DNA from: Marivirga sericea
Lineage (GTDB): Bacteria > Bacteroidota > Bacteroidia > Cytophagales > Cyclobacteriaceae
Direction: 5' to 3'
NCBI RefSeq assembly: GCF_900177665.1
Contig: NZ_FXAW01000003.1
Coordinates: 398,655-462,654 of the forward strand
DNA: 64,000 bases
The notes under the pieces were generated by a model. That model was not told where the DNA came from. It was given only the letters and a program-made list of their open reading frames with translations, and ran no database searches. The translations under genes and the position numbers were made by a program. Shown in pieces: positions 1-64,000 of the stretch. Position 1 is the stretch's first letter; every line of letters begins with the position of its first letter.

Positions 1-1535
1 AGCTGATCCTACAAAAAGGATTTATGGAGGCCATCAATGATTTAACGGGAATGTTTGCCATCGCCTTCTTCGATGAAAAGGAAAGTAGCTTTTTCTTAGC
101 CAGAGACAGAATGGGGCAAAAACCTTTATACTACTATCAAAATCAGAGTATTTTGCTTTTTGCTTCTGAACTTAAAAGTTTGAAAAAACTGATGGAACTA
201 CAGAGCATTGAAGTTGCTATAAATAAAAATGCGATCTATCACTATTTATCTTTCGCCAATATTCCCGAACCTGAAACTATCTATAAAAACGTTTATGCGC
301 TACCTCCTGGCCAATTTCTGAAATACCAAAATGGCTCGCTACATTTTTCGACCTATTGGCAACATGAGTACTTGCCTAAAGAGAAAATCTCCTTTCTTGA
401 TGCGAGAATAAAACTGCAGGCCGCTATTGAAGAAGCTGTGAGAATCAGGTTGAGAGCGGATGTGCCCATAGGATTATTTTTATCAGGTGGTTGGGACAGC
501 TCAGTTATTGCTTTTGAAGCCTCCAAAACAGGTCGAGATTTGAAAGCCTTTACAGTCGAGTATCCATTTCAAACTTCCCAAAATGAAAGCCATACTGCTG
601 GAGTTACTGCTAGACAGTTTGGGCTAGATCATCAAATAATTAAAATGGATAAAAGTCCACTTGCAATGCTTGAAAAATCAATTGGCACTTTCGATCAACC
701 CCTAGCGGACAGTAGCGCACTTCCTAATTTAGCTATTGCTGAATCTGCTTCTCAACACGTTAAAGTAATGCTAAACGGAGATGGGGGTGATGAGCTCTTC
801 GGAGGCTACAGAAGATATTTTACTGCCAAAAATATTCAGAAATTAAGACTCTCCAGGTATCTGCAAAACAGCCTCCCAGTTGGGAAAAGGAGATCAAAAT
901 TAGGGTTTGTAAATAGAATTTCAAGAATCGCTAATGTACCAGCATCTGAAAGATATTTACTCTACACAACGGATATGCTGCAGGATGCCGATATCTCAAC
1001 TATCTGGAACCATCCCGAAGAAATCGCAAATCCTTCTCTTGATCTCTTGAGTCTTCATTTTGACTCCAAACTTTCTGATCTTGACCAGCTCATGCACTGG
1101 GACAGGAAATTTAACTTACTTTCTGGAATTCTAGTAAAAATGGACAGAGCAAGTATGGCTCATTCTATAGAAGCCCGTTCTCCGTTTTTAGATCATCACT
1201 TATTTGAAATAAGCAACTACCTACCAGACAATTTCAAAATATCTTGGTTTGATCGCAAGCATTTATTGAAATCAATTTATCGCAATAAGCTTCCAAGTGT
1301 TGTCACTAAAGCATCCAAGACCTCATTTGAAGCACCTTTAGATAACTGGCTGAAAAATGATTTCAAGGAGTTGCTGAAAGATTTACTTTACAATCCTCAG
1401 GCACGAGTGTACAAATATGTTAATTACACTGAAATCATGCTGCTAATGAGGCAAGTGAAATATCAAGAGCGCAATACTGATTATATCATTTATGCCTTAC
1501 TAGTTTTAGAAATGTGGCTACATGAGCACGACTAA
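1..1535 (+). CDS. asnB: asparagine synthetase (glutamine-hydrolysing), 5' end outside window
   Basis: Makes asparagine from aspartate, ATP and glutamine in the cytoplasm. The reading frame is open from the first complete codon at base 3, before the first ATG at 24. The residues around that ATG (MEAINDLTGMFAIAFFD) match the inside of the glutaminase domain, so roughly 100 N-terminal residues with the catalytic Cys lie outside the window. What remains is the end of the glutaminase domain (ARDRMGQKPLYY) and the synthetase domain with the PP-loop SGGWDSS and the GDGGDELFGGY motif. Trp inside the PP-loop is less usual than Leu, Val or Ile. AsnB paralogues are common in surface-polysaccharide clusters, but the upstream context is not visible. 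No link to the S51 genes is seen. Confidence 0.93.
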   Translation, partial: LILQKGFMEAINDLTGMFAIAFFDEKESSFFLARDRMGQKPLYYYQNQSILLFASELKSLKKLMELQSIEVAINKNAIYHYLSFANIPEPETIYKNVYALPPGQFLKYQNGSLHFSTYWQHEYLPKEKISFLDARIKLQAAIEEAVRIRLRADVPIGLFLSGGWDSSVIAFEASKTGRDLKAFTVEYPFQTSQNESHTAGVTARQFGLDHQIIKMDKSPLAMLEKSIGTFDQPLADSSALPNLAIAESASQHVKVMLNGDGGDELFGGYRRYFTAKNIQKLRLSRYLQNSLPVGKRRSKLGFVNRISRIANVPASERYLLYTTDMLQDADISTIWNHPEEIANPSLDLLSLHFDSKLSDLDQLMHWDRKFNLLSGILVKMDRASMAHSIEARSPFLDHHLFEISNYLPDNFKISWFDRKHLLKSIYRNKLPSVVTKASKTSFEAPLDNWLKNDFKELLKDLLYNPQARVYKYVNYTEIMLLMRQVKYQERNTDYIIYALLVLEMWLHEHD

Positions 1536-1580
1536 TAGTAGATCATTTGAATATTTAAAAAACTTTAGCAAAATTCGAAC

Positions 1581-2441
1581 ATGAGTTATAAAGAAGTTGA
1601 TCCGAAATCTATCAAAACACCAGAATTACATGCCTTGTTACTAGGTGCCATTGCTCCTAGACCGATAGCTTTTGCAAGCACAATTGACAAAGAAGGCAAT
1701 GTTAATTTAAGTCCGTTTAGTTTTTTTAATGTTTTTGGTTCTAATCCTCCCATTCTAATTTTCTCTCCTGCCCGCAGAGGTCGGAACAATACCACAAAGC
1801 ATTCCTACGATAATGTTAAAGAAATTGCTGAAGTGGTGATCAATATTGCTAATTATCCTATGGTGGAGCAAATGTCACTAGCCTCCACAGAATATGATAA
1901 GGGTGTTAATGAATTCGTAAAAGCAGGATTTACTCAAGCAAACTCCACCAAAGTGAAGCCCCCGCGAGTTGCTGAGTCTCCAGTAGCCTTCGAATGTAAG
2001 GTAAAACAGGTAATAGAAACAGGTGAAGATGGCGGAGCTGGAAATCTAGTGATTTGTGAAGTAATTCATATCCACATAGATGAAGAAATTTTAGATGAAA
2101 ATGGAAAAATTGACCCCTTAAAACTGGACCCCATTGGAAGGCTCGGTGGAAACTGGTACAGCCGTTCCAAAAATGCATTATTTGAAGTAGAAAAGCCACT
2201 TCAAAAGTTGGGGATTGGAGTTGATGCATTACCTAATGAGATCAAAAACAGCAGATTTTTGACTGGTAATGACTTAGGGAAACTAGGGAATATTGAGAAA
2301 ATACCTGAAAGGAAAGAACTCCAAGAAATTTCAATCAACTTTTCCTCATCTGCCAATTCTGAAGAAATACATGCTCTGGCTCATCATTTGCTTGAAGATA
2401 ATAAAGTAATGGAAGCCTGGAAAGTTCTATTGAATTTCTAA
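1581..2441 (+). CDS. flavin reductase-like (DIM6/NTAB) domain protein
   Basis: A 286-residue protein of the flavin reductase-like split-barrel family, which binds FMN and often acts as a flavin reductase or flavoredoxin. The N-terminal part shows the family pattern LLLGAIAPRPIAFASTIDKEG and LSPFSFFNVFGSNPPILIFSPA. The C-terminal part (GNLVICEVIHIHID, DPIGRLGGNWYSR) is also typical. It starts 46 bases after asnB on the same strand, so co-transcription is possible. The last 60 residues form a helical extension of unknown use. No signal peptide is visible, so it is cytoplasmic. The substrate cannot be assigned. Confidence 0.85.
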   Translation: MSYKEVDPKSIKTPELHALLLGAIAPRPIAFASTIDKEGNVNLSPFSFFNVFGSNPPILIFSPARRGRNNTTKHSYDNVKEIAEVVINIANYPMVEQMSLASTEYDKGVNEFVKAGFTQANSTKVKPPRVAESPVAFECKVKQVIETGEDGGAGNLVICEVIHIHIDEEILDENGKIDPLKLDPIGRLGGNWYSRSKNALFEVEKPLQKLGIGVDALPNEIKNSRFLTGNDLGKLGNIEKIPERKELQEISINFSSSANSEEIHALAHHLLEDNKVMEAWKVLLNF

Positions 2442-2442
2442 A

Positions 2443-2832
2443 TTATTTGAACGGATACTTACTAAATTTTACTCTTGATTGCCCGTCTTTAGTAACATGT
2501 GCAATACAGAATTGACGAGCTGATGAATTTAATCCTTTTAAGCTCAATTTGAGCTGATCTTTTGAAAGATCATCCTTCAAAAAATAGTAAACTTCAGTGG
2601 TTCCATATTTGGTATGAGGCAGTAAATCAGCGTGCTTATTCATTTCTGACCATAATGTGTCATTTACCGAAAAAACATACACACGTTGAATAGGGCCAGT
2701 ATTATTTTCATTTCTTTCAAAAGCCAACTCTTTAAAATCACCTTCTAAAGAATTTATATTTTCAGTTGTAAACAAAGAAAATAAAATTAAACTAACTACA
2801 AATATCGAAATCAATAAAATTATTCTTCTCAT
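2443..2832 (-). CDS. hypothetical single-pass membrane-anchored protein
   Basis: About 129 residues from the ATG at 2832, chosen because it places MRR directly before a hydrophobic helix (IILLISIFVVSLILFSLF). An in-frame ATG at 2862 would add ten polar residues. The rest is a small soluble domain, probably outside the inner membrane (VYVFSVNDTLWSEMNKHADLLPHTKYGTT). I do not recognise the family. It ends one base after the stop of the convergent flavin reductase gene, leaving no room for a separate terminator. Confidence 0.6.
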   Translation of the reverse strand: MRRIILLISIFVVSLILFSLFTTENINSLEGDFKELAFERNENNTGPIQRVYVFSVNDTLWSEMNKHADLLPHTKYGTTEVYYFLKDDLSKDQLKLSLKGLNSSARQFCIAHVTKDGQSRVKFSKYPFK

Positions 2833-2982
2833 ACAACTATATTTTTTTTGAACGGTATGCATAAAAAAAACCGTTCATGTATTAAACACATCAAATATAA
2901 ACTTTATGGTTATTAATATTTTAGTTAATTTGATTTAAATATTATTTTCAAACAAAGTAAACATTCAAAAAAATTGATTAAG

Positions 2983-3393
2983 ATGAATTTTAAGACCAAA
3001 AACAACCTTGACAGAGTAATTTGCATAACTGAGTATCAAAAAGATAATGATTGGATTTATTGTGATTGGGAAGGATATGCTAATGTTGATGCAGTGAAAA
3101 ACTGGGGTTTAGAGTTTGCAGATTTGGTAAAAAAGACCAAATGTGCTTACCTCCTAAATGACGACAGTAAATCTACAGGCCCTTGGACACAAGCCATGGA
3201 ATGGATTGAAACAGTTTTGATTCCAAAAGTAATTGAAGCTGGATTAAAGTACTATGCCCATGTTGTTTCCAAAAACACTTTCTCAGAAATGTCAGCTAAA
3301 GAACTTAATATGAATATCGATGGCCAATTAGAGATGGCGACATTTAAAACAGTGGAAGAAGCACAGGAGTGGCTAAAAACAAAGCAATCATGA
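2983..3393 (+). CDS. SpoIIAA/STAS-like small cytoplasmic protein
   Basis: A soluble protein of 136 residues starting at the ATG at 2983; the TTG at 2974 is a less likely start. The pattern (a beta strand DWIYCDWEGYANVDAVKNW, then LLNDDSKSTGPW, then WIETVLIPKVIEAGLKYYAHVV, and a C-terminal EEAQEWLK) resembles the SpoIIAA-like/STAS proteins common in Bacteroidota, which often have a Trp-Leu near the end. Function is unknown. No partner gene is visible; the neighbours are on the opposite strand or unrelated. Confidence 0.6.
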   Translation: MNFKTKNNLDRVICITEYQKDNDWIYCDWEGYANVDAVKNWGLEFADLVKKTKCAYLLNDDSKSTGPWTQAMEWIETVLIPKVIEAGLKYYAHVVSKNTFSEMSAKELNMNIDGQLEMATFKTVEEAQEWLKTKQS

Positions 3394-3425
3394 TATCTCT
3401 AAAGAAAGGTAGTCTGCTTTAAGGA

Positions 3426-3983
3426 CTACTTTTCTTCCTCCAAATTCACCTCACATCTTTGATTAATAATCAACTCTTTCTGCTTATCCAAAGTAAATGC
3501 AGATTTCTCAGCCTCCATTTGTTGCTGATATCCTTTTCTCAACTGCTTTCTTTTTACTGCTTCGGCAAATCTTCTGACATCATCTTTAGTCTTTAAGATT
3601 AATGAAGGAACAGTCATTAAGCTACCATCCTCATTTTTTGCAACCATTGTAAAGTAGCTAGTATTCGTATGCTTTACTAAACCTGATTTAACATTTTCTG
3701 CTATCACTTTTATACCAATAATCATACTAGAATTACCTACATAATTAACAGACGCCATCATCGACACTAATTCTCCAACTTCTACTGGCTGAAGGAAGTC
3801 TACATTATCAACCGAAACTGTGACACAATAAGCGCCACTATGCTTTGTAGCCGTAGCATAAGCTACCTTATCCATTAAAGAAAGGAGTATTCCTCCATGA
3901 ATTTTACCTCCAAAATTGGCATAAGAAGGAATCATGAGTTCAGTTATGGTGGTTTTTGAGTTTTGTGTAGACTTTGCTTTCAT
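3426..3983 (-). CDS. acyl-CoA thioesterase (hotdog fold, YciA/BACH type)
   Basis: Hydrolyses acyl-CoA to free fatty acid and CoA. The 185-residue protein has a single hotdog domain of the YciA/cytosolic acyl-CoA hydrolase type: PSYANFGGKIHGGILLSLMDKVAYATATKHSG contains the conserved N-G-x-x-HGG-x-x-x-x-x-D helix region, followed by VTVSVDNVDFLQPVEVGELV. The last 45 residues (VRRFAEAVKRKQLRKGYQQQ onward) are a charged helical tail typical of Bacteroidota members. Cytoplasmic and monocistronic. The chain-length preference cannot be read from the sequence. Confidence 0.88.
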   Translation of the reverse strand: MKAKSTQNSKTTITELMIPSYANFGGKIHGGILLSLMDKVAYATATKHSGAYCVTVSVDNVDFLQPVEVGELVSMMASVNYVGNSSMIIGIKVIAENVKSGLVKHTNTSYFTMVAKNEDGSLMTVPSLILKTKDDVRRFAEAVKRKQLRKGYQQQMEAEKSAFTLDKQKELIINQRCEVNLEEEK

Positions 3984-4123
3984 ATTTTAAGTTATGATGG
4001 AAATTAAATTTAAGGAAATTTTAGGTAAGGGACACACATTTTCTGTACTCAACATTATTGATTTTTGTTCGTTATCCGAGCAAATATTTTTTATAATCTA
4101 AGTTTAAGCAAATCAATCTATTT

Positions 4124-4888
4124 ATGCATTGTATAAAATTCTTACTTTTTGTTTCTATTCTACTATCAACAGTAAAGGCGCTGCCTCAATCTACATTAGA
4201 AAAAGCAGATCAACTCTTTGAAGAACGATGTGAAGTGATTCAGGATGAAAAAGCAAGCAGTGAAAACATTGATAAAGCTATAAACCTCTATAGCCAAAGC
4301 ACTGAAGAACCAGAAAGAACTATTGGCTTACTAAAAAGCTATGAGTTCAAAGCCTCATGGACGAAAGTATCAGAAGAAGAAAAAAGAGCCCTCTATGAAA
4401 AAGCAATCGAGCTTGCAAAAACTAAATCCGTACAATTTCCAGATAATGGTGCAATTGCCTACTGGCATGTCGCAAACTATGCCCGATGGGGAGATTTAAT
4501 TGACATTACGGAAGCTGCTCAAGAAGGTGTGATTGATGAAATCAAGAAATTAGCTGAAAAAGCAATCAACTTAGACAAAACATATAATCAAGCAGGGGCT
4601 TTGAGACTACTAGGCGGTATCCATCTAGAAGCTCCAACTATACCATTAATTCTTACTTGGCCTTCAAATGAAAAGGCTAAGCAGCTACTAACAGAAGCCT
4701 ATAGAATAGCTCCTCAGCATCCTGCAAACGCATATTTATATGCGAAAATGCTGCATATTGTAGGGAACGATAAGAAATCAAATACTATATTCCAAGAACT
4801 GATAGAAAGAGAAGAAAGAAAGCATTACTTTTTGGTTGATCAAAAATATATCCAGAAAGGGAAAGACTATTATGAGGAGAATTTTTGA
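4124..4888 (+). CDS. exported TPR-like protein
   Basis: A 254-residue protein with an N-terminal signal peptide (hydrophobic stretch FLLFVSILLSTVKALP), so it is probably periplasmic. The mature part is alpha-helical, with repeats resembling TPR units (KAINLYSQSTEEPERTIGLLKSYEF, AKQLLTEAYRIAPQHPANAYLYAKMLHIVG). The pattern recalls TRAP-transporter T-component (TatT) proteins, but no TRAP genes are nearby, so the role is open. It runs convergent to the small gene at 4892, three bases away. Confidence 0.6.
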   Translation: MHCIKFLLFVSILLSTVKALPQSTLEKADQLFEERCEVIQDEKASSENIDKAINLYSQSTEEPERTIGLLKSYEFKASWTKVSEEEKRALYEKAIELAKTKSVQFPDNGAIAYWHVANYARWGDLIDITEAAQEGVIDEIKKLAEKAINLDKTYNQAGALRLLGGIHLEAPTIPLILTWPSNEKAKQLLTEAYRIAPQHPANAYLYAKMLHIVGNDKKSNTIFQELIEREERKHYFLVDQKYIQKGKDYYEENF

Positions 4889-4891
4889 ATA

Positions 4892-5041
4892 CTAATCACC
4901 CAAAGAGTTTTTGGTGACCACATACCTATAGGCGACAATCGCCTTTTCCCATTTTTTTAGTTTTGTCAGATCTTTTTTAGCAAAACTAGGAAAAATCAAT
5001 TTATTAAATTTTGCAAGAATTTGGAAAAAAGATTTTTTCAT
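4892..5041 (-). CDS. small conserved basic protein (49 aa)
   Basis: The frame is open from 5074, but the likely start is the ATG at 5041, giving MKKSFFQILAKFNKLIFPSF and the ending AIVAYRYVVTKNSLGD. I recognise the pattern (FFQxLAKxNKLIxPS, KKxLxKxxKWxxAIxAxRYxVTKNxL) from short proteins encoded across Bacteroidota, sometimes misnamed SsrA-binding protein. Function is unknown. The N-terminal half could form an amphipathic basic helix. The start lies just past the terminator hairpin of the upstream TerB-like gene, so expression would need read-through or its own promoter. Confidence 0.6.
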   Translation of the reverse strand: MKKSFFQILAKFNKLIFPSFAKKDLTKLKKWEKAIVAYRYVVTKNSLGD

Positions 5042-5042
5042 A

Positions 5043-5070
5043 GAAAAGAGAAAGCCCCAAGATTGGGGCT
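5043..5070 (-). terminator. Rho-independent terminator of the TerB-like gene
   Basis: Perfect 8-bp stem AGCCCCAA / TTGGGGCT with a two-base loop (5053-5070). On the minus strand it is followed by the T-rich run TTTCTCTTTTC. It begins four bases past the stop of the gene at 5075. Confidence 0.8.
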
Positions 5071-5074
5071 CCAT

Positions 5075-5470
5075 TTATCTTGTCGAATACTTTCTCAGTC
5101 TATCTTTTAGTTGCTCTCTGTCACTAGTAATACTTGGATCACTATAAATACTTTTCGAAAGTTCGGCAACAGCTTTCTTTTTGTATCCTAACTTTTGAGC
5201 AATTTCTTGACAGAAAACAATTTCACTTTTATATACCTTACCATCAATTTTCATCAATTGGATGATATTGTATAAATATTCAAATCTTTGATCTTCTGAA
5301 AGCGTTTCCAAACTTTTGAAAGGCTCAGGGTTTTTCATCATCTGATAAATCTCATCTTCTGTAACCCCATTAGCCTTACCAATCTTTTCAATCAAGTTCG
5401 CTTCCTTTTCCGCCAATTCATTATCAATTGTGGCCAATTTAATTAAAATTTTTAGCTGTTCTTTTAACAT
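5075..5470 (-). CDS. TerB-like (tellurite-resistance type) protein
   Basis: An all-helical 131-residue protein resembling the TerB/DjlA-N domain: LIKLATIDNELAEKEANLIEKIGKANGVTEDEI followed by FEYLYNIIQLMKIDGKVYKSEIVFCQEIAQKLGY. The acidic D-x-E and DGK-x-x-x-x-E pattern is the metal-binding-like signature of the family. No ter operon genes are near, so a role in tellurite resistance should not be assumed. Cytoplasmic. It has its own terminator and is preceded by about 380 bases without a gene. Confidence 0.65.
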   Translation of the reverse strand: MLKEQLKILIKLATIDNELAEKEANLIEKIGKANGVTEDEIYQMMKNPEPFKSLETLSEDQRFEYLYNIIQLMKIDGKVYKSEIVFCQEIAQKLGYKKKAVAELSKSIYSDPSITSDREQLKDRLRKYSTR

Positions 5471-5852
5471 GGTTTGAATTTTAGACTTTAAGTTTTAGTA
5501 TCCTTCTATGGTATTTAATAAGCCGTAGTTGTCTGCAAATTCGGACAACCAAAGTATTTAATTTTTATTAAACGCATCTAAAGTTAATAATACTTTTGAA
5601 AAATCACATTTTTTTATCCCTTAATGTAATTATTCAGTACTTTTTAAGGAAAAATAAATTATCACCCAAATGTCAATTTGCAACTTTCAGACATTTAATA
5701 AGAATCATTTTCCTAAATTAGAACTAAACTCAATTGATACCCACGAAGTACAATTAATTGAGTGCAAAAACTTTGTTATAGATTTAATTCTAAAACGGAA
5801 GTAGATTTGATGATATCGAGCAGAAAGCTGTATTCAACAAAACAAAAAACAC
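5471..5852. other. intergenic stretch between divergent genes, no gene seen
   Basis: This 382-base AT-rich stretch separates the TerB-like gene and the hydrolase-OsmC gene, which are divergently transcribed. It must hold both promoters. I saw no open frame, no clear hairpin and no exact TTG / TAnnTTTG promoter pair. Confidence 0.5.
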
Positions 5853-7073
5853 ATGAAAAAAGAAAAAATAACATTTGAAGGTTTTATGGGAGATAAGCTT
5901 TCTGCTGAACTTCACTTTCCTGCAGATGACGCCCCTCATAATTATGTGATTTTTGCACATTGTTTTACGTGCAATAAAAACTTAAATGCAGTCAGAAATA
6001 TAATTCTGGGAATGACTAAAAAAGGTTTTGCTGTTTTAAGTTTCGACTTCACAGGATTGGGTCAAAGTGAAGGCGATTTTGCAAACACTAATTTTTCTTC
6101 CAATGTAGAGGACCTTATCAAAGCATCAGATTACTTAGAACATAATTACCAGCCTGCTACTATGTTAGTGGGTCATTCACTAGGTGGTGCAGCAGTCTTA
6201 ATGGCTGCCGCTAAGATAGCCTCTATAGCTACAATAGCAACCATCGGTGCCCCTTCTCAGCCTGATCATGTTCTTCATTTAATCGAGGACAAAAAAGAAG
6301 ATATAAAAGAGAAAGGGGAAGCTGAAGTGACAATCGGAGGTCGTCCATTTAAAATAAAAAAGCAGTTCCTAGACGACTTACAAAACAAAGATAACCTCAA
6401 AAAAATTGAAGACTTGAGAAAATCCATTTTGATACTGCACTCTCCTCAAGATCGAACGGTTGAAATTTCCAATGCTGCTGCAATTTATGAAAGAGCCCAT
6501 CATCCAAAAAGCTTTATTTCTTTAGACGGTGCAGATCACTTGTTAAGTAATAAAGAAGATTCGCTCTACGCCGGTGAAGTGATAGCAACTTGGGCTGATA
6601 GGTATGTTAAAAAACAAGATAAAAAGAAAATTTCAACCGACTCGCAAACTGTTGCATTCATAGGGAATAAAGAGCAGAAATACACTACTCAGATTGTGGC
6701 CGAAGGACATCATCTAATAGCAGATGAACCAGAAGATGTAGGAGGAAACAATTTCGGCACCTCTCCATATGGTTTGCTGACTTCCGCTTTAGCAGCTTGC
6801 ACCGCAATTACTTTAAGAATGTATGCCAACAGAAAAGAATGGGATGTTGATGAGATCTTGGTTCACGTAGATCAAGATCAGCTATATGATAAAGATAGCA
6901 AAGACTGTGAGTCAGAGAATAGCAAAATCACATTTTTTGACAGAAGCATCGAAATAAAAGGAAGTTTAGACGAAAAGCAAAGAAAGCGATTAATTGAAAT
7001 TGCCAACAAATGTCCCGTTCATAAAACACTGGAAAGCAAAATTAAAGTCGAAACAAAAGAGAAAAAAAATTGA
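5853..7073 (+). CDS. alpha/beta-hydrolase fused to OsmC-type peroxidase domain
   Basis: A two-domain 406-residue cytoplasmic protein. Residues 1-250 are an alpha/beta hydrolase with nucleophile motif GHSLGG, an acid in LHSPQDRTV and the His in DGADHLL. Residues about 265-405 are an OsmC/Ohr-like domain with both redox cysteines in context (ALAACTAITLRMYA and ANKCPVHKTLE). Such fusions are a known Bacteroidota and proteobacterial architecture. The OsmC half would reduce organic hydroperoxides, and the hydrolase half may act on a linked ester substrate, which is unknown. The gene stands alone. The left inverted repeat of the GxxExxY cassette starts immediately after its stop codon. Confidence 0.88.
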   Translation: MKKEKITFEGFMGDKLSAELHFPADDAPHNYVIFAHCFTCNKNLNAVRNIILGMTKKGFAVLSFDFTGLGQSEGDFANTNFSSNVEDLIKASDYLEHNYQPATMLVGHSLGGAAVLMAAAKIASIATIATIGAPSQPDHVLHLIEDKKEDIKEKGEAEVTIGGRPFKIKKQFLDDLQNKDNLKKIEDLRKSILILHSPQDRTVEISNAAAIYERAHHPKSFISLDGADHLLSNKEDSLYAGEVIATWADRYVKKQDKKKISTDSQTVAFIGNKEQKYTTQIVAEGHHLIADEPEDVGGNNFGTSPYGLLTSALAACTAITLRMYANRKEWDVDEILVHVDQDQLYDKDSKDCESENSKITFFDRSIEIKGSLDEKQRKRLIEIANKCPVHKTLESKIKVETKEKKN

Positions 7074-7103
7074 ACCACAAAAGAAATGGAAGAACACAAA
7101 AGG
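7074..7103 (+). repeat. left inverted repeat of the GxxExxY cassette
   Basis: The 30-base sequence starts ACCACAAAAGA and ends GAACACAAAAGG. It matches the reverse complement of 7708-7737 at 25 of 30 positions, with all differences in the central five bases. It begins directly after the stop of the hydrolase-OsmC gene. Confidence 0.75.
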
Positions 7104-7242
7104 TTTTATGCAATGCATAAAACTGAATCCCAATAGCAACCTTAACCCGTAATAGAAAAAAACAGCTTGTATTTTCTTAGAAAAATCAAAAGACATATAT
7201 TTATCTAGTAATTATTAAATATTTCAACCAAATTTTACCATT

Positions 7243-7654
7243 ATGAGCACCCACAAAAACTTTTCTAAAGGAGTTAACCTATAAAATTAACGGGGCCGCA
7301 ATTGAGGTTCATAAAGAATTAGGACCAGGCTTACTAGAGAGTGTATATCATCAATGCTTGTTATATGAATTAAAAAGTCAAAACATCAATTTTCAATCGG
7401 AACGTTTGATTGAAGTGAACTACAAAGGTTTGAACTTAGACACCAACTTAAGATGTGATTTATTAGTTGAAAATTCTATCTGCATTGAACTAAAAGCTGT
7501 TAAAGAAATCCTACCTATTCATGAAGCACAGATCATTTCGTATATGAAGCTTTTAAAAGTACCTAAAGGTATTCTCTACAACTTCAATGTATACAACCTA
7601 TACAATGACGGGCAAAAAACATTTGTCAATGAATATTTTACTTCTTTGGACTAA
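7243..7654 (+). pseudogene. GxxExxY protein (PD-(D/E)XK-like), frameshifted
   Basis: GxxExxY proteins are small PD-(D/E)XK-nuclease-like proteins of unknown function. The ATG at 7243 opens a frame (MSTHKNFSK) that hits a stop at 7282-7284. The conserved part (KELTYKINGAAIEVHKELGPG, then LLESVYHQC and the rest) continues in the next frame from 7268. One extra G in the GG at 7270-7271 explains the shift. The family motif G-L-L-E-S-V-Y and the nuclease-like core (DLLVENSICIELKA) are intact, and the C-terminus is normal. From the first in-frame ATG at 7358 only 98 residues lacking the motif would be made. It is either a real pseudogene or a sequencing error. Inverted repeats flank it. Confidence 0.8.
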
Positions 7655-7707
7655 ACGAAGAAATCAGATCAGGGAAATTTATTTTTTAAAAATAATCTTG
7701 ATTATTT

Positions 7708-7737
7708 CCTTTTGTGTTCTTTGTCCTCTTTTGTGGT
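7708..7737 (-). repeat. right inverted repeat of the GxxExxY cassette
   Basis: Forward strand starts CCTTTTGTGTTC and ends CTTTTGTGGT. It is the inverted partner of 7074-7103 and lies 54 bases past the stop of the GxxExxY frame. Confidence 0.75.
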
Positions 7738-7828
7738 AGTTAATTATTTTATTTAAAGTTCCCCACTTACCATTTCAGGTGAAACTAAAATTCTTTTCTA
7801 TCTTCAAGCAAAATTTTAGCGCTCCATT

Positions 7829-9616
7829 ATGATTTTAAATAATATTGATTGGGTAATCTTAATTGGTTTCTTAATTATTTCTTTGGGGATTGGGTTCTGG
7901 ACTTCAAGAAAAAACAAAAATGCTTCCGAGTTTTTTGCCGCTGGAGGTAAAATGCCTTGGTGGCTTTTAGGCGTTTCTATGGTAGCCACTACTTTTTCTA
8001 CCGATACCCCAAACCTTGTTACCGATATCGTCCGCCAAAACGGTGTTTCTGGAAACTGGGCGTGGTGGGCCTTTCTGCTTACAGGTATGCTTACAGTTTT
8101 CGTTTATGCAGGATTGTGGAAAAAATCGGGCGTACTAACCGATGTAGAATTTTATGAATTGAGATACTCGGGCAAAGCTGCTCGATTTTTAAGAGGCTTT
8201 AGAGCCATCTATTTAGGCTTTCTTTTCAATGTGATGATCATGGCCTCGGTGAGTTTAGCTGCTATCAAAATCGGAGGCGTTTTACTAGGCCTTAGTCCTG
8301 TGCAAACTGTAGTCATAGCCGGAATCATTACGGTTATTTATAGTAGCTTAGGCGGACTCAGGGGAGTCCTGTTTACTGACTTCTTACAGTTTTTCCTATC
8401 CTTGGGCGGGGCTATTGTAGCAGCCTATGTCGCCTTAAATCATCCAAAAGTCGGGGGATTAGAAAATTTATTAATACACGAAGATGTGGTCGATAAACTA
8501 TCCTTTTTCCCTTCCTTCTCTAATCCTGAAATGTGGGTCATGCTCTTAATAATTCCGCTATTGGTGCAATGGTGGAGTACTTGGTATCCTGGCGCTGAGC
8601 CGGGTGGTGGTGGATATATAGCTCAGCGAATGTTTGCCGCTAAAAATGCTGACCACTCTATTAAAGCAGTATTATTTTTCAATGTTGCGCACTATGCCAT
8701 ACGTCCTTGGCCGTGGATTATAGTCGCATTATGCTCCATTATTGTTTTTCCCGACCTAGATAGTTTTGCCAGAGCTTTTCCAGCTGTTAACTCGGGCGTT
8801 GCAACACATGATATGGGATATCCAGCTATGCTTACATTCATTCCTGCAGGATTACTTGGTTTGGTAGTTACTTCACTGGTAGCTGCCTATATGAGCACCA
8901 TTTCTACACACTTAAATTGGGGTTCCTCCTACTTAGTAAATGATGTTTACAAAAGATTCATCAACCCAGAAGCTTCTGATAGCAAGCAAGTTTTATTGGG
9001 TCGCCTACTAACAGTGATTTTAATGATATTCAGTATGCTGATGGCTTTAGTTTTAGAGAATGCCTTGCAAACCTTTGAAATTTTATTACAAATTGGTGCA
9101 GGAACAGGTTTGATTTATATTCTTCGTTGGTTCTGGTGGAGAGTAAATGCAATCAGTGAAATAGTAGCTATGGTTGTCTCCTTTTTCCTTGCACTATATT
9201 TTGCTTTTGCAGATCAGCCTTTTGGATTTGAAGAACTATTATCTTGGCAAAAATTAATCATTGGAGTGAGTATCACTACAGTAAGTTGGGTAACAGCTAG
9301 TTTTCTAACACAAAAGACAACTGATGAACAATTAGCTAATTTCTTGAACAAAGTAAACCCAGGAGGCCCAGGCTGGAGAAAAATCATAGCAAGATTATCA
9401 TCTAAAGGGTTAATTAAACCTAAAACTCAAAAATGGAAAGTACCAACAGGTATCGTCTGTATGATAGCAGGAAGCATGGGTGTCTATGGCTTTCTTTTTA
9501 GCACAGGTTTATATATTTACGGTGAAGTATTTAAAGCAAGTGGTTTATTACTCTTTAGTATACTTTGCGGATTTGTGATTTTCAGATTGTATCCTAGAAT
9601 TATTGCTGAGGATTGA
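7829..9616 (+). CDS. sodium:solute symporter (SSS family)
   Basis: A polytopic inner-membrane protein of 595 residues. It begins with TM1 (WVILIGFLIISLGIGFWTSRK), then the family segment NASEFFAAGGKMPWWLLGVSMVATTFSTDTPNLV, in which the unwound TM1 region and sodium-site Ser/Thr residues are expected. GGLRGVLFTDFLQFFLSLGG and YMSTISTHLNWGSSYLVNDVYKRF are also SSS hallmarks. About 13-15 membrane segments are likely. The closest flavour is the sugar-type (SGLT-like) Bacteroidota branch, but the substrate cannot be told. Monocistronic, 212 bases downstream of the GxxExxY frame. Confidence 0.9.
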   Translation: MILNNIDWVILIGFLIISLGIGFWTSRKNKNASEFFAAGGKMPWWLLGVSMVATTFSTDTPNLVTDIVRQNGVSGNWAWWAFLLTGMLTVFVYAGLWKKSGVLTDVEFYELRYSGKAARFLRGFRAIYLGFLFNVMIMASVSLAAIKIGGVLLGLSPVQTVVIAGIITVIYSSLGGLRGVLFTDFLQFFLSLGGAIVAAYVALNHPKVGGLENLLIHEDVVDKLSFFPSFSNPEMWVMLLIIPLLVQWWSTWYPGAEPGGGGYIAQRMFAAKNADHSIKAVLFFNVAHYAIRPWPWIIVALCSIIVFPDLDSFARAFPAVNSGVATHDMGYPAMLTFIPAGLLGLVVTSLVAAYMSTISTHLNWGSSYLVNDVYKRFINPEASDSKQVLLGRLLTVILMIFSMLMALVLENALQTFEILLQIGAGTGLIYILRWFWWRVNAISEIVAMVVSFFLALYFAFADQPFGFEELLSWQKLIIGVSITTVSWVTASFLTQKTTDEQLANFLNKVNPGGPGWRKIIARLSSKGLIKPKTQKWKVPTGIVCMIAGSMGVYGFLFSTGLYIYGEVFKASGLLLFSILCGFVIFRLYPRIIAED

Positions 9617-9805
9617 GATTGTTTATGCATTTATCATTTTTGTTAAACATTTTATTATAATATTTATATTAATTGAATATTACAGTGAATAATTAAAACT
9701 CATAACATACCTTTTACAGTATTTTATGTAAAAATACGCATATTTACCTATTTGTTTATCTTGCTCTGATCACTACTTTTATCGGGTATTTAAATTTAAG
9801 TGACT

Positions 9806-10891
9806 ATGAAAGTTCCTATTAAGGTTTTAACACGGGCTAGATGTGAGGAAGTAGAGCAACAGCTAAAACAATATGGAGAACAAATTCAAAATGCCATCTC
9901 CTTCATAAGAAAAGTCGAGTCAGGAGAATTAGACATCCAATTCGATTCTCATGATTCTGAAAATGAGCTTGCTCAATCTCTTTTGAGCATGCAAGCAAAA
10001 ATGCGCAGGATTGCTAAAGCAGAACAAGAAAGGAATTGGGCAGCAGAAGGACTAGCGAAATTTTCAGAAATATTAAGAGAAGACAAAAATAATTTACAGG
10101 ATTTTAGTTATGGCATCATTAGTAATTTAGTTAAATACCTGAAAGCCAATCAAGGTGGGTTATTCATAAAAAGCCTCCATGAAGAAGATAATAAAGAATA
10201 TCTACAGTTACAGGCGGCATATGCTTACACTAAAAAGAAATATCTAGAAAAAAATGTTGAACTTAATGAAGGTTTAGTAGGACAATGTTATTTAGAGAAA
10301 GACTTTATTTACATGACCGATGTTCCACAAGATTATGTAGAAATCACATCCGGTTTGGGTGAAGCTACTCCTTCGTCAATTCTTCTATTTCCATTAAAAA
10401 TTAATGAAGAAGTCTTTGGAGTGATTGAACTAGCTTCTTTTAAAGAATTTGAGCCTTATCAGATGGATTTCCTGAAAAAATTAGGCGAAAATATTGCCTC
10501 AGCAATCTCAAGTGTAAAAATAGCGGAGAAGACGAATAAGCTACTTTTTGAAGCACAGCAGCAATCAGAGGAGTTACAAGCTCAAGAAGAAGAATTGAGA
10601 CAAAATATGGAAGAAATAGAGTCCACTAACGAAGAAATGAAAAGACAAAGACAGGAATTGGAGAGTAAGGATAAAGAATTGAAAAAGGTTATTGCAGAAA
10701 TGGAAGCCAATGAGCTTGACATGCAAAAAGCTGAAGATAAAAATAGAAAAATAGTGAAAGACTTCCTTTTACTTCGAAAAGAAGCAAAAGCAAAAGACGA
10801 AGCTTTAGAGGTGAAGGATAATCAGCTTTCCGAATTCTGTGAAAAAATAAAAGAATTAGAATCTAAACTCAACATGCGGAAAACCGCTTAA
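9806..10891 (+). CDS. GAF-domain sensor with long C-terminal coiled coil
   Basis: A cytoplasmic protein without a catalytic output domain. The ATG at 9806 is preferred; a GTG two codons upstream (9800) is also possible. Residues 1-85 are helical and HAMP-like (SFIRKVESGELDIQF, LLSMQAKMRRIAKAE). Residues 90-235 form a GAF domain (GIISNLVKYLKANQGGLFI, LNEGLVGQCYLEKDFIYMTDVP, SSILLFPLKINEEVFGVIELAS). From about 240 to the end it is continuous coiled coil rich in Gln, Glu and Lys. Such GAF plus coiled-coil proteins often accompany histidine kinases or gliding-type sensors. A PAS gene follows 30 bases downstream and is likely co-transcribed. Confidence 0.8.
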   Translation: MKVPIKVLTRARCEEVEQQLKQYGEQIQNAISFIRKVESGELDIQFDSHDSENELAQSLLSMQAKMRRIAKAEQERNWAAEGLAKFSEILREDKNNLQDFSYGIISNLVKYLKANQGGLFIKSLHEEDNKEYLQLQAAYAYTKKKYLEKNVELNEGLVGQCYLEKDFIYMTDVPQDYVEITSGLGEATPSSILLFPLKINEEVFGVIELASFKEFEPYQMDFLKKLGENIASAISSVKIAEKTNKLLFEAQQQSEELQAQEEELRQNMEEIESTNEEMKRQRQELESKDKELKKVIAEMEANELDMQKAEDKNRKIVKDFLLLRKEAKAKDEALEVKDNQLSEFCEKIKELESKLNMRKTA

Positions 10892-10921
10892 ATATTTGTT
10901 TAACTATATAAATAAACTATT

Positions 10922-11320
10922 ATGATCGACTTATTAATCACCGAAGAAATTAAAGAAAAAATTGCTGAAAACCCTTCTGATGTGGACAACATTATCAATA
11001 GCACAAAGGAAATAGGAATTTGTATTACAAATCAAGATAAAAAGTTCGTGGCAGTCAATGACTATTATTGTGATCTCTATGGATACAAAAGAGAAGAATT
11101 AGTTGGAAACGAATTCACGATGATTGTTCCTGATGATTTCAAAGAGCAAATGAATCATCTTCATGATAAATTCATGAAAGATAAAAGGGAAATCTCTCGT
11201 GATTGGCAGGTACAAACTAGAAACGGCTTACTAAATATATCGGTAGATACTGCGTACTCAGACCAAATATACGGTGGTGGTGCTGGATATAAAATTACGT
11301 TAGTCTCTAAAGAGCTTTAA
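10922..11320 (+). CDS. single PAS-domain protein
   Basis: A 132-residue protein consisting almost only of a PAS domain: STKEIGICITNQDKKFVAVNDYYCDLYGYKREELVGNEF, then MIVPDDFKEQM and a final strand region GGGAGYKITLVSKEL. PAS domains sense small ligands, redox state or light, or mediate dimerisation. There is no output domain, so it probably acts on a partner, for which the GAF/coiled-coil protein encoded just upstream is the obvious candidate. The ligand is unknown. Confidence 0.82.
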   Translation: MIDLLITEEIKEKIAENPSDVDNIINSTKEIGICITNQDKKFVAVNDYYCDLYGYKREELVGNEFTMIVPDDFKEQMNHLHDKFMKDKREISRDWQVQTRNGLLNISVDTAYSDQIYGGGAGYKITLVSKEL

Positions 11321-11370
11321 TTCATTTAAACTTGACAATAGCAAAGCTATAAATACTTACATTGCTGCTG

Positions 11371-11703
11371 TCAAGTTTCTTCCTCTTTTTTAACCGACAT
11401 CGGTTGTTTTCCAATTAATATCTGAAAGAACATTTTAAAATCAGAAGCCAAACTCCATAGTGGATAGGTAAAAGTAGCCGGCTTGTTTTTTTCAAAAAAG
11501 AAATGACCTACCCATGCAAAACCATAACCAACCACGGGAATTAGTGCTAAGCCCCAATAGGTTTGTGTAATTAAAGCCCAAGCCAATACTCCAAAAAGCA
11601 AAGCAGTCCCTGTAAAATGTAATTTTCTACATGTAGGATCTTGATGCTCTGATAGGTAATAAGGATAAAATTCTTTGAAGCTCTTATATTGTCTTTCTGC
11701 CAT
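11371..11703 (-). CDS. Mpo1-like/DUF962 membrane protein
   Basis: A 110-residue integral membrane protein of the DUF962 family, which includes yeast Mpo1, an Fe(II)-dependent dioxygenase acting on 2-hydroxy fatty acids. The family pattern is clear: SFKEFYPYYLSEHQDPTCRKLHFTGTALLFG near the N-terminus and GYGFAWVGHFFFEKNKPATFTYPLWSL in the middle, with the His residues (HQDP, LHFTG, GHFFFE) expected to bind iron. Two or three membrane helices are visible. In a bacterium that makes hydroxylated lipids, alpha-oxidation of 2-hydroxy acids is possible but unproven. Confidence 0.82.
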   Translation of the reverse strand: MAERQYKSFKEFYPYYLSEHQDPTCRKLHFTGTALLFGVLAWALITQTYWGLALIPVVGYGFAWVGHFFFEKNKPATFTYPLWSLASDFKMFFQILIGKQPMSVKKEEET

Positions 11704-11830
11704 TTTTTTTTATATCAATATAATCAATATCCGCTAAACCTCATAAAATTTGCTCCTATGATTTTCCAAAGTGAATCTGGACTTATGCTGCCATTAAACT
11801 ATATAAACGGTATGATTTTTGATTTATAAA

Positions 11831-12622
11831 ATGAAAACTTTAAAGCCTATGAAAAATCTATCAATATTATTAAGCCTTCTTTTTATAATAAGCAGTTGCA
11901 CTGTCATACGTCAAGGTGAAGTTGGTGTCAAACGTAAACTTGGTAAAATCAACCCAGATGTCTATTATGCTGGTATTTATGGGATTAATCCATTTTTTAC
12001 GAAGGTGATTAAAACGCCCACAAGGACGGAAAATCTTGAACTAAACCTTAGTCTACCCAGCAAAGAAGGTTTAAGTATTCAATCTGAAATCTCAATTCTA
12101 TACCGAATCAAGGAAGAAATGGCCCCAGTGATAATTGAAGACATCGGTCAAAATTATGTAAGAAATGCTATACTTCCTGTTTTCAGATCGGCTGCTTCAG
12201 ATATTTCTGCAAATTTCATGGCCAAAGACATGCATTCTGGAAAAAGAAAACAAATAGAAACAGAAATCAAAGAGAGAATGACTGAGGTTTTAGCAGAGCG
12301 GGGATTCATAATTGAAGAAGTTTTAATGAAAAGTATTGAACTCCCTAGTGAATTATCCGCTGCTATAGAGCGGAAACTACAAGCAGAACAGGAATCCATG
12401 AGCATGGATTTTATATTGGAGATTGAACGAAAGGAAGCTGAAAGAAGAAGAATAGAGGCTGAAGGTAACAGGGACGCACAGAAAATTTTAGCTGAAGGTT
12501 TGAATGATGCTATCATTCAATTGAGAAGTATTGAAGCCTTTAAAGAATTGGCTAAAAGTCCGAACGCAAAAGTGATTATTACAGATGGCAAAACCCCTTT
12601 ACTTATTCCTGGTAATCAATAA
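11831..12622 (+). CDS. SPFH/prohibitin-family lipoprotein
   Basis: A 263-residue envelope protein from the ATG at 11831. An upstream TTG at 11819 is in frame but unlikely, and the internal ATG at 11849 is the alternative. The N-terminus is a lipoprotein signal (NLSILLSLLFIISSC), which is unusual for SPFH proteins; these normally carry a TM anchor. The band-7/prohibitin domain follows (IRQGEVGVKRKLGKI, LSLPSKEGLSIQSEISILYRI) and then a helical flotillin-like region (AERGFIIEEVLMKSIELP, LEIERKEAERRRIEAEGNRDAQ). Such proteins form large membrane rings that control proteases or membrane domains. Monocistronic with a strong terminator. Confidence 0.88.
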   Translation: MKTLKPMKNLSILLSLLFIISSCTVIRQGEVGVKRKLGKINPDVYYAGIYGINPFFTKVIKTPTRTENLELNLSLPSKEGLSIQSEISILYRIKEEMAPVIIEDIGQNYVRNAILPVFRSAASDISANFMAKDMHSGKRKQIETEIKERMTEVLAERGFIIEEVLMKSIELPSELSAAIERKLQAEQESMSMDFILEIERKEAERRRIEAEGNRDAQKILAEGLNDAIIQLRSIEAFKELAKSPNAKVIITDGKTPLLIPGNQ

Positions 12623-12643
12623 ATTTTTCAAAAAATTCAACCC

Positions 12644-12675
12644 AAAAGGCTTCATAAATTTGAAGCCTTTTTTTT
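12644..12675 (+). terminator. Rho-independent terminator
   Basis: Perfect 11-bp stem AAAAGGCTTCA / TGAAGCCTTTT with a six-base loop, followed by a T run. It lies 22 bases past the stop of the SPFH gene. Confidence 0.9.
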
Positions 12676-12753
12676 ATAAACCACTAATATAATTTTCATA
12701 CAAGCCATGGAATAAATTCCTAAATTGAAGAATACGCTAAAAAAGTTAAGATT

Positions 12754-14784
12754 ATGAAAAAAGCTCTATTACTAATTTCAATCCTATGCTTAATAGGAGT
12801 TGTTTCATATGGTCAAGAAAAGACACCATTAGAATATATGGATGTGTTCGAATTGCAATATGTCGGAGATCCACAAATTTCCCCAGATGGTGAAAAAATA
12901 GTTTATGTACGCAATCAATTTGATGTGATGACTGATCGTAAATACACTAATTTATGGATAATTGATTTTTCAGGAGAAAATCATATGCCGCTTACCTCAG
13001 GTAAGTCAGGTTACAGTCAACCTAAATGGTCGCCCGATGGCGAAAAACTAGCTTATGTGTCCGCGGAAGAAGGCAGCGCTCAAATATTTGTTAGGTGGAT
13101 GGAAACCGGCCAAACTGCATCCATCACAAATTTAACATCAGGGCCTGGTAATATAACCTGGTCGCCCGATGGCCAATATTTAGCTTTTAAAATGAGTATC
13201 CCTAAAAAACAAGAAAATTTCGGGCAGTTTCCTTCCCCACCAAAAGGTGCAGATTGGGCTTCCCCAGGAAAAGTCATAGAAGAAGTGTCTTATAAATCAG
13301 ATGGTAATTTTTCATTTCTAGAACCTGCCTACAATCATGTTTTCATCGTAAATGCTGAGGGTGGAGCCCCTCGCCAACTTACTAGTGGAGACTATGATCA
13401 TGCTGCTCCTTCATGGGCAGCTGATGGATCACATTTGGTTTTCTCAGCTAATCGTTCCGAAAAAGCAGACTTGGAACCCAATAATACTCATATTTTCAAA
13501 ATCAATGTTGCATCAGGAGCATTAACACAATTAACAGAAGGAAAAGGTCCTCATAACAGCCCAGTGGTTTCGCCAGACGGCAAATCGATTGTCTATTTAA
13601 GCTACGAAGATCAGTTCGTAGGTTATCAGTTAGACCATGTCTTCGTTATGGATATTGAGGGTAAAAACGTAAAAGAACTCAATCATGGATTAGATAGAGA
13701 TTTCAAAAATTTCACTTGGGCAACAGACAGTAAAAGTCTATTTGCTTATTATGACGACCACGGAAATGGGATACTAGCAAATCTTAAAATGAACGGAAAT
13801 GCAATGGTCATCACTAAAGGAATCGGCAACGGATCTTTTGGAAGACCATATGCAGGGGGCAGTTACAGTGTAGCTAACAATGGGAAATATGTCTATACCA
13901 AGGCCAACACACAGCGTCCAGCAGAATTGACTGTTGGTCATTTCCCAACAAAAATGGCTAATAGAACGATAACAGATTTGAATGCTACCTTCCTCAAAAA
14001 CAAAAATATTGGTAAGGTGGAAGAGCTTGTTTTTAATTCATCATATGATGATAAGGATGTGCAAGGCTGGATTGTTTATCCACCCGAATTCGATGAAAAT
14101 AAAAAATACCCATTAATATTAGAAATTCATGGAGGCCCTCATTTAGCCTACGGCCCGCACTTTAGTCCTGAGCTACAATTAATGGCTTCAAGAGGATTTG
14201 TAGTCCTATATACCAATCCTAGAGGTAGTACCACCTATGGTGAAGAATTCGGTGGATATATCAACCATAATTATCCAAGTCAGGATTATGATGATTTAAT
14301 GTCAGGAGTGGATGTGATGGTTGATAAAGGCTTTATTGACCAAGATAGACTGTACATCACTGGCGGAAGCGGTGGTGGCGTTTTAACCGCATGGAGCATT
14401 GGTAAAACAAACCGCTTTCGTGCTGCTGTGGTTAGTAAACCTGTGATCAACTGGTATAGTTTTAGTTTAACAGCTGATGGATACAATTACTACCCTCAGT
14501 ATTGGTTTAACAAAAAGCCTTGGGAAGACCCTCAACAATACCTGGACCGCTCTCCTATTTCTTTGGTTGGAAATGTAAAAACTCCAACCCTCTTAGTTAC
14601 GGGTGAAAATGACTATAGAACACCTATGAGTGAAACAGAACAATATTATGGCGCATTAAAACTGCAAGAAGTGGAAAGTAAAATGGTAAGAATACCGGGA
14701 ACTGGACATGGCATTACGGCTAGACCAAGTAATATTATTAGACATGTAGCCTATATTACAGGCTGGTTTGAGAAATACGAATAG
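12754..14784 (+). CDS. exported S9 family prolyl oligopeptidase/acylaminoacyl-type peptidase
   Basis: A 676-residue serine peptidase with a signal peptide (ALLLISILCLIGVVSYGQEK), so it works in the periplasm. Residues 30-400 contain WD40-like PD40 propeller repeats (PQISPDGEKIVYVRN, PKWSPDGEKLAYVS, ITWSPDGQYLAF, PVVSPDGKSIVYLS). The C-terminal alpha/beta hydrolase domain has the triad at about Ser539 (TGGSGGGVL), Asp620 (ENDYRTPM) and His652 (GTGHGI). Known S9 enzymes of this type release dipeptides or blocked amino acids from short peptides, so it probably takes part in peptide use. Monocistronic, between two terminators. Confidence 0.92.
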   Translation: MKKALLLISILCLIGVVSYGQEKTPLEYMDVFELQYVGDPQISPDGEKIVYVRNQFDVMTDRKYTNLWIIDFSGENHMPLTSGKSGYSQPKWSPDGEKLAYVSAEEGSAQIFVRWMETGQTASITNLTSGPGNITWSPDGQYLAFKMSIPKKQENFGQFPSPPKGADWASPGKVIEEVSYKSDGNFSFLEPAYNHVFIVNAEGGAPRQLTSGDYDHAAPSWAADGSHLVFSANRSEKADLEPNNTHIFKINVASGALTQLTEGKGPHNSPVVSPDGKSIVYLSYEDQFVGYQLDHVFVMDIEGKNVKELNHGLDRDFKNFTWATDSKSLFAYYDDHGNGILANLKMNGNAMVITKGIGNGSFGRPYAGGSYSVANNGKYVYTKANTQRPAELTVGHFPTKMANRTITDLNATFLKNKNIGKVEELVFNSSYDDKDVQGWIVYPPEFDENKKYPLILEIHGGPHLAYGPHFSPELQLMASRGFVVLYTNPRGSTTYGEEFGGYINHNYPSQDYDDLMSGVDVMVDKGFIDQDRLYITGGSGGGVLTAWSIGKTNRFRAAVVSKPVINWYSFSLTADGYNYYPQYWFNKKPWEDPQQYLDRSPISLVGNVKTPTLLVTGENDYRTPMSETEQYYGALKLQEVESKMVRIPGTGHGITARPSNIIRHVAYITGWFEKYE

Positions 14785-14805
14785 GTTCCTAAATTAGTCT
14801 TTTAA

Positions 14806-14846
14806 CATAAAAACCTCATTCACATTTTATGAATGAGGTTTTTATG
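14806..14846. terminator. bidirectional terminator between convergent genes
   Basis: A 17-bp perfect inverted repeat (14806-14822 with 14830-14846) with a seven-base loop. A and T runs at the outer ends make it work in both directions, for the S9 peptidase gene and the ABC1 kinase gene. Confidence 0.88.
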
Positions 14847-14887
14847 TAAATACTTTAAATTGTTAAAGGGAGAAAAAAATTGATTAA

Positions 14888-16228
14888 TTAAGCTACTTTC
14901 TCTTTCGTTCCATTTAACCACTCAGGTTTAGTTATTTTTACTTCTGCATCTAATTGATTGAGCATATTATAAAGACCGAAATAGGTTCTATTTACGTATA
15001 GCCCATGCTTTGAACCCCTAGCGCCATTGCTGTTTCTCACTTCTTTCATCTTGGAAACTCGCTCGCCCATCGCATATATCTCTTCGAAGAAGGCATTATT
15101 ACCAAAATTGAATACATCATATTGAAAAGGTTTGCTCAACATCCCAATCATTTCTGTAAATACACCGCTAAATATTTCTCTTTCAGCTGGAGTATCTTTT
15201 TCATGGAAAAAGTCTAAAGCTTTGAATCGCTTATCAATTTCTGATTTATCTTGCAAAAAGCCTGGCTTAAGCAATGCAAAATAATTTTCATAGAAATCGT
15301 CTGGTATTTCCTTAATACAACCAAAATCAATAATACCCATGGTGCCGTCATCCATAAACATGAAGTTTCCAGGGTGTGGGTCTGCATGAACTTGCTTCAA
15401 TTCATGAAATTGAAAATTATAAAAATCCCAAAGAGCTTGACCAATTTTGTTTTTCGTTTCTTGAGATGGATTGGTTGCCAAAAATTCTTTCAAATGAACG
15501 CCATCTAACCAGTCCATGGTAATTACACGGCCGCCAGAATATTGCTCATAATATGTTGGGAAATAAAGTCCTTCAATTTTTCCCGCTAAAGCTTCAGTTA
15601 TTTCTTTAGATCGTCTTAATTCTAAATCATAATCAGCTTCTTCCATTAATTTTCCTTCCACTTCGCTCATATAATGATCCAATTCCGCGTTGCTCATATT
15701 AAATAAGCGAGTGGCAAAAGGCCTAACTAGTCTCAAATCAGAACTAATGCTGTCGGCAACCCCTGGATATTGAATTTTTACTGCTAGCTTCTTCCCATCT
15801 TTGGTAGCCTGATGAACCTGCCCCATAGACGCTGCATTCACAGCATTTTTTGTGAAAGTATCAAAAATGGCGTCAGGACTTTTACCTAAAGTTTTTTGAA
15901 AAGTCTTTACCACCAAAGGATAAGACAATGGAGGTGCGCTATACTGCGACATTGTAAATTTTTCTTGATAAGCAGGAGGCAATAAGTTCCTATCCATACT
16001 TAGCATTTGAGCAACTTTCAGCGCGCTTCCTTTGAGTTCACTCAAAGATTCGTAAATATCTTCTGCATTATCTAAATCTAATTGCGAACGGTCCATACCT
16101 GGATTGAAGGCTTTCTTAGAATAATGTTTTATATAATTCCCTCCTACCCTAGCACCTGTTGAAACAAATTTACTGGCACGTTGAATTTTTGAAATTGGAA
16201 TTCGGGATTGTTCTTTTCTTTCGCTCAT
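14888..16228 (-). CDS. ABC1/AarF (UbiB-like) kinase-fold protein
   Basis: A 446-residue atypical kinase. The UbiB-family landmarks are present: the KxGQ-like motif in LKGSALKVAQMLSMDRNLLPPAYQEKF, the Ala-rich nucleotide loop AVNAASMGQVHQA, the catalytic-loop region QVHADPHPGNFMF and the metal-binding IIDFGC. Family members support quinone biosynthesis or lipid homeostasis through ATPase activity. This protein lacks the C-terminal TM helices of UbiB, as do many Bacteroidota homologues. The TetR-like gene ends two bases upstream, so they form an operon in which the regulator is transcribed first. Confidence 0.88.
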   Translation of the reverse strand: MSERKEQSRIPISKIQRASKFVSTGARVGGNYIKHYSKKAFNPGMDRSQLDLDNAEDIYESLSELKGSALKVAQMLSMDRNLLPPAYQEKFTMSQYSAPPLSYPLVVKTFQKTLGKSPDAIFDTFTKNAVNAASMGQVHQATKDGKKLAVKIQYPGVADSISSDLRLVRPFATRLFNMSNAELDHYMSEVEGKLMEEADYDLELRRSKEITEALAGKIEGLYFPTYYEQYSGGRVITMDWLDGVHLKEFLATNPSQETKNKIGQALWDFYNFQFHELKQVHADPHPGNFMFMDDGTMGIIDFGCIKEIPDDFYENYFALLKPGFLQDKSEIDKRFKALDFFHEKDTPAEREIFSGVFTEMIGMLSKPFQYDVFNFGNNAFFEEIYAMGERVSKMKEVRNSNGARGSKHGLYVNRTYFGLYNMLNQLDAEVKITKPEWLNGTKEKVA

Positions 16229-16230
16229 TA

Positions 16231-16881
16231 CTATCGGTTTTGAAATATGAATTTGGCAAAATCAAACATTGAATCTAATGGACTTTTACCCATCAAGTCA
16301 TAGGCAACATTTACAGCTTTCTCAATTGCAGCATCTGTTTTTTCAAAGTCCTTACTGTCATCATTAGCCCAAAATTGAAGAATAAAGAGGGTTTGGATCC
16401 ACAATCCTTCTGCATATCGATCTCCAATTACGGGTCTATCCATTATCTCTTCTGTTTCTTTCCCTTGTAATAGTAGCTCATCAACGAATTTGTAAAAATG
16501 CTTTTTGAACACTTCCAAAAAAGCAGGCTTCAAATCTCCTTTGCGCATTTCGTGCAAATCCATCATCGCATATGAGCGATTTGCTTTCAGAACTTCAATT
16601 ATGGTAAAGTAAAGAGCTAATAATTTCTCTCGTGATGAATATTCTACAAAAGATTCTTCTGCGTGAAGATTTTCTATCGTTTCAGTTAAAAAATCTGCCC
16701 ATATATGCTTTTTTAAAGCTTTAAAAGAATTATAATGATTATAAAAATCAACCTCTTTCATTTTTAGATCTTTGGCGAATTTATAGATAGAAGCAGGTTC
16801 TTGCCCATTTTCTAGCACAAAGTCTATATAAGCTTCTTTTATTTTTAAATCTACTGGTTTTGCTGTTTGCTTTTTTGCCAT
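16231..16881 (-). CDS. TetR-like transcriptional regulator
   Basis: A 216-residue helical protein. The N-terminal 60 residues resemble a degenerate TetR helix-turn-helix (IKEAYIDFVLENGQEPASIYKFAKDLKMKEVDFYNHYNSFKALKKHIW), followed by a ligand-type helical domain. The recognition helix (KEVDFYNHYNS) differs from standard TetR (xxGTxYxHFxxK), so DNA binding is probable but not certain. It ends two bases before the ABC1 kinase gene. TetR-like plus ABC1 pairs are recurrent in Bacteroidota, and the regulator probably controls this operon. No palindromic operator was found just upstream. Confidence 0.75.
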   Translation of the reverse strand: MAKKQTAKPVDLKIKEAYIDFVLENGQEPASIYKFAKDLKMKEVDFYNHYNSFKALKKHIWADFLTETIENLHAEESFVEYSSREKLLALYFTIIEVLKANRSYAMMDLHEMRKGDLKPAFLEVFKKHFYKFVDELLLQGKETEEIMDRPVIGDRYAEGLWIQTLFILQFWANDDSKDFEKTDAAIEKAVNVAYDLMGKSPLDSMFDFAKFIFQNR

Positions 16882-17067
16882 AAGTCACGTTGTAATTATG
16901 GTATTGTAACAGCCTGATAATCGGAAAGGTTTTAGGAATTAGTAAGAAATTGAATAGATCATATCTTTGTACAATACTTTTGCAGATATAACTTCAAGAT
17001 TACTTTTACCAATAAATAGAAAAAGGTTTTAGGCAAATAAAAAGGAAGCACATCGACTCCCTTTGAA

Positions 17068-17991
17068 TTATTTAAAAATACTAGTCTCTAATGCTAAGTC
17101 GGAGCCTACTATCCCTCTATACATGCCCTCAGAGTTAAAGCTAAATTCGTAATTACCAACAGCATCAACGGCAATCAACCCGCCTTCTCCCTTCATAGCC
17201 ACCAATTTTTTCATAACAACCTCTTCGCAAGCTTCCTGTAATGACAAGCCCTTATATTCCATAAGGCAAGATACATCATAAGCAACTATAGCTCTCAAAA
17301 AGTATTCACCATAACCCGTGCAAGAAATGGCGCAAGTAGTATTATTTGCATAAGTCCCACTGCCAATTACAGCACTATCTCCGATTCGGCCATATTTCTT
17401 GTTGGTTAAACCACCTGTAGATGTTGCAGCAGCAAGATTTCCTTCAATATCTAAAGCTACGGCACCAACCGTTCCAAACTTCTTATCGGCATCATGATCC
17501 AACAATACTTTCCCTTCTCCTTTAGCTGCTAACCACTGCTCCTCTCTAAATCTGGTTTGGAAATATTCATCGGCCGCTTTTTCTAGTTTTCGGCTGTCGG
17601 CATATTCTATAGCTCCTTTTCCAATCAGAAAAACGAAATCGTCATCAAATAGTATTGATTTAGCTAATTGAATAGGGTTTTTTATATTCTTCACACCTGC
17701 AATTGCGCCTGCTCTTAACTTTTCACCTTCCATTATGGAGGCTTCCATTTCGTTTTGTCCACTATTAGAATATACAGAGCCTTTTCCTGCATTAAAAAGT
17801 GGACTATCTTCCAAAATACTTACTGCAACAGCTGTGGCTTCGATTGCAGTACCCTTCTTATTTAAGATATCCTTTCCTCCTTCTAAGGCTTCACGGAGTG
17901 CCTCATGGTAGGCATCTTCCTTTTCTGCAGTCATATTTTTTTTGAGTATGGTGCCAGCACCGCCATGAATGGCTAATACAAATTTCTTCAT
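17068..17991 (-). CDS. iaaA: isoaspartyl peptidase / type III L-asparaginase
   Basis: An Ntn-hydrolase of 307 residues that cleaves beta-aspartyl (isoaspartyl) dipeptides and some asparagine. The precursor self-cleaves before the nucleophile Thr174 in KKFGTVGAVALD; SATSTGGL-like, GRIGDS and GTYANN substrate-site segments follow. FNAGKGSVY in the alpha part is also diagnostic. There is no signal peptide, so it is cytoplasmic. Beta-Asp-Arg released by cyanophycinases is a standard substrate of this family. A 29-nt element 80 bases upstream of the start is shared with S51 and susC genes elsewhere in the window, which ties it to them. A weak hairpin (AAAGGAAG / CTCCCTTT, 17041-17064) may terminate it. 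Confidence 0.94.
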   Translation of the reverse strand: MKKFVLAIHGGAGTILKKNMTAEKEDAYHEALREALEGGKDILNKKGTAIEATAVAVSILEDSPLFNAGKGSVYSNSGQNEMEASIMEGEKLRAGAIAGVKNIKNPIQLAKSILFDDDFVFLIGKGAIEYADSRKLEKAADEYFQTRFREEQWLAAKGEGKVLLDHDADKKFGTVGAVALDIEGNLAAATSTGGLTNKKYGRIGDSAVIGSGTYANNTTCAISCTGYGEYFLRAIVAYDVSCLMEYKGLSLQEACEEVVMKKLVAMKGEGGLIAVDAVGNYEFSFNSEGMYRGIVGSDLALETSIFK

Positions 17992-18071
17992 TTTTGATTA
18001 AAGTAAGTAAAACTAAATTTGAAAATTGGGTGTATAACAACTACACCCTAACGGAAAAGAAGAAATTCTCT

Positions 18072-18100
18072 AACTAACAGTCAAAAATGGGCTGTAGATT
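18072..18100 (-). promoter_or_regulatory. 29-nt regulon element, copy 1 (upstream of iaaA)
   Basis: Minus-strand blocks AATCTACAGCC, two variable bases, then TTTTTGACTGTTAGTT. It matches the copy at 20728-20756 at 23 of 29 positions. It ends 80 bases before the iaaA start, in the same orientation relative to the gene as the other three copies. It could be a promoter or a regulator site. Confidence 0.75.
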
Positions 18101-18239
18101 CTGTAATTCGAATTTTTTTACTTCCAATTGAGGAATTGGTTTTTGAGTAGAATCTGAAATTTTGAAGTGTTTTAATGTTTCCACATTCAATAATAATATT
18201 TTCCTCGATGAATGCCAAATCATTTTTTTAACACTGATG

Positions 18240-19574
18240 CTATTTTATATCTTCTAATTCTCTTCCTTTTGTTTCGGGCATAACGAAAATAGCCCAAAGC
18301 AATTGAACCAGCATCATTGCCGCAAAAAACCAAAAAATGACAGATGAACCGAAGGTGCTCGCAAAAAATGGAAAAACATTTGCTATAATAGCTGCAAAAA
18401 ACCAATGGGTAAAGCTTCCAATGGATTGACCATGTGCCCTTAATTTATTTGGGAATATTTCAGCAATAAAAGCCCAAATTATTGAACCACTTCCTACAGC
18501 ATGAGCGGCTATAAATAGAAACACAAAAAATGGTAACAAATCGGATGGAATAATGTCTCCGCTAAAACTAATGGCCATTAAACTCAAAGAAACTAAATAG
18601 CCAGCAGAGCCTAGATATAACAAAAACTTCCTTCCCATTCGATCAATCAAGTATAATCCAACCATCGTGGCAACTACATTTATCAATCCAATCCCCATAG
18701 TTGACAGTAAACCGTTTTCAGTGCTTATACCTGCTGACTCAAATATCCTTGGAGCAAAATAAATAATGGCATTGATACCAGACAATTGATTGAAAAATGC
18801 AATTAAGATCGCCATGAAAGTGAATTTGAAATATTTTTTGTTGAAAAGAGCAAAAAAACCTTCTTTACGTTCATTTTTCGCCTTTTCTCTTTCAATATTT
18901 TTGATAATAGAATCTACATTTTCAGGATCTGTCTTAGTTAAAACTATTCTAGCTTCCTCGTAGTCATTTTGATTGGCAATGAGCCACCTTGGGCTTCGTG
19001 GTAATCGAACACTTAATATGGAATATATTAATGCCGGAATAATTTCGACTGCCAGCATCCATCTCCAACTGTTATCCATATCAGCTAGGGCAATTAAGTA
19101 ATTGGAGAAATACGCTATTAAAATCCCAAGTACAATATTGAATTGGAAAAGAGCCACTAACATACCTCTTTTGCCTGCTGGTGCGATTTCACTAATGTAC
19201 ATTGGAGCAATTACCGATGATGCTCCTACCCCTAGACCACCTATAAAACGAAAAATCATGAAAGTATATACATCAGGAGCTAAGGCTGAACCCAAAGCAG
19301 AAACAGTATAAAGTAATCCGATGAGTAAAAGCATCGGTTTCCTTCCAAATCGATTAGCGGGATAGCCTGCCGACAAAGCCCCAATTACAGTCCCATACAA
19401 CGCAATAGCTATGGAAAAACCATGCATCCAATCTGAGAGATGCCAAATTTTTTGGATATCCTGTTCCGCACCTGAAATTACTGCGGTATCAAAACCGAAT
19501 AGAAAGCCACCTAAAGCAGCTGTTAACGAAATGAAAAATACATATGAGTTCTTGAACATTCTTTCTTGATTCAC
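18240..19574 (-). CDS. sugar porter (MFS) transporter
   Basis: A 12-TM major facilitator of 444 residues from the sugar porter family: GGFLFGFDTAVISGAEQDI in TM1, RFGRKP-type loop NRFGRKPMLL, FIGGLGVGASSVIAPMYISEIAP, the RLPRSPRWLI loop (PESPRW variant), FFNQLSGINAIIYFAPRIFESAG and the C-terminal PETKGRELEDI. These are the motifs of proton-linked hexose or pentose carriers such as XylE. It is transcribed towards iaaA with a 248-base gap that contains the 29-nt element, so it is probably a separate unit. The sugar is unknown. Confidence 0.92.
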   Translation of the reverse strand: MNQERMFKNSYVFFISLTAALGGFLFGFDTAVISGAEQDIQKIWHLSDWMHGFSIAIALYGTVIGALSAGYPANRFGRKPMLLLIGLLYTVSALGSALAPDVYTFMIFRFIGGLGVGASSVIAPMYISEIAPAGKRGMLVALFQFNIVLGILIAYFSNYLIALADMDNSWRWMLAVEIIPALIYSILSVRLPRSPRWLIANQNDYEEARIVLTKTDPENVDSIIKNIEREKAKNERKEGFFALFNKKYFKFTFMAILIAFFNQLSGINAIIYFAPRIFESAGISTENGLLSTMGIGLINVVATMVGLYLIDRMGRKFLLYLGSAGYLVSLSLMAISFSGDIIPSDLLPFFVFLFIAAHAVGSGSIIWAFIAEIFPNKLRAHGQSIGSFTHWFFAAIIANVFPFFASTFGSSVIFWFFAAMMLVQLLWAIFVMPETKGRELEDIK

Positions 19575-19838
19575 CTAGCTTCCGCTAAAAGTAGTAAAGT
19601 AAATTGAGAATGAGAAGTAATCATTTGTTGAAGTGATCAAGCACTTTAATCTTGAATTATTGAAAAACTATTCAAATGCTTTACTGCCGATTATAGCTAA
19701 CTAGCTCTCAACTTATTAAAATACTGGCATGACTTAAATAAACTACCTTCATCAGAAGAAAAGTAAATATTATTTGTTGATGAATATTATAATGAAAATT
19801 TAAGTACTTTGGAAAAAAAAGAAAATAAATAAACTTAT

Positions 19839-20288
19839 ATGATTATGAAATATATAGTGCATATCTCCCTACTAATTCAGTTTTTATGTATTTATTCAAT
19901 TCAAGCACAAAAAAGGACTGAAAATGCAGAGAAAAGGCTAGGTGAATTCAAAGATAAAATCGCTTTGGATCAGTATGATGATTTCTATATCATTAGCTTC
20001 AAAGACATAAGCAATGTCAATAATGGTACAGAACAAACTATTAGAATTGACAATCATCAGAATCTTATACGATTTAAGAATATCCTCTTGAATGGTTTTG
20101 AAGAAGAACCGGATGAACCCATCATTTATGAGACAGAAAAATATGAGTTTAGATTGTACTATAGAAACCGGTCAATTAGAAAAGACTATGTAGAGGTCAT
20201 AGTTGAGGATAGCAAAACGGAAGTAACCTCTACTATGCCATGGTTGACATATGCTGCGATCGAGAAACTATTCCAAACTGAAGAATAA
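19839..20288 (+). CDS. hypothetical exported protein
   Basis: A 149-residue protein with a signal peptide (YIVHISLLIQFLCIYSIQAQ, cleavage expected near AQ-KR). The mature domain of about 125 residues mixes strands and charged loops (YDDFYIISFKDISNVNNGTEQTIRIDN, YEFRLYYRNRSIRKDYVEVIVED). No family is recognised. It is followed after 61 bases by a small membrane-protein gene on the same strand. Confidence 0.6.
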   Translation: MIMKYIVHISLLIQFLCIYSIQAQKRTENAEKRLGEFKDKIALDQYDDFYIISFKDISNVNNGTEQTIRIDNHQNLIRFKNILLNGFEEEPDEPIIYETEKYEFRLYYRNRSIRKDYVEVIVEDSKTEVTSTMPWLTYAAIEKLFQTEE

Positions 20289-20349
20289 AAACAATCTAAA
20301 AACACTGAGAATATATGGCCGTTAGATAGAACAGACCAATTGAGATCTT

Positions 20350-20535
20350 ATGACTTTTTTAGCTATACTTTTACAAATACCACAGGGAGTTCCGCATCCT
20401 GATGATAGTGAACCACTTCTACTACAAACGCCCTTCGATTATATTTTTTACGTAGTATTACCCGTACTTTTCTTAATTGGAGGCTACTTTTGGTGGAGAA
20501 GAAAAAAGAAAAGAGAGGAAGAAAAAGACAAGTAA
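20350..20535 (+). CDS. small single-TM protein (61 aa)
   Basis: A short protein with a Gly/Pro-rich N-terminus (LLQIPQGVPHPDDSEPLLLQTPFDY), one membrane helix (IFYVVLPVLFLIGGYFWW) and a highly basic and acidic tail (RRKKKREEEKDK). The pattern QxPxGVPHPxD...TPFDxIxYxxLP is recurrent in Bacteroidota small proteins that databases sometimes mislabel as adenylosuccinate synthetase. True function is unknown. The tail should face the cytoplasm. Confidence 0.65.
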   Translation: MTFLAILLQIPQGVPHPDDSEPLLLQTPFDYIFYVVLPVLFLIGGYFWWRRKKKREEEKDK

Positions 20536-20709
20536 TCAATAATGCAACCTTCCAAATATACAATTTTAATACCAACACTTTATCTCATAATTTATTGACA
20601 TTCAATATTTTTATTTGCATATTGAGATTGTATGGATTTGAAATTCAGCACATATTACAATTTCAATATCAACCCAAAAAAGATTTTCGGGCTCAAAATT
20701 TTGAGCTTC

Positions 20710-20745
20710 AAACCGGTTCACAGACGAAATCTGCAACCGGTTTTT
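20710..20745 (+). terminator. probable terminator hairpin
   Basis: AAACCGGTT (20710-20718) pairs with AACCGGTTT (20735-20743), with inner CAGA / TCTG pairing and a T run. It would end the transcript of the 61-aa gene. It overlaps the 29-nt element, so part of the symmetry might instead serve regulation. Confidence 0.6.
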
Positions 20746-20756
20746 GATTGTTAGTC
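20728..20756 (+). promoter_or_regulatory. 29-nt regulon element, copy 2 (upstream of lipoprotein S51 gene)
   Basis: Blocks AATCTGCAACC, GG, then TTTTTGATTGTTAGTC. It matches the susC copy at 24 of 29 positions. It ends 176 bases before the S51 start codon, farther than the other copies (51-96 bases). Confidence 0.72.
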
Positions 20757-20932
20757 ATTACTTATCACTTCTTAAAAAAACTCCTATTACAGGAAGAAAA
20801 CTATAATTACATCTTTCAAGCTAGTGGGCACTCACTCTTAAAAGATGAATAGTTTTTAAACGTCTTAGCCTATTTCATTAGGCTTAAAAGGCGATTTACA
20901 CTCATTATTCAAAATTTTAAATTAAAGAAATT

Positions 20933-22027
20933 ATGAAAAGGATAAGTTATGCCCTTTTGGCAATATCAATACTGTTTTCAGCTTGTACAGAAGAAAATCT
21001 AGAAATGAAAAAACCTGACCACGCAGGAGGCCCCAAAAAAGATAAGGGCGGAGATGATGGAGGCAGCAATACTGAAGTGATACATTATCTGACAGGAAAT
21101 TCAGAGGATATACAAACTAACAGTAGCCTCGGGTATCTTTTAGCTGGTGGAGCAGGTGATCAAAAGTCATGGTTTGATTGGATGGTCACCAAAGCGGATG
21201 GCGGAGACTTTGTCATCCTAAGAACGGATGATAGTAACGGATATAATGATGCGTCTTTTATAGAAGGAGCTAATTCTATTCTTACACTAGTTGTAAATGG
21301 TCAAACTAGTGCCAACTCTGATTTCGTAAGAGACAAAATCAGAGAAGCTGAAGCATTATTTATTGCAGGTGGTGATCAAACATCATACTACAATCTTTGG
21401 AATGGTACTGAAGTGGAGAGTTCAATTCAGTACTTAGTAAATGAGAAAGGCGTACCAGTTGGTGGTACATCAGCTGGATTAGCTATTTTGGGTGAATTTG
21501 CCTACATACCTCAATCATCAGGTGTAATTTCTTCTGAGGCTCTAAGCGATCCTTACCATCCTTATCTAGAAACTATTAAAACGGACTTTCTACAACTCCC
21601 TGGTTTAGGAAATATTATTACGGACACTCATTTTTCCGAAAGAGATAGATTAGGGAGAACAATTACGCTCATGGCCAGGCTGATTGCTGACGGAATAGTT
21701 AGCAGCTATCAAGACATAAAAGCGATTGCTGTAGATGAATTCACTGCTGTGGCCATTGAACCAAATGGCGATGCTAAAGTGCTGGGAGACGAGAATTATG
21801 AAGACTATGCATTTTTCTTCGAAGCTAACTCAACACCTAATCAATGTGAGGCAGGTCAGGAATTGCATTGGACAGACGCCATAACTGCCTACACCGTAAA
21901 GGGAGTGTCTAACCCTAACACAAGCTTTAACATTGGTAATTGGGCCACTGTAGGAAGCGTTGCTCAGTTTGAAAATGTTAATATTAATTATGGCAGTATT
22001 TCAAATGACATCCAACAGCCAAATTAA
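20933..22027 (+). CDS. cyanophycinase-like S51 peptidase, lipoprotein
   Basis: A serine exopeptidase of family S51 (cyanophycinase, class I amidotransferase fold), 364 residues. The lipobox ends at Cys18 (LFSAC) and is followed by TEENLE, an acidic stretch that in Bacteroidota often marks surface-exposed lipoproteins. A Gly/Lys/Asp-rich linker spans residues 25-48. Catalytic landmarks are GGDQ (146-149), nucleophile Ser180 in GGTSAG, and D231-T-H233-F with Arg237, Arg239 and Arg242 spaced exactly as the substrate arginines of Synechocystis CphB, except that Gln of DQHF is Thr. It should release dipeptides from cyanophycin or a related isoaspartyl polymer. The 29-nt element lies upstream. It is 364 aa because of the linker; CphB is about 270. 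Confidence 0.9.
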   Translation: MKRISYALLAISILFSACTEENLEMKKPDHAGGPKKDKGGDDGGSNTEVIHYLTGNSEDIQTNSSLGYLLAGGAGDQKSWFDWMVTKADGGDFVILRTDDSNGYNDASFIEGANSILTLVVNGQTSANSDFVRDKIREAEALFIAGGDQTSYYNLWNGTEVESSIQYLVNEKGVPVGGTSAGLAILGEFAYIPQSSGVISSEALSDPYHPYLETIKTDFLQLPGLGNIITDTHFSERDRLGRTITLMARLIADGIVSSYQDIKAIAVDEFTAVAIEPNGDAKVLGDENYEDYAFFFEANSTPNQCEAGQELHWTDAITAYTVKGVSNPNTSFNIGNWATVGSVAQFENVNINYGSISNDIQQPN

Positions 22028-22052
22028 TAGATTGCCATTGATATCTAAATAA

Positions 22053-22081
22053 AAAAAAGGGACCAATTTGGCCCCTTTTTT
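22053..22081. terminator. bidirectional terminator
   Basis: AAAAAGGGACC / GGCCCCTTTTT with one A-C mismatch and a five-base loop, between the convergent S51 and nqrF genes. Confidence 0.85.
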
Positions 22082-22101
22082 ATTCGCTTATCTTTTTTGG
22101 A

Positions 22102-23406
22102 TTAACCTCCGAAATCATCAAATCTGATGTTTTCTGGCGGAACACCCATGTCATCTAACATTTTTAGGACAGCAGCATTCATCATCGGAGGACCACATAA
22201 GTAAAATTCTACCTCTTCAGGCTCTTTATGATGTTTTAAATAATTATCATAAAGTGCATTGTGAATAAAACCTGTATACCCATCACCATCTTGATCATCC
22301 AAACTCTTTTTGATCTTCCAATTATCCTCTTCTAAAGGCTCAGAAAGTGCGACTTGAAAATCAAAATTTGGGTTCTTATCTTCTATTGCTCTAAAGTGAT
22401 CGACATAGAATAATTCTCTTTTTGATCGACCGCCATACCAGTAGGACACTTTTCTATCAGTTCCTTGCGTATGGAATAAATGGAAAATGTGTGAACGTAA
22501 CGGAGCCATACCAGCACCACCACCAATGTAAATCATTTCAGCCTCTGACTCATTGATAAAGAATTCACCATAAGGACCTGAAATAGTTACTTTGTCACCC
22601 GGGTTTCTTGTAAAGACATATGAAGAACAAATACCAGGATTAACATCCATCCAAGTATTTTTAGCTCTATCCCATGGTGGAGTAGCAATTCTAATGTTCA
22701 ACATGATGATATCACCTTCTGCAGGATGGTTTGCCATGGAGTAAGCTCTGAATATAGGTTCATCATTTTTCATCACTAAATCCCATAAACCAAAATTATC
22801 CCAATCTTCCTTAAAGATATCTTCTTTGTGACCTAGGTCAGGATGAGGAGTAATATCAATATTTTTAAAGTTCACTTCAATTTCAGGAACGTCAATCTGA
22901 ATGTAACCTCCCGATTCGAAATCTAATGTTTCGCCTTCAGGCAACTGCACAACAAACTCCTTAATAAAAGTTGATACATTGTAGTTCGATTTAACAGTAC
23001 ATTCCCACTTTTTAATACCAAAGATTTCTTCTGGAATGCGTATGTGCATATCCTCTTTCACTTTCACTTGGCACGAAAGCCTTACTTTCTCTTTCTTTTC
23101 AGATCGACTAAGGTGGCCTTCTTCTGTAGGTAATACATCACCTCCACCATCTTCGACTACGCATTTACACATGGCACAAGTACCGCCTCCACCACAAGCA
23201 GATGGTAGGTATATATCTTGTCCTGATAGAGTAGATAGTAAAGTAGAGCCTGCAGATGTTACAATAGGATTGTCTTCATCTCCATTAACATAAATATTAA
23301 CGGGACCTGATTGAACTAACTTTGATTGCGCAAATAACAGAATTAATACCAATAATAATATTAGAACTGTAAAGGCAATAATTGAGGTTATAACTACTGA
23401 TGTCAT
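22102..23406 (-). CDS. nqrF: Na+-translocating NADH:quinone reductase subunit F
   Basis: The NADH-oxidising subunit of the Na+-NQR complex, 434 residues, inner membrane. It has an N-terminal TM helix ([23 protein letters not shown]), a [2Fe-2S] ferredoxin domain with Cys71, Cys77, Cys80 and Cys112 ([14 protein letters not shown]), an FAD site RAYSMAN and an NADH site [12 protein letters not shown], ending [10 protein letters not shown]. It is full length. In most bacteria nqrF is the last gene of nqrABCDEF, but here the gene upstream on the strand is a radical SAM gene 155 bases away, so nqrF is a separate unit and nqrA-E must lie outside the window. Confidence 0.96.
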
Positions 23407-23561
23407 GAACTTTGATTTTGTTCTAAATGATTCAATTAATTGAGCTGCAAATATATTACTTAAAATGTAAACCTATAAGCACGATTAGATATTTTTCTAA
23501 TAATATATTCGAAAATCTAACAGTTAGAAGAATCAAAAAGTTGGCAAAAAGTGAAAATTTA

Positions 23562-24539
23562 TTAAAAAATATTTTTCCAGGTTCCTTTTAATCGATTGTA
23601 TTTGATAGTGGAAGGTAAGGCCTTCCAAAAATATTGATTGATTTCAACAGCAAATGATGGCTGCATATAGCAGTTTATAGCACATCCTTCACATTCTGGA
23701 AGCTTTCCTTCCAAAGCTGCTAATTTCTGTACCTCATCAGATTTATACAAATTATACAAATCGCCATTTATCGGATATTCTTTTTTTCCCAGATGATAAC
23801 ACGGAAGCACCAATTCATTTTTAGGGGAAATCACTAAAGAAGAAGAAGCGGCTTTGCAAACCGGATCATGCACATGATTACCTCCATTTTTCCTTAATTC
23901 AATAAAGGCATTGTTTAAATAAATGTTTTTCTTTCTACCGATCTGCGAAAGGTATTCAAGATTATGATATGTTAGTCCTCCACGGGTTTCTACCGTATTA
24001 TAATCAAAAATTGGATTGACAATTAAAACCAAATCGTTTGGCAAGCATATTGACCGATACACCTTTTCTAATTCTTCAATATTGTCATTCATGGCTGTGA
24101 ATAAAATGTCAGGCTTCTCGCCTAATTCTTTCGCAACTTTTATTGATTTCATCACAAATTCAAAGCAGCCAACTCCCCTGACTTCATCGTGCTGCTTCGC
24201 ATCCGCAAAATCAAGCGAAAAATGAAGCATATCAACCAAGCCTTTTAATTTATCGGCTTTTTTGGGGTAAAGTAATCCGTTGGTAGTGAGAGTGGTAATA
24301 AATCCCATTTCCTTGGCCATCTTCAGAAAAACGTCAATTTCATTATGCAATAGAGGCTCTCCCCCGGTAAAGTCAATTACTTTCACTCCTAATTTCTTGA
24401 GGTGTTTCAGGTTTTGCTCAACATCCTCCACTTTTATGTAAGGACTGGGCTTTTCCCATATATCACAGAAATAGCAGCTTGCATTGCAACGATAGGTTAC
24501 ATAATAATTACATAAAACTGGTTTACGAATAAGGCGCAT
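23562..24539 (-). CDS. radical SAM protein with C-terminal Cys-rich region
   Basis: A 325-residue radical SAM enzyme. The [4Fe-4S]/SAM motif is C18-x3-C22-x2-C25 (TYRCNASCYFCDIW), with GGEPLL as the SAM-contact segment. A C-terminal auxiliary-cluster-like region (VCKAAS, LPCYHLG, ECEGCAINCYM) resembles a short SPASM or twitch domain, as in PqqE/MoaA/HpnH-like enzymes. The substrate is not known. No precursor-peptide gene is visible nearby. It is divergently transcribed from the HEAT-like gene at 24585, only 45 bases away. Confidence 0.85.
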   Translation of the reverse strand: MRLIRKPVLCNYYVTYRCNASCYFCDIWEKPSPYIKVEDVEQNLKHLKKLGVKVIDFTGGEPLLHNEIDVFLKMAKEMGFITTLTTNGLLYPKKADKLKGLVDMLHFSLDFADAKQHDEVRGVGCFEFVMKSIKVAKELGEKPDILFTAMNDNIEELEKVYRSICLPNDLVLIVNPIFDYNTVETRGGLTYHNLEYLSQIGRKKNIYLNNAFIELRKNGGNHVHDPVCKAASSSLVISPKNELVLPCYHLGKKEYPINGDLYNLYKSDEVQKLAALEGKLPECEGCAINCYMQPSFAVEINQYFWKALPSTIKYNRLKGTWKNIF

Positions 24540-24584
24540 GCCCTAAAGTTAGGAAGAAGCATTTCGAAATACTAAATTGCTTCA

Positions 24585-25097
24585 ATGAAGATGCTTCTAG
24601 AATCTGATTTTACTAATTTTAAGTTCAAAGAGGAGAAACTTTTCTTACAAGAGGCTATACTGAAAGGCAACTACTCATTTAAAAGCTTACTCCAATTAAT
24701 GCTTCATCCAGATTATAAAGATAAAGCATCATGGGTAATGAGTGGCGTGGTAGAGAACAATCCAAGCATTGTAAATGAAGAAGAAATGGGCTTTCTATTA
24801 GATTTGCTAGAAAAAAAGCCAACTAAAGGTGTGGAGAGAAATATTTGGAGAGCATTTGAATTTATCGAGATCCCCAAAGGTCATCAAGAACAGTGCGTTC
24901 ATTTGGCTTTTGAAACCCTTGAAGATAAGAAAAGTTCTATTGCTGTTCAGGTTTTCGCCATGAGTTCCGCATTCAAGCTTTCAAAAAAGAGTAAAGATTT
25001 AAAAAGACTTTTAAAAGAGATTCTGTTATTGAAAATAGAGAACGCTTCGAAGGGCTTTCAATCAAGGGCTAGAAAAATATTAAAAGAGTTGAATTAG
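24585..25097 (+). CDS. helical (HEAT-like) hypothetical protein
   Basis: A 170-residue all-alpha cytoplasmic protein. Paired helices such as SFKSLLQLMLHPDYKDKASWVMSGVVENNP, EMGFLLDLLEKK and SIAVQVFAMSSAFKLSKKS suggest HEAT/ARM-like repeats, a scaffold fold. I do not recognise a named family. Its stop overlaps the stop of the convergent beta-barrel gene by four bases. Confidence 0.6.
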   Translation: MKMLLESDFTNFKFKEEKLFLQEAILKGNYSFKSLLQLMLHPDYKDKASWVMSGVVENNPSIVNEEEMGFLLDLLEKKPTKGVERNIWRAFEFIEIPKGHQEQCVHLAFETLEDKKSSIAVQVFAMSSAFKLSKKSKDLKRLLKEILLLKIENASKGFQSRARKILKELN

Positions 25098-25582
25098 AAC
25101 ATGATGCCAAACCCCGTATTGAGCCAAGGCGTAAGTCCATTCTCATTGATTATAGCATTTATTCCTGCCTTAAAAAGAATATCGTTGTTAAAATGCTTAC
25201 GGTAATTTAAGCCCGGCACAATATTTTCGAAAATATCAGCATTTCTGCTTTCCTCTGAAATCCCTTTGTATTCTCTTGCAATAGTCAAATTTGCACCTAA
25301 TTCAAGGAATGCACCTTTTTCCTCGTTTAAATCAAATAGATAAGAAAAACCAGTAGTGTAGGTAACATAAAAGTCATCTTCCGAATAGCCTCCAAGACCA
25401 ACTCTCCACAAAAAACCAGGAGTTTTTGATAGCTGTCTTTCGTAATTAATGGAAAAGAAGAGGCCGGCTCCCCCTGCTTCTACATAAGAAGCATTTCTTT
25501 TAGAAGCTATTTCTTCTTGTGCAAAACTCATGCTAGCGCATAAAAAAATAAGCAAAATGGTTGATAGTAGCTTTTTCATCAT
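25094..25582 (-). CDS. outer-membrane beta-barrel-like protein
   Basis: About 162 residues from the ATG at 25582. The longer frame to 25624 starts with TTG and lacks a proper signal. The signal peptide is MMKKLLSTILLIFLCASMSFAQ. The mature part is made of alternating strands (AGLFFSINYERQL, FLWRVGLGGYSEDDFYVTYTTGFSYLFDL, AFLELGANLTIA) and ends in an aromatic residue (LNTGFGIMF), as outer-membrane barrels do. The role is unknown. Confidence 0.7.
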   Translation of the reverse strand: MMKKLLSTILLIFLCASMSFAQEEIASKRNASYVEAGGAGLFFSINYERQLSKTPGFLWRVGLGGYSEDDFYVTYTTGFSYLFDLNEEKGAFLELGANLTIAREYKGISEESRNADIFENIVPGLNYRKHFNNDILFKAGINAIINENGLTPWLNTGFGIMF

Positions 25583-25665
25583 TATGTTTTTAGTTCGAAA
25601 AAAATATAACAAAAAAAATGCCAATCGGTGAAATTGGCATTTTTAGCAGTATATATGATCAAAGT

Positions 25666-26505
25666 TTATTTCAACATCTTTAATAAAGTAGTCAATTTAC
25701 TTTTCAACTGCCTTCTATCAACAATAAAATCTAAAAACCCATGATCCAACACAAATTCAGCACTTTGAAACCCTTTGGGTAAATCCTTTCCAATGGTCTC
25801 TCGAATAACCCGAGGACCTGCAAAGCCGATCAAAGCGCCCGGTTCAGCAATGTTAAAGTCACCCAACATTGCATAGGAAGCCGTTACACCACCTGTGGTC
25901 GGATCTGTCAGTAAAGAAATGTAAGGTATTTTTGCTTCAGAAAGTTGAGCTAATTTCGCTGAGGTTTTAGCCATCTGCATAAGCGAAAAACCAGCTTCCA
26001 TCATTCTGGCACCACCTGATTTTGAAATCATTAAAAATGGCACTTTCTTTTTGATAGAATAATCAATAGCTCTAGCAATCTTCTCACCAACTACAGATCC
26101 CATCGATCCACCAATGAAACTAAAATCCATACAGGCTACACATAAATCCAGACCATTCATTTTACCATGAGCAGATCTTACCGCATCTTTCAAGTCTGTT
26201 TTTTCTTGTGACTGCTTGATTCTAACTGGATACGGTTTACTATCTACAAATTCCAGCGGGTCAGCTGAACTGATATCTTTATCAAGTTCAGTAAACTTAT
26301 TATCGTCAAAAAGAATCTCAAAATATTCTTTTGAGCCTATTCGTACGTGGTACTCATCATCAGGGCTAACATAAGCATTTTCCTTAAGTTCACGCATATG
26401 AATAATTTTTCCACCTGGAGTTTTGTACCATAATCCATCAGGTGCTTCTTTCTTATTTTCGGTGGGTGTTAAAATCCCTTTATTTTGTCGCTTAAACCAA
26501 GCCAT
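25666..26505 (-). CDS. accD: acetyl-CoA carboxylase carboxyltransferase beta subunit
   Basis: Transfers CO2 from biotin to acetyl-CoA together with AccA, the committed step of fatty acid synthesis. The 279-residue protein has the crotonase-like core ([72 protein letters not shown]). The N-terminal zinc ribbon of E. coli AccD is present in outline but all four cysteines are replaced (about Thr29, Gly32, Ser47, Asp50). I believe this is a general Bacteroidota trait. AccA is not in the window; a biotin carboxylase gene lies at 57.3 kb. Confidence 0.95.
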
Positions 26506-26780
26506 ATTGTTTCAATTATTTATCAAAACCCTATTCAGGTTTTTGTTGGAACATCAAAGATAATTGAATTGGATGTCAATTGCCAAAGTTAAAGTTCAAA
26601 ACCCCACCCAATTTATTATTTTCACTGCTATTTTACTCCTATCAACAGTTTTCCGCATAAAAAATCATAGCAAAGCCAAAAAACCCTAAAACCACAGCTA
26701 ACAAACGTTAGTATCTGATTTACAGAAGATTAAAATTATCTAGAAAAGTTTTGATAGATAAAATAATTCTATGAAATTTA

Positions 26781-26800
26781 CGGAATGAACGTTCATTCCG
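26781..26800. promoter_or_regulatory. 20-bp perfect palindrome over the TetR start codon (operator)
   Basis: Half-site CGGAATGAAC followed directly by its reverse complement. The start codon ATG at 26785 is inside the left half. The centre TGAACGTTCA resembles known TetR-family operators of fatty-acid regulators. It is most likely the site for autorepression. Confidence 0.82.
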
Positions 26801-27375
26801 CCATAGAAAATAAACTGGATAAGAAAACCTTAATATTGGAATCTACTTTGGACTTAATTTCTGAAAACGGATTTCATGGAACACCTATTTCCATGATAGC
26901 AGAGAAAGCAGGTATAGGAGCTGGTACTATTTACCGCTATTTTGAAAATAAGGAGGATTTAATCAATGAATTGTTCAAGGAAATCAAAAGGCGCGTTATG
27001 CATGCGATGCTCTCCGACTATGATGAAAAACAAAGCTTCGAAGATAGATTTAAGCATCTTTGGATGAATTTAATCCATTATTTCATGGACCATCCAAAAG
27101 CTTTTCAATTTATTGAGCAACATCGGTATGCATCATATATGAGTAAACTGACCCGAGAAGAAAGTTTTATGATCATGTCTCCGGTAATGATGTTTTTTAT
27201 TGAAGCCAAAAGAGCAAAAGCTATGAAAGATTTACCGGTCTACACCATTATTTCCTTATCCTACGGACCAATTACTTCTTTAGCAAAATTACAAATTGAC
27301 CATCAACAGCATTTAAGCGAAGAACGGATAGAACAAGCTGCAGACGCATGTTGGGATGCAGTGAGAAGACATTAA
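26785..27375 (+). CDS. TetR/AcrR family regulator
   Basis: A 196-residue repressor. The N-terminal HTH is canonical (LILESTLDLISENGFHGTPISMIAEKAGIGAGTIYRYFENKEDLINELF), followed by a helical ligand domain (MDHPKAFQFIEQHRYASYM). The start at 26785 is chosen because the HTH begins about 15 residues later and no other ATG fits. A short frame MKFTE (26771-26788) ends overlapping this start. The operator palindrome covers the start codon. The FabH-like gene follows after 33 bases, so the likely operon and target is fatty acyl metabolism, and an acyl-CoA or acyl-ACP ligand is plausible. Confidence 0.92.
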   Translation: MNVHSAIENKLDKKTLILESTLDLISENGFHGTPISMIAEKAGIGAGTIYRYFENKEDLINELFKEIKRRVMHAMLSDYDEKQSFEDRFKHLWMNLIHYFMDHPKAFQFIEQHRYASYMSKLTREESFMIMSPVMMFFIEAKRAKAMKDLPVYTIISLSYGPITSLAKLQIDHQQHLSEERIEQAADACWDAVRRH

Positions 27376-27408
27376 CAAGATTAGTAATACTATTACAAAT
27401 ATATAATT

Positions 27409-28485
27409 ATGAAAACACCTAATGTAGTTTTTAATGGAATCGGTTCTTATGTACCAGAAAACATAGTTCCCAATGAACATTTTCTTAAGCATGAATTTTA
27501 CTTGGAAAATGGGGAGCGGTTTGACATCCCTAATGAGGAAATCATCAAGAAATTTGAAAAGATCACGGGCATTAAAGAAAGACGATATGCAAGTGATGAT
27601 CAACTAAATTCTGATTTGGGATCATTGGCCGCAGAAAACGCCCTAAAAAATAGCACTATAGATAAAGAGGAATTAGACTACATTATATATGCCCAAAATT
27701 TTGGTGATATTGAAGCTGGCACTAACAGAATTGACAATATGCCAAGTTTGGCCGCTAAAGTGAAAAATAAATTAGGAATTCAAAATCCTGATGTAGTTTG
27801 CTATGATATTATTTTTGGATGCCCAGGTTGGGTTCAAGGTGTCATTCAAGCTTATCAGATGATTAGAAGTGGCTTTTGCAGGAATGTAATGGTGATTGGA
27901 GCCGAAACTTTGAGCAGATGCGTGGATCCTCATGATAGGGACGGAATGATTTTCTCTGATGGGGCTGGTGCCACTATTGTTTCTGCTTCTTACGATGAAG
28001 ATAGAAAAGGAATTTTAGGCTTTGCCAATAGGACTGATGCAAATGAAGAACTAAGTTACTTAGCGATGGGCAAGTCAAATAAAGAAGGAGAGGATAACAA
28101 TGCTCGCTACATAAAAATGAAAGGGAGAAAAATCTATGAATATGCTTTAGAAGAGGTAGCTGCAGCCATGCAATCTGCCCTAAAGCGTTCAGGTATCTTC
28201 ATGGAAAATATTAAAAAAGTTTTGATCCACCAAGCAAACGAAAAAATGGATGAAGCCATTTTACGAAAACTAGGTCAACTCAACGATTTACGCTTAGAAG
28301 CCAAGGACATGATGCCTATGACCATTCAAAAATACGGTAATAATTCAGTAGCGACCGTCCCTGTAATGCTAGACAAAGTGTTAAGAGGTGAAATTGAAGG
28401 CCACCAGATCAAAGAAGGAGATGACATTATTTTGGCTTCCGTTGGTGCCGGAATGCACATTAACGCCATCATTTACAGGATGTAA
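27409..28485 (+). CDS. 3-oxoacyl-ACP synthase III-like (FabH-like) enzyme
   Basis: A condensing enzyme of the thiolase superfamily with 358 residues. The triad is readable: Cys138 (FGCPGW), His274 (LIHQAN) and Asn311 (YGNNSVAT). It differs from housekeeping FabH by about 30 extra residues near the N-terminus (YLENGERFDIPNEEIIKKFEKITGI) and belongs to the KAS-III-like Bacteroidota group of uncertain primer. The adjacent TetR gene and operator suggest regulated use, for example priming of special acyl chains or hydrocarbons. No other fab genes are next to it. Confidence 0.85.
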   Translation: MKTPNVVFNGIGSYVPENIVPNEHFLKHEFYLENGERFDIPNEEIIKKFEKITGIKERRYASDDQLNSDLGSLAAENALKNSTIDKEELDYIIYAQNFGDIEAGTNRIDNMPSLAAKVKNKLGIQNPDVVCYDIIFGCPGWVQGVIQAYQMIRSGFCRNVMVIGAETLSRCVDPHDRDGMIFSDGAGATIVSASYDEDRKGILGFANRTDANEELSYLAMGKSNKEGEDNNARYIKMKGRKIYEYALEEVAAAMQSALKRSGIFMENIKKVLIHQANEKMDEAILRKLGQLNDLRLEAKDMMPMTIQKYGNNSVATVPVMLDKVLRGEIEGHQIKEGDDIILASVGAGMHINAIIYRM

Positions 28486-28517
28486 TTCGGTACGAGCCTT
28501 ACAACCTTATGTAAAGA

Positions 28518-28550
28518 GGGAGAAGTATCACTCAACTTCTCCCTTTTTTT
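28518..28550. terminator. terminator between FabH-like and BLUF genes
   Basis: GGGAGAAGT / ACTTCTCCC stem with an eight-base loop and seven T bases. It also touches the 3' end of the convergent BLUF gene and may serve both. Confidence 0.88.
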
Positions 28551-28973
28551 CTACTTGAAAAACTTCTGTATAATCTGGTTGGTTTTATTACCATCTACTT
28601 CCGCCCCACTTAATAGTTTTGAGAAAGTGGCTTTGTCTTCTGGGCTGATGTTAGTCTTATAGTCAATTTGATTACTATCGAATTTCTTGCTGCCCATGTG
28701 CCAGCTAGGGAAAGTTTTTTCTTTAATAGGGACATAGGACAACATGATGCAGTTAGCATGCCTAGCGTCTTTTTTGATTTTATCGTACAACCCCATCACT
28801 ACTCCATTTTCTCCTTCAACCAACTGTAGAAATTTTTTATCGGAGTAAAGTAGGGCTCCGGTTATTCCCAAATCAGGATTATTTTTTTTACAAGCTTCCA
28901 AGATGTTATCTATTTCATCTTCGGAAGAATTGTTTCTTTTCCTGTCACTAACGTAAACTAATTGTGAAAGCAT
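28551..28973 (-). CDS. BLUF-domain blue-light sensor
   Basis: A 140-residue flavin (FAD) photoreceptor. The BLUF residues are in place with the AppA spacing: Tyr7 (LVYVS), Asn31 or Asn32 (KNNPDLGITGALLY), Gln50 (FLQLVEG), Trp91 and Met93 (FPSWHMGS). Blue light rearranges hydrogen bonds around the flavin through Tyr and Gln. After the domain there are only about 40 residues and no output domain, so it must act through a partner protein. No cyclase, EAL or regulator gene lies next to it. Monocistronic. Confidence 0.93.
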   Translation of the reverse strand: MLSQLVYVSDRKRNNSSEDEIDNILEACKKNNPDLGITGALLYSDKKFLQLVEGENGVVMGLYDKIKKDARHANCIMLSYVPIKEKTFPSWHMGSKKFDSNQIDYKTNISPEDKATFSKLLSGAEVDGNKTNQIIQKFFK

Positions 28974-29054
28974 ATTGCGTTAAAAAATTAAGTGAAATTA
29001 AAAATATCCTAGCGAACACATATACATCTCAATTGTTCAAAAATTAGAGAATTA

Positions 29055-29092
29055 AAAACAAAAAAAGAGAGACTGGATACCAGCCTCTCTTT
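29055..29092 (-). terminator. terminator of the acidic lipoprotein gene
   Basis: AAAGAGAG, A, CTGG / CCAG, C, CTCTCTTT with a three-base loop (29064-29092). On the minus strand a T-rich run follows. Confidence 0.85.
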
Positions 29093-29115
29093 CTATTTAC
29101 TAAAATTGTAAAATC

Positions 29116-29397
29116 TTATCCTTCTACTTCTTCTTTTACTTCCTCAGCAGCATCTTCCATTTCTTCGCCAGCATCTTCAGCTTTTTCTTCACCTTCTTCT
29201 ACTGATTCTTCAACGTCTTCTTTCACTTCTTCAGCAGCATCACCTACCTCGTCAGCTGCATCTTCTACTGCATCTTTTACTTCCTCAGTAGATTCTTCCA
29301 TCTGCTCTTTTGCTTCTTCTTTTTCGCTCTTGTTATCACATGCAAAAACAGCTAATGTAAAAGCACCCAATAAAAATAATGTGAATAATTTTTTCAT
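29116..29397 (-). CDS. very acidic repetitive lipoprotein
   Basis: A 93-residue protein with a lipoprotein signal (LFLLGAFTLAVFAC). The mature part is almost only Glu, Asp, Ala, Val and Lys in degenerate repeats (EEVKDAVEDAADEVGDAAEEV, EDAGEEMEDAAEEVKEEVEG). It should form a long acidic amphipathic helix, like LEA or apolipoprotein-type repeats. Its net charge is strongly negative. Similar small lipoproteins occur in many marine Bacteroidota. A structural or ion-buffering envelope role is possible but is only inference. Confidence 0.75.
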   Translation of the reverse strand: MKKLFTLFLLGAFTLAVFACDNKSEKEEAKEQMEESTEEVKDAVEDAADEVGDAAEEVKEDVEESVEEGEEKAEDAGEEMEDAAEEVKEEVEG

Positions 29398-29462
29398 AGT
29401 TTAATAGATTATGGTTTAAGATGTAAATGTATCTAAATATTAAGACAGACAAAAGTATATTT

Positions 29463-30770
29463 CTATTTTTTTCTGAAAACTAGCTTAACAGGAACCCCTT
29501 CAAAGTCAAAATTCTCTCTTAACCTGTTCTCTAGGTATCTTTCGTAAGGAGGTTTGATATATTGTGGCAAATTACAGAAGAAAGCAAACGTAGGCGTATA
29601 AGTAGGCAGCTGCGTTGCGTATTTAATTTTGATGTATTTACCCTTTAAAGCTGGAGGTGGATATTTTTCTATCTCCTTAAGCATCACTTCATTTAAAGCA
29701 GATGTACTTACCTTTTCCGTCCTACTAAAATAAATTTTAGTGGCCAGTTCTATTGCTTGAAATATTCTCTGCTTTTCAGTAACGGATGTGAAGATTATGG
29801 GAATGTAATCTAATGGACCCAATTTCTCCTGAATCTGTTTCTTAAATTTATCATGAGTCTTACCGTCTTTCTCTACTAGATCCCATTTATTGATCATGAT
29901 CATGATGCCCTTCTTATTTTTATGAGCTAAGCCGATAATTTGCATATCTTGTGATTCAAAACCACGAGTAGCATCAATCATTACAATACAAACATCACTA
30001 TCCTGCAAAGCCTGAATTGCTCGGATGGTAGAGTAGAACTCTATATCATCTTTTGTTCTGGTTTTTTTTCTCAAGCCAGCTGTATCAGTCAATATAAAAT
30101 CTTTACCATACAGTTTATAGTGCGTATTAATAGAGTCTCTGGTAGTTCCAGCGATATCTGTCACAATAGTGCGTTCATCCCCTAATAATGCATTCAAAAA
30201 AGACGATTTCCCGGCATTAGGCCGCCCTAGAATTGCTAATCTTGGAACGCCTTCAAAAGGATCTTTGTGGTCGTCATCAGGAAAAAGCTGTACTACAGCA
30301 TCTAAAACCTCTCCTGTTCCAGAACCACTTGCAGAAGACATGCTGAACACTTCATCAAAACCAAGTCCATAAAATTCACCTGCCATATAGCTCTTTTCAG
30401 TATTGTCGGCTTTGTTAGCTATTACATATACTGGTTTTCCCACTTCTCTTACGACATTGGCGAAATCTTTATCCATATCGGTTAGGCCAGTGTGACAATC
30501 TACCATAAACAGTATCACAGTTGCTTCTTTTAATGCTTCTTTCACCTGCTTACGGATCTCTTTCTCAAAGATATCATTTGAGCCCGTCACATAGCCACCA
30601 GTATCAATCACAGTAAATTTCTTACCAATCCACTGCGCTTCTCCGTATTGCCTATCACGCGTTACACCTGATTCGTTATCCATAATCGCCTGTTTGCGCT
30701 CTACTAAACGATTGAAAAAGGTGGACTTACCGACATTTGGTCTCCCTACTATTGCTACTATGTTTGACAT
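29463..30770 (-). CDS. der: ribosome-assembly GTPase Der (EngA)
   Basis: An essential GTPase for 50S maturation with two G domains in tandem, 435 residues. G1 motifs are GRPNVGKSTFF (residue 8 on) and GRPNAGKSSFL (about 180 on). Other motifs are DTGG and DTAGL (G3), and NKAD and NKWD (G4). The KH-like C-terminal domain runs from about 350 (YPPPALKGKYIKIKYATQ). Der and Era genes are usually neighbours in Bacteroidota; here a four-helix-bundle gene with flanking repeats sits between them. Confidence 0.97.
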   Translation of the reverse strand: MSNIVAIVGRPNVGKSTFFNRLVERKQAIMDNESGVTRDRQYGEAQWIGKKFTVIDTGGYVTGSNDIFEKEIRKQVKEALKEATVILFMVDCHTGLTDMDKDFANVVREVGKPVYVIANKADNTEKSYMAGEFYGLGFDEVFSMSSASGSGTGEVLDAVVQLFPDDDHKDPFEGVPRLAILGRPNAGKSSFLNALLGDERTIVTDIAGTTRDSINTHYKLYGKDFILTDTAGLRKKTRTKDDIEFYSTIRAIQALQDSDVCIVMIDATRGFESQDMQIIGLAHKNKKGIMIMINKWDLVEKDGKTHDKFKKQIQEKLGPLDYIPIIFTSVTEKQRIFQAIELATKIYFSRTEKVSTSALNEVMLKEIEKYPPPALKGKYIKIKYATQLPTYTPTFAFFCNLPQYIKPPYERYLENRLRENFDFEGVPVKLVFRKK

Positions 30771-30774
30771 TTTT

Positions 30775-30810
30775 AATTACGAATTATGAATTTTTTAATT
30801 ACGAATTAAG
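30775..30810. repeat. repeat array on the der side of the four-helix-bundle gene
   Basis: Two copies of AATTACGAATTA (30775-30786 and 30797-30808), joined by TGAATTTTTT. Inverted copies occur at 31243-31271, beyond the other end of the gene. Confidence 0.7.
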
Positions 30811-30829
30811 GTGATAAAGTACCACCCTC

Positions 30830-31195
30830 TTATTCGCTTCTTGATCTGATCGTTTTTTGTATCGACCCTATTATTTTTAATATTTCTTCGCACTTAGCGA
30901 TCATTATTAGTGCAGCTTCTTCCTCTAGAAATCCCGCATCTTTTATTAAGCGTAACCAATAATGTGTTTCCCTAGCCTCTTTATAGGAAATTGATATTTT
31001 AGCTAAAAAATCTTTCCTTGACTGAGCTCCAATTGCTTCTTCCACATTTGCTCCGATAGAAGTCCCTGACCTTAGGACTTGAGAAGATATCTCAAAATGA
31101 GTTTCTTTTTTTAATAATTGAGCAATTCTTATAATCTCTAAAGCAAATTGATAACTTTTTAATTGAATAACATTTTGCGACTTCATTAATGGCAT
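30830..31195 (-). CDS. four-helix-bundle protein (23S rRNA IVS / S23 family)
   Basis: A 121-residue protein of the S23 family found in 23S rRNA intervening sequences and in many solitary chromosomal copies. The signature is clear: LKSYQFALEIIRIAQLL, SQVLRSGTSIGANVEEAIGAQSRKDFLAKISISYKEARETHYWLRLI. The fold is also used by Avd of diversity-generating retroelements, but no reverse transcriptase is here. Function is unknown. It is inserted between der and era and bordered on both sides by AATTACGAATTA repeats, which suggests it arrived as a mobile unit. Confidence 0.88.
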   Translation of the reverse strand: MPLMKSQNVIQLKSYQFALEIIRIAQLLKKETHFEISSQVLRSGTSIGANVEEAIGAQSRKDFLAKISISYKEARETHYWLRLIKDAGFLEEEAALIMIAKCEEILKIIGSIQKTIRSRSE

Positions 31196-31242
31196 ATTTG
31201 GTTGAAAAGATGATAAAATCTAAGAATGTCACTCCAAATTTC

Positions 31243-31271
31243 CTAATTGATAATTCGTAATTCGTAATTAT
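31243..31271. repeat. repeat array on the era side of the four-helix-bundle gene
   Basis: Contains TAATTCGTAATT and ATTCGTAATTAT, the reverse complement of the AATTACGAATTA unit at 30775-30810. The array touches the era stop codon. Confidence 0.7.
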
Positions 31272-32155
31272 CAGTAGCCGAATCGTTTCAACTTCAAATC
31301 CTTTTTACGCCAGTCTTGTTCTACTTTTACAAAGGTTTCCAAATGGATTTGCTTATTGAAAAATGTTTCCAGGTCTTGGCGCGAAGCCATTCCTACCTTT
31401 TTTAAAGCTTCACCCCCTTTACCTATGATGATCCCCTTTTGGGATTTTCTCTCTACATATATTTCTGCCCTTATTCTGATGATTTTCTCATCTTCTTTGA
31501 ATTCAGTAACCACTACTTCGCAGCTGTACGGTACTTCTTTTTTATAATTCTGAAATATCTTTTCTCTAATAATTTCCTCCACAAAAAACTTCTCCGGCTT
31601 ATCCGTCATTTCCTCTTTGGGAAAATAGGCTGGGTGCACCGGCAATAAATTAATTAATTTCCCAAAAAGCTCTTCTATGTTTATTTTTTCTAGGGCCGAA
31701 ATCATGATCTGATGATCAGGTTCAATAATCTCAGCCCAATACTTCATTTTATCCTCCGCCTGTGAGCCTTTCGATTGGTCAATTTTATTCATGACCAATA
31801 TTATCGGCACACCACTTTTCTTCAGTCTGTCAATTAAAACATCTCCTTCCTCATACTTCTCATATAAATCTGTCACAAAAAGTAAGATGTCAGCATCCTC
31901 AAGTGCGGATTTCACAAATCGCATCATGGAGTTATGCAATTCATACTGAGGACTCAAAATACCAGGCGTATCAGAATAAACGATTTGAAAATCCTTACCA
32001 CTCAAAATCCCCATAATCCTGTGGCGAGTAGTTTGAGCTTTGGAAGTAATAATAGAAAGGCGCTCTCCTACTAAAGCGTTCATTAATGTAGACTTTCCTA
32101 CATTTGGTTTTCCTACTATGCTTACAAATCCGGCTTTATGCTGATTTTCTGACAT
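31271..32155 (-). CDS. era: ribosome-assembly GTPase Era
   Basis: Binds the 3' end of 16S rRNA and helps 30S maturation; about 294 residues. The start at the ATG 32155 (MSENQHKAGFVS) is preferred to the TTG at 32176. The G domain has GKPNVGKSTLM, TRHRIMG (G2), DTPG (G3) and NKID (G4). The KH domain has ERKSQKGIIIGKGGEALKKVG. A TACCTTTG -7 box at 32174-32181 on the minus strand lies just upstream, divergent from the tRNA-fMet promoter. Confidence 0.96.
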   Translation of the reverse strand: MSENQHKAGFVSIVGKPNVGKSTLMNALVGERLSIITSKAQTTRHRIMGILSGKDFQIVYSDTPGILSPQYELHNSMMRFVKSALEDADILLFVTDLYEKYEEGDVLIDRLKKSGVPIILVMNKIDQSKGSQAEDKMKYWAEIIEPDHQIMISALEKINIEELFGKLINLLPVHPAYFPKEEMTDKPEKFFVEEIIREKIFQNYKKEVPYSCEVVVTEFKEDEKIIRIRAEIYVERKSQKGIIIGKGGEALKKVGMASRQDLETFFNKQIHLETFVKVEQDWRKKDLKLKRFGY

Positions 32156-32173
32156 TAATTTAAATTTATTTTG

Positions 32174-32181
32174 CAAAGGTA
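32174..32181 (-). promoter_or_regulatory. -7 promoter box for era
   Basis: Minus-strand TACCTTTG fits the Bacteroidota consensus TAnnTTTG and would place transcription start a few bases before the ATG at 32155. No clear -33 TTG is seen at the right distance. Confidence 0.5.
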
Positions 32182-32182
32182 C

Positions 32183-32212
32183 TTGATTTTAATGAATTTC
32201 TAATTACCTTTG
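32183..32212 (+). promoter_or_regulatory. promoter of tRNA-fMet
   Basis: TTG (32183-32185), 19 bases, then TACCTTTG (32205-32212). This is an exact Bacteroidota housekeeping promoter, 52 bases before the tRNA. Confidence 0.78.
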
Positions 32213-32264
32213 TAATCCTTTTGAAGCAAACATCGAAAAAGATGTTGAAATCAAGAGTTTATAT

Positions 32265-32337
<73 letters not shown>

Positions 32338-32341
32338 CTAC

Positions 32342-32378
32342 AAAGCCTGTTTAAAGAAACATTAAGCAGGCTTTTTTT
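32342..32378 (+). terminator. terminator of tRNA-fMet
   Basis: AAAGCCTG (32342-32349) pairs with CAGGCTTT (32367-32374), followed by T bases. Confidence 0.85.
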
Positions 32379-32399
32379 ATGCCTTAATTTTAAAATATT

Positions 32400-32475
32400 G
32401 CTCGTTGGGCTCATAACCGCTAGCTAGCAGACACTAATTCGAGTCTTGTCCCCGCTACTTCGAAGTCTGTTAAAT
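32400..32475 (+). pseudogene. damaged partial copy of tRNA-fMet and its 3' flank
   Basis: Bases 32400-32418 repeat the tRNA from the end of the D arm through the anticodon loop (GCTCGTTGGGCTCATAACC), and 32438-32459 repeat the T arm and acceptor end exactly (TTCGAGTCTTG and on). The 19 bases between them differ from the tRNA, and the 5' third is missing. Similarity continues into the flank (GAAGTCTGTTAAA against AAAGCCTGTTTAAA). It cannot fold as a tRNA. It is probably a leftover of a tandem duplication or of integration at the tRNA end. Confidence 0.8.
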
Positions 32476-32787
32476 CCAAAAAATTATATTAGCATGGAAA
32501 AGTAAGAAGTATGAATTTCCAGTATCAGTTTCTTGCAGACTTTATTATTTCACCAACGCTTTCAAGGCTATTATTCATTGTACATTTGACAATCCTTAAA
32601 AGGTTAATTTCATTATTGACAACAACTTGAATATTAAGTCAAGCAGTAGTGAAGAACATTGGCTATTACCAGCAGTTTATTATCTATGTTGACAAATAAA
32701 TTCTAAGCCTTCCTTAAAAAATACATGTGATTGTAATTTCTTAAACTCTAATCGACAATAGCAGTTAATGTAGTCAGATATTAATTT
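32476..32787. other. 312-base gap, no gene seen
   Basis: AT-rich sequence between the tRNA remnant and the CrtA-like gene. A 39-codon frame at 32511 (MNFQYQFLADFII...) has no supporting features. No repeats or hairpins stood out. Confidence 0.45.
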
Positions 32788-33438
32788 ATGGTTACACTAT
32801 CTCTCATTCACTATTCAAATAATAAGTACTGGGCATTTAAACAAATGCAACTATTACCTCCTCGATTGACAAAAATTGAAGGCTGTCAATTTGCTAAACT
32901 TCTTGGCACTGGAAGCGGCTTTGGTTTTAGTCTTTGGCCTGACTTCTCAACATATGCCATGCTGATGAAATGGGGCAACCCACAAGACGCTACACACTTT
33001 TTTGATCATTCAGAAGTTTTTGATGAACTAAACAGAAAATCTAGCAAAATTGAAACGCATTATCTAGATTCTCTAGGAGCGCATGGCAGTTGGTATGGAA
33101 AAAATCCATTCCCTGAAAAAACGGAATACAGTGGTGGAAAAATTGCAGTAATTACCAGAGCACGAATCAATATCCCTAAACTGCCTAGGTTTTGGCAATT
33201 TGTCCCCATGGCAAGTAGAGCCATTGAAAATGCTAAAGGACTAATTTTTACCAAAGGCATTGGAGAATGGCCTTTAATTGAACAGGCTACTTTCAGCGTT
33301 TGGGAAAATGAACAAGCCATGAAGGACTATGCCTACTCTAATATTCATAAAGAAATCATAGGAAAAGTAAAGAAGGAAAATTGGTATAAAGAGGAACTAT
33401 TTAGTCGTTTCAATTATATTAAAAGCATTACGCATTAA
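32788..33438 (+). CDS. CrtA (spheroidene monooxygenase)-like protein
   Basis: A 216-residue soluble protein with the layout of CrtA, the haem-dependent carotenoid monooxygenase that puts keto or hydroxy groups on the psi end of acyclic carotenoids. Matching segments are FAKLLGTGSGFGFSLWPDFSTYAMLMKW, GSWYGKNPF, AVITRARINIPKLPRFWQFVP, LIFTKGIGEWPLIEQATFSVWENEQAM and NWYKEELFSRF. Cytophagales make oxygenated carotenoids (saproxanthin or flexixanthin type), so a pigment role fits, but no other crt gene is in the window. It lies just past the tRNA-fMet remnant and may share a transcript with the lipoprotein gene 52 bases downstream. Confidence 0.8.
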   Translation: MVTLSLIHYSNNKYWAFKQMQLLPPRLTKIEGCQFAKLLGTGSGFGFSLWPDFSTYAMLMKWGNPQDATHFFDHSEVFDELNRKSSKIETHYLDSLGAHGSWYGKNPFPEKTEYSGGKIAVITRARINIPKLPRFWQFVPMASRAIENAKGLIFTKGIGEWPLIEQATFSVWENEQAMKDYAYSNIHKEIIGKVKKENWYKEELFSRFNYIKSITH

Positions 33439-33490
33439 CAGCAAAGGCTAAAATCCGTTACGAAACAACACCTACATAAATCAGCTTAGT

Positions 33491-34399
33491 ATGAAAAATA
33501 TCTTAATCATAACATTTCTTTTTGTTCTATTTCAGGGATGCGGACAGAAAAAAGAACAAGCCCCACAAGAGCTAATCAGCTTTTCGATAGACCAAAATTT
33601 TGGTGATTATTGGTATCAAGGCAAAGCAGAACTGACTTCCTATGAGTTGGAGCAAGTTCGATATGGAGAAAAGAGAAAAGGTGAAGCGGTGCTGATTTTT
33701 GTAACAGAAGATTTCTCGAAAAGCAAACAAGTGAAGTTAGATAATCCTTCCGCAAATTCTGACGATGCAGAGAAGGTAATGAAACTCAATTTCACCAAGA
33801 AATTCAATACGGGAATTTATCCTTACTCTATTATGACCTCGGTATTTGCTCCTGTCTACCCAAAAAGTGACCTACACGCAAGAAAACTCACCACTTCGGT
33901 TCAGGAATGGTGCGGTCACGTATTCATGCAACTTAACAATGAAACAAATCAGTACAATCTATTGAGTAGATCTTATTTTGAGAGTGAGGGTGATCTTGAG
34001 ATGAGTTTAGACAAAATTTGGCTGGAGGATGAACTCTGGACTTTAATACGCTTAGACCCTGCCCAAATTCCTGAAGGAGAAATAAAGTTGCTACCTTCCA
34101 CACAATATTTAAGACTTAAACATAAGGACTTGAAAGCTTATACTGCCATGATCAAAGTGCTAAAAAATGAGCATCTAAATGAACTTAAGATTCAAATACC
34201 TGCATTAGAGCGTAAGGTATCAATTTTCTATCAAAACAAATTCCCTTACGACATTGAGAGTTGGGAAGAAAGTTATCCAGAAGGTGGGGAAATCATGACC
34301 ACTTCTGCAAAACTTAAAAAGCGGATAATGTTGGATTACTGGAAAAAAAATAGCGTACAGGACAGTACCTTCAGAAAAGAGCTTAGCCTTGGATATTAG
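33491..34399 (+). CDS. conserved lipoprotein of unknown function
   Basis: A 302-residue lipoprotein (signal IIITFLFVLFQGC, then GQKKEQ). The pattern FGDYWYQGKAELTSYELEQVRYGEKRKGEAVLIFVTEDFS and SIMTSVFAP, TSVQEWCGHVFMQLN marks a Bacteroidota family that is sometimes wrongly labelled septum formation inhibitor Maf. No catalytic motif is visible. The true maf gene is at 55.3 kb. The lipobox is not followed by acidic residues, so it may face the periplasm. Confidence 0.75.
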   Translation: MKNILIITFLFVLFQGCGQKKEQAPQELISFSIDQNFGDYWYQGKAELTSYELEQVRYGEKRKGEAVLIFVTEDFSKSKQVKLDNPSANSDDAEKVMKLNFTKKFNTGIYPYSIMTSVFAPVYPKSDLHARKLTTSVQEWCGHVFMQLNNETNQYNLLSRSYFESEGDLEMSLDKIWLEDELWTLIRLDPAQIPEGEIKLLPSTQYLRLKHKDLKAYTAMIKVLKNEHLNELKIQIPALERKVSIFYQNKFPYDIESWEESYPEGGEIMTTSAKLKKRIMLDYWKKNSVQDSTFRKELSLGY

Positions 34400-34497
34400 C
34401 CCATAACAAAGCATCCGCTCGGCATTAAAAACTGCAATAGATGAATACGCTTAAATCTCTTGAATTTTGCAAATCCTTAATACGGATCAATCTAGGG

Positions 34498-36372
34498 TTA
34501 ATAAGCTCTTACTTCTTTTCCTTCCATAAAATTGACAAAGGCTTTATTTACCACTCTGTTTCCTCCTTGAGTTGGAAAATCACCCGTAAAATACCAATCT
34601 CCTAAGTGTTCAGGACTTGCTTTATGCAAATTTTCAACCGTTTGGTAAATTACTTCCACCTCTGCTTCGATTGTATCAACCTTCACTAATTCAGCAATTT
34701 TTTGAGAAATTTGCTCATAACTAAAAGGCGCAAAAACATCTTTGACATGATTCTCTGTATTATCACTAATTAGACACTTTTGATACGCCTCATCAAGTAT
34801 ATTCTCTTGCTTCGTTTCTTTTAGTAAAGCTAAAACCGCTCTGAATGCAATGAAGTCTTTCATTTTACTCATATCAATTCCATAGCAATCCGGGAAGCGA
34901 ATCTGAGGAGCTGAAGAAACAATTATTATTTTCTTGGGCTCCAACCTGTCGAGCATTCGTAGAATACTTTTTTCTAAGGTGGTACCACGAACAATAGAAT
35001 CATCAATAACCACCACGGTATCAACTTTCTTTTTTATAACTTCATAGGTGGTGTCATAAACATGGGCTACTAAGTCGTCCCTATGAGCATCATCAGTGAT
35101 AAAAGTTCTTAATTTGGCATCCTTAATTACTAATTTCTCTACTCTAGGACGGAATGACAATAGTTTTTCGAGTGCTTCATCATCTTCTCGAGCACTTCTT
35201 AGTTCTTGTAATTGTCTTTTGGCCAAGTGTTGCTCCATCCCTTCCATCATTCCTAAAAACGAAGTTTCGGCTGTATTTGGGATGTACGAAAATACAGTGT
35301 TTTCTAAATCATAGTCTATCGCTTCCAAGATCTTAGGGACTAAGAGCTTTCCTAAGGTTTTTCGCTCAGCGTAGATCTCAGGATCAGATCCTCTTGAGAA
35401 GTAAATCCTCTCAAAACTGCACGATTTTCGCTCCAAAGGCTCAATGAATTGCTCCATTTTATAATCACCTTTAGTATTGATGACCAAAGCATGCGCAGGC
35501 TTTATTTCTTGAATATCTTTATAGTTGACATTAAATGCCGTTTTAATAGCTGTCTTCTCTGAAGCAACTACCACAACCTCATCATCGGCATAAAAATGCG
35601 CAGGCCGAATACCTGAAGGGTCTCTAGCTACAAACGCATGCCCTGCACCTGTAATGCCAGCCATAGCATATCCTCCATCAAAATCGCGACAAGCACGCTG
35701 TAGCACTTGAAGCAAATCTAATTTTTCTTCAATTATCTGAGTAATTTCAGCATTAGTATATTCATCTTTGTGGAGCTCGAATATTCTCTGATTTTCTTCA
35801 TCTAGGAAATGACCGATTTTTTCCATTACCGTCACCGTATCCACTTTTTCTTTAGGATGCTGGCCTAATTCGGTTAAAATATCAAAAAGCTCTTCAACAT
35901 TTGTCATGTTGAAGTTTCCAGCTACCATCAAACTCCTGTTTTTCCAGTTATTTTGACGTAACATGGGATGACAATTTTCAATAGCATTCTGCCCATGAGT
36001 CCCATACCGTAAATGTCCTAACCAGACTTCTCCTGTAAATGCACAATTTTCTTTCAACCACTTCTCTTGGTTAAACCATTTACCCCCTTCTTTTTTTGCT
36101 TTCTTATATTTTTTAGAGATTTTCTTAAATATCTGTGTAATGGGTTGGTTATCTACTGAACGATATCGGCTGATGTAACGGTGCCCAGGTTCTACATTTA
36201 GCTTCACATTCCCTACTCCTGCACCATCTTGTCCACGATTATGCTGCTTTTCCATCAACAAGTAAAGTTTGTTCATGGCATAAAGCGGACCATATTTATC
36301 TATGAAATATTGGAGAGGTTTTCTTAAGCGGATTAAGGCTATTCCGCATTCGTGTTTAATGATATCGCTCAT
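34498..36372 (-). CDS. amidophosphoribosyltransferase-like protein (long form)
   Basis: A PurF-type enzyme that makes 5-phosphoribosylamine from PRPP and glutamine, or a close paralogue. The 624 residues exceed the usual 470-510. The nucleophile would be Cys9 (HECGIALIRL) after removal of an eight-residue propeptide. The glutaminase domain has NRGQDGAGVG and GHLRYGTHG. The phosphoribosyltransferase site is VVVIDDSIVRGTTLEKS. Additional sequence lies between the two domains and at the C-terminus (HLGDWYFTGDFPTQGGNRVVNKAFV). This long version is typical of Bacteroidota, often next to a normal PurF elsewhere, so the exact role is uncertain. Confidence 0.85.
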   Translation of the reverse strand: MSDIIKHECGIALIRLRKPLQYFIDKYGPLYAMNKLYLLMEKQHNRGQDGAGVGNVKLNVEPGHRYISRYRSVDNQPITQIFKKISKKYKKAKKEGGKWFNQEKWLKENCAFTGEVWLGHLRYGTHGQNAIENCHPMLRQNNWKNRSLMVAGNFNMTNVEELFDILTELGQHPKEKVDTVTVMEKIGHFLDEENQRIFELHKDEYTNAEITQIIEEKLDLLQVLQRACRDFDGGYAMAGITGAGHAFVARDPSGIRPAHFYADDEVVVVASEKTAIKTAFNVNYKDIQEIKPAHALVINTKGDYKMEQFIEPLERKSCSFERIYFSRGSDPEIYAERKTLGKLLVPKILEAIDYDLENTVFSYIPNTAETSFLGMMEGMEQHLAKRQLQELRSAREDDEALEKLLSFRPRVEKLVIKDAKLRTFITDDAHRDDLVAHVYDTTYEVIKKKVDTVVVIDDSIVRGTTLEKSILRMLDRLEPKKIIIVSSAPQIRFPDCYGIDMSKMKDFIAFRAVLALLKETKQENILDEAYQKCLISDNTENHVKDVFAPFSYEQISQKIAELVKVDTIEAEVEVIYQTVENLHKASPEHLGDWYFTGDFPTQGGNRVVNKAFVNFMEGKEVRAY

Positions 36373-36595
36373 GACTTTTTACTTAAAACACAAAGTTAAG
36401 TTTATTATAATTGATGTTCAATGTTTTTCTGTTTTTAAGACTAGAACTAGAAATAATACAAGTAATATATTCGATGGAACTATAGTATTATTAGGATGAA
36501 TATACTTAATTGCTAAAGGTTAAGTTTCAAAATAATCCTATTTTTGATTTTTACTTTTTGATGCTACTGGCTTCAAACCAAAACATAAACCAAGC

Positions 36596-38578
36596 TTGAA
36601 AGTGATAAAGGCTGTTTTTTTACAAATAACCCTGTTTTTTTTAACTCTCTCATTGGGGATTAGTCAAGATATCTCTTTCGATTCTTTAAATCAGTATTAT
36701 CAAAATGAATTAAAGAACGCACATGAAAGGAATTTCAAACAAACCGATTTATTTAAAAAAGTAGAAAAAACGCCCCTGTCGCAAATTTCGAAGTTTTCTC
36801 AATTCCAAGAGTCTTTAAAGCTCATGGCATTAGTTGAGAGTCAAGAGGAAAATGAGTTGGGTATTCAACTTATCTCAACAATAATTCCATTAGCCAAATC
36901 AAAAGATCAATTTCAAGCATTTCTTTATTATAAATTGGCCCAATTCTATCAAAAAGTAAGTAAGCCAGTAGAATCTTTGGAATACTATTTAAAGGCCACT
37001 ACTTTTTTATCAAAACTAAAAGCCAATTCTCTTTTGGCACATGCATACTTAAGAATTAGTATAATAAATTTGAGTGGATGGAATAACGAAATAAGTATTG
37101 AATTTGCTAATAAAGGTTTGCAAACTTTAAAAACAATTGAAAAATTCACCAGAACAGATAGCCTATCTTTACTAGGATTGCATGAAGTTAAAGGAATTGC
37201 ATACCGGAGAACTCATCGATTTGATGAATCACTATCAAGCATTAATAAAGCTATTGAAATCTCTACAGCACTTCAAGACTCTGTTCGGCTGGCCTTAAAC
37301 AATGGTAATAAAGCCACCATATTCTATAAAAAAGGAGACTATGACTTAGCTATTCCTTTGCTTGAAAAAGATTTCGAAACTAGCATTGAAGCAGGCGTAT
37401 ACAACAGTGGTATGAATGCCCTTATCTATTTAAGTTGGATCTATTCAGAAATGGGTAATAGAGAGGCCGTTGTGAGCACCTTTGAAAAAATGCAGGCTAT
37501 TGAAAAAAAATATTCTATCACAGATCCAAAATCAAAAGCTGAATATTTAAAAGTAGGCGCTACAGTGGCAGAAATCAAAGGTGATACTGCTAAATCCAAT
37601 CAATATTTAAGAGAGTACATATTAGAGGATAAGATCAGAGATTCTATTAATATGAGCAATGACATCGCAAGCTTACATGAGCGTCATTTGATGGAACAAG
37701 AAATAAGCAAATTAGAATTGTTACAAAACGCTAATCAACTCCAAGCATCTCATTTAAAGCTGAGAACTGCCTTATTGATTATTATTGCCCTCACTTTATT
37801 GGTAGTTCTTTGGTATGTTTTTACACTCAGAAGTAAAAACAAGAAAATAGATAAATTAAACGAGATGTTAGAAGCCAAAGTATCTGAAAGAACTGCTCGT
37901 TTGATGGAAATCAATAAAGAATTGGATACATATTTATATCGAGCATCTCATGATATTAGACGTCCAATTAGAACATTATTGGGACTCAATAATATTGCTC
38001 AAATCAATTCAGATCCGGAGCAAATGAAGCAACTTTTCAGCAAGGTACAATCCACTGCCATGAGCATGGACAAAATGTTGTTCAAATTACAAATGGCATA
38101 TGAACTCAATAGCTCACACGCAACAGAAAAAGTGGAAATTGAAGATCTAATCAAAGAATGCCTTGATGATATGTCGCTGGAAATAAAAGAACATAATGCC
38201 ACTGTTACGGTCAATATCCATGAACAGGCAACTACTTTAGATGGGAATACTGCATTGCTGAGAATAGCATTGGATAATATTATAGAAAATGCTCTTCTTT
38301 ATCAAAGAGATGAAGATAGTGAAATAGAAATTTTCACTGATATCGGAAATTATTTTTTCTATATCCACGTAAAAGACAATGGATTCGGAATACCACAAAA
38401 ATACTTTGGAGATTTATTTAAGCCTTATTTCAAAATCAGTAACAAAACGCAAGGATCTGGATTAGGATTATTTTTAGCTCATAAAGCCATTTCATTTTTA
38501 GCGGGAGAGATTTCGGTAAGTTCAACTGTAAATGAGGGATCTCAGATAACCTTAAAAATTCCTATTAATCCCAAATAG
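36596..38578 (+). CDS. TPR-containing sensor histidine kinase
   Basis: A 660-residue membrane kinase. It starts at TTG 36596 (KVIKAVFLQITLFFLTLSLG signal) because no in-frame ATG precedes it up to a stop at 36545; GTG at 36602 is the alternative. Residues 60-350 are TPR repeats outside the membrane, TM is near 390-412 (LLIIIALTLLVVLWYVFTL), then a short coiled coil. The phosphate-accepting His452 is in YRASHDIRRPIRTLLG. The ATPase domain has NIIENALLY (N box), DNGFGIP (G1) and GSGLGLFLA (G2). No response regulator gene is adjacent, so it is an orphan kinase. Its 3' end overlaps the convergent murI by 14 bases. Confidence 0.9.
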   Translation: MKVIKAVFLQITLFFLTLSLGISQDISFDSLNQYYQNELKNAHERNFKQTDLFKKVEKTPLSQISKFSQFQESLKLMALVESQEENELGIQLISTIIPLAKSKDQFQAFLYYKLAQFYQKVSKPVESLEYYLKATTFLSKLKANSLLAHAYLRISIINLSGWNNEISIEFANKGLQTLKTIEKFTRTDSLSLLGLHEVKGIAYRRTHRFDESLSSINKAIEISTALQDSVRLALNNGNKATIFYKKGDYDLAIPLLEKDFETSIEAGVYNSGMNALIYLSWIYSEMGNREAVVSTFEKMQAIEKKYSITDPKSKAEYLKVGATVAEIKGDTAKSNQYLREYILEDKIRDSINMSNDIASLHERHLMEQEISKLELLQNANQLQASHLKLRTALLIIIALTLLVVLWYVFTLRSKNKKIDKLNEMLEAKVSERTARLMEINKELDTYLYRASHDIRRPIRTLLGLNNIAQINSDPEQMKQLFSKVQSTAMSMDKMLFKLQMAYELNSSHATEKVEIEDLIKECLDDMSLEIKEHNATVTVNIHEQATTLDGNTALLRIALDNIIENALLYQRDEDSEIEIFTDIGNYFFYIHVKDNGFGIPQKYFGDLFKPYFKISNKTQGSGLGLFLAHKAISFLAGEISVSSTVNEGSQITLKIPINPK

Positions 38579-39377
38579 GAAACTTTTCTAAATGTACTTC
38601 CTCATGAAAGAATATTTTAGCAGAAGCTTCAAATGAGGCTGTTATATCAGAAACCAAAAATCTATCTTTTCTTATTTTACTTTCAGATAGGAGGTCATGT
38701 TCTTTTAAAAATTGCTGTAATTTTCTTGCAACTATAGTTGCTGAATCTAACACATCCACACCTCCATTATAAAAATTACTAATTTCCTGTTTAATTAGTG
38801 GATAATGAGTGCAACCCAAAATTAATGCTTCAATTGCCTCTAACTCTTCATTGTGAAGATACGCCTCAATAATATCATGGCTAATTCTGTTTTCAAAAAA
38901 ACCTTCCTCAATCATAGGGACCAAAAGCGGAGTGGCTAAACTCTTTAATTCAATGATAGGATTAAGTTGCTTTAATTTAGATTCATAGACATTTGAATTT
39001 ACAGTTTGCTTAGTGCCTATTAAACCCACCTTTTGATTGCTATAGTTTTTTGCTACATATTCGACCACAGGATCAATTACATTAAAAACTTTTGCTTTGG
39101 AACCCACGTATTCCCGAACTAAATCGAAAGCGGCTGAAGAAGCAGAGTTACAAGCAATTAAGATTAGCTTACACCCTTGCTGAAGTAGGACATCCGTAAC
39201 TTTTATACTGTAAGCCTGAATGGCAGCTGCTGATTTATCACCATAAGGTAAGTGGGCAATATCTCCAAAGTAGACCATGCTTTCATCGGGCATTAGCTCT
39301 TTGACTTTATGAGCCACAGTGAGGCCGCCAATACCAGAATCAAAAATACCAATAGGTGCAGAATTATCTTTATTCAT
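38565..39377 (-). CDS. murI: glutamate racemase
   Basis: Supplies D-glutamate for peptidoglycan. Length of 270 residues is normal. Both catalytic cysteines are in context (LIACNSASSAAF and ILGCTHYPLI), and the N-terminal IGIFDSGIGGLTV and VYFGDIAHLPYG are diagnostic. Cytoplasmic. Monocistronic or the last gene after the small membrane gene at 39429, 51 bases away on the same strand. Confidence 0.96.
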   Translation of the reverse strand: MNKDNSAPIGIFDSGIGGLTVAHKVKELMPDESMVYFGDIAHLPYGDKSAAAIQAYSIKVTDVLLQQGCKLILIACNSASSAAFDLVREYVGSKAKVFNVIDPVVEYVAKNYSNQKVGLIGTKQTVNSNVYESKLKQLNPIIELKSLATPLLVPMIEEGFFENRISHDIIEAYLHNEELEAIEALILGCTHYPLIKQEISNFYNGGVDVLDSATIVARKLQQFLKEHDLLSESKIRKDRFLVSDITASFEASAKIFFHEEVHLEKFPIWD

Positions 39378-39428
39378 GATGCAAATATGGGAAGTTGTTG
39401 GAATAATTTAGAAAATGAGCAGAAAATT

Positions 39429-39884
39429 CTATATTTCAATATCAAGCTGTCTCCCTTCTTCTTCCGCTTCTTTATCTTTTTTGGAGCCTATAGCTATCCC
39501 AACCGCAAAACCAATGGGAAGACCAATTCCTATAAAACCGTAATTATTCAATGAGGCACCAAATGCTACACCTAGGGGAATTCCAAATGCACTCATCCCA
39601 ATTGCCATCCACATATTTCTATAATGGTTTTTGGCAACCAAGTTCATTTCTTTTTCAACAATTTTTAAAATATTCTGATACGATTTCGCTAATTGAGCAG
39701 TTAATAACTTTTTAGATTCAACTTGGTTAACTTTTTTGATTTCTTCATTGATCGAATCAATAATCAATTCAGACATTTTTTTCTCTTTTAGCGCATTATT
39801 TAATTGTAGGAATTTTTGGATCTGCTTCGATAGGCTTTTAGTATGTACTCCTTGATATTTAGGATTGAATTTATTTAAAGGCAT
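39429..39884 (-). CDS. hypothetical membrane protein
   Basis: A 151-residue protein with about 90 charged helical residues (LNNALKEKKMSELIIDSINEEIKKVNQVESKKLL) followed by two Gly-rich membrane helices (MWMAIGMSAFGIPLGVAFGASL and YGFIGIGLPIGFAVGIAIG) and a charged tail. The Gly-zipper helices suggest oligomerisation in the inner membrane. I do not recognise the family. It lies 31 bases downstream of the YfcC-type transporter gene on the same strand, so it could be the third gene of that operon. Confidence 0.6.
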   Translation of the reverse strand: MPLNKFNPKYQGVHTKSLSKQIQKFLQLNNALKEKKMSELIIDSINEEIKKVNQVESKKLLTAQLAKSYQNILKIVEKEMNLVAKNHYRNMWMAIGMSAFGIPLGVAFGASLNNYGFIGIGLPIGFAVGIAIGSKKDKEAEEEGRQLDIEI

Positions 39885-39915
39885 CTTTTCTATTTTAAAT
39901 CCTAAATTATATATC

Positions 39916-41286
39916 TCAAACCCAATTAAAAAATAATACTGGCGGTAAAAGCAAAATCATAGCTAAAATTGTAAATATAACGATAATAGGTAAGGCCCAT
40001 TTTAGCCATTTTTCATAAGGAATCTTAGCGATGGACAGTACTCCCATGGTAACACCAGAAGTTGGGATTATTAAGTTTGAAATACCATCACCAAACTGAA
40101 AAGCCAGAACCGCAGTTTGCCTCCCTATTCCCAAGATATCACTGAGGGGAGCCATTATAGGCATAGTGAGCGCTGCTTGTCCGCTACCAGAGGGCAGAAA
40201 GAAATTCAATGCACTCTGCACAAAAAACATAACTTGAATAGAAGCATAATCTGGAATTCCTTCCGATAAAGAAGCAAGGCTATGCAATATGGTGTCAATA
40301 ATATTTCCATCTGTTGCCAAAATTAAAATACCCTTTGACAGAGCTACCACTAAAGCAGCAGGCATTAAATCCTTTGCTCCTTCTACTATAGCATCAATCG
40401 TTTTCTGCATTCCTAACTTTCCTATTATTCCAGAAATAATACCCAGCCCAACAAAGAGAGCTGCAATTTCACTGATGTACCAATCCCAACTATTGACTCC
40501 ATAGATTAGTAATACTAACCCAAGTCCGAAAGATGTCAGAATTAGCTTTTGCCTTCTCGTAAAGTCTGTGTTTTCAGCGGATTCAGTAAGCTTGATATCT
40601 GTTAAATAATGTTTTCTTTTGCCTTTATCAAGTAAATTACAATAGCGAATGATGAAAATATTCACTGCCAGAGTGAAAATTAGCCAGACAAGCAACCTAT
40701 ATTCCATTCCGCTAAATGGAGCTAACTCTGCAATTCCTTGTGCTACGCCAATGGTGAAAGGATTAGCAAAGGCACCTGCAAAACCTGCTCCTGCTCCTAA
40801 AAACGGAATCGCTACCCCTACCAATACGTCATAATTTAATGCTCTGGCTAATGGAATGGTAATTAGAACGAAGACTAAAACCTCCTCACTCATGCCGAAA
40901 GTAGCTCCAGAGAGGGAAAACAAAGAAATAATAATCGGTAATATCCACTTCTTACTTTGAGGATATTTCAGGCTATACTGCACCACGTATTGAAGTGCCG
41001 CATCAATAGCTCCAGTTTTATTAATAATCGCAAAAGCCCCACCCACCAGCAATATGAAGGCTATGATTTGTGCAGCAGATTGAAAGCCTTCTATTGGCGC
41101 TTTTAATAGATCGAATAAACCTTGTGGATTCTGTTCAGAGTAAGAAAAAGTATCCGGATCAATCACCTCCCGGCCGTTTACCAGTACTCTATCATAATTT
41201 CCAGCGGGAATAATCCAAGTCAATAAGGTGAAAACAATAAGAATAAAAAAAATGATGACGAGCGTATCCGGAAGTCTTTTTATCAT
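39916..41286 (-). CDS. YfcC-family (basic amino acid / DcuC-like) transporter
   Basis: A polytopic inner-membrane carrier of 456 residues in the ion transporter superfamily. TM1 and the following PAG motif (LVIIFFILIVFTLLTWIIPAG), QIIAFILLVGGAFAIINKTGAID, FSLSGATFGMSEEVLVFVLI, the PFLGAGAGFAGAFANPFTIGVAQGIAEL segment and LNFFLPSGSGQAALTMPIMAP are characteristic of YfcC proteins, annotated as putative basic-amino-acid antiporters. Its ATG overlaps the stop of the lipoprotein S51 gene (ATGA, four bases), so the two are translationally coupled. This makes arginine, ornithine or Asp-Arg dipeptide a plausible substrate, although none is proven for the family. Confidence 0.85.
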   Translation of the reverse strand: MIKRLPDTLVIIFFILIVFTLLTWIIPAGNYDRVLVNGREVIDPDTFSYSEQNPQGLFDLLKAPIEGFQSAAQIIAFILLVGGAFAIINKTGAIDAALQYVVQYSLKYPQSKKWILPIIISLFSLSGATFGMSEEVLVFVLITIPLARALNYDVLVGVAIPFLGAGAGFAGAFANPFTIGVAQGIAELAPFSGMEYRLLVWLIFTLAVNIFIIRYCNLLDKGKRKHYLTDIKLTESAENTDFTRRQKLILTSFGLGLVLLIYGVNSWDWYISEIAALFVGLGIISGIIGKLGMQKTIDAIVEGAKDLMPAALVVALSKGILILATDGNIIDTILHSLASLSEGIPDYASIQVMFFVQSALNFFLPSGSGQAALTMPIMAPLSDILGIGRQTAVLAFQFGDGISNLIIPTSGVTMGVLSIAKIPYEKWLKWALPIIVIFTILAMILLLPPVLFFNWV

Positions 41287-42122
41287 TGCGGAAATTTAAA
41301 TTTCTCGTTAGGAAGGTAAATGTTTAATTCAATGTTTTTTGCCCCTAACAATGTATTTTGAGTTTCTGATTGTTGATCTGAATTTCTAAAACTAACGACC
41401 TGCCATTCTCCAACCACAGTGGCAGAGTCATCCTGTATAAACAAAGCAGTTGATTCATCAATACCAAAACCAATATGGTCTGGCACTTCCAAAACTGCTG
41501 TTAAAAGCCTATTGTATCGGCTTCTGTAGATAAAATGCTGATCTATTATGATTTTGTCTGGTAATAAGCCTAAACCCTCATCAAAAATGATATTATCCTT
41601 TTCAATTGTGCGGAAGGTAGGGTGATATTCAGGATGTTTTTTTTCATCACCTGTAATCATTTTTTTACTCATAACAGCCGCCCCCGCACTTGTCCCGGCT
41701 ATAATTGCTCCTTTTTCGTAAGCTTTTCTGATAGCTATTCTTTCTGGTTCACTTAATACCTCCATTAATCGTCTTTGATCGCCTCCAGCCATGTAGATTA
41801 AAGAGGCATTTTCTATAGAATCCAGTAATTGATTTTGCCCTTTGGTGTAGTCTTTCAAATCAGCTAATCCTTTTTCAGCAAACTGTTTATTCGCATAATA
41901 ATAGGCGGAATCATCAGCAGAGGCCATCGGTAAAATATAGCCATAACCTTCCTTTAAATTAGCTAATTCAATCAGCTTATCAATCATCTCGGAAGGTCTG
42001 GAGCCTCCTCCTATTACGAATAGACCACCTTCGGGTAGATTTTCGATGGACGATTCTTTTCCTTGCTTTGTTTGACAAGAAAAAATTGTAGATATGATAA
42101 TGAAAAGGAATAGTTCTCTCAT
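41283..42122 (-). CDS. cyanophycinase-like S51 peptidase, lipoprotein (periplasmic)
   Basis: A 279-residue S51 serine exopeptidase close to CphB in length. The lipobox ends at Cys16 (STIFSC), followed by QTKQGK without acidic residues, so it probably stays in the periplasm. Landmarks are GGDQ (113-116), nucleophile Ser145 in AGTSAG, and D194-Q-H196-F with Arg200, Arg202 and Arg205. The DQHFxxRxRxxRL motif is identical to that of characterised cyanophycinase. It should cleave isoaspartyl-linked Asp-Arg polymer or short pieces to beta-Asp-Arg. It is coupled to the YfcC-type transporter gene. It has no good copy of the 29-nt element upstream, and a terminator separates it from the susCD genes. 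Confidence 0.92.
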   Translation of the reverse strand: MRELFLFIIISTIFSCQTKQGKESSIENLPEGGLFVIGGGSRPSEMIDKLIELANLKEGYGYILPMASADDSAYYYANKQFAEKGLADLKDYTKGQNQLLDSIENASLIYMAGGDQRRLMEVLSEPERIAIRKAYEKGAIIAGTSAGAAVMSKKMITGDEKKHPEYHPTFRTIEKDNIIFDEGLGLLPDKIIIDQHFIYRSRYNRLLTAVLEVPDHIGFGIDESTALFIQDDSATVVGEWQVVSFRNSDQQSETQNTLLGAKNIELNIYLPNEKFKFPQ

Positions 42123-42227
42123 TTTATATAAATCATTTTACTTCAAAGTATTTATCACTATAAGGCAGCAATTACTAATTGCATTAAATATACGATTATG
42201 AAACAAACAAATGTAAATGAAATTCTG

Positions 42228-42257
42228 AAAAAAATAAGCCGGAGGTAGAACCCTCCG
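42228..42257 (-). terminator. terminator of the susCD-propeller operon
   Basis: Stem CGGAGG / CCTCCG (42240-42245 with 42252-42257). On the minus strand it is followed by GCTTATTTTTTTC. It separates the propeller genes from the S51-YfcC pair. Confidence 0.8.
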
Positions 42258-42281
42258 ACTCATAACCTAAATAATAAAAAT

Positions 42282-43421
42282 TTAAAAATTTAAAGCAAGC
42301 CCACGTGGAGAGCCTTCCGCTACGAGTACTGTTTCAATTCCAGAACCGTCAAAATTAGCTGATTTAATTCGCCCGGCAGAACGATCAGCCCAATAGACTT
42401 TACTTTCTTCCGTGTTTATACTAATCCCATATGTCCTGCTACCATTAGCACCAATAGGTTCAATTGTGGCTACAGTAACTATATCAGAGTTATCGTTCAA
42501 GCTTACACTCTTGAGCCTATTATCTTCAGGATCGTCATAAACTGCCTGATCCCCAAAATACAACTTTTGATTTACTGGATCCACGGCCATTCCATATCCC
42601 CAACTACCTGCTACAAAAATTTCTAATCCCGAACCATTGGTATTAGCTACATAAATATTTTCTCCAACTGGGGGTACATTTACATCTGACACGTAAATTT
42701 TCCCATTATAAACTGCAATACCTTCAGGTAATTCTAAACCTTCGATCACTGTTTCTACACTTCCAGATCCATCGAGATTTCCTCTCTGAACGACTCCATC
42801 AGTACGATTTGTCCAATATACTTTTCCAGATTCAGTGTCGACAGCAACACTTCCAATCCCCGTTACTCCTTCATATAACACTTCTGGACTACTACCATCT
42901 AGATTCATCATATTAAGGCTCAAATTATCGTCATCAGCATAATATAGTTTTCCTCCATCTCTGTCAATAGCTAATCCATTGCCAAATCCGTTTAAATCAG
43001 CAGTAACATTTTGTTCTCCAACACCAATGATCTGTAACATATCTGAATCCATGTAGTACAGCGTAAAATCAATGTCCACAGATTGCAACAAGGCCAACTC
43101 CTGTGCTGACTCCTTGATTTCACCACTGCTAGTAGTTAAAACCACCAGTTTCACTTCGTATTCGCCAAATGCTTCATAAGTATGAACAGGTGAAACCTCT
43201 GAAGAAGTAGTACCATCGCCAAAAGACCATGTATAACTAGCAGAGCCAGCATTTTCTGGAATAATTGATTCATTGGTGAATTGAACTCTCCTTTCGTCTT
43301 CATTCAACACCTCAACCGAGAATTTTGAAACTGTGCTTGCTGGGGGCACAGGGAAATCATCGTCTATGGATGAACAAGCCCCCAGCAAAGCAGTAAAAAG
43401 AATTATTAATATATATCTCAT
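42282..43421 (-). CDS. PKD + YWTD-propeller surface lipoprotein B
   Basis: A 379-residue lipoprotein with lipobox LLGAC followed by SSIDDDF, an acidic signal of the sort that sends Bacteroidota lipoproteins to the cell surface. Residues about 30-110 are a PKD domain (SYTWSFGDGTTSSEVSPVHTYEAFGEYEVKLVV). Residues 120-379 form a six-bladed propeller with LDL-receptor-like YWTD repeats (KVYWTNRTDGVVQRGNLDGSG, KVYWADRSAGRIKSANFDGSG). It is the last gene of the susCD operon, 13 bases after its paralogue. By position it replaces SusE/SusF as a ligand-binding surface protein; the ligand is inferred, not shown. Confidence 0.85.
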   Translation of the reverse strand: MRYILIILFTALLGACSSIDDDFPVPPASTVSKFSVEVLNEDERRVQFTNESIIPENAGSASYTWSFGDGTTSSEVSPVHTYEAFGEYEVKLVVLTTSSGEIKESAQELALLQSVDIDFTLYYMDSDMLQIIGVGEQNVTADLNGFGNGLAIDRDGGKLYYADDDNLSLNMMNLDGSSPEVLYEGVTGIGSVAVDTESGKVYWTNRTDGVVQRGNLDGSGSVETVIEGLELPEGIAVYNGKIYVSDVNVPPVGENIYVANTNGSGLEIFVAGSWGYGMAVDPVNQKLYFGDQAVYDDPEDNRLKSVSLNDNSDIVTVATIEPIGANGSRTYGISINTEESKVYWADRSAGRIKSANFDGSGIETVLVAEGSPRGLALNF

Positions 43422-43434
43422 AGAAACCTAATTA

Positions 43435-44619
43435 TTAATTTATGGGAACTACCACTAAACCTCTATTAACTCTACCTTCATCTGCAGAAACCAAAGTCTC
43501 AACTTCTGAACCATCTCTATTGGCTCTTTTTACACTACCGTCTCTGGTCGACCAGTAAATCTTAGAAGTAACATAATCAATTCCGATACCATAGGTATAA
43601 TCATCAGTTCCCACTACTTCATTAATATCAGAACCATCAAATGCTGACGATAATAAATTATTTGTATCAGCATCGTCAAAGATTAAGATATCATTTTCAG
43701 TATCTACAATGACAGCGTACCCAAAACCAGCGTCCCCGTAAGCTAATAGGCGCTCCAAATTTGATCCATCTGCAGCAGCTTTCCATAATGTTTCAGCATC
43801 AAAGTCTACGCAGGTAAAAAATAATTCGCCATTGTGAAAAGTTAAACCCTCTGGCAAGAAAGCTACTGGTTGCACACCATCGCCTATTGCATTTGCCAAA
43901 TCAGTTGAGTCGTATAAAACAGTTTTTGCTCCCGTAGCTAAATCAACAGATAAAATCTCATCAGCACCTCTGTCAGCCACAAATAATTGTGAAGCATCTT
44001 CATTTACTGCCAATCCTCTTGGACCAGCAATATCCTCTGCTACAACTTCTTGCCCACTTCCGTCTGGGTTAACTCTAATAACTTGTCCATTATCATCATC
44101 ACTATAATATATTTTATCATTGTTTTCATCATAAAAAACCTGAATGGTGTATCCTGTAGTTTCAAAAGCTGTTTCTATAGTGGTTTCTAGACCTAAGCCA
44201 GATATTTTTTGCATAGTGAATACATCGCCTGTATTATCAGCAAAGTAAATTTCTACAGGATCTGCTTGTGGCTCCGGTTCAGCAACAGTGACTGTTTCCT
44301 CTGCCGTTACATTACCTCCTTCTCCAGAAGCTACTAATGTAACCGTAAAATCGCCTGCAGATTCGTAGGTATGTGTTGCATTTTCCCCTGAACCGGTACT
44401 TCCATCACCAAATGACCAACTAAATGAATTTGCATTTTCTGACGAGCTAGTAAAAGTAATTTCTTGCCCAACTTCCGGTGTATTGGGAGCGAATGTAAAG
44501 CTTGCCGTTGGTTCCGGAGTAGGTTCTTCCTCCTCGCCTTCATCGCAAGCTGTGAAAAACAAAATACTTAGCCCTAAGAATAGAGACCATAATTTCGAGT
44601 AGTTTAATAGATTTTTCAT
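43435..44619 (-). CDS. PKD + YWTD-propeller surface lipoprotein A
   Basis: A 394-residue paralogue of the next gene. The lipobox FFTAC is followed by DEGEEEEPTPEP, a strongly acidic surface-export-like tether. The PKD domain is at about 35-112 (TASFTFAPNTPEVGQEITF, NSFSWSFGDGSTGSGENATHTYESAGDFTVTLVA). The propeller repeats include KIYYSDDDNGQVIRVNPDGSG, QLFVADRGADEILSVDLATG and KIYWSTRDGSVKRANRDGSE. It starts 33 bases after susD and is surely co-transcribed. It probably helps capture polymer or docks the SusCD lid. Confidence 0.85.
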   Translation of the reverse strand: MKNLLNYSKLWSLFLGLSILFFTACDEGEEEEPTPEPTASFTFAPNTPEVGQEITFTSSSENANSFSWSFGDGSTGSGENATHTYESAGDFTVTLVASGEGGNVTAEETVTVAEPEPQADPVEIYFADNTGDVFTMQKISGLGLETTIETAFETTGYTIQVFYDENNDKIYYSDDDNGQVIRVNPDGSGQEVVAEDIAGPRGLAVNEDASQLFVADRGADEILSVDLATGAKTVLYDSTDLANAIGDGVQPVAFLPEGLTFHNGELFFTCVDFDAETLWKAAADGSNLERLLAYGDAGFGYAVIVDTENDILIFDDADTNNLLSSAFDGSDINEVVGTDDYTYGIGIDYVTSKIYWSTRDGSVKRANRDGSEVETLVSADEGRVNRGLVVVPIN

Positions 44620-44652
44620 AATTATTTAGTTTAAGTATTTTTAAAAATTGAT

Positions 44653-45996
44653 TTAGTAATCGTCATTCTGAAGCATATCGGGATGTTTATTAGTATCTAT
44701 TTCTGATTGAGGGATAGGAAATCTGAGCTTATTGGGATTACTGATTTCCAATGTAGTTTGGGCCCGATTAGTCCTCACTAAATCATGCCATCTATGTCCT
44801 TCAAAAGCTAATTCTTTTCTTCTTTCTTCTGCAATTGCCTCTCTAAGTGAAGCTTGACTTGTAGCTTCAAGATTTGAAAGTGAATTTAACTCCGCTCTAT
44901 CTCGGACCTCATTTAAGAAATCAAATGCTTCTGAATCTGGAGCGTATCCCTGTTCATTTATGGCTTCCGCTGTAATCAAGTACATTTCAGATAATCTGGT
45001 GACAATTAAATTATCCACATCATTTTGAAGACCTGTATATTTATTGCAAAAAAAGTCTCCTCCTGCATTGCCGACAGAAACTGAAGCTCTTATATCCTGA
45101 TTATCGTAAAGATTATAAACACTCTCTGTTGCAGCCGCTTCATATCTACCAGATGCTAAAAGCCAGCGTGCAATCGTATTAACATCATCATCGTTTAAGA
45201 AATCGATCTGAAAAATAATCTCGTTACTGCTGTTGGTTTCATCAAAAATGGAAGCATAATCTTCTACCAATTCAAATCCAAAGTTGTTGATGACGCTTTT
45301 TGCGTAACTTGCCGCTTCAGCCCAGTTTTCTTTGTAAAGATGAAGGCGAGCCAGTAAAGCTTTTACAGTAGGCTCATCCACTCTTACACTGTTTCCTCTA
45401 CCTGCTCCTGCCAAAAGTGTTTCTGCTACTTCTAAATCATTCTGAATAAAACTGTAGGTCTCGTTTTCAGATGCTCTTCCAATAAAAATCTCCCCCTCAG
45501 ATGCACCGGAAACCGCAGTTTCTCTCAATGGAACGCCTCCATACATTCTAACCAGATTAAAATAGCATATTGCGCGAATGGTTCGCATTTCTGCTTCTGC
45601 CCTGTTGGCTTCAGCTTCCGAAACCCCTTCAACAGTAGCGAGATTATCCAGTATATTATTTGCCCTGTTAATTACATCATAATGTGCATTCCATACTGCT
45701 TCAACATATATATTAGTACTAAATGGATCATTATCATCAATGGTAATATAGTCAATTTTCGACCCCACTGCCTCTAAATTATCTGCAGCCAGATCGGAAA
45801 TTACTAGGTAATCTAGGACGATTGCTCCGCTCTGCATTCCATCGTAAACACCATTAATGGCAGCATCCAAGCCTCTTTTATCAGAAATGGCATTCTCTGC
45901 TAAAACTCTATCGTAAGGAGGTTCCACATCTAAAATCTCGCACGAACAGAGAGAAATGATCAAAGCGTAAATTATTATATTCTTTATGTTTTTCAT
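44653..45996 (-). CDS. SusD/RagB-type substrate-capture lipoprotein
   Basis: The surface lid of a SusCD importer, 447 residues. Lipoprotein signal IIIYALIISLCSC, then EILDVEPP, which is typical of SusD. Helical TPR-like features and family motifs are present: GLDAAINGVYDGMQSG, AEMRTIRAICYFNLVRMYGGVPL, ALLARLHLYKENWAEAASYAK, YLITAEAINEQG, and the C-terminal RRKELAFEGHRWHDLVRT with FPIPQSEIDTN. RagB-type members take peptides, so a dipeptide or oligopeptide cargo is compatible. It lies 12 bases after susC. Confidence 0.95.
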   Translation of the reverse strand: MKNIKNIIIYALIISLCSCEILDVEPPYDRVLAENAISDKRGLDAAINGVYDGMQSGAIVLDYLVISDLAADNLEAVGSKIDYITIDDNDPFSTNIYVEAVWNAHYDVINRANNILDNLATVEGVSEAEANRAEAEMRTIRAICYFNLVRMYGGVPLRETAVSGASEGEIFIGRASENETYSFIQNDLEVAETLLAGAGRGNSVRVDEPTVKALLARLHLYKENWAEAASYAKSVINNFGFELVEDYASIFDETNSSNEIIFQIDFLNDDDVNTIARWLLASGRYEAAATESVYNLYDNQDIRASVSVGNAGGDFFCNKYTGLQNDVDNLIVTRLSEMYLITAEAINEQGYAPDSEAFDFLNEVRDRAELNSLSNLEATSQASLREAIAEERRKELAFEGHRWHDLVRTNRAQTTLEISNPNKLRFPIPQSEIDTNKHPDMLQNDDY

Positions 45997-46008
45997 CTTG
46001 ATTAGTTT

Positions 46009-48984
46009 TTAAAATGAAATATTTATACCTGCTGTGTACATTCTAGGTACAGGAAATGTAAAAAAGTCAGTGCCTTTCCTTGTAGCGTTTGAGCCTGAAT
46101 AGTTCACATCAGGATCCATACCAGAATAAGCAGTAAGCGTCAATAAGTTTTGAGCACTAGCATATACTCTGACTTTCGACAGTTTATATTTTGAAACTAA
46201 ATCAGTCGGAAGACTATAACCTAAGGTGATGTTTCTCAGTCGAAAGAATGAGCCATCCTCAATGTAATGGGATGTAATTTCATTGTTAAATCGACCATTA
46301 ATTTTAGGCACATTGGTGATATCGCCAGGCTCTTTCCACCTTCTCATTATCCGAGTAGTTTGATTATCATTACTACCCAAGGTCATATTTTCTGTGTATT
46401 GGCGAGTTCCATTAAAAACTTCGTTCCCGTAGCTAAATTGACTAACAATAGATAAGTCAAAACCTTTGAAATTGGCGTTAGTACTAACTCCCCCAATAAA
46501 ATCAGGATTAGGGTCACCAACAATTTGCCGATCAGCATCTGTTATGTTTCCATCATTATTAACATCATCCATCACTAGCTCCCCTGTGGATGGATCAACC
46601 CCTAATGATTCAAACATGTAGAAAACCCCTAATGGTTGCCCTTCAATAACCGCATTATTTCCTCTTCCAATATTGGTGATTGGCTGTCCATTATACAGTG
46701 ACAGAATCTTATTCCTGTTCAATGACATATTTCCGCTAACTGACCATTGCAACTCATCACTTGAGATAATATTCGCATTCAATGCAAACTCCAATCCTCT
46801 ATTTTCCATCTCCCCTATGTTTTCATCATAGCCTGCATAACCTGAAGAACCCGGCAATGGTCTGAACTGCAAAAGGTCAGTAGTAATATTGTAATAAGCA
46901 TCTGTAGTGAAATTTATTTTTCCGCCTAGGAAAGCCATGTCAAGACCTGCATTATAATTTGTGGTTACTTCCCATTTCAGATTAGGATTTGGGATTTGGG
47001 ATGGAATGATCCCCGGATTTCCAAAATAATTATTTCCAGAGCCATATAGTGCTAAAAATCTACCTCTACCAATTTTATCATTTCCTAGCTTTCCGTAACC
47101 TAGCCTTAATTTTAGGTCATTGAAAATGCTTTGGGTCTTCATAAAATCTTCCTCAATCAATCGCCAACCAAGAGAAACTCCTGGCAGTAACTGATAACGA
47201 TTTGCAGGAGCTATGTTTGAGCTTCCGTCTGCTCTTAAATTGAGTGTCAGAATATACTTATCTTCAAAAGAATACATAAATCTTCCGAAATAAGAATTAA
47301 TCGCATATTCACTACCGCTAGCACTAGCTGTTTCAATATTTCCTGCGGAAGCAACATATCTTAAATCATTAGAGGGGAAATTATTTGCTCTCATAAAATC
47401 GAATCGATCGCTGATTAACTCAAAGCTTGACCCTACCAAAGCAGTAATATCATGTTGATCATTAATGTACTTATTATATTCAAGTGTCGAATTCTGTATA
47501 AATTTCGTGACTCTTGAATTGGCGTTAATTCCGATCCCACCACTTTGAGCTCCTCTTCTTGTTGTAGTTGGTTCATACCTTCTTTCCATCAAATGAGAAT
47601 AATCGACCCCGACCTGATTTCTAAATTTGAGATTATCCGAAATTCTGTAGTCCCAACCCACATTGAACAAAGTTCTAAAGGATTGCGCCACATTGTCTGC
47701 TTCAGTACCATTTGCTACTGGGTTATCCCAAAAGCCTTGCTCTACAAAATTTCCGTTTTCATCATAAATGGGATGAATTGGTGGCTTAGAAATCGCATTT
47801 GGTAAAACCCCATTGATAGTTTGATCCCCAGGAACTCTATTATTCTCTGAAAAACTAATATTGAGTTTAGTGTCAATATTAAGTCTGTCATTAACCTTAT
47901 GATCTAAATTCAGTCGACCACTGTATCTTCTATAATCGGTCCCAATTAAAATTCCTTCTTGATCAAATAGAGCTGCAGAAGCATAAAACTTAGTTTTTTC
48001 ACCGCCACCAGATGCGCTAATTTGATGATTCTGAATCGGAGCAGTTCTAAACACAGCATCTTGCCAATCAGTATTAATGGGGTTATCATTAAGCTGCTCT
48101 TCTGAGTATGGAGGAGCTGCACCTTCATCAGCAGCTATGTCATTAACATATCGTTTAAATTGCCCTGCACCTAACAAATCAAGTCTTTTATAGATTTCCT
48201 GAGTACCGTAGTAGGATTCTAAATTGAATTTCGTCTTTCCACTTTCTCCGGTTTTAGTAGTAATTAAAACAACACCATTAGCTCCTCTGGCACCATAAAT
48301 TGCAGAAGCTGAAGCATCTTTCAACACAGAAATAGATTCAATATCGTTAGGGTTCAAATCGGATATAGCGCTAATCCCTTGCCCTTCATATCCAATTTGC
48401 CCAAAATTACCGGCTGAAATTGGAACGCCATCCACTACATAAAGCGGCTGTGTTCCTCCTGAAATGCTATTTTGACCCCTCACCTGAATAGAGAGTGCAG
48501 CACCAGGAGTACCAGAGTTTTGATTAATCTGAACTCCTGCAACTTTCCCCTGTAGTGCCGAACTTAAGTCTGGATTAACAGTATTAGAAAGCTCTTCGGA
48601 TTCTGTTTGCGCCACAGAACCTGTTAGCAGTTTTCTATCAACTGATCCGTAGCCGACTACTACTACTTCAGACAACTGAGAAATATCTGAATTTAGAACT
48701 ACATTAATGGTACTTCTTCCATTTACTGCCACCTCTTGAGTTTTCATTCCAATAAATGAATACAGTAGAGAAGCCTCTTTATCTACCTCCAATTGATAAT
48801 TTCCATCAAGATTGGTTGTGGTACCCGTACCACTGCCTTTTATCATGACATTTACTCCCGGTAGTGGCAAGTCATCCTCAGCGGATGTGACAGTACCTTT
48901 TACAAGTATGGATTGGGCATTTATATTAAATACAAACGTACAAGTAGCAACGAATACTACGAGCGCTCTAATAAAAGTTCTCAT
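46009..48984 (-). CDS. SusC/RagA-type TonB-dependent outer-membrane importer
   Basis: A 991-residue outer-membrane channel. Signal peptide to about residue 23 (VFNINAQS), carboxypeptidase-regulatory-like domain at about 27-105 (VKGTVTSAEDDLPLPGVNVMIKG), SusC signature LSEVVVVGYGSVDRKLLTGSVAQ, plug with IQVRGQNSISGGTQPLYVVDGVP and DASASAIYGARGANGVVLITTK, and a 22-strand barrel ending FPVPRMYTAGINISF. There is no N-terminal STN domain, so it does not signal directly to an anti-sigma factor. A 29-nt element lies 96 bases before the start. SusD follows, and S51 peptidase genes flank the operon on both sides, which points to import of isoaspartyl peptides. Confidence 0.97.
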   Translation of the reverse strand: MRTFIRALVVFVATCTFVFNINAQSILVKGTVTSAEDDLPLPGVNVMIKGSGTGTTTNLDGNYQLEVDKEASLLYSFIGMKTQEVAVNGRSTINVVLNSDISQLSEVVVVGYGSVDRKLLTGSVAQTESEELSNTVNPDLSSALQGKVAGVQINQNSGTPGAALSIQVRGQNSISGGTQPLYVVDGVPISAGNFGQIGYEGQGISAISDLNPNDIESISVLKDASASAIYGARGANGVVLITTKTGESGKTKFNLESYYGTQEIYKRLDLLGAGQFKRYVNDIAADEGAAPPYSEEQLNDNPINTDWQDAVFRTAPIQNHQISASGGGEKTKFYASAALFDQEGILIGTDYRRYSGRLNLDHKVNDRLNIDTKLNISFSENNRVPGDQTINGVLPNAISKPPIHPIYDENGNFVEQGFWDNPVANGTEADNVAQSFRTLFNVGWDYRISDNLKFRNQVGVDYSHLMERRYEPTTTRRGAQSGGIGINANSRVTKFIQNSTLEYNKYINDQHDITALVGSSFELISDRFDFMRANNFPSNDLRYVASAGNIETASASGSEYAINSYFGRFMYSFEDKYILTLNLRADGSSNIAPANRYQLLPGVSLGWRLIEEDFMKTQSIFNDLKLRLGYGKLGNDKIGRGRFLALYGSGNNYFGNPGIIPSQIPNPNLKWEVTTNYNAGLDMAFLGGKINFTTDAYYNITTDLLQFRPLPGSSGYAGYDENIGEMENRGLEFALNANIISSDELQWSVSGNMSLNRNKILSLYNGQPITNIGRGNNAVIEGQPLGVFYMFESLGVDPSTGELVMDDVNNDGNITDADRQIVGDPNPDFIGGVSTNANFKGFDLSIVSQFSYGNEVFNGTRQYTENMTLGSNDNQTTRIMRRWKEPGDITNVPKINGRFNNEITSHYIEDGSFFRLRNITLGYSLPTDLVSKYKLSKVRVYASAQNLLTLTAYSGMDPDVNYSGSNATRKGTDFFTFPVPRMYTAGINISF

Positions 48985-49080
48985 AAGAAAAACATTAAGT
49001 AATAATATTAGAAAATAATCTAGACGATTAGATTTAGATATGCCTTAGCTTACAACTAAGGAAATAATAAAATTGAGTTG

Positions 49081-49109
49081 GACTAACAATCAAATATAGG
49101 CTGCAAATT
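49081..49109 (-). promoter_or_regulatory. 29-nt regulon element, copy 3 (upstream of susC)
   Basis: Minus-strand blocks AATTTGCAGCC, TA, then TATTTGATTGTTAGTC. Here the middle forms TATATTTG, which also fits the -7 consensus TAnnTTTG, so the element could be a promoter. It ends 96 bases from the susC start. Confidence 0.75.
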
Positions 49110-49227
49110 CATTAGTGTTAATGATTTGCTTGCTTGCACCGGGATGGGCTTGCTTGACCTGTATGTTTTTGAAAATTTCATGATCTTATCTCAATATTAA
49201 ATAATTGATACGTAAAACACAATTAAA

Positions 49228-51246
49228 TCAATTGGTTTTTAACATTTTAATAAAATATTTTTTACCGTTGACTACGTCTGAAAGCACCACAATATATTGA
49301 GAAGAGGGCAAATAACCCACATAAAATTCTCTCAAACTATGATTTTGCAGTATTGAATCAAATACTAAACTACCTTCCATTGTAGAAACTTGAATTTTGT
49401 AGTTCTTAGAAGAATTATTTCTTAATTTCAAATTACTTTGAACAGGATTCTGCAGCAATTTCACTCCTAAATCTAGAAGCTCATTACTAGAAAGCACCTC
49501 CTCTTCCTCAAATTGATAATCTTCCTGCTCAGTGGCAGCAACATCACCAATTTCAAACTCTATTCCTCTTACAATCTTATAATTCAAACTATCAAAAGCA
49601 TACTGGAGCCTACTACTACTTCCTGAAACCTTTTGATCTGTTTGCGCATATTTAGTTCCAAAATTCTCGACTAGAACCGATGATAAATCTCCATCTATCT
49701 TAAGAATTGCGCGATCATTTTCATTTAAGGTATAGGATAAATAGGTATTGCCCGTCAAATAAATACCATATGACAAATTCTCTCGCAATACACGATCCAC
49801 CACAGAAGAAGTGATGTTTTCATAATAGTCTTTATCATCTAAGCCATAAGATGCTGTGATAATACTGAAGTCTTTCATTAGCCCTAGACCATCTGAGAAT
49901 TCTATATCTCCATAATAAGCATTGAAAGGATCCTGGTAAATATTATTAGCATAATTTTCACCTAGTTGATTTGCAACTGAACCTAGAAACACATTGGTTA
50001 TTTCATTTCTTGTAATGTGAGCTGCCAGTAATTCTCCGGTTGCTCCCGAATTAAAATATTCGATTAAATTCCCCGGCTCCAAAAAGATTAGCAAACTGCT
50101 TTCCCTAATATTATTTCGCAAAGCAATTTGTTGATCTTGTTCTTCATCAGCTGACAACTCCAAAAGGACAATTTCCGAAGAGGTATTCTCTGCTAAAAAC
50201 TGTTTATAATCAGCTATTTTACTATTATTAGGTTTACTTACCAGCAGAATTTTCATGCCTAATTTTTCACTGGAAATAGCATCTTGTAATATATTTCTGG
50301 TATTACTCAGTATACTTTCGGAAGTAGCAAAGACTTGGTAATAAGGCAAAGAAGATTCAGGCTGACTCATTTCTGACAAATTTCGCTCAAGTACCTGCGA
50401 TGTATTTAAATCGTAGGATTGTGCATGGGTTAACTGAATTGCGCTCACATTGCTATTCGTAATCTTTCCCTCCTGAATTTGAAAATCTTTTGGGTGATAA
50501 ATTGATGCAGCTCCAGTGCCATAAACTGTCCCAAAACTTTGAGTATTTATACAAAAGGCCGTTCTATCATCAATTCCTATCCCTTTAATCAATTGACTAT
50601 TTTTATCGAACCAATTGGCCAAGAAGCCAATTAATCTGGGTGTTCTCCCTCTTTCTACAAAATGGGTATCAAAAATATAATCCGGATAAAAAGAAAGGAA
50701 ATCATTTTGAAGTTTCATGAATTCACTATTAATATCAGTCAGAGCATCATACGGATAGGCTGAGCCATTGGAAGCTGTAAACATTACCCCTGATAGGATT
50801 GCCATTCCTGCACTTGTACCTCCTATTACTCCCCCTCTGCTGTAAATTGCTTCAATGGCCGCCTGTACTTCAGTGTCTTTATAGTATTCGTAATATCTGC
50901 TTTGATCTCCTCCTTTAAAAAACAATCCATCATATTGATTGAGGCTATCAAACATGTTGGATTGATTTGCTAAATCTCTGGAGTCAATTTTAATATTGAC
51001 GGCTTCATTAGCACCTAGACTGACAAAATAGTCTGGCAGCCAATTATCCGCATCTGAGTAGCTTATAATACCGATCTTCTTATTCTCCGCATTATCAACC
51101 ATCCATTGATAAGGAGTATCACTCCAACCTCCATCAATTTCCCCTCCTCCACCAACTAGCATTAGATTCCCTTGAGCTTGGAGACCAAAAGAGAAAAGGC
51201 ATAAGTATACAACAAGAGATATTCTAAAGTAGGAATTAAGGCGCAT
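49228..51246 (-). CDS. T9SS-exported cyanophycinase-like S51 peptidase with second S51-like domain
   Basis: A 672-residue exported enzyme. Signal peptide SLVVYLCLFSFGLQAQ. Domain 1 (26-260) is an active S51 peptidase: GGDQ (112-115), Ser145 in GGTSAG, D193-T-H195-F, Arg199, Arg201, Arg204. Domain 2 (about 330-530) looks like a second, decayed S51 fold: it keeps the strand order and a GSVAN segment where GTSAG would be, but has LEPGN for GGDQ and no DxHF. The last 75 residues are a type A T9SS sorting domain (GVKLLQNPVQSNLKLRN, ending KKYFIKMLKTN), so it ends outside the cell or on the surface. The 29-nt element lies 51 bases upstream. It is next to susC and probably makes the first cut of the polymer. 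Confidence 0.92.
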   Translation of the reverse strand: MRLNSYFRISLVVYLCLFSFGLQAQGNLMLVGGGGEIDGGWSDTPYQWMVDNAENKKIGIISYSDADNWLPDYFVSLGANEAVNIKIDSRDLANQSNMFDSLNQYDGLFFKGGDQSRYYEYYKDTEVQAAIEAIYSRGGVIGGTSAGMAILSGVMFTASNGSAYPYDALTDINSEFMKLQNDFLSFYPDYIFDTHFVERGRTPRLIGFLANWFDKNSQLIKGIGIDDRTAFCINTQSFGTVYGTGAASIYHPKDFQIQEGKITNSNVSAIQLTHAQSYDLNTSQVLERNLSEMSQPESSLPYYQVFATSESILSNTRNILQDAISSEKLGMKILLVSKPNNSKIADYKQFLAENTSSEIVLLELSADEEQDQQIALRNNIRESSLLIFLEPGNLIEYFNSGATGELLAAHITRNEITNVFLGSVANQLGENYANNIYQDPFNAYYGDIEFSDGLGLMKDFSIITASYGLDDKDYYENITSSVVDRVLRENLSYGIYLTGNTYLSYTLNENDRAILKIDGDLSSVLVENFGTKYAQTDQKVSGSSSRLQYAFDSLNYKIVRGIEFEIGDVAATEQEDYQFEEEEVLSSNELLDLGVKLLQNPVQSNLKLRNNSSKNYKIQVSTMEGSLVFDSILQNHSLREFYVGYLPSSQYIVVLSDVVNGKKYFIKMLKTN

Positions 51247-51297
51247 GAGTTATAGTTTAATTGTTAGGAATTACTAATTTGCGAATAGCAACGCTCC

Positions 51298-51326
51298 TTT
51301 TAACAATCAAAAATTGGTTGTAAACC
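51298..51326 (-). promoter_or_regulatory. 29-nt regulon element, copy 4 (upstream of T9SS S51 gene)
   Basis: Minus-strand blocks GGTTTACAACC, AA, then TTTTTGATTGTTAAAA. It is the most diverged copy (20 of 29 matches to copy 2), but the core CAACC and TTTTTGATTGTTA is intact. It ends 51 bases before the start codon. Confidence 0.7.
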
Positions 51327-51407
51327 CAATAAATTTAGGCTTTTGCAAGGCGCTTCAAAAGAAGAGAAGCTGGATTGATATGTTTGATTTTTAAAAATCA
51401 TTTCATC

Positions 51408-51448
51408 AAATAAATAAAAATCCCCTGACATTCGCAAATATCAGGGGA
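51408..51448 (-). terminator. terminator of the IscA-type gene
   Basis: TCCCCTGA / TCAGGGGA (51421-51428 with 51441-51448), followed on the minus strand by TTTTTATTTATTT. Confidence 0.85.
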
Positions 51449-51510
51449 TAGATTTATTAGAATTCTAAAAGGATTCCCTGTACATTAGGAATCATCACAC
51501 TATCAATAAC

Positions 51511-51837
51511 TTATATAGAGAAGCTTTCTCCGCACCCACAAGTTCGGGTCGCGTTCGGATTGATGAACTGAAAACCATTTCCATTCAACCCATCAGAGAA
51601 ATCAAGAGTCGTTCCTAGCAGATAAAGCATGCTCTTTTTATCAACTAACAGTTTTACACCTTTATCCTCAAATATTTCGTCTCCGTCCTTCACTTGGTCG
51701 TCAAAACTCAAATCATACATCAAACCAGAACACCCGCCTCCTTTTACAGAAACCCTCACATTGCTAGCATCACTGTGTCCCTCTTCATTTTTTAATTTGC
51801 CTAATCTGTCTTTCGCTTTGTCTGTAACAATAATCAT
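51511..51837 (-). CDS. iron-sulfur cluster carrier, IscA/ErpA/HesB type
   Basis: An A-type carrier of 108 residues that delivers Fe-S clusters to client proteins. The three conserved cysteines are visible in VKGGGCSGLMYDLSF and RTCGCGESFS. Cytoplasmic. The insertion VDKKSMLYLLGTTLDFSDGLNGNGFQFINPNA is standard. It follows 17 bases after the hypothetical gene at 51855, so the two are an operon. IscA, ErpA and SufA cannot be told apart from sequence alone here. Confidence 0.94.
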   Translation of the reverse strand: MIIVTDKAKDRLGKLKNEEGHSDASNVRVSVKGGGCSGLMYDLSFDDQVKDGDEIFEDKGVKLLVDKKSMLYLLGTTLDFSDGLNGNGFQFINPNATRTCGCGESFSI

Positions 51838-51854
51838 GACTGTAAATATTTATA

Positions 51855-52262
51855 TTATGATACCGGATTTAATACAACACTAAAAACGGTAATGGTATTA
51901 CGATCTCTTCCGTAGTAAAGTTTGTCTAAACTATCTAAAATATTGCTTGCCCTAAAATAGGAAGTATGCAATTGCTTATCATCTTTTGTTTGCCACTGTA
52001 TGGTATAAGAGCTTTCCCTTTCCCTATAGTTTTTCACATAATCCTTCATTTTCTTCAAGGCTTCCAATTTATCATAACCCATTTCAGAGTGAAATAAAAA
52101 GGATTGGTTGTGCCTTGGGTTGATAGTTATCAAGTCAAGTTTTACTTTCCCATCCTGTGTACCAAACTCAAAAACGAGCTCACTATCATTTAAACCTAGA
52201 TAGTTAATGATTTCTTTCTGCAGCTTGGCACTTTCTATATGTATGTCTGTTGATGTTTCCAT
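51855..52262 (-). CDS. conserved hypothetical protein
   Basis: A soluble protein of 135 residues. It has several predicted strands (SELVFEFGTQDGKVKLDLITINP) and a helix with LEALKKMKDYVKNYRERESSYTIQW, ending YFRASNILDSLDKLYYGRDRNTITVFSVVLNPVS. I know no function. It sits immediately upstream of the IscA-type gene and may support Fe-S assembly, but only the position suggests this. Confidence 0.65.
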   Translation of the reverse strand: METSTDIHIESAKLQKEIINYLGLNDSELVFEFGTQDGKVKLDLITINPRHNQSFLFHSEMGYDKLEALKKMKDYVKNYRERESSYTIQWQTKDDKQLHTSYFRASNILDSLDKLYYGRDRNTITVFSVVLNPVS

Positions 52263-52394
52263 CCTAATTTTTTTCCCGTATTAAATTTAAATAATCATCT
52301 TGAGTATCCCAACTTTTTTATCCGTGGAAAAGTTTCTGCATTTTTGCATTCTCAAATGCAAAGTTAGTCAATAAGTCTTACAAAATTAAAAAGG

Positions 52395-52799
52395 ATGTTG
52401 AAAGTAGAACATATCGGAATAGCAGTCAAAAATATGGAAAGTGCTAATTCACTTTTTAGCAAATTATTTAATAAAGATCCATACAAACTAGAAAAAGTAG
52501 AAAGTGAGCACGTATCCACCTCTTTTTTCCAAATGGGAGACACTAAAATTGAGTTGTTAGAAGCTGAAAGTGAGGATAGTGCGATTGCTAAATTCATTGA
52601 AAAAAAAGGCGAGGGAATCCATCACATTGCTTATGAAGTAGAGAATATCGAATCAGAAATGAAAAGATTGGCATCGGAAGGCTTTCAACTCATAAACAAA
52701 GCGCCTAAAAATGGAGCCGATAATAAATTAGTCTGTTTTTTACATCCAAAAAGCACTAATGGCGTATTAATAGAACTTTGCCAAGAAATCAAAAAATGA
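52395..52799 (+). CDS. mce: methylmalonyl-CoA epimerase
   Basis: Interconverts (R)- and (S)-methylmalonyl-CoA in the propionate/succinate route. A VOC-fold protein of 134 residues starting MLKVEHIGIAVKNMESAN. Metal ligands are His6 (VEHIGIA), the Gln/Glu region in TKIELLEAESEDSAIAKFIEKKGEGIHHIAYEV, His in GIHHIAYE and Glu in GVLIELCQE. Cytoplasmic. The mutase genes are not in the window. Confidence 0.94.
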   Translation: MLKVEHIGIAVKNMESANSLFSKLFNKDPYKLEKVESEHVSTSFFQMGDTKIELLEAESEDSAIAKFIEKKGEGIHHIAYEVENIESEMKRLASEGFQLINKAPKNGADNKLVCFLHPKSTNGVLIELCQEIKK

Positions 52800-52937
52800 T
52801 TATTGGTGCTGAATAGAATTATAATATTTTAGCTTCTTCTTTCCTTTTCTGGTTTGAAAAGAACTTTTATTACAGGCCGAAAAAATAAATGCGCCTAACA
52901 GCAAGAAAATGAATATCTTAAAAAGTTTCGTCTTCAT
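52800..52937 (-). CDS. small lipoprotein (45 aa)
   Basis: A short frame opening with ATG at 52937. The translation starts MKTKLFKIFIFLLLGAFIFS and continues ACNKSS, a textbook lipoprotein signal with lipobox FSAC, followed by a very basic tail (FQTRKGKKKLKYYNSIQHQ). It fills the gap between mce and thiL and ends one base after the mce stop on the other strand. Small lipoproteins of this type are frequent in Bacteroidota. Function is unknown. Confidence 0.6.
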   Translation of the reverse strand: MKTKLFKIFIFLLLGAFIFSACNKSSFQTRKGKKKLKYYNSIQHQ

Positions 52938-52982
52938 AATACAAAAGTAAAAAATTCAATTTAGAAACTCAAAAATACTAAA

Positions 52983-54017
52983 ATGAGCGATCAAAATAGA
53001 ACAGAAATAAATAAACTAGGTGAATTTGGTTTAATCGATAAAATCGCAGAAAAGTTCAGCAAACAGAATAATTCTACTCATTATGCCATTGGAGACGATG
53101 CTGCGGTTATTGATGTAGGCGATCATTTTCAACTTGTCTCAACTGATATGCTTTTAGAAGGTGTTCATTTTGACCTTTCTTATTTCCCATTACATCATTT
53201 GGGTTTCAAATCTGTAGCGGTAAATGTATCTGATATTGCGGCCATGAATGGTATAGCAGAACAAATCACCGTTAGTTTAGCGCTGAGTAATAGATTCTCT
53301 TTAGAAGCCATTGATGCTTTCTACGAAGGTGTAAAAGCAGCATGTGATGCCTATAAAGTTGATTTAGTTGGTGGAGACACCACAGCTTCTCCGTCAGGAT
53401 TAATGATTTCAGTTACTGCAATAGGAAGAGTTGATAAAGATAAAATAGCCTACCGATCGGGTGCCAAAGTAAATGATATTGTCTGTGTAACGGGAGATTT
53501 AGGCGGTGCTTATATGGGCTTGCAAGTCCTAGAAAGGGAAAAACAAGTGTTTTTAGCGAACCCAGAAATGCAACCACAGCTTGATAATTATCAATACATA
53601 GTAGGAAGACAATTAAAACCTGAAGCAAGAATGGACTTGGTCCATGAGCTTTTGGATCTGAAAATAGTACCAACTTCCATGATCGATATTTCAGACGGTT
53701 TAGCTTCTGAACTGCATCATCTTGCCAAAAATTCAGATGTGGGAATCAATATTCACGAGGATAAATTACCATATGCTAGCAATATGCAAGAAACTGCTAT
53801 AGAATTCAAATTAGATCCTAATACAGCTATTTTGAATGGTGGGGAAGATTATGAATTGCTATTTACCATTTCACAAGATGATTTTGAAAAAGTAAAAAAG
53901 CATCCTGATATCCACTTTATTGGCTATGTAAATGAGAAATCAAGCGGCCTGAATATGGTAACTGCAAAAGGAAATCCTATTCCTTTAAAGGCTCAGGGCT
54001 GGGATCATTTTAGTTGA
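52983..54017 (+). CDS. thiL: thiamine-monophosphate kinase
   Basis: Phosphorylates thiamine monophosphate to the diphosphate. The 344-residue protein shows the AIR-synthetase/ThiL pattern: ELGxFGLI start (KLGEFGLIDKIAEKF), IGDDAAVIDVGDHFQLVSTDMLLEGVHFDL, VNVSDIAAMNG, GGDTTASPSG, ID-ISDGLASELHHL and NGGEDYELLFTI. The metal-binding Asp residues in GDDAA, DMLLEGVHFD and VGGDT are kept. Monocistronic with a terminator. Confidence 0.95.
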   Translation: MSDQNRTEINKLGEFGLIDKIAEKFSKQNNSTHYAIGDDAAVIDVGDHFQLVSTDMLLEGVHFDLSYFPLHHLGFKSVAVNVSDIAAMNGIAEQITVSLALSNRFSLEAIDAFYEGVKAACDAYKVDLVGGDTTASPSGLMISVTAIGRVDKDKIAYRSGAKVNDIVCVTGDLGGAYMGLQVLEREKQVFLANPEMQPQLDNYQYIVGRQLKPEARMDLVHELLDLKIVPTSMIDISDGLASELHHLAKNSDVGINIHEDKLPYASNMQETAIEFKLDPNTAILNGGEDYELLFTISQDDFEKVKKHPDIHFIGYVNEKSSGLNMVTAKGNPIPLKAQGWDHFS

Positions 54018-54063
54018 GAATACTAAGCATTAAACTGTAATGCAATTGAACCATAAAAGAAAC

Positions 54064-54091
54064 AAAAGGACAGCTTGAAGATGTCCTTTTT
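54064..54091 (+). terminator. terminator of thiL
   Basis: AAAAGGACA (54064-54072) pairs with TGTCCTTTT (54082-54090), followed by T. Confidence 0.82.
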
Positions 54092-54270
54092 GATAATTAG
54101 TCTTCTTATGATAATAGATTGCTGATTAAAAATCTTCTTGATCGCTTTCATAAAGCAATTTATAAAAATGTTTTGGCAGCAAAAACCTCAAAAAATAGCT
54201 TTTTCATTCACGACTGGGGTTCCTGATTAATGCAATTGAGAGCTACTTAGCTGGTAGCAAAGCCTTGTTT

Positions 54271-55242
54271 CTAATTAAAAACCTTCTGCATCCAAGCGGC
54301 TAATTCCATTAATAAAGCAATACCCATATGTACAACTATGCCTCCCCAAATATTTTTGCTTTGGTAGGTCAATACACCTAGTATATATCCGCCAAAAAAT
54401 GAGCCTATGGTTTCACCTAGTGGTTTACCGTAGTGTAAGGCCACATATAAACCTACCATCGGTAAAATAGCCCTAGGTCCTAAAAAGGCAGTAAAAGCAA
54501 GTACCATAAAGCCACGAAAAAGAAACTCGGTAGTCACAAAATCCCAAGCATAGAAGATTTCAAAAACCACTGCTCTGAGTTCTACCGACCAGCCCATAAA
54601 TTCATAGGTAGAAGAAAAGCGTGGGTAAAAACTCCTAAAGCTCTCTTCAAATGAAGCTCCTGCAATTAAGGGGATCATCAAGAGAATAAGCGGAAAATAT
54701 TGCCCGATCTTTCGAACGGAAGTGCGTAAGCCGTAAAAGTTATCATTACTCTTCTCGAATTTCAAATAGTATATTAAAATCGGCAGCATCATTACAAAAA
54801 TACTGGTGACTTGTGAGCTAACCTTATACATATAAAACCGGTCTTGGTATTCGAACAACTCTCTGGTTATATCTTTATAATACTGAAAACAAACATCAAC
54901 TGTTAATACTAGAAGCATAAACAAGCTTTTCGCCATAAATGCTTTGTCATTAAATAGATTAGGGATTGTTTTAAATCGGTAACATAGAAACACTATACCG
55001 TAAAAAATAATGGAGAACATGATAAAATGTGCCAAATAGGGCAAGGAATCAGGTTTCAATCTGTCCATCCATTTCTCAAATCTTATATCCATTATAAGAT
55101 AGTTGAAGGCAGTAAGGATGGCGATGAATATACTAATGGAAATGTATAGTCCTGGGGGGTGCTTAACTTCCTTGTGAAAATCCGTAAAATAACGCCAAAT
55201 CGTTTTCATTTTTGTAAAGTTGAAGCTTTTGAAGTCTTGCAT
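54271..55242 (-). CDS. CPBP-family intramembrane protease-like protein
   Basis: A 323-residue membrane protein with eight or more helices. Start at 55242 (MQDFKSF); the ATG at 55209 (MKTIWRYF) is also possible. The C-terminal third has the CPBP/Abi layout: EFLFRGFM (motif 1, but with Thr where the family usually has the first Glu of EExxxR), then ALHYGKPLGETIGSFFGGYILGVLTYQ and IWGGIVVHMGIALLMELA (His motifs). With only one Glu in motif 1 the metal site may still form. Members act in prenylated-protein processing, bacteriocin immunity or unknown roles. The role here is unknown. Confidence 0.8.
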   Translation of the reverse strand: MQDFKSFNFTKMKTIWRYFTDFHKEVKHPPGLYISISIFIAILTAFNYLIMDIRFEKWMDRLKPDSLPYLAHFIMFSIIFYGIVFLCYRFKTIPNLFNDKAFMAKSLFMLLVLTVDVCFQYYKDITRELFEYQDRFYMYKVSSQVTSIFVMMLPILIYYLKFEKSNDNFYGLRTSVRKIGQYFPLILLMIPLIAGASFEESFRSFYPRFSSTYEFMGWSVELRAVVFEIFYAWDFVTTEFLFRGFMVLAFTAFLGPRAILPMVGLYVALHYGKPLGETIGSFFGGYILGVLTYQSKNIWGGIVVHMGIALLMELAAWMQKVFN

Positions 55243-55323
55243 TGATGGTAATTGCGTACTATCAGATAGCAGTTAGCATTGACTAGAAAGCCTACTCTAT
55301 GATGGTAGCGATTACCAAAACAC

Positions 55324-55905
55324 CTATCCTTTCGCAAAAGCTGATAGCGCTTGATATACCTTATGAATCGGAAGACCCATTACAGTGAAATAAGAACCTT
55401 CAAGCTTTTCGATATGCGTTAAGCCAATCCCTTCTTGTATTCCGTAAGCGCCTGCTTTATCAAATGGTTTATGATTCCTGATATAATCCCAAATGACCTG
55501 GTCTTCGATAGGATTGAAATACACTAAAGTCTCATCAGAATACTTCTCAAAATTTCCATTAACCAAAATACAAAAGCCGGAAACTACTTGATGAGCTCTT
55601 CCGCTAAGCTTACTTAACATACTAAAAGCTTCATCATCATTTTTTGGCTTTTCCAACAATTCATTATCAATTAAGACTGTGGTATCAGCCGTTAAGATGA
55701 TATGTTCATTATAATTCGTATCAGCAGCAAAAGCTCTGGCCTTCTTTTCTGCTAAAAAAGCGGCAACTTCGATATGCGGCATCTCTGCGGGATAAGATTC
55801 TTCCGTATCCTTCGCTTCAACAGTAAACTCAAATCCTGCTTTTGCTAAAATCTCTTTTCTTCTGGGTGACTTAGACCCTAAAATAATTGGGTAGTTCAAA
55901 TTCAT
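55324..55905 (-). CDS. maf: Maf-type nucleoside-triphosphate pyrophosphatase
   Basis: Hydrolyses dTTP, UTP or modified nucleotides to monophosphates. The start is placed at ATG 55905 (MNLNYPIILGSKSPRRKEIL); the longer GTG start at 55935 would add ten unconserved residues. Motifs are SKSPRR near the N-terminus, ADTTVLIDNELLEKPKND in the middle and DKAGAYGIQEGIG late, as in the family. The gene overlaps the 3' end of the DUF1015 gene by 35 bases in another frame, which indicates tight operon packing. Confidence 0.94.
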   Translation of the reverse strand: MNLNYPIILGSKSPRRKEILAKAGFEFTVEAKDTEESYPAEMPHIEVAAFLAEKKARAFAADTNYNEHIILTADTTVLIDNELLEKPKNDDEAFSMLSKLSGRAHQVVSGFCILVNGNFEKYSDETLVYFNPIEDQVIWDYIRNHKPFDKAGAYGIQEGIGLTHIEKLEGSYFTVMGLPIHKVYQALSAFAKG

Positions 55906-57175
55906 CTTCTTGTATTGATCCAAATAAAAAACCACAAATCGTTTTTGGATAGAAATAAGTTGATTTCTGAGGCATGGTGTAACCTGTATTACAGACCTTT
56001 TTTACTTGCTCCATACTTATTTCCTTGGTGATAAGCGCACATTGCACTTCTTCCTTGAATAGCTTACGGATACAAGCCGTAAAATTTCTTTCGAACTGAA
56101 TAGACTCTGAACTTCTTTGTTCTTTTCCTTTTATTCCTAAAATCTGTTCAATGAAGAAGTAATGTAAGACCGTTAAATCAAGGTGCTTCACTTCATCCGG
56201 GAAATTCCACTTTAGTTCTGAAATTTTTTCAGGCTTCAATCGGATTTTAAAGGTGTTTTCTTTAAACAAAAGACCAAAAGCCCATTTTTTTCCTAAAATA
56301 ATTTCATGAACATCTTCAGGATTTTCAAGTGGTTTAATAATAAAATTCTCTTCTAATTTCTTTAATATCTCTTTCTCTGAAAAATCAGGAATATCCTTTA
56401 TTAACCGATGAGTAGGCAAAATTCTTAAATCATCAGAATCTGAATTGGTCAGATACATCATATGAAAATTATAGCTTTCTTGCCCCGTATGGTTTGGATT
56501 CTGCTCCCTCATCTTTTTTCGATAAAGCAATGAGCCCTCATAGCGGTGATGGCCATCTGCTAAAATAATTTGTTGAGGCGCAATCTTCGCTATGAATTTT
56601 TTAATGATTTTAGCATCATGGATCACACTTACTACCTCACGCACTCCCTGATAGTCTTCCAGCTCCCCTAATGGCATTTGCATGCTTTCATCCATATAAG
56701 GTTCCAATTCGAAATCTGGATCAGAATATAGCCCGTGAGTAGCACTCACATTCAATTGGGTTTTATCCAACAACTCTATTCTATCATTGACAGACTTCGG
56801 GATGGTATTTTCATGACGCAGGATGACGTTCTCGTCCCAATCATAAGCCTTAATGAATGTAATGAACCCTTTACGAACCAGTTCTCGAGAGGACCCTGGT
56901 AAAGTAAAATACTGGTAATACACATAAATCCCCGGCAAAGGATCTTGTTTTATAATACCCTCTGATTTCCATTTAGCTAAACGATCAGCTGCCATATCAG
57001 ACGATTCTTCACCTCCTTTGGGTACTGACAAATGAATACTATTCAAAGAATTTTTATAGAGGGCTTCCCTTTGCTTAGCCGATACCACGTCAAACAAAGG
57101 GCTTGTTAAATTTTCAATTTCCTTCTGTAGCTCAGCATTGTAACGCCAGGCTTTAATAGGCTTAATTTCCGCCAT
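55871..57175 (-). CDS. DUF1015 family protein
   Basis: A 434-residue cytoplasmic protein of the widespread DUF1015 group. The hallmark ILADGHHRYEGSLLYRK (HHRYE) is present, together with IKAWRYNAELQKEI at the start and DLTVLHYFFIEQILGIKGKE in the C-terminal part. The biochemical function is not established; DUF1015 genes often neighbour serine or PLP-enzyme genes. Its last 35 bases overlap the start of maf, and both are probably co-transcribed downstream of accC (93-base gap). Confidence 0.88.
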   Translation of the reverse strand: MAEIKPIKAWRYNAELQKEIENLTSPLFDVVSAKQREALYKNSLNSIHLSVPKGGEESSDMAADRLAKWKSEGIIKQDPLPGIYVYYQYFTLPGSSRELVRKGFITFIKAYDWDENVILRHENTIPKSVNDRIELLDKTQLNVSATHGLYSDPDFELEPYMDESMQMPLGELEDYQGVREVVSVIHDAKIIKKFIAKIAPQQIILADGHHRYEGSLLYRKKMREQNPNHTGQESYNFHMMYLTNSDSDDLRILPTHRLIKDIPDFSEKEILKKLEENFIIKPLENPEDVHEIILGKKWAFGLLFKENTFKIRLKPEKISELKWNFPDEVKHLDLTVLHYFFIEQILGIKGKEQRSSESIQFERNFTACIRKLFKEEVQCALITKEISMEQVKKVCNTGYTMPQKSTYFYPKTICGFLFGSIQEDEFELPNYFRV

Positions 57176-57268
57176 TATGGGATTACTATATTAAATTTCA
57201 CAATTACATTTAGCACTTAAGAATGGGCGATCATTAAAAACCTCCAAATATTATCAAGAGCGCTATAT

Positions 57269-58762
57269 TTACAACCTATTTTTTTTCCACAGAGATACCT
57301 TCTTGTCGTTTTCTTCCTGTGCTGTCTGTTTCTTTTTTCTTTCTGACCATAATTTCACGGCAAGAGCAGCTGCAATTTCAGATTCCACATCAGAGATTTT
57401 TTCGTCTAAATCACTTGGCTGGAAGTACTTTTCTATAAATTTAGTATTGAAATTTCCGCTAGTAAATGCTTCATGTTTTAAAACATATTTGCAAAAACTC
57501 AATGTTGTTTGTATCCCTACAATTTCGTACTCATCTATAGCTCTAATCATTCTATTGATAGCCTCTTCTCTATTGTCTGCATAAGTAATAAGTTTAGCAA
57601 TCATTGGGTCGTAATGAATAGGAATATCCATTCCTTGCTCAAAACCATCATCAACTCTCACACCGGTACCTTGCGGCCTTTTATATACTTTCAATTGCCC
57701 AATATCAGGCAAGAAATTATTTTGAGGATCTTCTGCATAAACTCGAACCTCCACGGCATGGCCTGTGATACTTAAATCTTCCTGTCTTATAGAAAGCGCT
57801 TTTCCCTCTGCTATTCTGATTTGCTCCTTTACTAAATCAACTCCAGTTATTTGTTCCGTAACAGGATGTTCTACCTGCAAACGAGTATTCATTTCGAGGA
57901 AGTAAAAATTCAACTTATCATCCACAATAAACTCAACAGTTCCCGCACCGTAGTAATTACAAGATTTAGCCACATCTATAGCCGCTTGGCCCATTTGTTC
58001 TCTAATCTCTGGAGTCAAAACACTTGAAGGAGCTTCTTCAATTACTTTTTGATGTCTTCTTTGAATGGAACATTCTCTTTCAAACAGATGCACCACATTT
58101 CCTTTTTGGTCTCCCAGAACCTGAATTTCAATGTGGCGTGGTGAAGTCACAAACTTTTCGATAAAGACGGCTCCATTTCCAAAAGCATTTTTCGCTTCAC
58201 TTACTGCCCTGTCCATTTGCGATTCAAATTCAGCAGGGTCTTCGACAATCCTCATCCCTTTACCACCACCACCAGCACTGGCTTTAATTAAAATAGGATA
58301 GCCAATTTCATCGGCTTTTTCCTTAGCGAATGGAATGTCAGTAATGGCTTTATCCAAACCAGGAACCAAGGGCACATTTCTCTTTAGAACAGCTGCTTTA
58401 GCAGAAAGCTTATCTCCCATTACTTCTATCGACTCAGCCGATGGCCCAATAAAAATAATGCCTGCCTTTTCCACTTGTCTGGCAAAATCTGCATTTTCAG
58501 ATAGAAACCCATAACCAGGGTGTATGGCATCAACTTTTAAGTCTTTACAGGTTTGAAGTATTTTATCTATTCTTAAATAACTCTCAGCAGAGGCAGGAGG
58601 ACCCACACATACTGCTTCATCGGCATAACGTACGTGAAGCGCATTCCTATCAGCTTCACTATATATCGCCACAGTTTTAATACCCAGTTCACGCGCTGAA
58701 CGCATTACTCTGAGGGCAATCTCTCCTCTGTTGGCAACTAAGATTTTTTTAATATCTGGCAT
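57269..58762 (-). CDS. accC: biotin carboxylase subunit of acetyl-/propionyl-CoA carboxylase
   Basis: ATP-dependent carboxylation of biotin. The 497-residue protein contains the pre-ATP-grasp fold (KKILVANRGEIALRVMRSARELG), ATP-grasp glycine loop IKASAGGGGKGMRIV, catalytic EMNTRLQVEHPVTE and the C-terminal domain ITGHAVEVRVYAEDP. It is about 50 residues longer than E. coli AccC because of a tail (SDVESEIAAALAVKLWSERKKK) common in Bacteroidota acyl-CoA carboxylase subunits. No biotin carrier or carboxyltransferase gene is adjacent. Whether it serves acetyl-CoA or propionyl-CoA is open. Confidence 0.92.
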   Translation of the reverse strand: MPDIKKILVANRGEIALRVMRSARELGIKTVAIYSEADRNALHVRYADEAVCVGPPASAESYLRIDKILQTCKDLKVDAIHPGYGFLSENADFARQVEKAGIIFIGPSAESIEVMGDKLSAKAAVLKRNVPLVPGLDKAITDIPFAKEKADEIGYPILIKASAGGGGKGMRIVEDPAEFESQMDRAVSEAKNAFGNGAVFIEKFVTSPRHIEIQVLGDQKGNVVHLFERECSIQRRHQKVIEEAPSSVLTPEIREQMGQAAIDVAKSCNYYGAGTVEFIVDDKLNFYFLEMNTRLQVEHPVTEQITGVDLVKEQIRIAEGKALSIRQEDLSITGHAVEVRVYAEDPQNNFLPDIGQLKVYKRPQGTGVRVDDGFEQGMDIPIHYDPMIAKLITYADNREEAINRMIRAIDEYEIVGIQTTLSFCKYVLKHEAFTSGNFNTKFIEKYFQPSDLDEKISDVESEIAAALAVKLWSERKKKQTAQEENDKKVSLWKKNRL

Positions 58763-58884
58763 ATCAATAAGTCGTTCAATATCAAATAAAAATTGAAGTA
58801 CAATGCTACATAATTATTGTCTTTTTTACTAAAAAATAAGCCTTAAAAGCAGGGAATCAATTTTTTAGGTAGCAGCTTTTTTGT

Positions 58885-58892
58885 TACCTTTG
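58885..58892 (+). promoter_or_regulatory. -7 promoter box of the alpha-oxoamine synthase gene
   Basis: TACCTTTG, an exact TAnnTTTG match, 43 bases before the GTG start. No good -33 TTG is seen. Confidence 0.5.
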
Positions 58893-58935
58893 ACGATTGA
58901 TTAGAAAAAGTATACGTACATTAAAATAGATAAAC

Positions 58936-60186
58936 GTGGATTTATTTGAGAAATTGAAGGTGGATCGCGGACCTTTAGGTAAGCATTCAAATGTAGAAGA
59001 AGGTTATTTTATGTTCCCCAAATTGGAAGGAGAATTATCTCCCCACATGAAATTTAGAGGGAAAGAAGTTTTAACCTGGAGTTTAAATAATTACTTAGGG
59101 TTAGGTAACCACCCTGAAGTAAGAAAAGCCGATGCCGAATCAGCTGCCAAGTGGGGATTAGCTTATCCGATGGGCGCTAGAATGATGTCTGGTAATACAT
59201 CTCAACATGAAGAATTAGAGAGGCAATTAGCTGAATTCATCAAGAAAGATGATGTAATGCTATTAAACTACGGTTATCAAGGTGTTTTATCTGTTATTGA
59301 TGCCGTAGTGGGTCGAAAAGATGCTATTGTATACGATGCGGAATGTCATGCTTGTATTGTTGATGGTGTACGTTTACACATGGGCAAAAGGTTTGTCTAC
59401 CCACATAATGATATTGAAAGCCTAGAAAAGCAGTTACAAAGAGCTACAAAGCTAACCGAGGAAACTGGTGGCGGTATATTAGTAATTACAGAAGGTGTTT
59501 TTGGAATGACTGGAGCGATGGGTAAAATAAAAGAAACACTTGCCTTAAAAGAAAAATATAACTTCCGTCTTTTATGCGATGATGCACATGGTTTCGGCAC
59601 AATGGGTGAGACTGGCGCAGGAACCGGAGAACAGCAAGGTGTTATGGATCAAATTGATTTGTACTTCAGCACATTTGCTAAATCAATGGCAGCAATTGGC
59701 GCATTCGTTGCCGGTGATCCTGAAATTGTAAAATTCCTTAGATACAATATGAGATCGCAAATTTTTGCAAAGTCCCTGCCGATGCCAATAGTTGAAGGCG
59801 CATTGAAGCGTTTAGAATTATTGCGTGACCAGCCGGAGCACAAAAAGAATTTATGGACGATAGTCGATGCCTTGCAAGATGGGTTAAAGCAAAAAGGTTT
59901 CAGTATCGGGACTACTCAATCACCAGTTACTCCAGTAATGTTAAATGGAACGGTTGGAGAGGCTGCAGCATTAGCTTACGACTTAAGAGAAAATTTCGGT
60001 ATCTTCTGTTCAGTAGTAATATATCCTGTAGTGCCTAAAGACACTATTTTGCTAAGATTAATCCCAACTGCCTCTCATAGTTTGGAAGATGTGGACCGTA
60101 CAATTAAGGCATTTGAAGCAATAAAAGATAAGCTAAAAGAAGGTCATTACAGGGAAAATGAGCTTGCAAAAGCCTTTAAAGAGTAA
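58936..60186 (+). CDS. alpha-oxoamine synthase (serine palmitoyltransferase-like)
   Basis: A PLP enzyme of 416 residues that condenses an amino acid with an acyl thioester. It begins at GTG 58936, since the conserved N-terminus (DLFEKLKVDRGPLGKH) leaves no better start. PLP lysine is about Lys249 (YFSTFAKSMAAIGAF). SLNNYLGLGNHPEV, GARMMSGNTSQHEELE, YDAECHACIVDGVRLHMG and LLCDDAHGFGTMGETGAG are family motifs. It could make sphingolipid bases from serine, sulfonolipid (capnine-type) bases from cysteate, or be a KBL-like enzyme; Cytophagales make sulfonolipids, so this is a serious option. It is followed by a histone H1-like gene. Confidence 0.85.
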   Translation: MDLFEKLKVDRGPLGKHSNVEEGYFMFPKLEGELSPHMKFRGKEVLTWSLNNYLGLGNHPEVRKADAESAAKWGLAYPMGARMMSGNTSQHEELERQLAEFIKKDDVMLLNYGYQGVLSVIDAVVGRKDAIVYDAECHACIVDGVRLHMGKRFVYPHNDIESLEKQLQRATKLTEETGGGILVITEGVFGMTGAMGKIKETLALKEKYNFRLLCDDAHGFGTMGETGAGTGEQQGVMDQIDLYFSTFAKSMAAIGAFVAGDPEIVKFLRYNMRSQIFAKSLPMPIVEGALKRLELLRDQPEHKKNLWTIVDALQDGLKQKGFSIGTTQSPVTPVMLNGTVGEAAALAYDLRENFGIFCSVVIYPVVPKDTILLRLIPTASHSLEDVDRTIKAFEAIKDKLKEGHYRENELAKAFKE

Positions 60187-60288
60187 TTTTTTAGGAAAAA
60201 TGTTGCTCTAGTTGTTGTTTTTATATGTTTTTACCTATATTGCTTTCAATTAAATAATTTATTTAGTCAACCGTAAACTAAAATAAGA

Positions 60289-60465
60289 ATGAAAAGATTC
60301 GAACAAGTAAGAGACCTTATCATGGGTCTAGAAGGTGATTTTGAAAAGTTTTACGACAAAGAGAATCAGGCAGCTGGTACTCGCGTAAGAAAAGGAATGC
60401 AAGAGTTGAAAAACTTAGCGCAAGAAATCAGAATTGAAGTTCAAGATATCAAGAACAAATCTTAA
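60289..60465 (+). CDS. histone H1-like small protein (58 aa)
   Basis: Starts MKRFEQVRDLIMGLEGDFEK and continues FYDKENQAAGTRVRKGMQEL, ending in KNLAQEIRIEVQDIKNKS. This matches short Bacteroidota proteins annotated histone H1 or Hc1-like, in which the pattern FYxKxNxAAGTRxRKGxQELKxLAQEIRxEVQ is constant. It is helical. It probably binds nucleic acid, though unlike eukaryotic H1 it has no long Lys-rich tail. Monocistronic, with a terminator. Confidence 0.82.
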   Translation: MKRFEQVRDLIMGLEGDFEKFYDKENQAAGTRVRKGMQELKNLAQEIRIEVQDIKNKS

Positions 60466-60489
60466 TTAGAATTTGAATGATTTCGAAAG

Positions 60490-60519
60490 AGGCTGGCAGT
60501 TTTGTCAGCCTTTTTTTTT
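60490..60519 (+). terminator. terminator of the histone H1-like gene
   Basis: AGGCTGGCA (60490-60498) pairs with TGTCAGCCT (60503-60511) with one G-T pair, followed by eight T bases. Confidence 0.88.
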
Positions 60520-60569
60520 GACTTATTTTTAATGATCATTATACAAAATGATTTCAAAAAGCATTTAAA

Positions 60570-61718
60570 ATGACAGCTATTCAATCTAAACTACCTAATG
60601 TTGGTACAACTATATTCACTGTTATGTCTCAAATGGCAAGTGAGTATAATGCCATTAATCTTTCCCAAGGGTTTCCTGATTTTCCTGTATCAGAAAAATT
60701 AATAGATTTGGTTTATCAAAATATGCAAATAGGCCATAATCAATATGCACCTATGCCTGGTTTACCGCAGCTCCGAGAAGCTATTGCAGCGAAAATAAAA
60801 AATACTGGAGGCATAAAACTAAATACTGAGACGGAAATTACGGTTTCAGCTGGCGCTACTGAAGCTATCTTCTCCAGTGTTTTAGCAACAGTGAATCAAG
60901 GCGATGAAGTTATTGTTTTGGAACCTGCTTACGATTGCTATATTCCTGCTATCGAACTAGCGGGAGGAAAAGTTATACCTGTTGGCTTGAATCTGGCTGA
61001 CTTTAAACCTGATTGGCAGAAAATACAAGATAAAATCACGGAAAAAACTCGAATGATTATTATCAATTTCCCCCACAATCCTTCAGGAGCAATTTTAACT
61101 GAAACAGATGTAGCTGCACTGAAAAAAATATTGGAGGAAAACCCTCAACTTCTTATTCTTAGCGATGAAGTATATGAGCATATCATCTTTGATGGAAACA
61201 CTAATTTAAGTGTCCTGAAAGATGAATTCTTAGCAAGTAGAAGTATAGCCGTTTCATCTTTTGGTAAGACTTTTCATGCTACCGGCTGGAAGATAGGGTA
61301 TATGGTAGCTCCGGAAACTATTATGAAGGAAATCAGGAAGGTACATCAATACAATTGCTTCTCAGTACATACGCCAAGTCAGTTTGCTATGGCCGAATAC
61401 TTACAAAATGAGCAAACCTATTTGGGCGTGAGTTCGATGTATGAAAGAAAGAGAGAGTTCTTTCAAGAAGCAATGCAAAAATCTAAGTTCAAAGTAATTC
61501 CATCTTACGGTACTTATTTCCAATTATTAGATTTCAGCGAAGTCTCGGATATGGACGACATGGAATTTGCTCAGTATTTGATCAAAGAAAAGGGAGTTGC
61601 CTCAATTCCAGTTTCAGCCTTTTACTCTGACCGACAAGACAATAAATTACTTAGATTCTGCTTTGCCAAAGGAGAAGAAACACTACAAAAAGCAGCAGAC
61701 ATATTATGCAAGATTTAA
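60570..61718 (+). CDS. methionine (glutamine) aminotransferase, PLP class I
   Basis: A 382-residue fold-type I aminotransferase resembling YbdL/MtnE-type and kynurenine/glutamine transaminase K enzymes. PLP lysine is about Lys233 (SSFGKTFHATGWKIGY). Other landmarks are INLSQGFPDFPVSEKL, HNQYAPMPGLPQLREAIA, VSAGATEAIFS and NFPHNPSGAIL. It would regenerate methionine from its 2-oxo acid with glutamine as donor. The stop overlaps the omega-amidase gene by 13 bases, and that enzyme removes the 2-oxoglutaramate by-product, so the two act in one pathway. Confidence 0.9.
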   Translation: MTAIQSKLPNVGTTIFTVMSQMASEYNAINLSQGFPDFPVSEKLIDLVYQNMQIGHNQYAPMPGLPQLREAIAAKIKNTGGIKLNTETEITVSAGATEAIFSSVLATVNQGDEVIVLEPAYDCYIPAIELAGGKVIPVGLNLADFKPDWQKIQDKITEKTRMIIINFPHNPSGAILTETDVAALKKILEENPQLLILSDEVYEHIIFDGNTNLSVLKDEFLASRSIAVSSFGKTFHATGWKIGYMVAPETIMKEIRKVHQYNCFSVHTPSQFAMAEYLQNEQTYLGVSSMYERKREFFQEAMQKSKFKVIPSYGTYFQLLDFSEVSDMDDMEFAQYLIKEKGVASIPVSAFYSDRQDNKLLRFCFAKGEETLQKAADILCKI

Positions 61719-62500
61719 AAGTAACGCTTATTCAAACAGCTTTGCACTGGCAAGACAAACAAGCTAATATCTCCATGTTAGAAGAAAAAATATGGGAGAT
61801 TGAAGAAACAACTGATTTAATTATACTACCCGAAATGTTCAATACTGGCTTTAGTATGGAAGCAGAAAAAATGGCTGAACCCATGAATTTACATACTTTC
61901 AAATGGATGCGACAGATGGCGAGCCAAAAAAAAGCAGTAGTAACGGGGTCGTACATAGTGAATGATGGTGGAAAGTATTACAATCGCTTAATTTGGATGC
62001 AGCCTGATGGAAACTACCACACCTATGATAAAAGGCATTTATTTAGAATGGCCAATGAAGATGAGCACTTTTCAGCTGGCCAAAAAGATTTGATAGTAGA
62101 GCTAAATGGCTGGAAGATAAAACCCTTAGTTTGCTATGATCTCAGATTCCCTGTTTGGAGCAGGAATGTCTCAAATAAACAAAAGAATTTAGAATATGAT
62201 TTGCTACTTTTTGTTGCCAATTGGCCCGCTGTTCGCGTCAATGCATGGGATATCTTATTGCAAGCACGAGCTATTGAAAATGTAAGCTATTGCATTGGGG
62301 TAAACAGGATCGGAGATGACGGCAAAGGGATTGCACATAACGGCCATTCTGCTATTTATGAACCAAAAGGAAGTGCTCTATATTTCGCTGATAATAGGGA
62401 AGAAATTAAGACTATAACTTTATCTGCTGCAGATTTATTAAGATTTAGAGAAAAGTTTCCAGCTCAATTGGATGCTGATAGGTTTGAAATTAAGCATTGA
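61706..62500 (+). CDS. omega-amidase (nitrilase superfamily)
   Basis: A cytoplasmic 264-residue C-N hydrolase with the Glu-Lys-Cys triad at Glu43 (LPEMFNTGF), Lys109 (DKRHLFRM) and Cys143 (LVCYDLRFPVWSRN). The YafV/Nit2 type hydrolyses 2-oxoglutaramate and 2-oxosuccinamate to the 2-oxo acid and ammonia. Overlap with the methionine aminotransferase gene makes the glutamine-transaminase/omega-amidase route highly probable here. The tail ADLLRFREKFPAQLDADRF is typical of this subgroup. Confidence 0.92.
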   Translation: MQDLKVTLIQTALHWQDKQANISMLEEKIWEIEETTDLIILPEMFNTGFSMEAEKMAEPMNLHTFKWMRQMASQKKAVVTGSYIVNDGGKYYNRLIWMQPDGNYHTYDKRHLFRMANEDEHFSAGQKDLIVELNGWKIKPLVCYDLRFPVWSRNVSNKQKNLEYDLLLFVANWPAVRVNAWDILLQARAIENVSYCIGVNRIGDDGKGIAHNGHSAIYEPKGSALYFADNREEIKTITLSAADLLRFREKFPAQLDADRFEIKH

Positions 62501-62657
62501 GATCTATTATGATTAATTTCAAATTCGTCAACATTTAAGCCATACTGCTGATGAAATGAGTGCCAAAAGAATAAGATAAAAACTTTTGTATAAGAATTTT
62601 TTATTTGATAAATCTCCCCTTAGCTTTGGGCTTTATTAAAATTTAAAATTTATTTTT

Positions 62658-63221
62658 ATGAAAAAAGTATTACTAGTAGCCGTTATGGCAATCGCTTTCA
62701 ACTTTGCAAAAGCACAAGATTACAAACCATTCCAATTATACTCAGGTGTGGGTTATGCAATTCCTCAAGGTGGAGGTGGGTTTTTATTTGATATCGAACC
62801 AGCATACAGAATTAATGACCAAATCTCTGTAGGGTTTAGATGGGAATTAGCTGCTATGGCAAGAGTTGTTGGTGACACAGAAGCAAGCATATCAGGTACT
62901 TCTTCATATTCTTTGAACGGAAAATATTACTTAGGCAGCAGTAGTTTCAGACCATATGTTGGTGCTGGTGTAGGTGCATTTGGTTTAGCTTCTATCTCTA
63001 CCGGAGTCAATGGAGCTGGTGCTGGAGCTGAAACAAAAATTGGATTTTACCCAAGAATAGGATTTGATTGGGGACATTTCAATATCAATATTGATTACAA
63101 TTTTATTCCTTCTTCAGAAGTTGATGGATTCGATACCAATGGGGATCCTGCTACATTCGATGTAGCAAATAGCTATTTAGGAATTAGAGTAGGTGCTTTC
63201 CTATTTGGAGGAAAGAAATAA
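62658..63221 (+). CDS. outer-membrane beta-barrel protein
   Basis: A 187-residue exported protein with signal peptide VLLVAVMAIAFNFAKAQ. The mature chain is Gly/Ser-rich with alternating strands (LYSGVGYAIPQGGGGFLFDIEPAYRI, SVGFRWELAAMARVV, RPYVGAGVGAFGLASI, FNINIDYNFIP) and a final aromatic strand (YLGIRVGAFLFG), as in OmpA/OmpW-like eight-stranded barrels. A TAGCTTTG box at 62621-62628 may be its promoter. It lacks a peptidoglycan-binding domain. Function is unknown. Confidence 0.75.
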   Translation: MKKVLLVAVMAIAFNFAKAQDYKPFQLYSGVGYAIPQGGGGFLFDIEPAYRINDQISVGFRWELAAMARVVGDTEASISGTSSYSLNGKYYLGSSSFRPYVGAGVGAFGLASISTGVNGAGAGAETKIGFYPRIGFDWGHFNINIDYNFIPSSEVDGFDTNGDPATFDVANSYLGIRVGAFLFGGKK

Positions 63222-63240
63222 AATCCTCTATCGAATATAG

Positions 63241-63278
63241 AAAAATGGCAAGTTCTGATGAGCTTGCCATTTTTTTTG
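63241..63278 (+). terminator. terminator of the barrel gene
   Basis: AAAAATGGCAAG (63241-63252) pairs with CTTGCCATTTTT (63263-63274), followed by more T bases. Confidence 0.9.
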
Positions 63279-63372
63279 ATCAGAACATTAATAAAGCAAC
63301 ATGCATTCTTTTGCTATCGCTATATTCGCCTTCTCTTAGCAATATTTCTAATAATCCGTTTGCCAATAATTG

Positions 63373-64000
63373 CTAGTACAAAACCACTTTCCTACTCACC
63401 TTATTACCGTTATCAAAAGTAGCAGTAACAATGTAAACACCACCTTCTAAAATTGATACGTCAATAGCTTTACTGGAAAATGCAACATAGCTTAGCCCGT
63501 TCAAAACTTGCTGGCCATTAAGCGTGCTGATTGAGACTGAAATATCTTGATTAGTTTTGAAATACAACTGTCTACTTTTATTTGGATTAGGATAAACTTG
63601 AAAAACTAGCTCCTCTCCACTTTGCACCGGTAACTCTTCACTATTTCTGAAAATTCTTATTCCACCAGAGACCGTTCCCAAAATCAAGGCTGGATAATCA
63701 TCGCTAAAAAGCGGAGCGAACACAATATTATTTCGCTTACCAAAATATGCATCATCGAAGCTCTGCTCCAAGTTATTGTAAATGGTTATCGAATCAAATG
63801 TACCCTCATTACTGCTAAGCTCTGAGAAAACTCTAATATTCCCACTCAAATCTGACGCAATTAGATCTTGCTCAGTATCGTTGTTGATATCCGACACATG
63901 TACACGCAAAGACGATCTAAAAAAATCATCTCCAATTTCTAAAAAGGTATTATTCTCTAACTGAAATTGGGGAGCTCTTCCAGCTCCAGTATTTTCATAT
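63373..64000 (-). CDS. T9SS-secreted FG-GAP/VCBS-type protein, N-terminal part outside window
   Basis: The minus-strand frame is open to the window edge. The apparent start at 63909 is only a TTG inside the gene, and the frame upstream keeps repeat-like text (GAGRAPQFQLENNTFLEIGDDFF). The visible 208 residues hold part of an FG-GAP/VCBS-like repeat (VSDINNDTEQDLIASDLSGNIRVF, FAPLFSDDYPALILGTVSGGIRIF) and a C-terminal type A sorting domain (FQVYPNPNKSRQLYFKTNQ, ending NKVSRKVVLY). The product is therefore exported by the type IX system. The function is unknown because most of the protein is missing. Confidence 0.85.
   Translation of the reverse strand, partial: YENTGAGRAPQFQLENNTFLEIGDDFFRSSLRVHVSDINNDTEQDLIASDLSGNIRVFSELSSNEGTFDSITIYNNLEQSFDDAYFGKRNNIVFAPLFSDDYPALILGTVSGGIRIFRNSEELPVQSGEELVFQVYPNPNKSRQLYFKTNQDISVSISTLNGQQVLNGLSYVAFSSKAIDVSILEGGVYIVTATFDNGNKVSRKVVLY

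Follow-up and report, generated by a model that had tools for sequence, protein, structure and literature searches.

A cluster of seven genes at positions 39916-51246 of the analysed window (a 64,000-nt stretch of the Marivirga sericea genome), all on the minus strand, is best read as a locus for the use of cyanophycin or a very similar beta-Asp polymer. This reading is well supported, with growth and enzyme activity being inferred. The whole explanation, a cyanophycin-scavenging system with a short leader as a shared cis-acting sensor, is considered probable on computational evidence alone, with no data on growth, expression, or activity. Cyanobacteria store nitrogen as cyanophycin. As far as the literature seen shows, uptake of this polymer by Bacteroidota has so far been inferred from genomes; the locus offers a full, testable path of cyanophycin use in a marine bacterium. 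The genes concerned are listed below.

49228..51246, minus strand: S51 gene with a T9SS-type tail (T9SS S51; PF03575 30.9; TIGR02069 108.0)
46009..48984, minus strand: susC, SusC/RagA-type TonB-dependent transporter (TIGR04056 886.9 bits)
44653..45996, minus strand: SusD-type lipoprotein (family profile match)
43435..44619, minus strand: PKD and propeller-like (YWTD/SGL-like) lipoprotein (CDEGEEEE, acidic after Cys)
42282..43421, minus strand: second PKD and YWTD-like (YWTD/SGL-like) lipoprotein (CSSIDDD after Cys)
42234..42263, minus strand: terminator-like hairpin and T run, in the interval between the PKD gene and the S51 lipoprotein gene
41283..42122, minus strand: S51 lipoprotein, CphB-like (PF03575 76.3; TIGR02069 135.2, cut-off 126.6)
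39916..41286, minus strand: YfcC/DcuC-type inner-membrane carrier (PF03606 347.6 bits; NF008611 YfcC 370.9)
20933..22027, plus strand: third S51 gene, outside the cluster
17068..17991, minus strand: iaaA, IaaA-type isoaspartyl aminopeptidase (PF01112 342.3; 2zak E 9.4e-91)

The one-strand set named in the initial annotation (an S51 peptidase, SusC, SusD, two PKD/YWTD lipoproteins, an S51 lipoprotein, and a YfcC-type carrier) was confirmed in full, coordinates included. The third S51 gene, the isoaspartyl peptidase, and four short leader ORFs of the same window had been omitted there. Two cyanophycinase genes lie in the cluster and one (20933) lies 18 kb away, and the cluster's transporter genes encode SusC, SusD, and the YfcC-type carrier. 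The carrier gene and the S51 lipoprotein gene overlap by 4 nt. Judged by the gene gaps and by the terminator-like hairpin that follows the second PKD gene, there may be three transcription units (S51; SusC-SusD-PKD-PKD; S51-YfcC). The hairpin is weak evidence alone, as 8 terminator-like sites were found in the region versus 6.9 in shuffles, and the sigma-70 promoter scan was uninformative (51 found versus 43.6 in shuffles). The general rule for surface export of lipoproteins was applied to the acidic residues after the cysteine. By this rule, both PKD lipoproteins are probably surface exposed, and the S51 lipoprotein, being without an acidic export signal, is probably periplasmic.

Residues Q101, S132, D172, H174, R178, R180, and R183 form the catalytic site and pocket of CphB according to the part of PMC3235067 that was available, and all are kept in the alignment of the three window S51 proteins, which thus have the Ser-His pair and the Gln/Asp/three-Arg pocket of cyanophycinase. 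In T9SS S51, the equivalents of the CphB/CphE residues named in that part are Q115, S145, D193, H195, R199, R201, and R204 (conserved in 32 of 32 aligned sequences), and T194 corresponds to Thr223 of CphE. The third S51, a lipoprotein by eye, keeps the catalytic and binding residues. At the Glu201 position, Glu is present in the S51 lipoprotein and the third S51 and Asp in T9SS S51; across the 32 T9SS S51-type sequences there are 22 D, 5 E, 4 Y, and 1 G. Clade V of S51 uses Asp as the third triad residue (PMC9239234, available in part). The TIGR02069 cyanophycinase cut-off of 126.6 was passed only by the lipoprotein (135.2), with T9SS S51 (108.0) and the third S51 (61.1) below it.

The T9SS S51 model (pLDDT 91.5) has a signal peptide, an S51 domain at about 25-290, a degenerate second S51-fold domain at about 300-570, and a C-terminal T9SS-type domain at about 594-672. 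It is nearer to the solved cyanophycinases 7uqv, 7uqw, and 3en0 (Z 27-28) than to PepE types (Z 16-19), which supports the cyanophycin reading; the value for 6nqc, a cyanophycinase-like exopeptidase, was Z 23.4. In the fold search with domain 2, S51 relatives were at the top (Z 12.6-21.6), followed by unrelated entries at 5.9 or less; this search rules out nothing further. T9SS export of this protein had been proposed in the initial annotation. The isolated tail is under both sorting-domain cut-offs (PF18962, 19.1 of 27; TIGR04183, 16.4 of 23), so the profiles do not bear the proposal out; despite this, the T9SS tail is supported by homologues and, on the predicted structure, by the modelled tail. 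PF18962 matches two of five T9SS S51 homologues, scores 50.2 bits in locus L045, and has 51 matches genome-wide. The best matches of the modelled tail were T9SS C-terminal domains (8glk, Z 10.2, rmsd 2.0 over 74 residues, model 594-671); five such entries gave Z 8.2-10.2, and Ig-like DUF3244 entries were nearly equal (Z 9.5-9.6).

Three of the 10 Marivirga genomes (G000, G002, and G003) carry the cassette as a unit, with the same seven genes clustered in G002 and G003. Its site was read in six of the seven Marivirga genomes without it, G007 being left out because it had no ThiL match. Only the flanks were found in G001 and G004, a 51-residue YfcC remnant in G006, and another SusCD pair in G005 and G009; G008 had no match to the cassette at the site read. 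The cassette is gained or lost as a unit. Chance adjacency was rejected, there being 9 SusD matches in 4.74 Mb and the cassette occurring as a unit in the three genomes. Chryseolinea lacunae (L092) has six of the seven genes, the carrier being absent from the part of the locus seen. In L045/L102, a single run holds SusC, SusD, three S51, YfcC, IaaA, a DDAH-type gene, and arginine deiminase (ADI), and L105 has a comparable run that includes DDAH and ADI. The refuting condition set by the initial annotation, a neighbourhood not conserved in related genomes, did not refute its proposal. IadA adjoins the S51 locus in L098 and L100. Among 80 loci, a TonB receptor was found in 36, YfcC in 21, IadA in 10, and IaaA in 6. 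T9SS S51 matched in 42 of 295 genomes of the class at E 1e-12 (own genome included), mostly over the S51 domain only, and the S51 lipoprotein in 10 of 295 at E 1e-20 (own included). Within the 20 kb read, the nine other genomes with an S51 lipoprotein match had SusC and SusD in four cases and IaaA in six.

The cyanophycin reading rests on the kept S51 residues, the IaaA, IadA, and arginine deiminase-type genes in the runs of relatives, and the lack of a cyanophycin synthetase over the cut-off; with the fold, these also support the initial annotation's proposal of a polymer-utilization locus for cyanophycin or a similar polymer. Own cyanophycin synthesis was rejected (best CphA1 match 112.5 bits, cut-off 850). 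As an alternative, regarded as rather unlikely, the locus could act on isoaspartyl peptides or a different beta-Asp polymer derived from decaying protein, in place of cyanophycin itself. Two of the three window S51 are below the cyanophycinase cut-off, as this alternative would allow, but all three retain the three substrate-pocket arginines, as do 32 of 32 aligned T9SS-type proteins, and the fold is nearer to cyanophycinase than to PepE. The S51 family includes Asp-Xaa dipeptidases and MccG (PMC9239234), and the IaaA and IadA enzymes of cyanophycin clusters show promiscuity (PMC10206079), both according to the parts available; against this, the arginine deiminase-family genes in L102 and L105 indicate an Arg-rich substrate, and a Sus-type importer suits an oligomer.

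The carrier scored 370.9 for NF008611 (YfcC), below the cut-off of 500, and had no solved relative by sequence at E 0.001. The initial annotation had described YfcC proteins as putative basic amino acid antiporters; for this carrier, movement of the beta-Asp-Arg dipeptide rather than a free basic amino acid is more likely, because IaaA has no signal peptide by eye. The IaaA of locus L158 has a signal-like N-terminus, so dipeptide import is not general. In M. sericea, about 22 kb separates IaaA from the cluster, with no IaaA within 5 kb (IadA was outside the search of this genome), and in G002 (locus L043) it is 2.6 kb from the cluster. No arginine deiminase match was found in the M. sericea genome, in a search not extended to other arginine routes, and nothing joining cyanophycin and YfcC was found in the literature searched. 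For cyanophycin as substrate, the proposed path is as follows. Outside the cell, insoluble cyanophycin would be trimmed by the T9SS-exported S51, perhaps together with the third S51, and polymer or oligomers would be held by the PKD/propeller lipoproteins and SusD. SusC would import oligomers using TonB energy, and the periplasmic S51 lipoprotein would cut them to beta-Asp-Arg. The YfcC-type carrier may then take the dipeptide into the cytoplasm, where IaaA would split it to Asp and Arg.

Four short ORFs with a common C-terminus precede genes of this system.

51300..51401, minus strand: leader ORF 1, 33 aa, ends LQPIFDC-stop, 53 nt upstream of the T9SS S51 gene
49083..49181, minus strand: leader ORF 2, 32 aa, ends LQPIFDC-stop, 98 nt upstream of susC
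20632..20754, plus strand: leader ORF 3, 40 aa, ends LQPVFDC-stop, 178 nt upstream of the third S51 gene
18074..18223, minus strand: leader ORF 4, 49 aa, ends LQPIFDC-stop, 82 nt upstream of iaaA

The final 14 residues, which run up to the stop codon, fit the pattern K-x-L-x-L-x-[NG]-L-Q-P-[IV]-F-[DN]-C, with a few exceptions at the first positions in the window leaders. The 8-codon motif has four copies in the 4.74-Mb genome, all within the window, and 28 copies in 390 genomes of the order (reversed control, 0), many from close relatives. Of these, 26 are in cyanophycin-type loci and 25 directly upstream of S51, SusC, or IaaA; one further copy is beside S51-YfcC (L199/L226). The sequence read around the other two did not place them in such loci: the L188 copy is inside an 858-aa frame, and L200 is unresolved. 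Beyond the motif, K at -14 (37/41), L at -10 (38/41), and N/G at -8 (39/41) are conserved. The leader was absent upstream of all six other SusC genes of the genome whose upstream region was read. Likewise, 25 of 32 T9SS S51 homologues lack it in the 700 nt upstream (less sequence being available for two of them), so such loci do not need the leader in general. In G005 and G009, the same leader precedes the different SusCD pair, with no S51 match in the stretch read.

The leader is selected as a peptide, with conserved residues next to the stop codon, as in arrest leaders of the TnaC/SpeFL kind; a ligand-dependent stall of the ribosome would be expected only by analogy with these. A DNA operator or promoter or an RNA element, with the peptide reading incidental, is very unlikely. 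A -7-like TATATTTG (consensus from general knowledge) lies inside the susC leader copy, but leader copies with Asn lose TTTG; when third codon positions were left free and loci retrieved through the motif were excluded, 26 of 26 distinct copies had only synonymous codons. Each of the three stop codons occurs, and conservation does not extend past the stop (41 copies). Some copies fold well, the third S51 leader region having z -5.47, but no consistent hairpin was found in the leader region (mean z -0.99 over 41, 15 below -1), and Rfam at gathering score gave one tRNA only and nothing at the leaders. Translational coupling or reinitiation without ligand sensing is harder to set aside, though still doubtful. 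In the 25 assigned cases, the leader lies 49-441 nt ahead of the main gene and the spacing varies with gene type, as coupling might produce, but the distance is often too long for it, and coupling alone would not keep the last 14 residues; an ATG giving at least 12 aa is present in 37 of 41 leaders and lacking in four.

The short ORF is read as the leader peptide of a cyanophycin regulon, possibly a ribosome-arrest sensor, its function being inferred. It would be translated and act in cis as a shared sensor for four genes (T9SS S51, susC, the third S51, and iaaA). A breakdown product (Arg, Asp, or beta-Asp-Arg) would most likely stall the ribosome at the leader stop codon, and the stall would set expression of the gene behind it. 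A wider proposal is tentative and held with somewhat less than even confidence. In it, a new family of ligand-sensing arrest leaders would define the cyanophycin regulon in Cytophagales-type Bacteroidota: one signature before three unrelated gene families would let the ribosome sense a cyanophycin breakdown product and would jointly set secretion, import, and final cleavage, with no transcription factor devoted to the task. The leader is a marker tying the cluster to the third S51 gene (18 kb away) and IaaA (22 kb away). It also offers a directly testable case in which several separate genes of one pathway share a leader-peptide signature.

TnaC and SpeFL are short leaders that lie ahead of amino acid catabolism genes and have key residues immediately before the stop. 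The Marivirga leader is likewise short, conserved just before the stop, and placed before catabolic genes; it differs, on what is generally known, in unrelated sequence and in one leader type preceding four genes in separate places. The leader before four genes is new to us, literature on the leader itself being outside the search, and we know of no arrest leader for polymer utilization described in Bacteroidota. The transporter of the locus of Ben Hania et al. is reportedly Sus-like and the locus is said to resemble polysaccharide utilization loci, so the earlier statement that no Sus locus built around S51 peptidases had been described is very probably wrong. In the available part of PMC10206079, a "cyanophycin utilization locus" in a Bacteroidetes strain, with cyanophycinase genes, iadA, and a transporter, is credited to these authors (2017; doi 10.1111/1462-2920.13639); the idea of such a locus is not new and dates from that year. 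The Marivirga locus shares with that of L21-Spi-D4 the cyanophycinase genes and a transporter for polymer scavenging (PMC10206079, in part). It differs in that the dipeptidase is IaaA, 22 kb away, and the YfcC-type carrier gene overlaps the S51 lipoprotein gene; in Marivirga, leaders mark four genes. Strain Omega and its Salinivirga cyanobacteriivorans homologues include an S51 with a Por secretion domain (PMC6243061, available in part). In the part of PMC3400609 available, a TonB receptor (TBDT) adjoins cyanophycinase in Citromicrobium, with cyanophycin proposed as substrate; that pairing is shared, whereas Citromicrobium is of another phylum and no SusD or leader is mentioned in that part. 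Fold, nucleophile, histidine, and pocket residues are the same in the Marivirga S51, CphB (3en0, 7uqw), and CphE (P. alcaligenes, P. anguilliseptica), and the Thr before His of CphE is common to T9SS S51 and the third S51. Compared with CphB and CphE, T9SS S51 adds the degenerate S51-fold domain without a nucleophile and the T9SS-type tail, and has Asp at the Glu201 position.

The genome that carries the window is a 4.74-Mb draft in 26 contigs. Gene calls and profile matches gave the coordinates and families of the seven cassette genes as the initial annotation had them. The features are as follows.

39916-51246 (-), seven-gene cassette: secreted S51 protein (T9SS S51), SusC, SusD, two PKD lipoproteins, S51 lipoprotein, YfcC-type carrier
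49228-51246 (-), T9SS S51
49522-50352 (-), second, degenerate S51-fold domain of T9SS S51 (residues 304-568; alignment, model and fold search)
41283-42122 (-), S51 lipoprotein
20933-22027 (+), third S51
17068-17991, isoaspartyl aminopeptidase gene IaaA (PF01112, 342.3 bits; best match among solved structures 2zak, whose entry name is L-asparaginase precursor, E 9.4e-91)

The S51/susCD neighbourhood proved to be conserved in related genomes, with all seven genes in identical order in two further Marivirga genomes (G002 and G003). The cassette flanks are present with nothing in between in G001 and G004, enclose a different SusC-SusD pair in G005 and G009, and in G006 the site holds only a 51-residue YfcC remnant (49 percent identity; L172 3652-3786). 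Since the cassette is intact in some genomes and absent, a remnant or replaced between the same flanks in others, it is gained and lost as a unit within the genus. The YfcC remnant, at an otherwise empty site, is a sign of cassette loss.

Ben Hania et al. are credited with a cyanophycin utilization locus in a Bacteroidetes strain (PMC10206079), an S51 protein with a Por secretion domain is described for strain Omega and for its homologues from Salinivirga cyanobacteriivorans (PMC6243061), and a 2012 paper proposed cyanophycin as the substrate of a TonB receptor (PMC3400609). The transport complex of the 2017 locus of Ben Hania et al. is reportedly likened to polysaccharide utilization loci in their abstract. 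Given these reports, the cyanophycin locus of the window is a variation on an already known kind of locus. The claim that no Sus locus built around S51 peptidases had been described is thus very probably wrong, its likeness to Sus being the part that rests on the reported wording of that abstract.

The T9SS S51 had been annotated as a cyanophycinase-type protein with a T9SS tail. Profile scores made both parts weaker than annotated (108.0 against a cut-off of 126.6 for the cyanophycinase type; below cut-offs for the tail), but the structure model (mean pLDDT 91.5) supported both. Residues about 25-288 of the model matched solved cyanophycinases (Z 27.3-28.1, rmsd 2.1-2.2 over 245-249 residues), and this domain scored Z 23.4 with 6nqc and Z 16.1-19.1 with PepE-type entries. 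Residues about 593-671 matched five T9SS C-terminal domain entries (Z 8.2-10.2); Ig-like DUF3244 entries scored near these (Z 9.5-9.6). For residues 304-568, the profile search named no Pfam family. In a profile-level comparison they line up with the active domain in colinear order (E 7.6e-5 in one comparison, probability 61.8), the nucleophile stretch being a gap in the second domain in the same alignment, and modelled alone (pLDDT 91.0) they matched a cyanophycinase (Z 21.6; 248 residues at rmsd 3.2). Because the second domain has the S51 fold without the nucleophile stretch, the protein is inferred to be probably a built-in pseudo-dimer.

According to PMC3235067, the CphB residues are Gln101, Asp172, Gln173, Arg178, Arg180 and Arg183 with Ser132, extracellular CphE has Gln173 replaced by Thr, and the triad is Ser, His and Glu. 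In alignments, the S51 lipoprotein keeps every one of these CphB residues, and the T9SS S51 and third S51 keep all except Gln173, with Thr there as in CphE. The Glu201 position is Asp in the T9SS S51. When 32 T9SS-type proteins were aligned, the Gln, Ser, Asp, His and three Arg positions were kept in 32/32, the Gln173 position was Thr (20) or Ser (12), and the Glu201 position was Asp (22), Glu (5), Tyr (4) or Gly (1).

Acidic residues after the lipid cysteine are a surface-export signal. They directly follow this cysteine in the PKD lipoproteins of the window and in most of the listed PKD relatives (L098 is an exception). The S51 lipoprotein has none, and several of its relatives (L045, L092, L105, L106) apparently carry an ordinary signal peptide instead, as judged by eye; on these grounds it is predicted to be periplasmic.

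No signal peptide was seen by eye in the IaaA of the window, the profile search found no CphA1 above the cut-off in the genome, and the genome gave no arginine deiminase match. One locus from another genome (L045) runs SusC, SusD, T9SS protein, T9SS S51, third-type S51, S51, YfcC, IaaA, DDAH-type protein and ADI, and the L105 run resembles it. In the Bacteroidales loci L098 and L100, IadA, the other isoaspartyl dipeptidase type (452.8 and 437.5 bits; cut-off 331.25), adjoins S51, S51, SusC, SusD and PKD genes. Five of six Microbulbifer loci (L152, L154, L157, L160 and L161, not L151) have a TonB receptor, YfcC (650.2 bits in L154, above cut-off) and IadA with S51 genes, and no SusD was found in these five; the loci of this gammaproteobacterium represent a SusD-less version of the system. 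The L169 run (Bacteroides ilei) is SusC, SusD, M20 peptidase, S51 (TIGR02069, 181.1 bits) and YfcC-type carrier. Bacteroidales loci L158, L164, L166 and L169 have SusD, an M20-type peptidase and a YfcC-type carrier, also SusC save in the short L166, and an S51 frame is present in L158, L166 and L169. Since Bacteroidales including B. ilei hold these genes, some with S51, cyanophycin-like use is possible in animal guts. Among 80 named loci, home-made profiles counted TonB receptor in 36, SusD in 13, YfcC in 21, IadA in 10, IaaA in 6, M20 in 8 and ADI in 3, with flanks incomplete for many loci and no S51-labelled frame at the threshold used in 9/80. Because only the best 80 of 370 T9SS S51 relatives are counted here, the figures cannot be taken as the rates of a group.

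A short leader ORF ending in LQPIFDC-stop can be read in one frame upstream of both the T9SS S51 and susC, with differing codons. A scan at peptide level, run over the window and the loci, found this ending again ahead of IaaA and, in the form LQPVFDC, ahead of the third S51; the four leaders are 33, 32, 49 and 40 aa long from ATG. The 24-nt degenerate motif has exactly 4 copies in the window (0 in 100 shuffles), which are the only 4 in the whole genome. The leader is absent before six other SusC genes of the genome, found via SusD matches with at least 1.5 kb upstream read; this leaves out two further SusD fragments, which lie at contig ends and offered too little sequence. The stretch from leader 3 as far as the third S51 gene (20640-20932, +) folds unusually well (z -5.47, a fold as good in 0/200 shuffles).

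Across 390 genomes of the order, the motif occurred 28 times in 14 genomes of 7 genera (reversed control 0); these are not 28 independent events, as several of the genomes are close relatives. The gene behind, defined as the longest frame that begins no more than 600 nt away and labelled with home-made profiles, was T9SS-type S51 (10), SusC (6), third-type S51 (5), IaaA (4) or not assigned (3). On wider reading one unassigned copy (L199/L226) adjoins S51 and YfcC, another (L188/L225) lies within an 858-aa frame and L200 was not resolved. Within 700 nt, the leader accompanies 7/32 T9SS-type S51 proteins and none of the Bacteroidales and Ignavibacteria members. In L045 and L105 the run opens with a susC that is preceded by the variant LQPIFNN. 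The ending also occurs in L176 and L177, from genomes that belong to the same class but not to the order sample, before an unassigned gene. The different SusC-SusD pair of two Marivirga genomes also follows a leader that ends in this way (L173 3651-3761, L174 12856-12966), with no S51 match beside it in the stretch read. The proposed leader regulon is the part not known to be described in print, the literature not having been searched for the leader.

With third codon positions free, 26/26 distinct copies from loci not fetched by motif encode LQP[IV]F[DN]C-stop (80-nt context served to tell copies apart, and close relatives supplied some of them). In a set of 41 copies, with near-identical ones removed and motif-fetched loci and unassigned matches included, conservation extends outside the motif (37 copies have K at -14, 38 have L at -10 and 39 have N or G at -8) but is missing from the eight codons that follow the stop. 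From this pattern, judged on sequence comparison, the leader peptide is under selection. No common hairpin was found in the leader regions of the 41 copies. The four window leaders contain neither an Arg run nor an Asp run, which speaks against classical starvation attenuation. Because the leader is conserved right through its final residue, precedes catabolic genes and is reused before three unrelated families, we propose that it would act in cis, sensing a breakdown product in the ribosome. TnaC and SpeFL are cis-acting leaders that sense in the ribosome, and the window leader would resemble them in this feature, although for it the likeness is one of fit only.
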